Shown piece after piece: positions 1 to 38,701 of a stretch of DNA of 38,701 nucleotides. Source of the DNA: Chitinophagaceae bacterium. GTDB taxonomy: Bacteria > Bacteroidota > Bacteroidia > Chitinophagales > Chitinophagaceae. The stretch lies in the NCBI GenBank assembly GCA_013694745.1, contig JACDBU010000136.1, positions 1 through 38,701 of the forward strand. Reading direction: 5' to 3'. The position numbers and the translations under genes were made by a program. The notes under the pieces were generated by a model that worked only from the letters and a program-made list of their open reading frames with translations, was not told where the DNA came from and made no database searches. Positions within the stretch are counted from its first letter, which is position 1. The number at the start of each line of letters is the position of its first letter.

Positions 1-765
1 ATAAATAAAAAAACAGCGGTCCCGGATGGTAAAACTTTATTGATAACAGACGATCCTTTTGAAGCCTATATAAAAATTGTAAAACACTTTTCTCCTTTTA
101 TCCCGGCAACAAAGAAAATAAGTGATACTGCGGCTATCGATGAAACAGCTGTAATAATGCCTAATGTTTTTGTAGGCAATAATGTATCAATAGGCAGCCG
201 TTCTATTATTCATCCAAATGTTACCATTTACGATAATTGCAAAATTGGCAATGATGTTATCATCCATTCGGGTAGTGTTATCGGCAGCGATGCTTTTTAT
301 TTCAATACTAAAAAAGACCGCAAGGGCTGGTATAAAAAAATGGAAAGCTGCGGAACAGTTGTGATTGAAGACGAAGTGGAGATCGGTGCCAATTGTACCA
401 TTGACCGTGGTGTAAGTGCCGAAACAAAAATTGGCCGTGGAAGTAAACTAGATAATCTCGTACATTTTGGACATGAAGTTGTTACCGGCGAAAATTGTTT
501 GTTCGCGGCCCAGGTTGCAATTGCAGGTTTTGTAACCATTGGCAACGGGGTTACCATCTGGGGACAGGTTGGTATAAGCAAAACATTAAGTATCGGGGAC
601 AATGCTGTAATTATGGCCCAGAGCGGCGTTCCGGGCGATCTTGAAGCGGGTAAAACGTATTGGGGTTCTCCTACGGAAGAAGCCATCGTTAAAAAGAGAG
701 AATTAATTTGGGTAAAAAGGATACCAGAAATCTGGGAGAGAATAAAAAATATGCCTTCCATTTAA
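1..765 (+). CDS. LpxD-family UDP-3-O-acylglucosamine N-acyltransferase (5' partial)
   Basis: The reading frame is open to base 1, so the true start lies upstream; the TTG at 40 given by the ORF track is internal. The visible 254 residues begin at the end of an N-terminal domain (DDPFEAY, typical of the uridine-binding domain junction of LpxD) and continue into a left-handed beta-helix of hexapeptide repeats (for example IGNDVIIHSGSVIGSDAF). The segment HFGHEVVTG corresponds to the region around the catalytic His of LpxD. Known LpxD transfers a 3-hydroxyacyl chain from acyl-ACP to the 2-amino group of UDP-3-O-acylglucosamine in lipid A synthesis. Bacteroidota often carry a second LpxD-like paralog, and no other lpx gene is next to this one, so it may be the paralog and the exact substrate is uncertain. 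Confidence 0.85.
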   Translation: MNKKTAVPDGKTLLITDDPFEAYIKIVKHFSPFIPATKKISDTAAIDETAVIMPNVFVGNNVSIGSRSIIHPNVTIYDNCKIGNDVIIHSGSVIGSDAFYFNTKKDRKGWYKKMESCGTVVIEDEVEIGANCTIDRGVSAETKIGRGSKLDNLVHFGHEVVTGENCLFAAQVAIAGFVTIGNGVTIWGQVGISKTLSIGDNAVIMAQSGVPGDLEAGKTYWGSPTEEAIVKKRELIWVKRIPEIWERIKNMPSI

Positions 766-813
766 AGTAACACGCAAAATTCTATTCCACTATAAAAATA
801 ATTGTTGACCTCC

Positions 814-1911
814 TTAGTTGCCGGGAACATAATCATACGGCAGCATATCACCGATCTTTTCAAAGCCCCAGTAACCATTTGTGGTAACATCAGTTTGATC
901 AAAAAAATATCCGTTTTGTTCGATGATTATGGATTCTCCGGGTGCAACACTAACAGTTGAAACCTGGAAATCTTTTTTTGCTCCCGGATCAAAATCAAAA
1001 TAGGCGGGTTGTGGCTTTGCCTTATTATATATTACTATTACATTGGGTTGGTTGGGTATAAACTCAACTGTTTTCAAACTATCATCCTTTGCGTAATTCA
1101 ATGCCAGGTAAGGATCTTTAACCTGGATAGAAGTTTCCCGGTCATTATTATTTACAAGAAACTGAATCTCGAAACCTTCGCCTGGAAGGGTTCTGTTATA
1201 AAAACTGCGCATGAAGTGCAGCATTGAACCTTTGTACGCAATGTTCCTGTTCCGCTGCCAGGATGCCTGCATATCTGCAGTTCCCTGGATTTCTTCAAAA
1301 AGAGGGTAGCCAATAAATTGTGTTACGTTACTTTCAAAATCATGCGTAAAAGAATCGATAAGGAATTTTATATAGTATCCCAAACCATCATTTACAACAA
1401 CTAATGGTTCATTGGCGATTACTTTTAAACGATTTCTTTTTTTGCTGAAGAAGAATTTCAGCACTTCAGGATTTTTAATAGAGGTTTGCTTACTGAATAT
1501 GCTTTTACCAATAAAATTATCAGTGAATAACTGTCCATATTTTTGCCAGCCATCTTTTACTTCACTGGTAACAATAACGGATACTTCTTCAAGCGATTTT
1601 TCCTTCGGCTTTAAAGCGATCGTCAGATTTTCTTCCAGCGCAGTTGCATTATTGATACGGAGGCTTTCCGTAGTATAACCGGTAAAAGTTATAACAAGAT
1701 CATATCCGCCGTTAGGCAAACTCAAATTAAATTTTCCTTCGGCATTTGTCGCCATACCCAGTGTTGTATTTTGTGCAAATACAGAAGCGCCCTGTAAAGC
1801 ATTGCCGGTATTTTTATCGATCACTTTTCCGCTGATGCTAAAATGTGTAGACTGACAAAACACACCAGCCATTAAAAAAAACTGGAAAAAAAGAAAAGTG
1901 AAATGTTTCAT
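814..1911 (-). CDS. Secreted protein with carboxypeptidase-regulatory-like N-terminal domain
   Basis: The start was moved from 1947 to the ATG at 1911 because MKHFTFLFFQFFLMAGVFCQ is a good signal peptide and the longer form overlaps the upstream SDR gene. The product is 365 residues. After the signal, about 85 residues match the CarboxypepD_reg-like beta-sandwich (ISGKVIDKNTGNALQGASV, then NAEGKFNLSLPNGGYDL), a domain common at the N-terminus of Bacteroidota surface proteins. The remaining 250 residues are not recognised by me; they contain no visible TonB-dependent receptor barrel or protease motif. The ATG lies one base after the stop of the SDR gene, which implies translational coupling. 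Function is unknown; an outer-membrane or periplasmic location is inferred. Confidence 0.75.
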   Translation of the reverse strand: MKHFTFLFFQFFLMAGVFCQSTHFSISGKVIDKNTGNALQGASVFAQNTTLGMATNAEGKFNLSLPNGGYDLVITFTGYTTESLRINNATALEENLTIALKPKEKSLEEVSVIVTSEVKDGWQKYGQLFTDNFIGKSIFSKQTSIKNPEVLKFFFSKKRNRLKVIANEPLVVVNDGLGYYIKFLIDSFTHDFESNVTQFIGYPLFEEIQGTADMQASWQRNRNIAYKGSMLHFMRSFYNRTLPGEGFEIQFLVNNNDRETSIQVKDPYLALNYAKDDSLKTVEFIPNQPNVIVIYNKAKPQPAYFDFDPGAKKDFQVSTVSVAPGESIIIEQNGYFFDQTDVTTNGYWGFEKIGDMLPYDYVPGN

Positions 1912-1912
1912 A

Positions 1913-2902
1913 TTAAGTAAGATGATATTTCTGCTGTAAAGTTGCACAAGTGTGTTTGATACTTTCTTTTACCCGGATGAATTGAAAACCCGGTAAGGCA
2001 CTTAATATTTTTGAATTATCAAAAAAAACTTTAGCCTGTGCAGTTGAGGCAGTTTCCTTTGATACCAGCGGTTCTTTACCCGTGAATTTTGATTTTATTG
2101 CCTCGAGCCGCCAAACCACTTCTGCCAAAAAAGAGGTTACTTTTTTATGCGGAATTTTTTTACCAAAATACTCTGCGATATAAGTAAAAATATCTTTGTA
2201 AGATAAATTTTCGCTGCTCAGTATAAATCTTTGGTTTGTTATTTCACTATTCATTAACAGGATCATCAAAGTGGCAACATCCCTCACATCAACTAAGCCC
2301 GTTATACCTTCGGCAAACCATGGGAACTCTTCATAAGCAGATTTAAAAATTTCAGAAGAACCTTTTGTCCAGTCGCCACCGCCAAGTATCATCGACGGGT
2401 TAACTATTACCCCTTCCAGCCCTTCACTTATTCCGCGCCATACTTCCAACTCCCCTAAATATTTTGATTTACCATAAATGCTATTGCTGCTGTCTTCCGT
2501 CCAATTCATTTCTTCAGTCACCGTCTGGCCTTCTCTTATCCTTCCCAATGCAGAGACAGAACTTACATGAACAATTTTTTTTACACCGGCATCAAGGGCA
2601 GCGTTTACAACATTCGCGGTGCCCTCTATGTTTATTTTAAATAATTTATTTTTGTGTTTAGGACTAAAAGTTACAAAGCCGGCAGCGTGATATACCTGTG
2701 AAATGCCGTCCATGGCTTCTTCCAGCGCAGAAGGATCAAGAATATTGCATTGAACAATTTTTAAATCTTGCGGAAAGCCAGTAAGTGGTGAGGTATTATA
2801 AATGGCTTTTACATTTTCTCCTTTGGCAAGTAACTGGTGGATCAATTCTGATCCAACAAGGCCTGCACCACCCGTAACTAATATATTTCCCTCATGATGC
2901 AT
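1913..2902 (-). CDS. NAD(P)-dependent epimerase/dehydratase (extended SDR)
   Basis: The 329-residue product begins with a Rossmann fold and the nucleotide-binding motif TGGAGLVG at residues 10-17. The catalytic Ser region (VHVSSVSALG, near 111-120) and the YxxxK pair (Y143, K147 in IYGKSK) of short-chain dehydrogenases are all present. The layout fits the extended SDR class that includes dihydroflavonol-reductase-like and NAD-dependent epimerase proteins. The substrate cannot be told from the sequence. It lies 76 bases downstream of the 3-hydroxybutyryl-CoA dehydrogenase gene and one base upstream of the next ORF, so it is probably in a pheS-hbd-SDR transcription unit. Confidence 0.85.
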   Translation of the reverse strand: MHHEGNILVTGGAGLVGSELIHQLLAKGENVKAIYNTSPLTGFPQDLKIVQCNILDPSALEEAMDGISQVYHAAGFVTFSPKHKNKLFKINIEGTANVVNAALDAGVKKIVHVSSVSALGRIREGQTVTEEMNWTEDSSNSIYGKSKYLGELEVWRGISEGLEGVIVNPSMILGGGDWTKGSSEIFKSAYEEFPWFAEGITGLVDVRDVATLMILLMNSEITNQRFILSSENLSYKDIFTYIAEYFGKKIPHKKVTSFLAEVVWRLEAIKSKFTGKEPLVSKETASTAQAKVFFDNSKILSALPGFQFIRVKESIKHTCATLQQKYHLT

Positions 2903-2978
2903 ACTATTTTAATTTTCTTTCAGGAATTATATTATTATTTACTTGGTATCATTCTAAAAAGCTTTCGTTCTATATTGC

Positions 2979-3830
2979 TCACTTTACAGGATAGGAGTAA
3001 AATCCTTTACCGGTTTTTCTCCCAAGATCGCCACTTTTTACTTTATCAATTTGTGTTTGAGAAGGTTCAAAACGCTTTATGTTATTAAATGCTTTGTATA
3101 AACTTTGCGACACGGATAAATTTATATCCATACCAATAAGGTCCATCAATTTAAATGGCCCCATTTTAAATCCTGATGCCTCCATGAGCTTATCTATATT
3201 TTCAAATGTGGCCACACCTTCTTCTGATAATTTCATTGCTTCTAAATAATAATGCCGTGCAACCCGGTTAACTATAAAACCCGGTGCATCATTGCATATC
3301 ACCGGTACCTTATTCATTTTTTCACACAGGTTAAACACTTCCTTTAAAACGGATTCACTGGTTTGTTCACCCTTAACCACTTCAACAAGTTTCATTACAG
3401 GTGCCGGATTAAAAAAATGCATTCCAACAACTCTTTCGGGATGTGATACATTTTTTTGTATTGCTGTTACTGGGAGGGAAGAAGTATTGGTAGCAAAAAT
3501 GGTTGACTTGCTGTTTTGTATTGAGAGAAGATTGAAGAGTGCCGTTTTTGCTTCAATTTTTTCAACAATTGCCTCTATGACAACTTCGGCTATACAATTT
3601 TTATTATCGCTTGTAAACAAGATGCTGTTAAAAAAACTTTCTTTTTGTTGTGGTGTGATCTTTTGTTTATCACATAAAAATTGCAGGCTATTGGTAATAT
3701 TAATTTTTGCTTTTTCCAATATGGAGTCATCAAGATCAAACAAAATAGTTTTGAAACCACTTTGCGCTGACACCTGCGCAATGCCGCTCCCCATTGTACC
3801 GGCGCCACAAACACAAATTGTTTTAATCAT
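2979..3830 (-). CDS. hbd: 3-hydroxybutyryl-CoA dehydrogenase
   Basis: The 283-residue protein has the short two-domain architecture of 3-hydroxyacyl-CoA dehydrogenases. GAGTMGSGIAQ at residues 9-19 is the NAD-binding loop. The conserved MHFFNPAPVMKLVE block supplies the catalytic His138-Glu150 dyad, and NDAPGFIVNRV at 180-190 begins the C-terminal helical dimerisation domain. The family oxidises (S)-3-hydroxybutyryl-CoA to acetoacetyl-CoA, or the reverse, in fatty-acid or butyrate metabolism. The length matches stand-alone Hbd/PaaH-type enzymes and excludes the fused FadB/FadJ type. Its start is 15 bases from the pheS stop, consistent with co-transcription. Confidence 0.9.
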   Translation of the reverse strand: MIKTICVCGAGTMGSGIAQVSAQSGFKTILFDLDDSILEKAKINITNSLQFLCDKQKITPQQKESFFNSILFTSDNKNCIAEVVIEAIVEKIEAKTALFNLLSIQNSKSTIFATNTSSLPVTAIQKNVSHPERVVGMHFFNPAPVMKLVEVVKGEQTSESVLKEVFNLCEKMNKVPVICNDAPGFIVNRVARHYYLEAMKLSEEGVATFENIDKLMEASGFKMGPFKLMDLIGMDINLSVSQSLYKAFNNIKRFEPSQTQIDKVKSGDLGRKTGKGFYSYPVK

Positions 3831-3845
3831 GGTGTTATAGCAAAA

Positions 3846-4895
3846 TTACATTGCACTTGTAAATTGTTTAAGGAACCTCAGGTCGTTCTCGCTAAATAAT
3901 CGCAGATCTTTTATTTGATATTTTAACATCGTAATTCTTTCTATTCCCATACCAAATGCAAACCCCGAATATTTGTTGCTGTCGATACCGCAATTTTCGA
4001 GCAGGTTGGGGTGTGCCATTCCACAGCCTAATATTTCCACCCAGCCGGTATATTTACAAACATTACATCCGGTACCGCCACATATCTGGCAATTGATATC
4101 CATTTCGGCGCTTGGCTCAGTGAAAGGAAAGTAGGAAGGACGAAAACGAATCTTCACCGCTTCATCAAACATTTCCTGTACAAAAAAATACAAGGTCTGT
4201 TTAAGATCAGCAAACGATACATTTTCGGCAATATATAATCCTTCAACCTGGTGAAAAAAGCAATGCGCTCTTGCACTTATTGTTTCATTGCGGTACACCC
4301 GCCCCGGGCAAATTATCCTAATAGGGAGTTTTCCTTTTTCCATTTCCCTGACCTGTACGCTGCTGGTATGCGTCCGCAACATCCATTCTGCCCCTCCCGA
4401 ATCCGGGTGTGAAACATAAAATGTATCATGCATATCTCTTGCAGGATGATGTTGCGGCATATTTAAAGCCGTAAAATTATGCCAGTCATCTTCTATTTCA
4501 GGACCTTCGGCAACGGCAAAACCTAATCGCTGAAAAATTGAAATGATCTTATTCTTTACAATACTTATGGGATGGCGGCTGCCCAGTGGCAAAGCGTCTC
4601 CGGGTAATGTAAAATCAATTGAAGTATGTGCTGTAACCTCCGCATTATTTATTGATGACCCTTTTAACTGGTCATATTTATTTTCTGCGAAAATTTTAAA
4701 GTCATTCAGTAGCTGGCCTAATCCTTTTTTATTTTCGGCAGGAACATTTTTCATTTCTCCCATTAAGCCCTTCACAATACCCTTTGTGCCAAGATATTTT
4801 ATCCGGAATAATTCGGAGGCATTTGTTTCGCCGGGTTCAAATGCATCAATTTCGGTTTTATAAGATTGTATCCTTTCTTTTAATTCTTCCATCAT
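3846..4895 (-). CDS. pheS: Phenylalanine--tRNA ligase alpha subunit
   Basis: The 349-residue protein (348 if the second Met is used) has an N-terminal coiled-coil of about 80 residues that binds tRNA. A class IIc synthetase core follows: RTHTSSVQVR, the motif 2 region GRVYRNETISARAH, and motif 3 GFAFGMGIERITML near the C-terminus. A Cys cluster (CQICGGTGCNVC) sits between motifs 2 and 3, as seen in many PheS proteins. It charges tRNA-Phe as an alpha2-beta2 enzyme with PheT. pheT is not adjacent in this window, so the two subunits are encoded apart here. The gene is divergent from the arginase-fold gene. A TACTTTTG box lies only 3 bases before the first ATG, which would favour the second ATG or a nearly leaderless message. 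Confidence 0.96.
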   Translation of the reverse strand: MMEELKERIQSYKTEIDAFEPGETNASELFRIKYLGTKGIVKGLMGEMKNVPAENKKGLGQLLNDFKIFAENKYDQLKGSSINNAEVTAHTSIDFTLPGDALPLGSRHPISIVKNKIISIFQRLGFAVAEGPEIEDDWHNFTALNMPQHHPARDMHDTFYVSHPDSGGAEWMLRTHTSSVQVREMEKGKLPIRIICPGRVYRNETISARAHCFFHQVEGLYIAENVSFADLKQTLYFFVQEMFDEAVKIRFRPSYFPFTEPSAEMDINCQICGGTGCNVCKYTGWVEILGCGMAHPNLLENCGIDSNKYSGFAFGMGIERITMLKYQIKDLRLFSENDLRFLKQFTSAM

Positions 4896-5006
4896 TACAA
4901 AAGTAAGTTAGAAATGGTAGTTAATTATCCCTATGCAAATCCATTATGAATTTAATACACATTTTAATATGGGATTATATTTTTAGGTTTGCTAAAATTA
5001 TCATGC

Positions 5007-6131
5007 ATGTTTGATCTGCACCAATTTTTACAACCAATTAATGTCGCTCTGTTAAATGACGATGTTGCTTTTAACGACGGGCAGCTCGCCAATTACATAA
5101 TGGCTTACGAAGATGAGCTGCCTGATATTTCTGATACGGATGTTGTGATAGCAGGGGTTAACGATCTGCGGGGAAGCGGCAGCAAGAAAAATGTAAATGC
5201 CTCAGATGCTGTACGCAAACAATTTTACCAGATGAATTTCTGGCATACAGAAGTGCGGATCGCAGATATTGGAAATATTAAAACAGGAGCAACAGTTGCT
5301 GATACCTATGCAGCTGTAAAAACGGTTTTGGCCGAAATACTGAGAATGGGAAAAACGGTTGTGCTGATTGGTGGCAGTCATGATATAACCCTGGCCCAAT
5401 ACTTTGCTTATAAAGAATTAGAACAAATTGTAGAGGCCACCGTTATTGATGCTACTATTGATCTAAAAAGTGATTCAACGATACGAAGTGAAAATTTTTT
5501 GATGGAGATGCTTACGGGCGAGCCCAATCTGGTAAAACATTATAACCATATTGGCTTTCAAAGCTACCTGGTACACCCGCGGATGCTTGAAACCATGGAC
5601 AAACTTAGGTTTGACTGTTACCGGCTTGGCATTGCAAAGGAACAAATAGAAGAAATGGAACCGGTTATCCGTAATACGGATATGCTAAGTTTTGATGTGT
5701 CTGCCATAAAATACAGTGATGCCCCGGCAAACGATTGCAGCCCTAACGGTTTTACAGGTGAAGAAGCGTGTATGCTTTCCCGTTATGCTGGCATGAGCCC
5801 GTTACTGAGCTCCCTGGGTATATATGGGTACAATGCTGATAAAGATGTGCATGACCTTACCGCCAAACAGATCGCACAGATGTTGTGGTACTTCATTGAT
5901 GGCAAAAGCCGCAGTCGCCAGGAATCACTTTTGGCGGAACGTTTCAACTTCAACGAATTTCATACAGCCTTTACAGAAATTGACACCATCTTTCTCCAAA
6001 GTAAAAAAACCGGGAGGTGGTGGATGCAGCTGCCGGATAAAAAAATGATAGCCTGTAGTTATAATGATTATATAAATGCCAGCAACAATCAAATACCGGA
6101 ACGATGGCTGAGGGCGCAGGAGAGGATGTGA
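5007..6131 (+). CDS. Arginase/formimidoylglutamase-fold protein with degraded metal site
   Basis: The ATG at 5007 (MFDLHQFL) is preferred over the TTG at 4989, giving 374 residues. The arginase/deacetylase core is recognisable by three segments in the expected order: VLIGGSHDIT, VIDATIDLK and LSFDVSAIKYSDAPAN. In active ureohydrolases these read GGDHS, DAHxD and SxDxDxxDP and hold two Mn ions. Here the His of DAHxD is Thr and the second Asp of DxD is Ser, while GGDHS has become GGSHD. At least two metal ligands are therefore missing. Such proteins are often labelled formimidoylglutamase in Bacteroidota, but the sequence does not support that activity. No histidine-utilisation genes are nearby. 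It may be a pseudoenzyme or bind metal differently. Confidence 0.75.
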   Translation: MFDLHQFLQPINVALLNDDVAFNDGQLANYIMAYEDELPDISDTDVVIAGVNDLRGSGSKKNVNASDAVRKQFYQMNFWHTEVRIADIGNIKTGATVADTYAAVKTVLAEILRMGKTVVLIGGSHDITLAQYFAYKELEQIVEATVIDATIDLKSDSTIRSENFLMEMLTGEPNLVKHYNHIGFQSYLVHPRMLETMDKLRFDCYRLGIAKEQIEEMEPVIRNTDMLSFDVSAIKYSDAPANDCSPNGFTGEEACMLSRYAGMSPLLSSLGIYGYNADKDVHDLTAKQIAQMLWYFIDGKSRSRQESLLAERFNFNEFHTAFTEIDTIFLQSKKTGRWWMQLPDKKMIACSYNDYINASNNQIPERWLRAQERM

Positions 6132-6144
6132 TGGGGAGGTGAAC

Positions 6145-6236
6145 TGTAAGAGGTTGAGAAGTTCAGAGGTTAAGGTTAAGGTTAAGGTTAAGAGGTTAAG
6201 AAGTGAAGAAGTTAAGAAATTAAGAAATGAAGATGA
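6145..6236. repeat. Low-complexity GGTTAA / GTTAAG repeat tract
   Basis: Four exact tandem copies of GGTTAA occupy 6168-6191. They are flanked by variants such as GAGGTTGAGAAG and GAAGTTAAGAAATTAAGAAATG. From 6165 to about 6244 there is no C on the plus strand. The tract lies between the arginase-fold gene and the S13 peptidase gene. It is open in frame with the S13 gene, which is why the ORF track extends that gene upstream with a VKVKVKVKRLR peptide. Confidence 0.8.
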
Positions 6237-6261
6237 TGTAAACGACGAAAACATAAAGAGT

Positions 6262-7584
6262 ATGAAATTTTTTTATTATTTATTTTTCCTTTCTTATTTC
6301 GTATTTCTTTCCTCCTGTTCCGTTTCAAATCAACTCGCCAAAAGTGCAAAAATACTTATTAGTGATAGCGCTCTTCAGTCGGCTCATACAGGTATTTCTA
6401 TTTATGAACCGGCCACAAATAAATTTTGGTATAAATACCAGGCTGAAAAATATTTTCTCCCGGCCAGTAATACCAAGCTTTTTACTTTATATGCCGGAAT
6501 GAAATATTTGGGTGATAGTTTAACAGGACTTAAAGTAACTGAATACGATGACAGGATAATTATCACACCAACCGGGGATCCTACTTTATTACATCCGGAT
6601 TTTAAACAACATCCTGTTTATGAATTTTTGCAGAATGCTAAAAAAGATTTGTATTCTGGCAAGGATTCGTGGAATGAGAAAGCCTGGGGACCAGGATGGG
6701 CGTGGGATGATTACAATGATGACTACCAGGCTGAAAGATCGGTGTTTCCTGTTTATGGAAATGTAGTCAGGTTTTCGGGCACAAAGACCAATATGCATTA
6801 TTATCCGACCGGCGCTGTAACCTTTGACACGCCAGGCTTTTCACAAACCGGCACAGGACAAAGTTTGAGCCCGGTTGTAAGACAGGTTTCGCAAAATATT
6901 TTTAAAATTGATATAAACGGGAACGATTCAATAAATGTTGATGTACCATTTATTACCTCTGCCAGCCTGGGTTTTAAATTATTGGAAGACAGGCTGCATA
7001 AAAAAATTATCCCAGGTAATTCAGCACCTGGCAGTAAACCGGCGCATGAATCCATTCAATATTCAATTCATTCGCAGCCATCAGATTCTCTTTTTAAAAT
7101 AATGATGTACCGCAGTGATAATTTTTATGCTGAACAAACTTTATTAATGGTTAGCAATGAACGATTGGGTTATATGAATGATAAAAATATCATAGATACA
7201 CTTTTAAAAACTGATTTAAAAAAAATACCTCAGCAACCCCAATGGGTAGATGGCAGCGGCTTAAGCCGTTATAACCTGTTCACCCCCAATGATCTTGTTT
7301 ATATTATCAATAAATTAAAAAACGATTTTGGGCTGGCGCGATTAGAAGTTATTTTACCAACCGGTGGTACGGGGACATTGGCAACATATTATAAAAAAGA
7401 TAGCGGTTTCATTTTTGCAAAAACCGGCTCACTGAGCAACAACATAGCTTTAAGCGGATTTTTGATCACCAGGAAAAATAAATTATTGATTTTTTCGGTG
7501 ATGGTAAATAATTTTAATTCAACACCTGCGTCCGTAAGAAGATCGGTAGAAAAGTTTATTACGCTGCTCAGGCAAAATTGGTAA
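6262..7584 (+). CDS. dacB: D-alanyl-D-alanine carboxypeptidase/endopeptidase, S13 (PBP4/DacB) family lipoprotein
   Basis: The ATG at 6262 was chosen because it begins a lipoprotein signal (MKFFYYLFFL... with lipobox LSSC, Cys19); the upstream 41 residues of the ORF come from a repeat tract. The mature protein has the penicillin-binding triad: SNTK at 69-72 (SxxK, after FLPA), SDN at 285-287 (SxN) and KTG at 387-389. Order and spacing fit class C PBP4, including the large insertion between SxxK and SxN that is typical of S13. Family members trim or cleave D-Ala-containing peptide cross-links in the periplasm. The 440-residue length is usual. The gene ends 10 bases from convergent rarA, with no obvious terminator between them. 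Confidence 0.9.
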   Translation: MKFFYYLFFLSYFVFLSSCSVSNQLAKSAKILISDSALQSAHTGISIYEPATNKFWYKYQAEKYFLPASNTKLFTLYAGMKYLGDSLTGLKVTEYDDRIIITPTGDPTLLHPDFKQHPVYEFLQNAKKDLYSGKDSWNEKAWGPGWAWDDYNDDYQAERSVFPVYGNVVRFSGTKTNMHYYPTGAVTFDTPGFSQTGTGQSLSPVVRQVSQNIFKIDINGNDSINVDVPFITSASLGFKLLEDRLHKKIIPGNSAPGSKPAHESIQYSIHSQPSDSLFKIMMYRSDNFYAEQTLLMVSNERLGYMNDKNIIDTLLKTDLKKIPQQPQWVDGSGLSRYNLFTPNDLVYIINKLKNDFGLARLEVILPTGGTGTLATYYKKDSGFIFAKTGSLSNNIALSGFLITRKNKLLIFSVMVNNFNSTPASVRRSVEKFITLLRQNW

Positions 7585-7594
7585 TTGTAAAAGA

Positions 7595-8872
7595 TCAGTA
7601 ACCATATTTATCTTTCCACCTTTCTTTTAAAAATTTCCTCAATTCATCTTCCCGGGCATTTTTCCCCGGATCATAAAAAGTAGCATTTTTTATTTCGTCG
7701 GGGAGAAATTCCTGTAAAATAAAATTGCTCTCGAAGCTGTGTGCGTATTTATAATCTTTACCGTAATCAAGATTCTTCATCAGTTTGGTTGGTGCATTCC
7801 TGATGTGCAGGGGAACAGGCAAATCGCCATGTTTTTTTACAGCTGCAAATGCTTTTTCTATCGCCATATAGGCTGCATTGCTTTTTGGGGAACTCGCAAG
7901 ATAAGTGGCACATTGGGATAAAATAATTCTTGACTCAGGGTACCCTATCATATTAACCGCCTGGAATGTATTAGTGGCCAGCAATAGCGCATTGGGATTG
8001 GCGTTGCCGATATCCTCACTTGCCAGTATCACCATTCTGCGGGCAATGAATTTTACATCTTCTCCCCCTTCTATCATTCTTGCCAGCCAGTAAACCGCGC
8101 CGTTGGGATCACTGCCACGAATGGATTTTATGAACGCAGAAATGATATCATAATGCTGTTCGCCTTTTTTATCATATAAAGCGGTGCGTTGTTGCGCTAC
8201 CTGCATCACCAGCTCATCTGTGATCTCATTTTTTGTGTCTTTTTTTGCAGGTATGCTAAATTGCGTTGCTACCAGTTCTAAAAGATTATATAATTTTCTT
8301 GCATCACCCCCTGAAATATTTACGAGCGCCTCGGTTTCTTTTAATTCAATTTTTTTGCTTTGCAGGATCTCATCTTTTTTGAGCGCGGTATGTAAAAGCC
8401 CTATAAGCACCATACCATCCAGGGGTTTTAGAACATACACCTGGCAACGGCTAAGCAAAGCGCTGTTTACTTCAAAGGAAGGGTTTTCTGTGGTGGCGCC
8501 TATCAGGGTTATAATGCCTTTTTCTACAGCACCCAGCAAAGCGTCCTGCTGGCCTTTATTAAAGCGATGTATCTCATCAATAAATAAAATGACTTTTTCT
8601 TTTGATTTTGCTATTTCAATTATTTCTCTAACTTCTTTAACGCCGGCAGAGATGGCGCTCAAAGTATAGAACGGAACATTCAGCGTGTGTGCGATAACGT
8701 TAGCTATGGTAGTTTTCCCCGAACCAGGCGGGCCCCATAATATGATCGATGGGATTTTGCCATTTTCTATTGCTGTGCGTAAAATGCTGCCCTTGCCGGT
8801 AAGATGCTGCTGCCCGGCCAGTTCATCCAATGTATTAGGACGCATGCGTTCTGCTAAGGGTGGTAATGCCAA
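7595..8872 (-). CDS. rarA: Replication-associated recombination protein A (AAA+ ATPase)
   Basis: The 425-residue protein starts with the family signature PPLAERMRPNTLDELAGQQHL. It then has Walker A GPPGSGKT (47-54), Walker B VILFIDEIHRF (94-103) and sensor 1 LIGATTENPSF. The C-terminal part contains the RarA tetramerisation region with EDIGNANPNAL and SNAAYMAIEKA. RarA/MgsA acts on stalled replication forks and single-strand gaps. The assigned start is TTG at 8872; the frame is open further upstream without an ATG, and an ATG at codon 10 would cut into the conserved N-terminus. It begins 25 bases after the upstream secreted-protein gene and probably shares its transcript. Confidence 0.95.
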   Translation of the reverse strand: MALPPLAERMRPNTLDELAGQQHLTGKGSILRTAIENGKIPSIILWGPPGSGKTTIANVIAHTLNVPFYTLSAISAGVKEVREIIEIAKSKEKVILFIDEIHRFNKGQQDALLGAVEKGIITLIGATTENPSFEVNSALLSRCQVYVLKPLDGMVLIGLLHTALKKDEILQSKKIELKETEALVNISGGDARKLYNLLELVATQFSIPAKKDTKNEITDELVMQVAQQRTALYDKKGEQHYDIISAFIKSIRGSDPNGAVYWLARMIEGGEDVKFIARRMVILASEDIGNANPNALLLATNTFQAVNMIGYPESRIILSQCATYLASSPKSNAAYMAIEKAFAAVKKHGDLPVPLHIRNAPTKLMKNLDYGKDYKYAHSFESNFILQEFLPDEIKNATFYDPGKNAREDELRKFLKERWKDKYGY

Positions 8873-8897
8873 TTGTATTTTTCTAAAGTGAAGGTAA

Positions 8898-10184
8898 TTA
8901 TTTTGCAGATTCGGCTGCTGTTATAAAATGCATCAGCTCAATAATACTAACAGGTTGTTCCTTATCATCCAGCTCCAATACAACGCAATATCCATTTGCT
9001 CCTCCCGCCTTCAGCAATGCATTTATTAATTTTTGCTGATCACTCTCAATTCTTTTTCCATTCCATATCTCTTTTGTGCAAAGGCAACCCTGCGAAGGTG
9101 TTAATGGATAAAATGGTTTGCCTTTATAATATTCCGGACTTATGGTAGTGCCGTGTGAAATAATTTCTGTACGCCCGGCCAAACCGGCAAAGTATGATCC
9201 ATATAGTGGTGTATAATTTTTTAAGGCCGGGGGCAGCAATTGTTTATAACGGACTTTACTCCAAACAGTATCATCTATCGTTTCATCATGGAAAAATTTT
9301 TGCATGCTTGTTTCTATTGGCATCGATAATTGAATGTTAGGACTAGGCCCGATAAAATTACTCATGGAAACATCAAAGCCATGCATCCGGAAAATGCCCT
9401 GAGGTGTATTGCCATTGGTTAAATAGCCCGGGAGGTTGGTAATGCTCCTGGCCAATTGCGGAACGTTGAAAAGCTGGCCCATACTGTCTTTTATGAAATC
9501 CCCGTTTTTATCCCGGATGATAACGAGCCCGGGATGATCACGGTTGCTGCGTTGAAAACTATACATGATAATTTCCCCTGGTAAAAATTTTTTACTTAGC
9601 AGATCAGGAAAAAATGGGTTTTTAATTAAAGGTACCGGCGGAAATTTAAGATCAAGGAGATGATCGCTTAGCATGCTGATCAAAGGATCATCGGGCAGCT
9701 CGGAAAACTTTTTTATGATGGTCTCTTCTAAATTATCAAGTGTTAAACCATCATGATTTACCTGCAGGATATATTCAGCACACATTGCAAAAACTTTCGG
9801 GTCATTTGTTTCCTGCAATAATGCTGAAATTTCATTTATATAAATGCCCGGATAATTTGTATAAGCAAGCTCCATCAGTTCCCTTTGAAAAATTGCACTT
9901 CTAGATTGAAGGGAATCAAAGGCCTTATTTATTTTTTCATCAACCCAGTTGTTTTTATAGAGCAATAATTCGAGTGCGCTAAAAGCCTCTGCCCACCGGT
10001 CTTCTGTCGAATCGTTTAAAGAAAAAGATAAATTTTTATTGATGGAATTATTGACAAGGTTACGGAATAATTTGATCCTTGCTGCGGGGGTAGTGTATGA
10101 TGTATATAAATTATCCTGCGCATTAATTGTTAGCTGCAATAATACGAGGCAAATAAAAATCAAATATTTTTTATGGCTTAACAA
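8898..10184 (-). CDS. Secreted L,D-transpeptidase-like (YkuD-like) protein, long N-terminal domain
   Basis: The 428-residue product has a signal peptide ending LTINAQD. Residues 25-200 look helical and are not recognised. The C-terminal half has features of the L,D-transpeptidase fold: a TPQGIF segment at 260-265, a His in ISHGTTISP (H344) and a nucleophile-like Cys in LTPSQGCLC (C367). L,D-transpeptidases use a conserved His and a Cys in a [S/T]xGC context, with TPxG on an earlier strand. The match is by motif only and the spacing is atypical, so catalysis is plausible but unproven. If active it would cross-link or anchor peptidoglycan in the periplasm. It lies between aspS and rarA on the same strand. 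Confidence 0.6.
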   Translation of the reverse strand: MLSHKKYLIFICLVLLQLTINAQDNLYTSYTTPAARIKLFRNLVNNSINKNLSFSLNDSTEDRWAEAFSALELLLYKNNWVDEKINKAFDSLQSRSAIFQRELMELAYTNYPGIYINEISALLQETNDPKVFAMCAEYILQVNHDGLTLDNLEETIIKKFSELPDDPLISMLSDHLLDLKFPPVPLIKNPFFPDLLSKKFLPGEIIMYSFQRSNRDHPGLVIIRDKNGDFIKDSMGQLFNVPQLARSITNLPGYLTNGNTPQGIFRMHGFDVSMSNFIGPSPNIQLSMPIETSMQKFFHDETIDDTVWSKVRYKQLLPPALKNYTPLYGSYFAGLAGRTEIISHGTTISPEYYKGKPFYPLTPSQGCLCTKEIWNGKRIESDQQKLINALLKAGGANGYCVVLELDDKEQPVSIIELMHFITAAESAK

Positions 10185-10238
10185 ATTTTTGGAAGTATTA
10201 CTAAGAGGCTGGCCTTGTTAATGGCCAAATATCTCCGG

Positions 10239-12098
10239 TCATTTCAGATCAAGCTTTATTTGTAATTCATCAAACTGTTTGTCATCTATCGTGGAAGGCG
10301 CATCCATCATCACATCCCTGCCACTGTTGTTTTTTGGGAATGCGATAAAATCACGTATGGTTTCACTGCCACCTATAATTGCACAGAGGCGATCAAAACC
10401 ATACGCAATACCGCCATGCGGAGGCGCACCGTATTCAAAAGCACCCAGTAAAAATCCGAATTTATGCTGCGACTCTTCCCTGCTCATACCTAATGCAGCA
10501 AACATTTTTTCCTGCAGGTCACGTTGATAGATCCGGATAGAACCACCACCTACTTCGTTGCCGTTCAAAACCATATCATATGCATTGGCTTTGATATTTG
10601 CATAAGGATGTTGCAAATAATTATCGGCATCTGCAATGGACGGATCATTGTTGATCATTACTTCGATATGGTCTGGTTTAGGAGAAGTAAACGGGTGATG
10701 CCGTGCTACCCACCTGTTGCTTTCATTGTCGTATTCAAATAATGGAAAATCAGTAACCCACAACAATTTAAATTCTTCAGGGTTACGCATGCCCAACCTA
10801 TCGGCCATGTATAAACGAAGATCACTGATGGCTTTTCTTGTCCGCTCTTCTTTGCCGGCCAATATTAAAATAAGATCACCAGGATTAGCGTGGCATTTCT
10901 CTGCCAGCGATTTTAACTTCTCCGCTGTAAAAAATTTGTCGAAGCTGCTTTTGAGTGTATTATCAACATTGTATTTTATAAATGCAAGTCCGCCCATACC
11001 GATCTGGGGGCGCTTAACCCAATCAATCAATTCGTCTGTTTGTTTTCTTGAATAATCACTGCATCCCGGAACGGCAATGGCTAAAACGGTTTCAGCATTA
11101 TCGAAAACCGGGAAACCTGTACCACCCTCAATCCCGATGGCATTCGGGAAACCGGCAGGGGAAACTTCCGAAGCTTTCTTTCTTGATTGAAATATGGTAT
11201 TTGGAAATTTCAAATTTGTGAGCTTCATATCAAACCTGATATCCGGCTTATCATTTCCATAATTCCACATTGCATCTTCCCAAGTCATTCTTTGTACGGG
11301 TAAATTGTAATCCAAATCCTTTACTTCTTTAAAAATGTATTTCACCATGCCTTCAAACATTTGTAAAATATCTTCCTGTTCCACGAAAGCCATTTCACAA
11401 TCGATCTGTGTAAACTCGGGCTGGCGGTCGGCTCTCAGGTCTTCGTCGCGAAAGCATTTTACGATCTGGTAATACCGGTCATACCCACTCACCATCAGCA
11501 ATTGCTTGAATGTTTGTGGCGATTGCGGCAGGGCATAAAATTGCCCGGGATTCATCCGGCTGGGCACTACAAAATCCCGTGCACCCTCGGGTGTTGATTT
11601 TATTAAAAAAGGTGTTTCTATATCTATGAAATTATGCTGGTGCAAATAATTCCTGGCAGCACGGTTAACGGCATAACGCAATTCTATATTTTTTTTTACG
11701 GCGTTTCTCCGCAGGTCCAAAAATCGGTACTTCATCCTGATATCATCTCCTCCATCTGTATCATCCTGGATAGTGAATGGAGGTAAAGCCGACCTGTTTA
11801 AGATGGAAAATTCTGATACCAGGATCTCAATATCGCCTGTGGGAATATTTGCATTTTTATTACTGCGTGCATTTACTTTTCCCTTAACCTGCAAAACAAA
11901 TTCACGGCCCAGCGGGTTAGCATCCAGCTTTTCATTCAGTGATTCAGAAAATAATAATTGGGTTAGTCCATAGCGGTCGCGAAGATCTACAAATGTTATG
12001 CTGCCAAATTTCCGAATGGTTTGTACCCAACCGGAAAGGGTAATTTCTTTATCGAAGTCGGTTGTTCTTAATTCTCCACAAGTATGTGTTCTATACAT
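10239..12098 (-). CDS. aspS: Aspartate--tRNA ligase (bacterial type)
   Basis: The ATG at 12098 ([11 protein letters not shown]) is the family start; the ORF-track start 19 codons upstream adds an unrelated leader. The 619-residue protein has the N-terminal OB-fold anticodon-binding domain (VTLSGWV-type, here [23 protein letters not shown]). The class IIb core follows, with motif 2 [18 protein letters not shown] and motif 3 [14 protein letters not shown]. The bacterial GAD insertion domain lies between motifs 2 and 3. It charges tRNA-Asp; discrimination against tRNA-Asn cannot be judged by eye. A -7-like box (TATATTTG) lies about 90 bases upstream. Confidence 0.97.
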
Positions 12099-12188
12099 TT
12101 TTGATAACGGGTTGCGTGTTTTTATTGACAGGCTTTTGTATAATATTCCTAACAAAAGTCTTGCTTTTTACAAAAAATTGTTAAGCCG

Positions 12189-12196
12189 CAAATATA
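12189..12196 (-). promoter_or_regulatory. -7 box candidate upstream of aspS
   Basis: On the minus strand this reads TATATTTG followed by C, a perfect match to the Bacteroidota TAnnTTTG element. No good TTTG -33 element was found at 19-21 bases. Initiation here would give an aspS leader of roughly 80 bases. Confidence 0.35.
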
Positions 12197-12243
12197 ATAA
12201 AGAATGGGTAGAGAAAGGATTCAACAAACTTTTGGATGTTCAA

Positions 12244-12258
12244 AACTTTACTAAAGTT
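12244..12258. repeat. 15-nt perfect palindrome in the A2M-aspS intergenic region
   Basis: AACTTTA, one central base, TAAAGTT. It lies between the A2M stop and the aspS -7-like box. It could be a weak hairpin after the A2M gene or an operator; nothing in the sequence decides between them. Confidence 0.4.
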
Positions 12259-12305
12259 AGAACCGGTTATCTTATATCACAATCACTGCAGTGGAATCAC
12301 ACCTT

Positions 12306-15300
12306 TTATTCTGCAACGGTAACTCTCACCCCTTCACTATGCGCAGTAAACTCCGGCGCATACATACATTGAATAGTGGTAATACCATTACTGAAGTTGC
12401 CGCTGTGTGTCACAAACATCGGGTATTCAAAAACGTAAGTGCCTTTATTCAAATAACTAAAAAAGAAATTTGTGCTGGCATCTTTTGTAGTTTCATAATA
12501 ACCAAGGCCACCCTGGTATTTATATTCACTGATAACATTGGTTGGCTCCATGCAGGCAGCGCGCATATCTTTCATATGAACATATTCCATGTCGCGGTCA
12601 ACCCGTAATTCAATGCGTACTTTTATTTTGTCACCAACCTTTAACCCGGTGCCTCCATTAACTGGTGTTAGCACCGGGCCCCTGTCTGTGTTTTTTTCTA
12701 TGAATAATTTTTTGCTGAGTTTTAATGGCGTTTCAGAAAAAGTTATTTTATCAAGATTTTCAAAGTACTGCCAGTAAACAGCTCCCCACCCAACTGCGCC
12801 CCCTGGTTGAGGAACTTTGGAATCTGATCTCATGGTCACCGAGATATTTCCCATTTCCGGTTTTACTTTATCGCCATCGATCCTCGTTTTAAAATAGCCG
12901 GTGCCAGCTTCCTGCTTTTCATCGTTACTGTTGATGACTGTATTACCCAGTTTTATTGTTACATTTTTTTCTTCATCCAGCAGCCCTTTAGCTTTAGTGT
13001 CGCTACCTTGTAATAATAAAGCATAACATGCTTCTGCAGTTGCTTTGGTAGTGTGCCAGTTGTTGGTTTGTTTATTTTTGAGCAGCCAGGTTTTAAGATC
13101 ATCCACTGCTTTTTGATCTTTATCAACTTCATCAAAAGCTTCGATCATCATAGCCTGAGATTCAACAGGGGCCTGGTACCACCAGTAGCCACCCACATTC
13201 CATTCTTTCCAATACATTCCCAACTCATCATTATTAATTGAATTTTCTTTGAGCGATCTTGTGATGGCATGCGGGGTTATGTTATCGTTTGTTCTGAAAA
13301 GAGAAAGCGCTATCATCCCCTGCATATATTTACTCTCACTGAGCCAATATTTTTTTGATTGCTCATGGTAATAGTTATATGCAGTAAGGGACGCCGCAGC
13401 AACCGGGTATTCAGGGAAGAAACTGCGCATGTACAGGTATTGTATGGCAATAGAGCCTAAGTTATTATTTTTTAGATTTGATTTGTATTTAATGAGATTA
13501 TCATAATCCTCTTTGATCTTCCTGTCTAAATAAGGGATTGCTGTATTTAATATGGCCTTCAATTTTTCTTCATGATCCTTTTTGTAAGCCTTTATTTTTT
13601 TTATATGACCAATACCGGTTACAATATATTGGGTAATGTATCTATCGTCGGGACCGCCTTTGAACCAGACGAATCCACCGTTAGGAGCTTGCATGTCCTT
13701 TAATTTTGCGATAGATGTTTCGAGTTCATTACTCATGCGAACCATATCAAACAACAAGGCAATGTTTTTCTTTTGTTGTGTTTCATTTTGCTCTTCCAGT
13801 ACCCATGGTGTTTCCTGCAACAGCACTGATTTTAATTCTTCATTTTTTTGAAGATTGCTTAACAACGCCGCAGTATCCGTGATCTTCCATTTTTCAAAAA
13901 CGGCTTTTATTTTTGGAGAGTTGCTGACTATTTTAGACGCAATGGAATTTGCATAATAACGGTTAAAGGTTTGTTCAGCACATTCGTAAGGGTACTCCAT
14001 CAAATAGGGAAGTGCCTGTACGGCATACCAGGCAGGGTTTGTTGTAAATTCTGTGGTGAGAGAAAAATTTGATAACGTTTCACTTTTACCCGAGGTCAGT
14101 AATTTCTGGAACGTAAATGTTTTGGCAGCATTTCCCCTTACCGGTAATGGCATGGTTTCGGTTACCAGCATCCGGTTTGTAAGTACAGGAAGTGGCGCTT
14201 CTTCACCATCACTGTTGGTCCCGGCTTTGGCTACTATCCTGTAAACAACTGCATTATTGTAATTGAAAGGAATTTCAATATTGAATTTTACTACCGTGCT
14301 TTGTCCCGCTGCGGCAGTAAAATATTGTACGGGGAAAATATTTTTAAACCAGCCATCAACGGGCGTCATAGTACTTGCATTCAGCAATTGCAATTCTGCC
14401 TGTCCTGTAATTTCTTTTGCACCGAGATTTACAATTTTTGAACTGAACTCCATTTGATCGCCTTCCCGTAAAAACCTTGGCGGATCAGGTTGCACCATTA
14501 ATTCTTTTTGCGTGATGACGCTTTTTTCATTGTACCCTGTAGCAAGTTCTTTCGTGTGCGCAAAGGTCATCAGTTTCCATTGGGTAAGTGCTTGGGGAAT
14601 GGTAAAATTAAATTCAACATTACCATCTTTATCTGTTCTTAATTCCCGGAAGAAAAAAGCGGTTTCGTTGAAATTTTTCCTGATCTGGATCTGTGACTGA
14701 TCAACAAATAATATTTTATTTTCACCAGTTTTCTGTCCCTGGATAATTTCTGTAGAATCATAGATTGGATTTTCAGCTTCTTTTACTTTTGATTGCGGTG
14801 ACATTTTCTTCATCATCGGTGCCGCTCTGTCGTATGCAATTTCGTTTGCGTATCCTCTAACAAATGCGGGGTTATCAAAATGTATATAGTTCAATGCATC
14901 ATATATTTTATCTTTTGCCTGTAAATATTCTTCGCTGATCGCTCTTTCAAATGATTGAACAGAATTAAAATTTTGCACACTTATCCAGCCGCCGTAGCCA
15001 TTATAAGTTGGCCATATATCAAGTGGGCTCCAGCTGTGTGGTTTAAATTGATCCAGAGATGCATCATACATACTCACCAGCATTTCAGCTGCAACTTTTT
15101 CTCCTTTGCTCCCTGATATTTTTACTTTGTATTTTTCATCACTGCCCGGTAATGTTTTATCCCTGAAAGTTTCGTAAGTAATATCAAGCTGTTTGTTTGT
15201 CCAGGGCACGGCTACATTCCATGAATTATTATAAACACGGTTATCTTTTACAAAGAACTGGTAAACTCCAAAACCCCCACGATCCTGTTCTGTAATGGAG

Positions 15301-18300
15301 AATTCGAAAGTTTTCTTTTCATTATTTAATGAATAGAATTGGTAATTTTTCGCAAGACGGAGACCGTTATACAATGGTTTATCTAACTGCTGAATAAGAA
15401 AAATATCATTGGCAGAAGTGCCGGCTATAAAAGTTGCTTTCTCTCCCGGTTCAACAACATTTTTTACAACTGCATTCCATGAATAAGCAGGCGCAGGCAG
15501 TGGAGCGTCTTTCACATCATACAACTGGAAATATTTTACATTTTTTACGTCCTGCCCGTATTTATCTTTTGCGGTGGCTTCTATAACATACCAGCCCTGT
15601 GTAAATGGCGGATGCTTGCTATTATCCAATAGCCATATGCCAATTACGCCCGTACTGTCTTCTTTTGAAAAGATCTCATCTCCTTTTTGCCATGTTTCTT
15701 TTTTACTTTCATCCTTGTATTCGTCGTTAGGAAAATATTTTATAAATTCTTCCCTGCTCAAAATAAATTCATCCGGCTGCGCCCAATAACGTGACCTGAT
15801 AAGACGTTGTGGCGCCAGCAGTTTATAAATTTTCACCTCCACTTTTGTTGGTTCAAATTCTCCGCTTAAATTTTTTGTGCTTACTAAAAAATGATTGAGG
15901 CTGTCAACATTTATTGCATCAGCCTGCGGTAGGGTGATCTGCAGGTTCAATGATTTGTAACCTACAGGCACAATGGTATTACCACTCCTGGTTTCACCAT
16001 TTATATCCGTAACATCGGCTTCAACTTTAAAATCAAAAACGGGGTCGGTATTTTTACCAACACTAAGATCAGGAATGGCTTCAAATTCAATTATGAATTT
16101 TCCATCCGTACCTGTTTTAATTTCACCACTGGCAATTTCCAGGGGCTTGGTTTGCGGGAATCCCTTGCTCCAGAACATCCACGGATAAAGGAAGCGCGCT
16201 ACCCGGGTTACCCGGTATTTTACATTGGCGCCATCAACATTATTTCCTGCATAAGCTTTGGCAAAACCCGTAATTTTTATTTTATCATTTACCCGGTAGG
16301 AGCCTTTTACTTTTTCAAATTCCGTATAAAATTTTGGGCGTTTATATTCTTCAACTGAAAAATAAATTTCAGCATTATTATAGCCGGATGCTCTTATGGT
16401 GAACTGACCATTTAGTTGATTTTCAGGCAACCTGAATTTTCCGTTCAGTGAACCAAAATCATTTAGTAATAATTTTACCGAATCAACTTTTTGACCATTT
16501 GCATCGGTGAGCATAATAAGAATAGAATCATTGGCAACTAATAATTTTGATCTTTTGGTTTTGTAATCCTGCGTAACGCCTATGCCTTTAAAATAAACCA
16601 GTTGGCCAGGCCGGTAAATACTCCTGTCGGTAAATAAAAATATTCTTGCTTTGTCAACGTCATATTTTTTCTGGTCGTTATAACTGTTTGCATTCTCATC
16701 ACTGTTATAATTATAAGAATACTGGTAATCATCCAGGAACAATTTATCATCCTGATACAGTATGTCTAAGCGAATGGCGCGATTTTCATTTTTTTTCTGT
16801 TCTGCCAGTTTTAAATAACCATTTTTATCTGTCGTTAAAAGCTCTTTCTTTTCCATTACATCGCGGTTAACACTGTAATCATATCGCTGGGTCCACACCT
16901 GCACTTTTGCACCGGCTAACGGTTTACCGGTTTGGCGATGCAGTACAAAATATTCATTGCCATTATTCAGGTAGCTTATATTTGAAACGTACAGGTATTG
17001 CGCCGCTAATGCATTTTTACTCAGGTTAAAATCTTCTGAAACACTTGCCAGTAAAGCATATTCACCCACAGGCAAACCATCAATTTTTATTTCAGTTGAA
17101 TGGGATAAATAATCATTTTCTGGTGGCAGATCCTGTTTCCAGCTTCGTATGGCTTTTTGCTTTGTTAGTTTTACCCACAGCATGCTGTCTTCATTATTCT
17201 GTATAATTTGTTTCCTAAAATCAGGCGTAAGCTCGATAAGTCTTAAATGTATGGCAGTAAAATTTTTATAATTTACAAGTGTGCGAAAAGGTTCACCTGG
17301 TATATTTACTTTTTCTGAAGTAAGATGTATTTCCTTTCTAAGAATTTGATTTAATAAATTTTGCGCATTGATACCGCCTTCACTCCTTGGGAATTTTTTT
17401 GCAATAGTCTCTGCGAGCTCTTTAGCCTGCTTCACTGTGTACCTGGTTTCGTTGCTATTTGCATTTCTGTCTGCAGGTACCGCATTATCGTAAATTTTTT
17501 GCGCCTTTAAATAAATCGCCTGGGCAGAAGCCGGATCACCCTGGTATTTAGCTGCAAGATTATCAAGGGCGTTAATATATAAGTCAGCTTTATTATTCAT
17601 TACCCCGTATTGCAAAGCAAATGATAAACGCTCAATGTCTGCATCGATCAGTGCATCAGGCTTTGCATCGTTCTCATGAAAGAACAATAATTTTTGAAAG
17701 ATGCGTAATGCCTGGTAGTGCAATGATGCTGAGTCTTTGTTTTTAAATGTATATATAGCAAATTCACTGGCAGGTGCAAAAACCTTTATATCTTTTATTT
17801 CAAATGCATATGCAGGTTGTGAAATATCACGCTCATCATTTTTAAAATAATCCAGCGCCCGGTGTGCCAGCAAGTCATAGAGCGTAGGGCGTAAGAACCG
17901 CACATTTCCTTTTATAATTATGGCATCAAAAGGCGCAAGGCTAGTTTGCTGTAATAATTTCTCATTTTTTAAAGAAGATAAATAAAGCTCTGCTATTTTT
18001 TTATGCAGATCATCTGCTGTCCAGGTTTGTATATCATCTTTTTTAAAATTAGCAGTGTTAGTCCGGTTATATAATTTGTAGCGGTTTTGTTGAAAAAAAT
18101 TCCAATACATTTCTGCTGAAATGCTGTACAAAATAGATCTTGCCGGTTCTTTTGCAGTGATGATCTCTTTTTCAATATTTAGAATGCTGTTTATATTAGC
18201 ATCTTCCTGGATGTTTTCATTTAGCGTAACCTGGTATAACAGCGCTTTGATAACCTGTGCATCATTTTTATCTTTTTTAGCCGTCTCATAAATTACCACA

Positions 18301-18455
18301 ACTTGCTGGAGCGCAGATTTGGTTAGCCCTTTTGTTACCAGGTCATCCACTTTTTTCCATTGTTTACTATAATCATTCGGTAACTGGCCATTGGATTTTC
18401 CAACAATAAACAAGCAAACGATAACCATTAAAAATTTAAGAAAGTCAAACTTCAT
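12306..18455 (-). CDS. Alpha-2-macroglobulin family protein with thioester motif
   Basis: A very large 2049-residue exported protein. The signal peptide is MKFDFLKFLMVIVCLFIVGKSNGQ; there is no lipobox Cys. Residues 25-400 are helical and TPR-like. The MG2 domain signature FTDRSIYRPGQLVYFKG is near residue 610. The A2M family segment (FRELRTDKDGNVEFNFTIPQ) lies near 1270. The thioester-domain motif YPYECAEQTFNRYYAN places CAEQ at 1492-1495, matching the CxEQ thioester of complement C3/A2M-like proteins. Alpha-alpha toroid helices follow and a beta-rich C-terminal domain ends the protein. Bacterial A2Ms are thought to trap attacking proteases covalently in the periplasm. No penicillin-binding protein 1C gene, a frequent partner, is seen next to it. 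Confidence 0.92.
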   Translation of the reverse strand: MKFDFLKFLMVIVCLFIVGKSNGQLPNDYSKQWKKVDDLVTKGLTKSALQQVVVIYETAKKDKNDAQVIKALLYQVTLNENIQEDANINSILNIEKEIITAKEPARSILYSISAEMYWNFFQQNRYKLYNRTNTANFKKDDIQTWTADDLHKKIAELYLSSLKNEKLLQQTSLAPFDAIIIKGNVRFLRPTLYDLLAHRALDYFKNDERDISQPAYAFEIKDIKVFAPASEFAIYTFKNKDSASLHYQALRIFQKLLFFHENDAKPDALIDADIERLSFALQYGVMNNKADLYINALDNLAAKYQGDPASAQAIYLKAQKIYDNAVPADRNANSNETRYTVKQAKELAETIAKKFPRSEGGINAQNLLNQILRKEIHLTSEKVNIPGEPFRTLVNYKNFTAIHLRLIELTPDFRKQIIQNNEDSMLWVKLTKQKAIRSWKQDLPPENDYLSHSTEIKIDGLPVGEYALLASVSEDFNLSKNALAAQYLYVSNISYLNNGNEYFVLHRQTGKPLAGAKVQVWTQRYDYSVNRDVMEKKELLTTDKNGYLKLAEQKKNENRAIRLDILYQDDKLFLDDYQYSYNYNSDENANSYNDQKKYDVDKARIFLFTDRSIYRPGQLVYFKGIGVTQDYKTKRSKLLVANDSILIMLTDANGQKVDSVKLLLNDFGSLNGKFRLPENQLNGQFTIRASGYNNAEIYFSVEEYKRPKFYTEFEKVKGSYRVNDKIKITGFAKAYAGNNVDGANVKYRVTRVARFLYPWMFWSKGFPQTKPLEIASGEIKTGTDGKFIIEFEAIPDLSVGKNTDPVFDFKVEADVTDINGETRSGNTIVPVGYKSLNLQITLPQADAINVDSLNHFLVSTKNLSGEFEPTKVEVKIYKLLAPQRLIRSRYWAQPDEFILSREEFIKYFPNDEYKDESKKETWQKGDEIFSKEDSTGVIGIWLLDNSKHPPFTQGWYVIEATAKDKYGQDVKNVKYFQLYDVKDAPLPAPAYSWNAVVKNVVEPGEKATFIAGTSANDIFLIQQLDKPLYNGLRLAKNYQFYSLNNEKKTFEFSITEQDRGGFGVYQFFVKDNRVYNNSWNVAVPWTNKQLDITYETFRDKTLPGSDEKYKVKISGSKGEKVAAEMLVSMYDASLDQFKPHSWSPLDIWPTYNGYGGWISVQNFNSVQSFERAISEEYLQAKDKIYDALNYIHFDNPAFVRGYANEIAYDRAAPMMKKMSPQSKVKEAENPIYDSTEIIQGQKTGENKILFVDQSQIQIRKNFNETAFFFRELRTDKDGNVEFNFTIPQALTQWKLMTFAHTKELATGYNEKSVITQKELMVQPDPPRFLREGDQMEFSSKIVNLGAKEITGQAELQLLNASTMTPVDGWFKNIFPVQYFTAAAGQSTVVKFNIEIPFNYNNAVVYRIVAKAGTNSDGEEAPLPVLTNRMLVTETMPLPVRGNAAKTFTFQKLLTSGKSETLSNFSLTTEFTTNPAWYAVQALPYLMEYPYECAEQTFNRYYANSIASKIVSNSPKIKAVFEKWKITDTAALLSNLQKNEELKSVLLQETPWVLEEQNETQQKKNIALLFDMVRMSNELETSIAKLKDMQAPNGGFVWFKGGPDDRYITQYIVTGIGHIKKIKAYKKDHEEKLKAILNTAIPYLDRKIKEDYDNLIKYKSNLKNNNLGSIAIQYLYMRSFFPEYPVAAASLTAYNYYHEQSKKYWLSESKYMQGMIALSLFRTNDNITPHAITRSLKENSINNDELGMYWKEWNVGGYWWYQAPVESQAMMIEAFDEVDKDQKAVDDLKTWLLKNKQTNNWHTTKATAEACYALLLQGSDTKAKGLLDEEKNVTIKLGNTVINSNDEKQEAGTGYFKTRIDGDKVKPEMGNISVTMRSDSKVPQPGGAVGWGAVYWQYFENLDKITFSETPLKLSKKLFIEKNTDRGPVLTPVNGGTGLKVGDKIKVRIELRVDRDMEYVHMKDMRAACMEPTNVISEYKYQGGLGYYETTKDASTNFFFSYLNKGTYVFEYPMFVTHSGNFSNGITTIQCMYAPEFTAHSEGVRVTVAE

Positions 18456-18644
18456 ACAAAACGATTTTAATAAAGATATACAAGTAAGTCAAGTGGTTGT
18501 ATCCGGTTGGAAATTTAGATGCATCAAAATGACGATTGCATAATTACCCGTGTTAATATTTTTTTTTAAAACCTTTAAACCTGTTGTTTCTCCTGCAGTC
18601 CTAAGAAGAATAAAACCATTTTTTAAAAACAAAAATCTCACAAA

Positions 18645-19220
18645 ATGAAAATCAAAATCTTAATGTTTGCATTCGCTATTATAATAGCAGCAGGCGTAAA
18701 CGCACAAGGTAGACGCATGGCATCCCCGGCAGCACATACAATGCGCGCACATGATAACCGTAATGACAGGAGGGATATACGGAAAGATACGAGAGATGTA
18801 CACCAGGATAAAAAGGATGTATGGAACGATAAAAAAGGTGTTTGGAAGGATACAAAAAACATTAAAAATGATAAAGCAAACCGCCATGGAGATATAAAAG
18901 ATCTGCAAGGGGATAAAAAGGATATACAAACAGACAGGAAAGAATTTGTTCAGGATAAAAAAGAAGGAAATACCGGTGACCTTGCTGGAGATAAAGCAGA
19001 TCTGAAAAGTGATCGCCAGGATATTAAAGGAGATGTAAAAGATATTAAAGGTGATATCAAAGATATTCGCAATGATAAACAGGATCGCAACCAGGATATT
19101 AAAGAAATCAAGGGTGATAAAAAAGATATCATGAAAGATAAAAGAGACAGGAGAAAAGACGTGAAAGATCTAAAGCAAGATAAAAGTCCTGCGCCAGTTG
19201 TTCCGGTTCCTAATCAATAA
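18645..19220 (+). CDS. Secreted Asp/Lys-rich heptad-repeat protein
   Basis: A 191-residue protein with a signal peptide (MKIKILMFAFAIIIAAGVNAQ). Residues 38-107 form ten consecutive heptads, a five-residue insertion GNTGD follows (108-112), and ten more heptads run to 182. The short tail is APVVPVPNQ. Each heptad follows hydrophobic-x-x-D-x-x-D/E/N, for example VHQDKKD, IKGDVKD, LKSDRQD. Asp at position 4 is present in all 20 units. The rest is rich in Lys and Arg, so the protein is highly charged and probably a long helix. No enzymatic domain is present and the family is not recognised. The gene is divergent from the A2M gene and ends at a strong terminator. Confidence 0.8.
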   Translation: MKIKILMFAFAIIIAAGVNAQGRRMASPAAHTMRAHDNRNDRRDIRKDTRDVHQDKKDVWNDKKGVWKDTKNIKNDKANRHGDIKDLQGDKKDIQTDRKEFVQDKKEGNTGDLAGDKADLKSDRQDIKGDVKDIKGDIKDIRNDKQDRNQDIKEIKGDKKDIMKDKRDRRKDVKDLKQDKSPAPVVPVPNQ

Positions 19221-19237
19221 AAAAATAGTGATCAATG

Positions 19238-19267
19238 AAGTGCTCTGAAAAACAGGGCACTTTTTTT
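19238..19267 (+). terminator. Rho-independent terminator after the heptad-repeat gene
   Basis: AAGTGCTCTG, loop AAAAA, CAGGGCACTT followed by a T run. Nine of ten positions are Watson-Crick pairs and the tenth is a T-G wobble. It lies between the convergent heptad-repeat gene and sucD and can serve the plus strand directly; the sucD stop sits in the T run. Confidence 0.85.
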
Positions 19268-20156
19268 ATGCCTTTGAACGCATAACTTCTGCCATTGTTT
19301 TCCCAATATCTGCGGGACTCGCCACAACATGAATTCCACATTCAGCCAGGATTTTCATTTTTGCTGCAGCGGTGTCATCGGCTCCGCCAACAATAGCACC
19401 CGCATGCCCCATACGTCTTCCGGGTGGAGCAGTTTGCCCCGCAATAAATCCTACTACTGGTTTTTTATTTCCACTTTTCTTAATCCAGTTAGCGGCCTCA
19501 GCCTCCATACCACCGCCAATTTCGCCGATCATTACAATGCCATCTGTTTCGGGATCATTCATGAATAATTCTACCGCTTCTTTTGTGGTGGTGCCAATTA
19601 TCGGGTCACCTCCAATCCCAATTGCAGAGGATATTCCCAGGCCTGCCTTGGCTACCTGGTCTGCCGCTTCATAAGTTAATGTTCCCGATTTTGAAACAAT
19701 TCCAATCCGCCCTTTTTTAAAAATAAAGCCGGGCATAATGCCAACTTTACATTCATCCGCTGTTATCACTCCCGGGCAATTTGGACCAATTAAACGGGAG
19801 GGTTTTTCATTTGATGAGGAAAGGAAATTTTTTACCTTAACCATATCCTGCACCGGTATGCCTTCTGTAATACAAACGATCAATGCAATACCAGCATCAG
19901 CGGCTTCCATGATAGCATCAGCTGCAAATGCAGGGGGAACAAATATTATGCTTACATCAGCACCGGTTTTATTTACTGCATTAGCAACAGTATTAAATAC
20001 CGGCTTATTCAAATGCAGTGTGTCACCTTTGTTTGGAGTTACACCTCCAACAACATCGGTTCCATATTCTATCATTTGTGTTGCATGAAAAGTGCCTTCG
20101 GTTCCGGTAAAGCCCTGCACTAATATTTTGGAATGTTTATTTACTAAGACTGACAT
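19266..20156 (-). CDS. sucD: Succinate--CoA ligase (ADP/GDP-forming) subunit alpha
   Basis: The 296-residue protein shows the CoA-binding Rossmann domain ([12 protein letters not shown]) and the segment [10 protein letters not shown]. The ligase domain carries the phospho-His loop [10 protein letters not shown] near residue 250. The [16 protein letters not shown] block is also diagnostic. With SucC it converts succinyl-CoA to succinate with substrate-level phosphorylation in the TCA cycle. sucC is not adjacent, so the subunits are encoded separately. The gene sits 65 bases downstream of the Mla-type ATPase gene and has a TACTTTTG box of its own upstream. Confidence 0.97.
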
Positions 20157-20188
20157 GAATTTTTTTTTACCCGGTAATTAACGGGAAG

Positions 20189-20196
20189 CAAAAGTA
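20189..20196 (-). promoter_or_regulatory. -7 box candidate upstream of sucD
   Basis: On the minus strand it reads TACTTTTG followed by C, matching TAnnTTTG. It lies about 33 bases before the sucD ATG. No clear TTTG -33 element was found. Flanking inverted repeats (AACACTT/AAGTGTT at 20196-20222) overlap it and could be regulatory or the end of the upstream transcript. Confidence 0.35.
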
Positions 20197-20221
20197 ACAC
20201 TTGCAATTAAAAAAAAAGTGT

Positions 20222-21085
20222 TTACTCACTTTTATCGCGTTTATCATTTTCGCCCATCAGCAGGTGCGATTCCGGATCCCGCATTACATCTTCCATATTA
20301 CGGTCATTGTCGATGATGCCTTTTTCTTCCAGCATACGCATGTCTTTTGCATCTCTTAAAAATTCTGAGGCAAAAATAAATTCGTTGAGCTTGGCACTCT
20401 TGCTGAAAATAATTTCCTTGTTATTGCCAACCCATTCGCGTTCTCCCTGGTACATGTATAAAATATTTTCTCCAATTTCCATTACACTGTTCATGTCGTG
20501 TGTATTAATAATTGTCGTCATATTATATTCTTTTGTGATCTCCCTGATCAAAAGATCTATTACCATGGATGTTTGCGGATCCAATCCTGAATTTGGTTCA
20601 TCACAAAAAAGATATTTTGGATTGAGCACAATTGCTCTTGCAATGCCAACCCTTTTTTTCATACCACCACTTATTTCTGCCGGGAATTTATTATGGGCGT
20701 CTTTAAGATTCACTCTTTCCAGTGTTTCATTTACCTGCTTCATTTTTTTATCATGCGACCAATCTGTAAACATATCCAAAGGAAATTTCACATTGCGCTG
20801 CACCGTCATGCTGTCAAACAATGCTGATCCCTGGAAGAGCATACCTATTTGCTGCCGCAAGTGTTTACGCTCATCTTCCACCATGTGCGTAAAAGATTTT
20901 CCGTCGTAAATAATTTCACCGCTGTCAACCTCAAATAAACCTACGAGGCATTTTTGCAAAACTGTTTTACCGCTACCACTTGTGCCGATAATGAGGTTAG
21001 TTTTGCCGGTTTCAAAAACAGCGCTTACTCCCTTAAGTATCTGCTTATCGTCAAAACCTTTTTTTACATCTTTTATTTCGATCAT
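20222..21085 (-). CDS. mlaF: ABC transporter ATP-binding protein, MlaF/Ttg2A type
   Basis: The ATG at 21085 (MIEIKDVKKGF) gives 287 residues and avoids overlap with the permease gene; the ORF-track start is 26 codons further up. Walker A GTSGSGKT (34-41), signature SGGMKKRVGIARA, Walker B YLFCDEPNSGLDP and the switch His in INTHDM are all present. SGGMKKRV is characteristic of the Mla/Mce lipid-transport ATPases. A C-terminal extension of about 40 charged residues follows the ATPase fold. With MlaE it would power phospholipid movement between inner and outer membrane. The MlaD/Mce substrate-binding gene is not next to it in this window. Confidence 0.9.
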   Translation of the reverse strand: MIEIKDVKKGFDDKQILKGVSAVFETGKTNLIIGTSGSGKTVLQKCLVGLFEVDSGEIIYDGKSFTHMVEDERKHLRQQIGMLFQGSALFDSMTVQRNVKFPLDMFTDWSHDKKMKQVNETLERVNLKDAHNKFPAEISGGMKKRVGIARAIVLNPKYLFCDEPNSGLDPQTSMVIDLLIREITKEYNMTTIINTHDMNSVMEIGENILYMYQGEREWVGNNKEIIFSKSAKLNEFIFASEFLRDAKDMRMLEEKGIIDNDRNMEDVMRDPESHLLMGENDKRDKSE

Positions 21086-21111
21086 AACGTTTTTTTTAAA
21101 AACGAAAATTT

Positions 21112-21849
21112 TTATAATAGCAATGCTGCAAGGATATAATCGGCAAATAAAACCAGTATACAACTGGTAACAACTGCAGTGGTACTCGCCCTGCCGATCT
21201 CCAGCGCACCCCCTTTTACATTGTAACCATAAAAGGCTGGAATACTGCTGATGATAAAAGCAAATGTATATGCTTTAGCAAGCGCGAAATATACATTAAT
21301 GGCAGAAAAGCCATCCAGTAAACCTTTGTCGTATGTATCACCCGATACAATATTGGTCAAGGTGCTGGTTAATCTTCCGCCCCAGATTCCCAGGAACATT
21401 GCGATAACAACCAATAATGGAATGGTTATAAGTGCAGCAAGAATTTTAGGTGCTACCAGGTAGGATTTGGTGTTGATACCCATAATTTCAAGCGCATCAA
21501 TTTGTTCAGTGGACCGCATGTTTCCAAGCTCGCTCGCAATCTTACTTCCTACCACACCTGCCAACACAATACATACAAGGGTTGGCGCAAATTCAAGAAT
21601 AACCGTATCCCTTACGATCTGCCCCAGGGTTGATTTTGGAATGAGGGGATTAGTAAGCTGGTAGGCAGTTTGTGCCGCACTAACCGCGCCCATAAAAACA
21701 GAAATGATGGAAACAATTCCTAAAGAACCAATACCAATCTCAACACATTGATGCATCAATTCTTTCCAATACATTTTGATATTTTCGGGGCGGGTAAACA
21801 TGCCTTTTATCAGTAAAAGATAATTGCCTAAAACAGAAAAAAACTTCAT
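21112..21849 (-). CDS. mlaE: MlaE-family ABC transporter permease
   Basis: The 245-residue membrane protein carries the MlaE/DUF140 permease pattern. An amphipathic N-terminus is followed by about five hydrophobic segments, with the conserved loop VGSKIASELGNMRSTEQIDALEIMGI, the family hallmark that contacts the ATPase. The C-terminal segment GASEVGRATT-type is present as GALEIGRASTTAVV. The stop is 26 bases before the ATPase start, so the two are co-transcribed. The expected role is inner-membrane permease of the Mla phospholipid transporter. Confidence 0.92.
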   Translation of the reverse strand: MKFFSVLGNYLLLIKGMFTRPENIKMYWKELMHQCVEIGIGSLGIVSIISVFMGAVSAAQTAYQLTNPLIPKSTLGQIVRDTVILEFAPTLVCIVLAGVVGSKIASELGNMRSTEQIDALEIMGINTKSYLVAPKILAALITIPLLVVIAMFLGIWGGRLTSTLTNIVSGDTYDKGLLDGFSAINVYFALAKAYTFAFIISSIPAFYGYNVKGGALEIGRASTTAVVTSCILVLFADYILAALLL

Positions 21850-21870
21850 TGTGTTGATTTATTATTTAAA

Positions 21871-24216
21871 CTATACTTCCTGGTTAATTTTTTTTGCCCG
21901 CTTCCACCTGCTGGTACGTTGCGGTGCAATTTGATTGTTTGGATCTTGTTTCATTTGCGCATCAATCACCGCGATCATAACCATATTATAAATGCTGCTA
22001 ACCTGGCTTCCTAACTGCAATATATGTACTGGCTTGCGCAATCCAACTAAAATTGGTCCAATGGCATCTGAACCGCCGATCTCCTGTAAAAGATTATAAG
22101 CAACATTACCGGCAGCAAGATTTGGAAAGATCAATGTATTAACATCTTTATTTACCAGTTCACTAAATGGATAATTGTCTTTTAATATTTCTTTATTGAA
22201 AGCAACATTTGCCTGTAATTCACCATCCACCACCAGATCAGGATCTTTTTGCTTTACAATATCACGTGCCTGCGCTACCAGTTTTGCTTCCGGTGACTGG
22301 CTGCTTCCAAAGTTTGAATAACTCAGCATAGCAATACATGGCGTGATACCAAAATTCTTAACTTCCTTGGCTACCAATAAAGTTATATCGGCCAGCTCTT
22401 CTGCCGTAGGATTAAAATTTACGGTAGTGTCGGCGAGAAAGATAGGACCTCTTTTTGTCATCATGATATACATGCCGGCAACTTTTTTGGCCTCTTCTTC
22501 CAGTCCGATTATTTGCAGGGCAGGCCGGATGGTATCGGGATAATTTTTTGATAATCCTGATATCATTGCATCTGCATCCCCGGTTTCAACCATCATGCAG
22601 CCGAAATAATTTCGATCGCGCATAATTTTTTTAGCTTCGTAATAATTGAATCCCCTGCGTTGTCTTTTTTTAAAGAATAATTCTCCAAATAAAGCCCGCT
22701 TCTCTTCCATGGCATCGCTTTTTGGATCAATTATTTCAATGCCTTCCAATTCTATGCCATTGTGAAAAGCCAGTTTTTGAATTTTCTTTTCATTACCTAA
22801 CAGTATCGGGTATGCGATCCCCTCATCCAATACCAGCTGTGCTGTTTTTAATATTTTTAAATTCTCCGCTTCTGCAAATACAACTTTTTTTGGATTCTGC
22901 CGCGCCTTATTTCCAATTGCACGGAGTAACTGGTTATCAATTCCGAGCCTTTTATTGAGATCCACTTTATATCCTTCCCAGTCAGTTAATGGAAATTTTG
23001 CCACGCCGCTTTCAATTGCTGCTTTTGCAACTGCAGGTGCAACTGTTGATAGCAGCCTTGGATCGAGTGGTTTTGGAATTATATATTCCGGTCCGAACAC
23101 TATGGATTTTTGATTGTATGCCATGGTAACAATATCGGGCACGGGCGATTTGGCTAACTCCGCCAAAGCATTTACTGCAGCGAGTTTCATGGCTTCATTT
23201 ATCTGGGTTGCCCTTACATCAAGGGCACCTCTGAAGATGTATGGAAAGCCTAAAACATTGTTCACCTGGTTGGGATAATCACTGCGGCCGGTGGCCATGA
23301 TTATATCTTTACGGATGCTTACGGCCACCTGGTAGGCAATTTCCGGATCCGGATTGGCCATTGCAAAAACGATCGGGTTTTTCGCCATACTTTTTATCAT
23401 GTCGGCAGTAATAACATTGCCAACACTCAGCCCAATAAACACATCAGCATCTTTCATTGCTTCGGTAAGAGTAAGATCACTTTTGCGGGTGGTGGCAAAT
23501 TGTGTTTTATATTCATCAAGATCTGTTCTTTCAGAATGTAGAACACCCGTTTTATCAAACATGGTAAAATTTTCATGCCTGGCACCCAGGGCCTGGTACA
23601 AGCGAACACACGCCATGGCTGCAGCGCCGGCGCCATTAACAACGAATTTTACTTTTTCAATTTTTTTTCGCTGGATCTCTAATGCATTAAGCAAGGCAGC
23701 AGCGCTGATGATTGCCGTTCCATGCTGGTCATCATGCATAACCGGGATATTTAATTGCTCCTTTAATTTTTTTTCGATGTAAAAACATTCAGGCGCTTTG
23801 ATATCTTCCAGGTTTATACCACCAAAAGTTGGCTCAAGGGATTTTACGATCTGCACAAATTTTTCAGGATCTTTTTCATTGATCTCGATATCAAACACAT
23901 CTATATCAGCGAATATTTTAAACAGCACACCTTTGCCTTCCATAACCGGCTTACCGGCTATGGGGCCTATATCACCCAATCCCAAAACTGCAGTGCCATT
24001 GGTTATTACGCCAACTAAATTTCCTTTGGCCGTGTATAAATAAGCCGCTTCCGGATCACTTTTTATTTCCAGGCAAGGCACCGCCACGCCGGGTGAATAT
24101 GCCAGTGAAAGATCTCTTTGCGTTTTTGTAGCCTTTGTAGGGATAACTTCAATCTTGCCAGGCCTTCCTCTTGAATGGTAATCTAATGCTTCCTGCTTGC
24201 GAAGTTCTTTATGCAT
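21871..24216 (-). CDS. maeB: NADP-dependent malic enzyme with C-terminal phosphotransacetylase-like domain
   Basis: The 781-residue protein has two parts. Residues 1-430 are a malic enzyme: [26 protein letters not shown], the metal-binding segment [10 protein letters not shown], and the NAD(P)-binding loop [16 protein letters not shown]. Residues 440-760 resemble phosphotransacetylase (for example [26 protein letters not shown]), a regulatory domain in MaeB-type enzymes. It decarboxylates malate to pyruvate and produces NADPH. In E. coli MaeB the C-terminal domain mediates acetyl-CoA control. The length is normal for the family. It starts upstream of mlaE by 21 bases and may lead that transcript. 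Confidence 0.95.
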
Positions 24217-24303
24217 ATTTTATAATTGATAATTCATTGCCCTGTGGCAACGTATCATAGCTTTTATATTGATCCATAAAGGTATTACTAATCTTTCTTG
24301 AAA

Positions 24304-25485
24304 CTAATTATCAATGGAAGCGCCCAGCCACGCCATAACACCCATACCAATTTCAATGGCTTTTTCATCTACATTGAATTTTGGGGTATGAACATTAGCC
24401 GTGATACCCGCAGCCTTATTGCCAACACCGAGGCGGTAAAAGCAGGCGGGTATGAGGTGAGAATAAAATGCAAAATCCTCTGCTCCCATGCGCAACTCGG
24501 TTTCGGAAACATTTTCTGCGCCGGAAAATTCCTTTGTTTTGCGCATAGCCGTTTCCGTTAGTTTCTCATCATTCAAAACAAACGGGTAGCCAACATCTAT
24601 CAGTATATCAATTTCTCCGCCCATTGCGCTTACAGTTTCTATGGATATTTTTTTGATAAGATCATGTGCTTTAAATCTCCATTCTTCATTCATTGCCCTG
24701 AAAGTGCCCATGAGCTTTACTTCGGAGGGTATTACATTGGTAGTATTGCCACCGTGAATGGAAGTTATTGACAATACCGAGGGATTGAAGGGATCATTGT
24801 TGCGGCTTATCAACTGCTGCAGCAGCACAATAAGATGCGAGGCTATTAAGATAGTATCTGTAGTAAGATGCGGCGATGCTGCATGGCCGCCCTTTCCTTT
24901 TATCGTAATAAAAATTTCGTCGGCGCTTGCCATAACCATACCGCTTCGGAAGCTTAATTTGCCAACCTCCATTCCAGGATGTACGTGTAAAGCAAAAATG
25001 GATTGTGGCTTTGGGTTTTCTAAAATACCTTCTTTTATCATGATGCTGGCCCCGCCCGGGTTGCGTTCTTCTCCCGGCTGGAAGATCAGCTTCACCGTTC
25101 CTTGCCAGTCATCTTTTAAGGTTTGTAATATTTTTGCTGCGCCCAGGAGGCAGGTAGTATGCACATCGTGGCCACACGCATGCATAATACCAGGATTTTG
25201 CGATTTGTAAGCAATTTCATTTTCTTCCGTTATGGGTAATGCATCCATATCTGCCCGCAGGGCAATGATCTTCGTCTCAGGGTTTTTGCCCTTAATGATG
25301 CCAACAATTCCTGTTGTTGCCAAAGTGGTGAATTCAATTTTCCATTCACCCAGTTTTTCCCGGATGAAGTGCGAAGTCTCAAATTCCTTGTAACTCAATT
25401 CGGGGTGAGCATGCAGATGATGTCTTACCGCAATAAATTCACCGGCATATTCCGAAGCCAGTTGTTTAATTTTCTCTTTAAGCAT
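24304..25485 (-). CDS. M20 family amidohydrolase (hippurate/N-acyl-amino-acid hydrolase type)
   Basis: The 393-residue protein starts with the subfamily segment RHHLHAHPELSYKEFETS. Metal ligands of the M20D group are visible: MHACGHDVHT (Cys104, His106), QPGEERNPGGA (catalytic and metal Glu pair near 139-140) and LHVHPGMEVG (His near 167). The dimerisation lid domain (ITIKGKGGHAASPH) lies between the two catalytic halves. Such enzymes remove N-acyl groups from amino acids; the substrate range cannot be told. There is no signal peptide, so it is cytoplasmic. The gene is isolated by 87 bases from maeB and by a terminator from the SPOR gene. Confidence 0.9.
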   Translation of the reverse strand: MLKEKIKQLASEYAGEFIAVRHHLHAHPELSYKEFETSHFIREKLGEWKIEFTTLATTGIVGIIKGKNPETKIIALRADMDALPITEENEIAYKSQNPGIMHACGHDVHTTCLLGAAKILQTLKDDWQGTVKLIFQPGEERNPGGASIMIKEGILENPKPQSIFALHVHPGMEVGKLSFRSGMVMASADEIFITIKGKGGHAASPHLTTDTILIASHLIVLLQQLISRNNDPFNPSVLSITSIHGGNTTNVIPSEVKLMGTFRAMNEEWRFKAHDLIKKISIETVSAMGGEIDILIDVGYPFVLNDEKLTETAMRKTKEFSGAENVSETELRMGAEDFAFYSHLIPACFYRLGVGNKAAGITANVHTPKFNVDEKAIEIGMGVMAWLGASIDN

Positions 25486-25543
25486 TTACCTTTTTTTTAT
25501 TCACAGAAATCATTTTTAAATCTACATCTCTTATAGCTCATCC

Positions 25544-25579
25544 CAAAAATAAAAAAGAGTTCCATAAATGAAACTCTTT
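25544..25579 (-). terminator. Rho-independent terminator of the SPOR-domain gene
   Basis: AAAGAGTTCCAT...ATGAAACTCTTT forms a stem with 11 of 12 pairs. On the minus strand it is followed by TTTTTTATTTTT. It lies just after the stop of the minus-strand SPOR gene. Confidence 0.85.
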
Positions 25580-25600
25580 CTCTAACACATAAATAATATA

Positions 25601-26056
25601 TCATTTACTTTCTTCCTCTTTCAAAGTCTTATCCGGTTTAACCTCTATCCGGCACGAAACCAGGTAAACAGAAGACCCTCCGAGCATTTGGCTAATTTGT
25701 GATTTATATTGAATCGCTTCCGGTTTGGTTCTAAAATTTCCGAAGTTGAGTTTAATATAGGGTTCCCGGAAAAGCATATAGGTTTTTTGATCGGGAAAAC
25801 GCTCTAACAATTGGGTTTTAATTTTCATAGCCATATCCCTGTCGCTTGTACTCAACACCTGTAAGCGGTAACCAATGGCAGTTCTTTCTTCTGCTTTTGT
25901 GATGGCAGTGCTTATTTCCACTTCTTTTTTTGCCAAAAGATCGAGCCGGTAATCTTTGTGAACATTGATTATTGCAACTGGCTGCAATGAATCACTCACT
26001 TGCGCAATTGTTTGCATTGTTATAAAACAAAAAAAAAGGATAAATATGTGCTTCAT
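25601..26056 (-). CDS. Small secreted SPOR-domain protein
   Basis: The 151-residue product has a signal peptide (MKHIFILFFCFITMQTIAQ). A C-terminal segment of about 75 residues has the SPOR pattern: GYRLQVLSTSDRDMAMKIKTQ, then YIKLNFGNFRTKPEA, ending in SSVYLVSCRIE. SPOR domains bind denuded glycan strands of peptidoglycan and often localise to division sites. The region between signal and SPOR (about 25-60) is short and without a known domain. The gene stands alone between deoC and its own terminator and has a TATTTTTG box about 30 bases upstream. Confidence 0.8.
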   Translation of the reverse strand: MKHIFILFFCFITMQTIAQVSDSLQPVAIINVHKDYRLDLLAKKEVEISTAITKAEERTAIGYRLQVLSTSDRDMAMKIKTQLLERFPDQKTYMLFREPYIKLNFGNFRTKPEAIQYKSQISQMLGGSSVYLVSCRIEVKPDKTLKEEESK

Positions 26057-26082
26057 TATAGAATTTTCATTTTTAAAGTTTG

Positions 26083-26090
26083 CAAAAATA
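26083..26090 (-). promoter_or_regulatory. -7 box candidate upstream of the SPOR gene
   Basis: The minus strand reads TATTTTTG followed by C, matching TAnnTTTG. It is about 27 bases before the ATG. A matching -33 element is not clear. Confidence 0.35.
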
Positions 26091-26143
26091 ATACCATTAA
26101 CGTGATTGTGAAGAGTAATTGGTTTTATTAACAGGGAGAATGG

Positions 26144-26818
26144 TTATAAATGACTTTCTTTCACTACCTGGATACTGTTGCTGCAACCAAGCCTGCTGGC
26201 ACCTGCGGAAATTAATTCTTTGGCAAATTGATAGGTTTTTATGCCGCCACTGGCCTTTATTTTTATATTGTTTGCCAGGTGAGCACGAATTAATTTAACC
26301 GCCTCAACAGATGCACCTTTTTCTGCATAACCCGTGGAGGTTTTTAAAAAATCAACTTCTGCTGCGCCATAGATATCACAACAGGTAATAATTTCCGTGT
26401 CTGTTAGCACACCACTTTCTATTATTATTTTAACCACCTTATTTTTATTTTTCGCGATCGGCATAATGGTATTGATCTCGTTGCCAAGAAATTGCCAGTC
26501 TGCATTTTTGATGGCAGAGATATTAATAACAACATCAAGTTCATCAACGCCATCAATTATAGCCAAAACCAATTCGGCAACCTTGGCTTCAATTGCTGAA
26601 TACCCAAAAGGAAAACCAACTACCGTGGCAACTTTTACCCCGCTTTCCTTTAAAAATTCGGTTGCTTTTTTTACATACAAGGGTGGAATGCAAACCGCCA
26701 CAAAATGATATTCGATCGCCTCATCACAAATTTTTTTTATGTCCGCCAAAGTAGCGGTAGGCTTTAGAAATGTATGATCAATATAGGTTGCTATATTATT
26801 TATATGAACCTCATCCAT
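26144..26818 (-). CDS. deoC: Deoxyribose-phosphate aldolase
   Basis: The 224-residue TIM-barrel protein shows the class I aldolase catalytic set of DeoC. Asp95 lies in DELDVVIN, the Schiff-base Lys159 in VDFLKTSTGY, and Lys188 in IKIKASGGIK. The N-terminal IDHTFLKPTAT is also a family signature. It cleaves 2-deoxyribose 5-phosphate to glyceraldehyde 3-phosphate and acetaldehyde in deoxynucleoside breakdown. No other deo genes are adjacent. It is divergent from the amidohydrolase gene, with 63 bases between the two starts. Confidence 0.96.
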   Translation of the reverse strand: MDEVHINNIATYIDHTFLKPTATLADIKKICDEAIEYHFVAVCIPPLYVKKATEFLKESGVKVATVVGFPFGYSAIEAKVAELVLAIIDGVDELDVVINISAIKNADWQFLGNEINTIMPIAKNKNKVVKIIIESGVLTDTEIITCCDIYGAAEVDFLKTSTGYAEKGASVEAVKLIRAHLANNIKIKASGGIKTYQFAKELISAGASRLGCSNSIQVVKESHL

Positions 26819-26881
26819 AGAAATGAAGTTATGGTATTTAACTAATTTATATCTTACGCCACTAATTAAAATTTATTGCTG

Positions 26882-29800
26882 ATGAGAAATCGAATTATTT
26901 TTTTCAGAACGCCATTATTACTGCTTCTTATATTGGTTACGATACAGGCTGGCTTTGGTCAAAAAACTTTCCCGGTCAATGGTATTGCAGAACCATTGAA
27001 TGGCTATTATGCATTTACAAATGCAACCATTGTTAAGGATGCAAGGAGCATGATAACTGGGGGCACACTTATAATAAAGGATAAAAAGATAGTGGCCGTT
27101 GGGAGAGCGCTGACAATACCAAAAGACGCAATAATAATAGATTGTAAAGGAAAATATATTTATCCTTCATTCATTGATATTTATAGTGATTATGGTGTAA
27201 GTACCCCACAAAGAAATGCCGCGGGCTTCAATTTTAATTTGCCCTCGCAAATTACTTCAAATACCAAAGGTGCATACGGATGGAACCAGGCGATAAAGGC
27301 GGAAACAAATGCTGCAGATATTTTTGATGCTGACGATGCAAAGGCCAAACCCTTACGGGATGCAGGTTTTGGATCTGTACTAACCCATGTTAAAGAAGGT
27401 ATTGCAAGAGGCACCGGGGCCTTTGTAACCCTGGCTGCGCTTCCGGATAATTTTGTTGTGATCAAAGACAGGGCCTCCGCGCATTACTCTTTTAGTAAAG
27501 GCGTATCAACGCAAAGCTATCCATCTTCTGTTATGGGGAGCATTGCTTTGCTGCGTCAAACCTATATTGATGCTGCCTGGTATAAAAATAAACCGGCTAC
27601 AGAAGGGATCAATATGAGTTTGCAGGCTTGGAATGACATACAGAAGCTGCCACAAATTTTTGAAGGCAATGATAAATGGAGCGACCTGAGAGCAGACAGG
27701 ATAGGGAATGAATTTGGTGTGAAGTATATTATTAAAGCCGGCGGAAATGAATACCAGCGGATGAATGAAATTGCGTCTACCCATGCCAGTTATATCCTCC
27801 CGTTAAACTTTCCCCAGGCCATGGATGTAGATGATCCCAATGATGCACGCTTTGTTTCTTTAAGTGATATGAAACACTGGGAAATGGCTCCCATTAACCC
27901 CGCCGCATTTGAAAGATCGGGAATTACTTTTTGCTTCACCGCTGCAGATATGAGGGATGTAAAACAATTTATGGCCAACCTCCGCAAAGCCCTGGATTAT
28001 GGATTATCAGAAACAACTGCGTTGGATGCTCTTACCAAAACGCCTGCAATTTTATTGGGAATGTACAATACTGTAGGAAGTTTGGAGGAAGGAAAGCTGG
28101 CGGATTTTTTAATTACTTCCGGGCCCATTTTTAATGAAAAAACCAACATCATACAAAACTGGATACAGGGTGAAAAGTATGTTGTTAAAGATGATGCATT
28201 TAAAAATATTGCCGGTACATACAACCTTATTGTAAATTCTGCAAATGCAAGCAAAACATATTTACTTGATGTTAAAAGTAGCAACTCCGCAAACGTGGTG
28301 ATTGGCCGGGATTCATTAAATACCAGGTTCAGTACAGATGGCAAACTTGTAAATCTTAGTTTCTCTCCCGTAATTACTCCCGGCAGAAAAAGCCGTCCTA
28401 CACGGGATTCATCAGCAAGAACAGATACTACTCGATTACAGTCATCATTGAACCAGCGACGAACAGATTCTTTACAGGATGACAGGAGACCGCGTGATGA
28501 CCGGATGCCTAATGATACTATCAAACCTGGCAGTGGGTTAGGGAACCGCTTACAATTTACCAATGCAATTGCGGGTCCTTCGATACGATTGAGCGGAATA
28601 GATAATGGAAATATATTCCAGGGTAATGGAATGGATACTTCAGGGAATATGCTTACCTGGACAGCCACATTTATAAAAAGTGCCGAGATCAAACCTGATA
28701 CGATAAAGAAAAAAGATATTCCCAAACTTGGAAATGTTACTTACCCTTTTAATGGATATGGCTGGGAGAAGCTGCCAAAACAGGAAGACCTGCTGATAAA
28801 AAATGCAACAGTATGGACAAATGAAAAAGAAGGGATCGTGGAAAATACCGATGTGCTTGTAAGAAATGGAAAGATCGCACAGATCGGTAAAAATATTTCT
28901 TCCGCATCAGCCAGGATTATTGACGGTACTGGTAAATATCTTTCTCCCGGGATCGTTGATGAACACTCACACATTGCAGCATCGTCAATTAATGAAGGCG
29001 GGCAATCAGTAACATCAGAGGTGCGGATAGGGGATAATCTGAACCCGGAAGACATAAATATTTATCGCCAGTTAAGTGGCGGGGTTACTACCTCGCACAT
29101 TTTGCACGGTTCAGCAAATACCATTGGCGGACAAACGCAATTGATAAAATTAAGATGGGGCGCAAATGATAATGACCTCAAATTTGCCGGCGCAGATCCG
29201 TTTATAAAATTTGCTTTGGGAGAGAATGTAAAGCGTACCACATCAAACAATAACAATCGTTTCCCTGATACCAGGATGGGTGTTGAAGAAGTTATCATGG
29301 ATGCATTCACCCGTGCGAAAGATTATGAAAATTTAAAAAGAGACCAGTTCTTTAGAAGAGATCTTGAGTTGGATGCGTTGGTGGAGATAATGAATAAAAA
29401 AAGATTTATCACCTGTCATTCATATGTTCAAAGCGAGATCACTGCGGCTATGCGTGTTGGTGAAAAATTTGGTTTCCGTTTCAATACATTCACCCACATT
29501 CTTGAAGGATATAAAGTGGCGGATAAAATGAAACTGCACGGCGCCAATGCTTCTACTTTCAGCGATTGGTGGAATTATAAAATGGAAGTCATCGACGCCA
29601 TTCCTCAAAATGCAACCATCATGCAACGCGTTGGATTGAATGTAGCAATCAATTCCGATGATCCGGAAATGGCCAGGAGACTGAACCAGGAAGCAGCTAA
29701 GAGTGTAAAATATGGTGGCATGAGCGAGCAGGATGCATTTAAAATGGTAACGCTGAACCCGGCGATAATGCTGCATGTTGCAGACAGGATAGGAAGTATA

Positions 29801-30058
29801 AAAGTTGGTAAAGATGCGGACCTTGTTTTGTGGACAGATAATCCTTTAAGCATTTATGCAAAAGCCAGCACAACCATTGTTGATGGAATTATTTATTATG
29901 ACATGCAAAGGGATATGCAGCTGAGAGAGAAAATAAAAGAAGAACGCAACAGGTTGATACAAAAAATGGCCGGTGAAAAAAAGGCTGGAGGACAGGTAGG
30001 ACCTGCAGTTGCAAGTATGGAAATTATTTTGCGTTGTGAAGATGATGATGATTTTTAA
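26882..30058 (+). CDS. Secreted amidohydrolase-family protein with two modules
   Basis: The ATG at 26882 gives 1058 residues with a signal peptide (RTPLLLLLILVTIQAGFGQ); the TTG at 26876 is rejected. Residues 30-450 form an amidohydrolase-like module (GGTLIIKDKKIVAVG, later GSLEEGKLADFLI), but the HxH strand reads FIDIYSDYG, so the metal site is absent. A polar Arg/Asp-rich linker with no clear domain follows near 500-600. Residues 630-1030 are a second module with an intact ligand set: HSH at 695-697, His in FITCHSY, His in FTHILEG and Asp in INSDDPEM. This resembles imidazolonepropionase-like periplasmic metallohydrolases of Bacteroidota; the substrate is unknown. The gene is followed by a 20-bp palindrome and a second amidohydrolase gene. 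Confidence 0.85.
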   Translation: MRNRIIFFRTPLLLLLILVTIQAGFGQKTFPVNGIAEPLNGYYAFTNATIVKDARSMITGGTLIIKDKKIVAVGRALTIPKDAIIIDCKGKYIYPSFIDIYSDYGVSTPQRNAAGFNFNLPSQITSNTKGAYGWNQAIKAETNAADIFDADDAKAKPLRDAGFGSVLTHVKEGIARGTGAFVTLAALPDNFVVIKDRASAHYSFSKGVSTQSYPSSVMGSIALLRQTYIDAAWYKNKPATEGINMSLQAWNDIQKLPQIFEGNDKWSDLRADRIGNEFGVKYIIKAGGNEYQRMNEIASTHASYILPLNFPQAMDVDDPNDARFVSLSDMKHWEMAPINPAAFERSGITFCFTAADMRDVKQFMANLRKALDYGLSETTALDALTKTPAILLGMYNTVGSLEEGKLADFLITSGPIFNEKTNIIQNWIQGEKYVVKDDAFKNIAGTYNLIVNSANASKTYLLDVKSSNSANVVIGRDSLNTRFSTDGKLVNLSFSPVITPGRKSRPTRDSSARTDTTRLQSSLNQRRTDSLQDDRRPRDDRMPNDTIKPGSGLGNRLQFTNAIAGPSIRLSGIDNGNIFQGNGMDTSGNMLTWTATFIKSAEIKPDTIKKKDIPKLGNVTYPFNGYGWEKLPKQEDLLIKNATVWTNEKEGIVENTDVLVRNGKIAQIGKNISSASARIIDGTGKYLSPGIVDEHSHIAASSINEGGQSVTSEVRIGDNLNPEDINIYRQLSGGVTTSHILHGSANTIGGQTQLIKLRWGANDNDLKFAGADPFIKFALGENVKRTTSNNNNRFPDTRMGVEEVIMDAFTRAKDYENLKRDQFFRRDLELDALVEIMNKKRFITCHSYVQSEITAAMRVGEKFGFRFNTFTHILEGYKVADKMKLHGANASTFSDWWNYKMEVIDAIPQNATIMQRVGLNVAINSDDPEMARRLNQEAAKSVKYGGMSEQDAFKMVTLNPAIMLHVADRIGSIKVGKDADLVLWTDNPLSIYAKASTTIVDGIIYYDMQRDMQLREKIKEERNRLIQKMAGEKKAGGQVGPAVASMEIILRCEDDDDF

Positions 30059-30108
30059 GACCAAGAAGGTTTTCAAAACCTTCTTGGTCTTAAACCTTCT
30101 TGGTCTTA
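30054..30108. repeat. 20-bp perfect inverted repeat plus tandem third copy
   Basis: TTTAAGACCAAGAAGGTTTT (30054-30073), one base, then its exact reverse complement (30075-30094). The motif AAACCTTCTTGGTCTTA is then repeated directly at 30092-30108. The left arm contains the stop codon of the upstream gene. The hairpin would be strong in RNA, but no T run follows the stem immediately, so a classic terminator is unlikely. It may act as a transcript-stability or attenuation hairpin, or as a REP-like element. Confidence 0.9.
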
Positions 30109-30117
30109 TTCAAAAAA

Positions 30118-31455
30118 ATGAAAAATTTAAAAATGAAAAAAATATTTGGACTGTTTATTATTGCCATATCCATCTCCCGGCTGGCAACTGCACAGGAAAC
30201 GGTTTACCCCGCTAAAGAAAATAGAGAGTTATTTTTTATCATGCATGGAAATATTCATGTAGGTAACGGGCAGGTAATACCCAATGGTACTATCCAGGTG
30301 AACAATGGAAAAATTGTTAATGTGGGAACCGGAATTTCCATTCCTGCAGATGCCAAAGTAATTGATGTGAGTGGCAAAGAAATATACCCGGGAATTATCA
30401 GCAGCAATATAGACCTGGGTTTAAAAGAGGTAGCTAACGGCGTTCGGGGAACCGATGATTTTAATGAGTTGGGTGAGATAAATCCTTCGATCCGTTCCAT
30501 TGTTGCATACAATACAGATTCTAAAGTAATAAACACTTTGCGATCCAATGGAATTTTACTGGCGAATATAATTCCACAGGATGCTGCAAATGGTTCAAGG
30601 GCTTTGATAACCGGAACCTCAACGGTTGTACAGCTTGATGCCTGGAACTGGGAAGATGCGGCATACCGCATGGATGGAAATATGCATTTTAATATGCCTT
30701 CCATTGTTACCCGCACAAACCGGTTTGCTTTTTCCGCAACACTCCAGGTTGATCCGGTGAAGCGTGCCTTAGACCAGGTGGAGAAAGTAAAGATGTTCTT
30801 TCGCGAAGCAAAAGCCTATTTGAATGAATCATCACACAGGGAAATAAATTTAAAATTTGAAGCAACAAAAAGTTTGTTTGATAAAAAACAAAAATTGTTT
30901 GTGCACTGTAATGCCATTAAAGAAATGTTGCTGGCAATCGATTTTGAAAATGAATTTGGTTTTGAGGTAGTGATCGTTGGTGGTAATGATAGTTGGCAGA
31001 TATCATCTTTATTAAAGCAAAATAATATTTCGGTGATCCTTGATGAATTGCATGCCCTGCCGCTTACCACCGATGATGATGTTGATCAGCCATTTAAAAC
31101 TCCGGCCATTTTAAAAAAGGCGGGTGTGCTTTTCGCCATCAGTGATAAAGATGAGAATACACGGGGCAGAAATGTAATGTTCAATGCCGGAACTGCCGTT
31201 GCATATGGATTAACGAAAGAAGAAGCCTTATCATCGATTACCCTGGATGCTGCAAAAATTTTGGGAATTTCAGATATTACGGGTTCACTGGAAGCAGGCA
31301 AAGATGCTAATATTGTAGTAAGCGATGGCGATATTTTAGATATGAAAAGCAGTATCATCCGCTATGCATTTATACAGGGGCGCCGGATCGATCTTACCAA
31401 TAAACAAACGCAGTTATTTGAGAAGTATAAGTATAAATATGGAATAAAGAATTAG
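30118..31455 (+). CDS. Secreted amidohydrolase-family protein, probably non-catalytic
   Basis: The start is either 30118 (MKNLKMKKIFG) or 30133 (MKKIFG); both give a signal peptide ending ATAQ. The product of about 445 residues is related to the modules of the preceding gene. The N-terminal composite domain is seen in GTIQVNNGKIVNVG and the C-terminal closing strand in GSLEAGKDANIVVSDG. The usual HxH motif after YPGII is replaced by SSNIDLG, and only isolated His (LFVHCNA, LDELHAL) and an Asp (ISDKDEN) remain. It is therefore likely a structural partner or pseudoenzyme of the upstream protein. The stop codon TAG lies inside the GAATTAG repeat tract of the element downstream. Confidence 0.8.
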   Translation: MKNLKMKKIFGLFIIAISISRLATAQETVYPAKENRELFFIMHGNIHVGNGQVIPNGTIQVNNGKIVNVGTGISIPADAKVIDVSGKEIYPGIISSNIDLGLKEVANGVRGTDDFNELGEINPSIRSIVAYNTDSKVINTLRSNGILLANIIPQDAANGSRALITGTSTVVQLDAWNWEDAAYRMDGNMHFNMPSIVTRTNRFAFSATLQVDPVKRALDQVEKVKMFFREAKAYLNESSHREINLKFEATKSLFDKKQKLFVHCNAIKEMLLAIDFENEFGFEVVIVGGNDSWQISSLLKQNNISVILDELHALPLTTDDDVDQPFKTPAILKKAGVLFAISDKDENTRGRNVMFNAGTAVAYGLTKEEALSSITLDAAKILGISDITGSLEAGKDANIVVSDGDILDMKSSIIRYAFIQGRRIDLTNKQTQLFEKYKYKYGIKN

Positions 31456-31492
31456 GAATTAGTAATTAATAATTAGCAGTTAGGAATTTTTT
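31449..31492. repeat. Left GAATTAG heptamer tract / inverted repeat arm
   Basis: Seven-base units run in register: GAATTAG, GAATTAG, TAATTAA, TAATTAG, CAGTTAG, then GAATTTT. Positions 31457-31492 pair with 31864-31899 as an inverted repeat, 31 of 36 positions identical. The first unit supplies the stop codon of the upstream gene. Confidence 0.85.
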
Positions 31493-31899
31493 ACGAACTT
31501 AATATTGAAATTTTTACGTGAAAGAAAATATTATAGTAAATAAATCTTACCAGTTTGCGATAAGAATAGTCAAACTTTATATTTATTTAAAAGATGAGAA
31601 AAAGGAATTTCACCTTTCGGTTCAAATATTAAAATCAGGTACTTCTATCGGAGCAAATATTGAAGAGGCCTTAGGTGGTTCTTCACGAAAAGATTTTAAA
31701 GCAAAAATGGATATTTCATATAAGGAAACCAGAGAAACACTTTACTGGCTGAGATTATTGAAGGATACCAATTTCATAAATATCAAAATGTTTAAATCAT
31801 TATTTACAGATTGTGAAGAAATTTTAAAAATACTTACAGCAATAATAAACACTTTAAAAGTTTAATAAATTCCTAATTCCTAATTCCTAATTACTAATT
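31457..31899 (+). mobile_element. Candidate inverted-repeat-bounded element carrying a four-helix-bundle gene
   Basis: A 443-base unit bounded by 36-nt imperfect inverted repeats and containing one ORF (31518-31865). The ORF nearly fills the interior: 25 bases lie between the left arm and the start codon, and the stop codon lies in the right arm. The unit exactly fills the gap between two convergent genes; the arms end 1-2 bases from each stop. No transposase is encoded, so mobility would need to be in trans or by another mechanism. Calling it mobile is inference. Confidence 0.45.
31518..31865 (+). CDS. Four-helix-bundle protein, 23S rRNA IVP / S23 family
   Basis: A 115-residue protein starting at GTG (no ATG is available nearby). 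It matches the S23/IVP four-helix-bundle family closely: KSYQFAIRIVKLYIYLKDEK, LKSGTSIGANIEEALGGSSRKDF, DISYKETRETLYWLRLLKDT and CEEILKILTAIINTL correspond to the four helices. Relatives are encoded in intervening sequences within 23S rRNA genes (Leptospira, Coxiella). The Avd accessory proteins of diversity-generating retroelements share the fold. No reverse transcriptase or variable repeat is present here. The molecular role is unknown; nucleic-acid binding is often proposed. The gene is embedded in an inverted-repeat element between two convergent genes. Confidence 0.9.
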   Translation: MKENIIVNKSYQFAIRIVKLYIYLKDEKKEFHLSVQILKSGTSIGANIEEALGGSSRKDFKAKMDISYKETRETLYWLRLLKDTNFINIKMFKSLFTDCEEILKILTAIINTLKV

Positions 31900-31901
31900 A
31901 C
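31864..31901. repeat. Right CTAATTC heptamer tract / inverted repeat arm
   Basis: On the plus strand the units are CTAATTC, CTAATTC, CTAATTA, CTAATTA, the reverse complement of the left-arm units. The tract begins within the stop codon of the four-helix-bundle gene and ends immediately before the secA stop. Confidence 0.85.
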
Positions 31902-34900
31902 TCATTGATCCTTACCATGGCATTGCTTAAATTTCTTCCCGCTTCCACATGGGCAGGGATCATTTCTTCCTACTTTTGGTCCTACTTTTATCGGCTCTCT
32001 CTTTACAGTTTCTGAAGGATCGATGTAATCATTTTCCTGTGATAAATATTCTGGTCCGTCGCCGCCTGCAGTGGCAAATTCTTCTTTGCGCTGGCGCATC
32101 CGGCTCATATCTGTTTTTTGTTCACGGCCTTCTTTGATCCTGCCGTTTTGTGTTTGCTCTAAAGGAATACCACAATGACATAAAAATCCAACAATATCTT
32201 TATTCACCTGGTCATCCATTTGCTTGAACGCATTGAAAGCTTCTATTTTATAAATTACCAAAGGATCTTTTTGTTCGTACCCTGCAGTTTGTACACTATG
32301 CCGCAGGTCGTCCATGGCTCTCAGGTGTTCTTTCCAGGCATCGTCTATCAAAGCCAGCGTAATGTTGCGTTCCAGCGCATTCGTTAATTCTGCTCCATTT
32401 GTTTCAATGGTTTTATCAAGATTTGCAAGGGCCTGTATTGCTTTTTTTCCATCAGTGAAAGGCACGGCCACATTTTCAATATGCGATCCCTGCTCTTTAC
32501 GGATATTTTTTATTACCGGCAAGGTTTGCAATTTCATTTGTTCAACCTTGTAATTGTAATGTGCTTTTGCTTCTTCGTATAAACGGTCGGCCAGGCTATG
32601 CATATCTCCTTTGTCCAGTTCTTCGTGTGTGATGGCGGTATCTATGCCAAAATTCATAATTGCCGCCAGTTTAAAACCTTCGTGATCATTCATTTCTTTA
32701 AATGAATTTATCAATCCTTCAGCAACGGAATAAAATGCATTATCAAGATCAAGCGCAAGCCGCTCTCCAAACAATGCATGATTACGCTTACCATAAATTA
32801 CGGTTCGCTGCTTGTTCATCACATCATCATACTCTAGCAATCTTTTTCTTATGCCGAAGTTATTTTCTTCCACTTTTTTCTGTGCTCTTTCAATGCTTTT
32901 CGAGATCATGCTATGCTGGATAACTTCCCCTTCCTTGTAACCCATTTTATCCATCAGGGATGCAATACGATCACTTCCAAACATCCGCATAAGATCATCT
33001 TCCAGGGAATCAAAAAATTGCGAAGTGCCCGGATCTCCCTGCCTGCCCGCACGTCCACGAAGCTGTCTGTCTACCCGCCGGCTTTCATGTCGTTCAGTAC
33101 CTAAAATTGCAAGTCCGCCTGCATCTTTAACGGTTGGTCCCAGTTTAATATCCGTACCGCGGCCGGCCATATTCGTTGCGATTGTTACACCTTGCGCATA
33201 ACCTGCTTCTGCTACAACCTGTGCTTCCCTGGCATGTTGTTTTGCATTCAATACATTATGTGGAATTGTTTTTTGTTTTAGCATCCTGCTAAGCAATTCA
33301 CTCACTTCAACAGATGTTGTTCCCACCAGGATGGGCCTTCCTTCACTACGCATTTTTTCAACTTCTTCAATTACCGCTTTGTATTTTTCTCTCTTTGTTT
33401 TATAAACAAGGTCCTGTGTATCTTTTCTGGTTACCGGTAAATTTGTAGGAATAGTTACTACATCCAGTTTATAGATGTCCCATAATTCTGCTGCTTCCGT
33501 TTCGGCAGTTCCCGTCATGCCTGCAAGCTTATGGTACATTCTGAAATAATTCTGCAAGGTAATGGTGGCATAGGTTTGCGTAGCCGCTTCGATCTTCACA
33601 TTTTCTTTTGCCTCGATTGCCTGGTGCAGTCCGTCACTATACCTGCGGCCATCAAGGATACGACCGGTTTGTTCATCAACAATTTTTACCTGCCCATCCA
33701 TCACTACGTACTCCACATCAATATCGAATAAAGTATAAGCTTTTAATAATTGCTGAACAGTATGTATCCTGTCGGCTTTAATGGAATAATCATTCAGCAG
33801 CACTTCCTTTTGCTGTAATTTTTCTTCTGCAGAGATATTGCTTTTTTCAATGTCGGCAAGCTTCACACCTATGTCAGGTAAAATAAAAAATTCGGGATCC
33901 TCCCCTGATTTAGTGATGAGGGTTATTCCTTTATCGGTTAGTTCAACCTGGTTATTTTTTTCGTCAATATGAAAATATAATTCTTTATCAACCTCTGGCA
34001 TTTTGCGTTGCTGATCGGCGAGGTAAAAATTCTCTGATTTTTGAAGTTTCACTTTTATACCCGGTTCACTTAAAAACTTTATCAACGCACTATTCTTTGG
34101 CAAGCCCCTCCATGCACGCATTAAGGCCAGGCCCCCATCTTTAGGGTCGTCGTTTCCTTCGGCTATTTTCTTTTTTGCCTCAATCAAAAAAGTATTGGTT
34201 ACTTTTTTCTGCGCTTCCAGTATTTTTTCGATCCTTGGTTTCAGAGAAAGGAATTCCTGCTGATCGCCTCGTGGTACCGGACCTGAAATGATCAGTGGCG
34301 TTCTTGCATCATCGATCAAAACACTATCTACTTCATCTACCATGGCAAAGTGATGTTTGCGTTGTACCATTTCATCCGGTGAATGCACCATGTTATCACG
34401 CAGGTAATCGAAACCAAATTCATTATTGGTGCCATAAACTATATCCGAGTTATACGCTTTTCTGCGTTCATCACTGTTGGGTTCGTGCTTATCAATACAA
34501 TCAACTGTTAGTCCGAGCCATTCAAATATTGTCCCGTTCCACTCACTATCCCGGCGTGCCAGGTAGTCATTCACTGTAACAATGTGAACCCCCTCTCCAG
34601 CCAGTGCATTTAAATATGCAGGCAGGGTAGATACAAGGGTTTTACCCTCCCCCGTGGCCATTTCGGAAATTTTACCCTGGTGTAAAACAATGCCCCCTAT
34701 CAGCTGAACATCATAATGTACCATGTTCCAGGTAACATCACCGCCCGCTGCTGTCCAGGTATTTTGAAATACAGATTGATCGTCTTTTCCGTCTGTTGAT
34801 GGAATGATCCTGATATAATTTTTATTAATGCTGAGGTCTTTATCCAATTCTGTGGCTGTAGAAACCAGTTCTGAATTTTCTTTGAAGCGACGTGCTGTTT

Positions 34901-35252
34901 CTTTAACTACCGCAAAAGCTTCTGGCAATATTTGTAATAATATTACTTCTATCTCTTTATCACGGTCTTTACGCATGCTGTCTACTTCCTGGTATATATG
35001 ATCCCTGCCGGTTATATCAAGCGCAGTTAGTTCTTCAGCTTCCTGTTTTTTTGTAGCAATGGCCGCATCAGTCTCAGCCAGGTGGTCTTGTATTCTCTTT
35101 TTAAATTCTGTTGTTTTTTTTCTTAGTTCATCATTTGTCAATGACCGGTATTGAACATAAAAATCATTGATTTGTGCCACGTAAGGTGTGATGACCTTTA
35201 CATCTTTTTCACTTTTATTACCGCCAAATAATTTTGAAATAAAGCCTGCCAT
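31902..35252 (-). CDS. secA: Protein translocase ATPase SecA
   Basis: The 1116-residue protein contains the SecA motor: Walker [12 protein letters not shown], the [19 protein letters not shown] block, [13 protein letters not shown] and [14 protein letters not shown]. The C-terminal zinc-binding tail [14 protein letters not shown] binds SecB and lipids in known SecA proteins. It drives preproteins through SecYEG. The length exceeds the roughly 900 residues of E. coli SecA because of insertions, including one in the first nucleotide-binding domain region (about 340-430); this is usual for Bacteroidota. The gene stands alone with its own promoter-like element and is convergent with the four-helix-bundle element. 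Confidence 0.98.
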
Positions 35253-35286
35253 AACGATTTATTATAATTAGAATTAAACTCTTTGT

Positions 35287-35318
35287 CAAATATGGTGCAG
35301 CAAAATTCCGAGGCCAAA
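35287..35318 (-). promoter_or_regulatory. secA: secA promoter candidate
   Basis: On the minus strand a TTTG -33 element (within CATTTTGG) is followed by 20 bases and CATATTTG, a one-mismatch match to the TAnnTTTG -7 element. The spacing fits the Bacteroidota consensus. The 5' UTR would be about 28 bases. A second CATTTTGG copy lies 13 bases further upstream. Confidence 0.5.
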
Positions 35319-35654
35319 ATGACAGTCCAAAATGGTTTATTTGGAACGGGCAAAGGTACGAAATACTGGCAGCATCGTAAACACTGGAAAAATTATAACG
35401 TATGTTATTTGGGAGTAATTTCTCTTTTAATAAAAATACGAAAGATAAAAACTGTGTTATAAAGAAGGGATTCTTAAAAACGTTCTATTAGTGATCAACT
35501 TAATGAATACTTGTATGTATTAGGTTTATACGTTTTCAAAGTGGAATTCAATAATTTTCGATGGAAATATGGCTAATATTTGAAGCTTTCTAAACTTAAC
35601 GTTTTTGCAGCCATTTTTTTACCTTATTAAACACCTTAAACCGATAGTTTTCGC
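35319..35654. other. Gene-free AT-rich stretch between secA and atpG
   Basis: This is part of a 621-base gap without a protein-coding ORF. Apart from a duplicate CCAAAATG at 35327-35334 and a short inverted repeat around it (TCCAAA/TTTGGA), I see no tRNA, no coding remnant and no terminator here. It may be a leader, an ncRNA or decayed sequence. Confidence 0.5.
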
Positions 35655-35662
35655 TAAATTTG
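35655..35662 (+). promoter_or_regulatory. -7 box candidate for a possible small RNA
   Basis: TAAATTTG fits TAnnTTTG exactly. No TTTG -33 element is found at the expected distance. It precedes the hairpin-rich stretch that ends in an orphan terminator. Confidence 0.3.
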
Positions 35663-35666
35663 TTTT

Positions 35667-35785
35667 GATCCCGTTTGTTCGATATCTTAATCTGATCCTC
35701 GCGGAAAAACGATCCTGGTTACAAAAATATTTGAATCTAGTAACCCCCTAAAAAATACAAAGCCTCAGCAATGAGGCTTTTATTT
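35667..35785 (+). ncRNA. Candidate small RNA upstream of atpG
   Basis: About 115 bases with three hairpins in a row and no ORF. Hairpin 1 pairs CGTTTGTTCG (35672-35681) with CGGAAAAACG (35702-35711), one mismatch and one wobble, extended by GAT/ATC across a two-base bulge. Hairpin 2 pairs GGTTAC (35717-35722) with GTAACC (35740-35745). Hairpin 3 is the terminator. A -7-like box precedes it. It matches no RNA family I recognise. An atpG leader/attenuator is an alternative. Confidence 0.3.
35759..35785 (+). terminator. Orphan rho-independent terminator
   Basis: AAAGCCTCA, tetraloop GCAA (GNRA type), TGAGGCTTT followed by TATTTATA. All nine pairs match. No ORF on the plus strand lies upstream within 500 bases, and it precedes the atpG promoter candidate. 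Confidence 0.85.
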
Positions 35786-35834
35786 ATACAAAAGTGCCCT
35801 ATCCGTATTGTATGGTTTTCTACAAGCATTGACT

Positions 35835-35842
35835 TAACTTTG
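35835..35842 (+). promoter_or_regulatory. atpG: atpG promoter -7 box
   Basis: TAACTTTG followed by C matches TAnnTTTG. It lies 31 bases before the ATG, giving a leader of about 25 bases. A TTG lies 24 bases upstream of the box, a little far for the -33 element. Confidence 0.5.
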
Positions 35843-35873
35843 CGGCCAATAAAATAAAATATAAGTATTTAAA

Positions 35874-36755
35874 ATGAGTGGTGCATTAAAGGAAGTTAGA
35901 AACAGGATAAAGAGCGTACAAAGTACACAGCAAATAACCAAGGCTATGAAAATGGTTAGCGCGGCAAAGTTAAGACGGGCACAGGATGCCATAACCCAAA
36001 TGCGTCCTTACGCCAGGAAACTGCAGGAAATGTTAAGCAATATTGTTAGTAATGGGGAAGGTGATATAAATATTAAACTGGCATCTCAAAGACCCGTGGA
36101 AAAAGTTTTGGTAATAGTTGTTACCAGCGACAGGGGATTATGTGGTGGTTATAACAGCAACCTCATCAAACTTGCAAAACAAACGATCCGCGAAAAATAC
36201 AGTGCTCAAAGTGCAAAAGGCAATGCACAAATATTGCCTATTGGAAAAAAAGGATACGAGCATTTTACAAAAAATAATTTTAAAGTAGAAGATCATTACT
36301 GGAATATTTTTACTGATCTGAGTTTTGAAAAAGTGCAGACGGCCGCAAAATTTGCCATGGATGCATTTGCTTCAGGCGCTGTAGATGCTGTAGAATTGGT
36401 TTACAGCGAATTTAAAAATGCTGCCACACAACGCTTTGTTGTTGAACAATTTTTACCAGTGCCAAAAACCGAAAAGAAAGAGGGAAATAAACAAGCCGAT
36501 TTTATTTTTGAGCCCGATAAAAATATATTGATAGAAGAGTTAATGCCCAAGATTTTAAATACCCAATTGTATAAAGCAATTTTGGATGCCAATGCAAGTG
36601 AGCACGGAGCCAGGATGACTGCAATGGATAAGGCTACTGAAAATGCAAATGAGTTATTGAAGTCTTTAAAAATTAGCTATAACCGTGCAAGGCAGGCTGC
36701 TATTACAACAGAGCTAACAGAAATTGTTAGTGGTGCCGCCGCTTTACAGGGGTAA
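35874..36755 (+). CDS. atpG: F-type ATP synthase subunit gamma
   Basis: The 293-residue protein has the gamma N-terminal helix KEVRNRIKSVQSTQQITKAMKMVSAAKLRRA and the C-terminal helix ARQAAITTELTEIVSGAAAL. Together they form the rotating coiled-coil shaft of F1. The central Rossmann-like domain has TSDRGLCGGYNSN. It couples proton flow through Fo to ATP synthesis on the cytoplasmic side of the inner membrane. atpA, normally the upstream neighbour, is not in the 620 bases before it; downstream is scpB. The gene therefore appears separated from the rest of the atp operon. Confidence 0.97.
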   Translation: MSGALKEVRNRIKSVQSTQQITKAMKMVSAAKLRRAQDAITQMRPYARKLQEMLSNIVSNGEGDINIKLASQRPVEKVLVIVVTSDRGLCGGYNSNLIKLAKQTIREKYSAQSAKGNAQILPIGKKGYEHFTKNNFKVEDHYWNIFTDLSFEKVQTAAKFAMDAFASGAVDAVELVYSEFKNAATQRFVVEQFLPVPKTEKKEGNKQADFIFEPDKNILIEELMPKILNTQLYKAILDANASEHGARMTAMDKATENANELLKSLKISYNRARQAAITTELTEIVSGAAALQG

Positions 36756-36787
36756 ATTGCCCTTCCCTTTACGGGTGCAGGAAAACG

Positions 36788-36795
36788 TACTTTTG
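36788..36795 (+). promoter_or_regulatory. -7 box candidate upstream of scpB
   Basis: TACTTTTG matches TAnnTTTG, 37 bases before the scpB ATG. No clear -33 element. A small hairpin (TCTCC/GGAGA) lies between it and the start. Confidence 0.35.
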
Positions 36796-36832
36796 AAAAT
36801 TAAAAACAGTATTCTCCTTCCGGAGACCGGGC

Positions 36833-37450
36833 ATGGAAATTTCTCAGATAATACCACATATTGAAGCACTAATATTTGCAAGTGATAAGCCTTTAACCAC
36901 AATAGAGCTAGTAGAGCTTATTAATAATGCGCTAGCATTCATTGAAGACCGCGCATCGCAAGAGCAGGTTGAATCTGCCATTGCAGCCATCAGTGAAAAG
37001 TATAATTCTGAATTCTATGCATTTGAAATGAGAGAGATAGGTGGGGGATGGCAATTTCTTACAAAAAAAGAATTTCATAAAACCATCGCCCAGTTAAATG
37101 GTGAAAGATTTTTAAAAAAGTTATCCATAGCATCTTTGGAAACTTTATCCATCATAGCGTATAAGCAACCGGTAACAAAATCTGAAATAGAAAATATCAG
37201 GGGTGTTAACTGCGATTATGCCGTACAAAAATTACTTGAAAAAGAATTGATAACCATCGCCGGCAGAAAAGAAGAGGCAATTGGTAAACCACTTGTGTAC
37301 ATAACTTCTAAAACATTTATGGATTATTTTGGTATCAATAGCCCGGATGATCTGCCCAAAATAAAAGAAGTATTAATGGAAGAATTAATTGAAGCCACTA
37401 AGATTCCTGACGTGGAAGAAATAGAATCTGAAGCATCTTCAAATAGCTGA
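36833..37450 (+). CDS. scpB: Segregation and condensation protein B
   Basis: The 205-residue protein shows two winged-helix domains of ScpB. IIPHIEALIFASDKPLT is the typical N-terminal start. The second domain carries LSIASLETLSIIAYKQPVTKSEIENIRGVNCDYAVQKLLEKELI, the strongest signature, followed by GRKEEAIGKPLVYITSKTFMDYFGI. ScpB dimers bind the ScpA kleisin and regulate SMC in chromosome condensation and segregation. scpA is not adjacent. An acidic tail (EATKIPDVEEIESEASSNS) ends the protein. Confidence 0.95.
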   Translation: MEISQIIPHIEALIFASDKPLTTIELVELINNALAFIEDRASQEQVESAIAAISEKYNSEFYAFEMREIGGGWQFLTKKEFHKTIAQLNGERFLKKLSIASLETLSIIAYKQPVTKSEIENIRGVNCDYAVQKLLEKELITIAGRKEEAIGKPLVYITSKTFMDYFGINSPDDLPKIKEVLMEELIEATKIPDVEEIESEASSNS

Positions 37451-37518
37451 TACCTTATCTTACTCTTTACAGCTCCCCACCTCATACATCAAATATTGGA
37501 AAGATGTAAATTCGCATC

Positions 37519-38701
37519 ATGTCAAAAAAAATATCAAAGAAAGAACTGGTAAAAATTGCCGAAGAGTTTGGTACCCCGGTTTATATCTATCATGCCGAAA
37601 AAATAGCGGAGCAATACAATAAACTCACTGATGCATTTACAAAAAGTGATGTAAAGTTTTTTTATGCATGCAAAGCTCTTACCAATATTAATATTTTAAA
37701 ATATGTGCAAAAGCTTGGTGCATCACTCGATTGTGTAAGCATAAATGAAGTGAAACTCGGGCTCATGGCAGGCTTTGATGAAACAAATATATTATACACT
37801 CCAAACTGCGTAGATTTTGATGAAATACTTGCTGTTAAAGAGCTTGGTGTTACTATCAATATCGATAATATTTCTATACTTGAACAGTTTGGTAATAAGT
37901 TTTCAAATACTTACCCCGTTTGTGTGCGGCTAAATCCACACATCATGGCAGGTGGAAATTTTAAGATCTCCACCGGGCATATTGACAGCAAATTTGGGAT
38001 AAGCATTCACCAACTGAGACATATCGAAAGAATAGTGAAAACCACAAACCTGAAGGTGACAGGAATACATATGCATACCGGCAGCGAAATAAAAGACGTA
38101 AATGTTTTTTTACAGGGATTGGAAGTGATGTTTGAAATGGCAAAGCATTTTCCTGACCTGAAATTTGTTGACCTGGGCAGTGGTTTTAAAATACCTTACC
38201 AGGAGAATGATGTGGAAACCGATATTATCCTGCTTGCAGAAAAAGTGGAAGAAGCTTTCCAGGCTTTTGAAAAAGAAACCGGTAAAAAGATCCAGGTATG
38301 GTTTGAGCCGGGTAAATACCTGGTTAGTGAAGCCGGCTATTTTGTAGTAAAAACAAATGTGATAAAACAAACGCCAGCTACTGTGTTTGCGGGTGTTAAC
38401 AGCGGTTTCAATCATCTTATACGGCCCATGTTCTACGAGGCTTATCACCATATTGAAAACATAAGTAACCCGCATGGGCCTGAACGCATCTATACTGTTG
38501 TTGGTAATATTTGTGAGACAGATACTTTTGCCTGGGACAGGAAGATCAATGAAATCCGGGAGAGCGACCTGTTGGTATTTTATAATGCAGGGGCATATGG
38601 ATTTGAGATGTCTTCTAATTTTAATTCCAGATTGAAACCTGCAGAAGTTTTTTTTAAAGGGGGCAAACCAATGCTTATCCGGAAAAGAGATGTGTTTGAA
38701 G
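37519..38701 (+). CDS. lysA: Diaminopimelate decarboxylase (3' end beyond window)
   Basis: This gene is missing from the ORF track because it runs off the window. The ATG at 37519 opens 394 codons without a stop (MSKKISKKELVKIAEEFGTPVYIYH). It is a fold-III PLP enzyme. FYACKALTN carries the PLP-binding Lys, HMHTGSEI and LGSGFKIPY are phosphate/PLP-binding segments, and FEPGKYLVSEAGYF, GNICETDTFA and AGAYGFEMSSNFNSR are the C-terminal barrel and active-site motifs. It converts meso-diaminopimelate to L-lysine, the last step of lysine synthesis. At about 400 residues expected, only a few codons are missing. The usual GPxCExxD motif reads GNICETDT here, a small deviation. Confidence 0.96.
   Translation, partial: MSKKISKKELVKIAEEFGTPVYIYHAEKIAEQYNKLTDAFTKSDVKFFYACKALTNINILKYVQKLGASLDCVSINEVKLGLMAGFDETNILYTPNCVDFDEILAVKELGVTINIDNISILEQFGNKFSNTYPVCVRLNPHIMAGGNFKISTGHIDSKFGISIHQLRHIERIVKTTNLKVTGIHMHTGSEIKDVNVFLQGLEVMFEMAKHFPDLKFVDLGSGFKIPYQENDVETDIILLAEKVEEAFQAFEKETGKKIQVWFEPGKYLVSEAGYFVVKTNVIKQTPATVFAGVNSGFNHLIRPMFYEAYHHIENISNPHGPERIYTVVGNICETDTFAWDRKINEIRESDLLVFYNAGAYGFEMSSNFNSRLKPAEVFFKGGKPMLIRKRDVFE

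Follow-up and report, generated by a model that had tools for sequence, protein, structure and literature searches.

Exported, charged heptad proteins of Chitinophagaceae as probable antiparallel two-helix hairpins

A protein in which Asp recurs at every seventh residue through two blocks of heptads raises the question of what structure so highly charged a sequence could adopt. The gene lies in the window (the whole stretch of 38,701 nucleotides from a Chitinophagaceae bacterium that we analyzed), and the initial annotation described its product as exported, with 10+10 heptads. The reading frame was confirmed with its signal peptide, and the heptads flank GNTGD as claimed (Table 1). Position 4, said to be invariant, is Asp in 20/20 heptads; position 1 is mostly I/V/L (I 8, L 4, V 3, R 3, N 1, F 1) and position 7 mostly D/E (D 13, E 3, N 2, G 1, P 1), as described, and the reported Lys/Arg richness is seen as K or R at position 5 in 13/20 and at position 6 in 15/20 heptads.

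The gene and its heptad pattern

The regularity of the Asp residues is far from random. When residues 38-182 were shuffled 20,000 times, ten Asp in a row at spacing 7 never occurred; the longest run was nine, seen twice, and the real protein has two runs of ten. A dN/dS of about 0.1 was found for close homologs (0.060/0.584 and 0.116/1.003), whose changes cluster at third codon positions; purifying selection acts on the gene in these relatives, and it belongs to a real gene family. Heptad-to-heptad identity averages 53%, with 86% for the best pair, and the heptads are not recent copies of one another at the DNA level.

Within the window the gene stands alone. The order of sucD, this gene and the macroglobulin gene is retained in a genome of the same genus (L129). 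The assembly that carries the window is of the metagenome type, 2.75 Mb in size and 86.6% complete. Inspection of the 191-residue sequence found no lipobox Cys and no anchor, and a similar signal peptide opens all homologs. Another contig of the same genome (C166; L030:1483-1785) encodes a second small exported charged protein, LTKNEAKDVREDQKDLRQDVKLAKSDGKITKGERK, which matched weakly (E 1.6e-3) and resembles an EF-hand-like/TerB-like segment more than a relative of the hairpin.

Table 1. Features of the locus, with the three layers of the window protein that hold Arg at d
Feature	Position	Strand	Remarks
Whole gene, 191-aa exported hairpin protein	18645..19220	+	Single copy in assembly
Signal peptide MKIKILMFAFAIIIAAGVNAQ, residues 1-21	18645..18707	+	Read from sequence; without lipobox Cys
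N arm, residues 38-107	18756..18965	+	10 heptads; within predicted helix 28-107
Turn GNTGD, residues 108-112	18966..18980	+	Five-residue phase break
C arm, residues 113-182	18981..19190	+	10 heptads; predicted helix 113-179
C-terminal tail SPAPVVPVPNQ	19191..19217	+	Short, Pro/Val-rich; model confidence low
Arg80 at d	18882..18884	+	Opposite Ile138 at a' (19056-19058), antiparallel pairing
Arg148 at d	19086..19088	+	Opposite Thr70 at a' (18852-18854), antiparallel pairing
Arg169 at d	19149..19151	+	Opposite Thr49 at a' (18789-18791), antiparallel pairing
Intrinsic terminator-like hairpin with T run	19237..19263	+	Between the gene and convergent sucD; z = -3.2
Alpha-2-macroglobulin-family protein, 2049 aa	12306-18455	-	Upstream, divergent
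sucD	19266-20156	-	Downstream, convergent

Heptad frame, arm lengths and covariation between the arms

The initial annotation held that the protein is not a standard a/d coiled coil, a view that rested on taking position 1 as a and position 4 as d. When the frame is shifted so that position 5 is a and position 1 is d, Asp at position 4 falls at g and position 2 at e, which is a legitimate coiled-coil frame. In this frame d is mostly Ile, Leu or Val and sometimes Arg, and a is mostly Lys or Arg but also Thr, Ile or Val. An aliphatic residue is present at position 1 or 5 in 19/20 heptads, giving a core that is thin and half-charged. It had also been reasoned that the pattern would be low-complexity drift if homologs lost either the Asp or the phase. 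Among 280 heptads from 15 long members, position 4 is Asp in 269 and Glu in 9, the heptad phase is kept, and lengths change by whole heptads, the variation in multiples of seven that had been raised.

We segmented the arms with a heptad HMM trained on the family. The N and C arms of the window protein measure 10.1 and 9.9 heptads, and those of other members 9/9.4, 7.1/7.3, 11/11.4, 13.1/13.3 and 14.4/14.9. Arm length varies between about 4 and 15 heptads, but within a protein the N arm matches the C arm (r = 0.95, n = 17). Asymmetry averages 0.05, whereas random placement of the turn gives 0.30, and none of 100,000 random draws reached the observed value. The least equal member, from a betaproteobacterium (L057), has 3.7/6.3 heptads by an uncertain segmentation. 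Equal arms are also seen in a second type of exported heptad protein, with DRREDVR repeats and an NGG turn (r = 0.91, n = 15). Internal duplication of one half, instead of pairing, would have given equal lengths at birth. However, the DNA identity between the arms is 0.50 in register against a mean of 0.54 over shifts, showing no excess over the heptad background, and lengths vary among genera while the arms remain equal. The covariation described next is antiparallel, only 2/39 cases being seen in the parallel register, and we regard duplication as extremely improbable.

For covariation, heptad k of the N arm was paired with heptad n+1-k of the C arm; because the turn fixes the register, this pairing has no free offset. 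In 36/39 cases an Arg at d stood opposite Thr, Asn, His, Ser or Gln at a', and in 26/28 once redundancy was removed; these five residues occupy 43/281 of all a positions. When the pairing was shifted by one to four heptads or made parallel, the share was about 38% at most, at or near that baseline, and none of 20,000 heptad permutations reached 36/39. The rule was first noticed, before testing, in five members (P0001, L002, L070, L005 and L067); the out-of-sample support comes from six other long members and from the separate short GVKHP subfamily, in which it holds in 10/11 cases. Across lineages the rule is seen at about nine different layers; in L078, for example, the Arg residues of C5, C7 and C9 lie opposite the Asn residues of N6, N4 and N2. 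Because the positions differ between lineages, the covariation is not one inherited accident. An exception is C10-N2 of L004. A parallel dimer was considered as a reason for the heptads and dropped.

Taken together, an a/d stripe with g/e flanks, equal arms about a turn and a-d' covariation, three sequence marks of an antiparallel hairpin, are present.

Structural model and alternative readings

AlphaFold2, given a five-sequence alignment, predicted two helices (residues 28-107 and 113-179) with pLDDT above 90 for 108 residues and a pTM of 0.60. AlphaFold2 favors helices for charged repeats and can over-predict them. A Foldseek search with this model returned no match at E <= 0.001, and the best PDB fold matches were antiparallel coiled coils, among them p85 iSH2 (TM 0.64, 2.4-2.9 Å over about 140 residues). 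The hairpin protein resembles p85 iSH2 and the Smc5/6 arms in having a pair of long antiparallel helices with a short turn between them, in fitting the a/d heptad frame and in the superposition of its predicted model (TM 0.64). It differs from both in that there is no sequence relationship, a is mostly Lys or Arg and g is an invariant Asp, and in that the hairpin makes up the whole protein and is exported.

These data argue strongly for an antiparallel hairpin fold. Our best explanation, to which we give a probability of roughly 0.87, is that the protein is exported by Sec, is soluble and folds as an antiparallel two-helix hairpin with a charged core; among the cellular roles considered, we favor that of a periplasmic structural or protective rod. 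With 70 residues per arm and a rise of 1.5 Å, the hairpin would be about 10 nm long. In the usual layer, an aliphatic d of one arm would pack on Lys or Arg at a' of the other, and Arg at d would meet a small or polar a', so that no layer would hold two long basic residues. In an ideal antiparallel Crick model, the Cb distances from Asp at g are 6.4 Å to d' and 8.9 Å to a', so each Asp could clamp a core Arg or Lys; in this model, the invariant Asp most likely forms a salt bridge with a basic core residue of the opposite arm. Positions 4 and 7 carry a charge of -36 and positions 2 and 6 one of +25. Because g faces g', one edge would carry the Asp stripes of both arms (4 and 7) and the opposite edge their Lys/Arg stripes (2 and 6), and we infer a rod with one acidic and one basic edge. 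Some points speak against the hairpin: Lys at a lies beside Lys at e, an arrangement that is less than ideal, and like charges meet in the g-g' and e-e' contacts.

The single charged helix that the initial annotation proposed corresponds to a stable single alpha-helix (SAH), a charged rod whose arms stand alone and in which the GNTGD break is incidental. The highly charged, heptad-periodic, Lys/Arg/Asp-rich composition would suit it, and SAH (ER/K) domains likewise combine a charge-rich helical sequence with few hydrophobics. One account (PMC5347031) describes SAHs as rich in Arg, Glu and Lys and as stabilized by salt bridges. In the window protein the i/i+4 pairs are the reverse, 29 like-charged and 6 opposite (22/22 when shuffled). 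As far as the sequence tells, neither an excess of opposite-charge i/i+4 pairs nor a partnerless monomeric helix was found; Asp takes the place of Glu, an aliphatic d stripe is present, and the arms are paired, being equal and covarying at one antiparallel register. Because of the excess of like-charged pairs a lone helix would be strained; such pairs within one arm make up stripes and argue against a stand-alone helix. We therefore consider an SAH very unlikely. The observation made in the initial annotation is confirmed, whereas its interpretation was right in part and mostly wrong; the role in envelope spacing that it suggested is possible, although the protein has no anchor.

A disordered protectant of the hydrophilin/LEA kind, folding only upon drying or binding, would share the hydrophilic, Lys/Asp-rich and repetitive character of the hairpin protein, its very high charge, few hydrophobics, export and variable length, and the helices from AlphaFold2 may be over-predicted. 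Hydrophilins are defined by a Gly content above 6% together with high hydrophilicity, and Gly makes up 10/170 (5.9%) of the mature hairpin protein. Group 3 LEA proteins, which one report (PMC12871917) defines by 11-mer repeats, differ from the hairpin protein, which has a period of 7, a fixed turn and inter-arm covariation; its Asp autocorrelation is 27 at lag 7 and 12 at lag 11, the latter being as expected for Asp at positions 4 and 7 of heptads. Moreover, covariation between the arms calls for selection on a hairpin that is folded, at least when the protein is at work. We consider such a protectant unlikely, and a conditional hairpin possible. About as doubtful is the reading in which the Asp stripes would bind Ca2+ or Mg2+ and so close or assemble the hairpin. 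Both Asp stripes would lie on one edge of the hairpin model, with 36 acidic residues at positions 4 and 7, but the modelled Asp-Asp Cb distance across the seam between the arms is 9.2 Å, and searches of Pfam and NCBIfam matched no known metal-binding family. Given the distances in the Crick model, salt bridging to Arg or Lys is the simpler reading.

Spread of the family and a recurring neighbor

At E <= 0.001, a search with the single protein matched 25/200 Chitinophagaceae genomes, not all of the matches being genuine. With an alignment, 91/399 genomes and 45/104 genera of Chitinophagaceae matched at 1e-5; the genus count takes in short-hairpin types, and the weaker matches include some unrelated heptad proteins. 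Across the phylum, 24/396 genomes matched at 1e-6, some weaker matches again being unrelated heptad proteins. Named records with relatives come from Sphingobacteriales/Chitinophagales MAGs and one Betaproteobacteria MAG. Scanning genome contigs gave no confirmed relative with the single protein and four with the alignment, and the plasmid and phage collections searched gave no match. No Pfam or NCBIfam family scored above its curated cut-off, weak coiled-coil matches falling far below it. The relatives share the layout of signal peptide, N arm, turn and C arm, with GNSTD, GNTAE, GNKEE, GDKAE or KDYKD as the equivalent of the turn. The hairpin proteins are a real, undescribed family that is common in Chitinophagaceae.

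Several candidates were rejected. Matches to Huntingtin-interacting protein, SMC, Rad50 and CENP-F reflect generic coiled-coil similarity; four others are frames in repetitive DNA without a signal peptide (L014, L121, L158, L163), and three are unrelated (L021, L052, L149). Eight more are membrane proteins with IEDIQED heptads (L039, L041, L045-L047, L049, L051, L053), in which acidic IEDIQEDIEEISED heptads follow two transmembrane segments, and these are unrelated to the hairpin family.

Two other kinds of exported heptad protein were observed in Bacteroidota. Short exported hairpins with 3-4 heptads per arm and a five-residue turn G[DN]K.. are widespread in Chitinophagaceae (L010, L012, L016, L017, L019, L020, L077, L081, L086-L088, L090, L093, L094, L106) and carry a conserved C-terminal tail, G[VI]KHPxxRAxxQIHR. 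Those of the GVKHPxxRA type (L077, L086) are like the hairpin protein in signal peptide, heptads, central Gly turn and matched arms, and differ in the extra conserved basic tail. The second kind has (DRREDVR)n repeats (L023, L035, L040, L050, L091-L099, L103, L105, L107, L112-L114, L118, L122, L123). Its members with an NGG turn (L092, L095, L097) show the same four likenesses but have the hydrophobic residue at position 5 and not at position 1. With its central NGG/DGG turn, the (DRREDVR)n family is probably a charged hairpin that either arose by convergence or is a distant relative.

A gene for a predicted outer-membrane beta-barrel of about 300 residues, with a signal peptide, a C-terminal Phe and weak Pfam matches, adjoins long hairpin genes in ten cases (G041, G133, G582, G166, G719, G769, G752, G675, G636, L056), usually directly downstream on the same strand. 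It also adjoins short hairpin genes in G046 and G633 (both of the window's genus) and in G058, G182 and G014, and a hairpin gene adjoins 9/30 of the best barrel loci, which were picked regardless of hairpins. The barrel gene was not adjacent to the hairpin gene in the window, G770, G005, G603 or G070, and a search of the window's assembly (86.6% complete) gave no match to it. The predicted structure of the barrel candidate was poor (pLDDT 31), so the barrel fold rests on the signal peptide, the C-terminal Phe and a weak Gcw_chp match. This uncharacterized barrel-like family has a SYLSNDVYFGRKDS motif and a C-terminal F (L125:4509-5435, L126, L128, L130, L131, L132, L133, L056:2108-3010); it was found in 59/104 genera searched, with weak matches to Gcw_chp and DUF5686. 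At the betaproteobacterial locus (L057:3989-4351), a barrel-like ORF lies upstream (2979-3815) and, by eye, a FecR-like ORF further downstream.

These data are suggestive of an outer-membrane link of the hairpin family. The link is weak for the window's own protein, for which an outer-membrane role is least supported because its own genome gave no barrel match. As to function, we tentatively favor a rod in the periplasm, structural or protective, that would act at the outer membrane and, in species having one, together with the neighboring predicted beta-barrel protein. A general protectant seems somewhat less probable, and cation buffering is unlikely as a role. A rather unlikely idea is that the rods lie side by side, the acidic edge of one stacked on the basic edge of the next, and so build ribbons or a mesh in the periplasm, docked on the outer-membrane beta-barrel; arm length would then set the ribbon width, and selection would match the arms heptad by heptad.

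What looked like a low-complexity repeat protein thus appears to belong to a naturally occurring series of antiparallel coiled coils that differ in length, each arm having about 4 to 15 heptads, and that follow a pairing rule which can be read from the sequence: where d is Arg it lies opposite Thr or Asn at a', otherwise an aliphatic d lies opposite Lys or Arg at a'. Such a series would serve coiled-coil design, and the recurring barrel neighborhood offers a testable entry to an undescribed envelope component of Bacteroidota.
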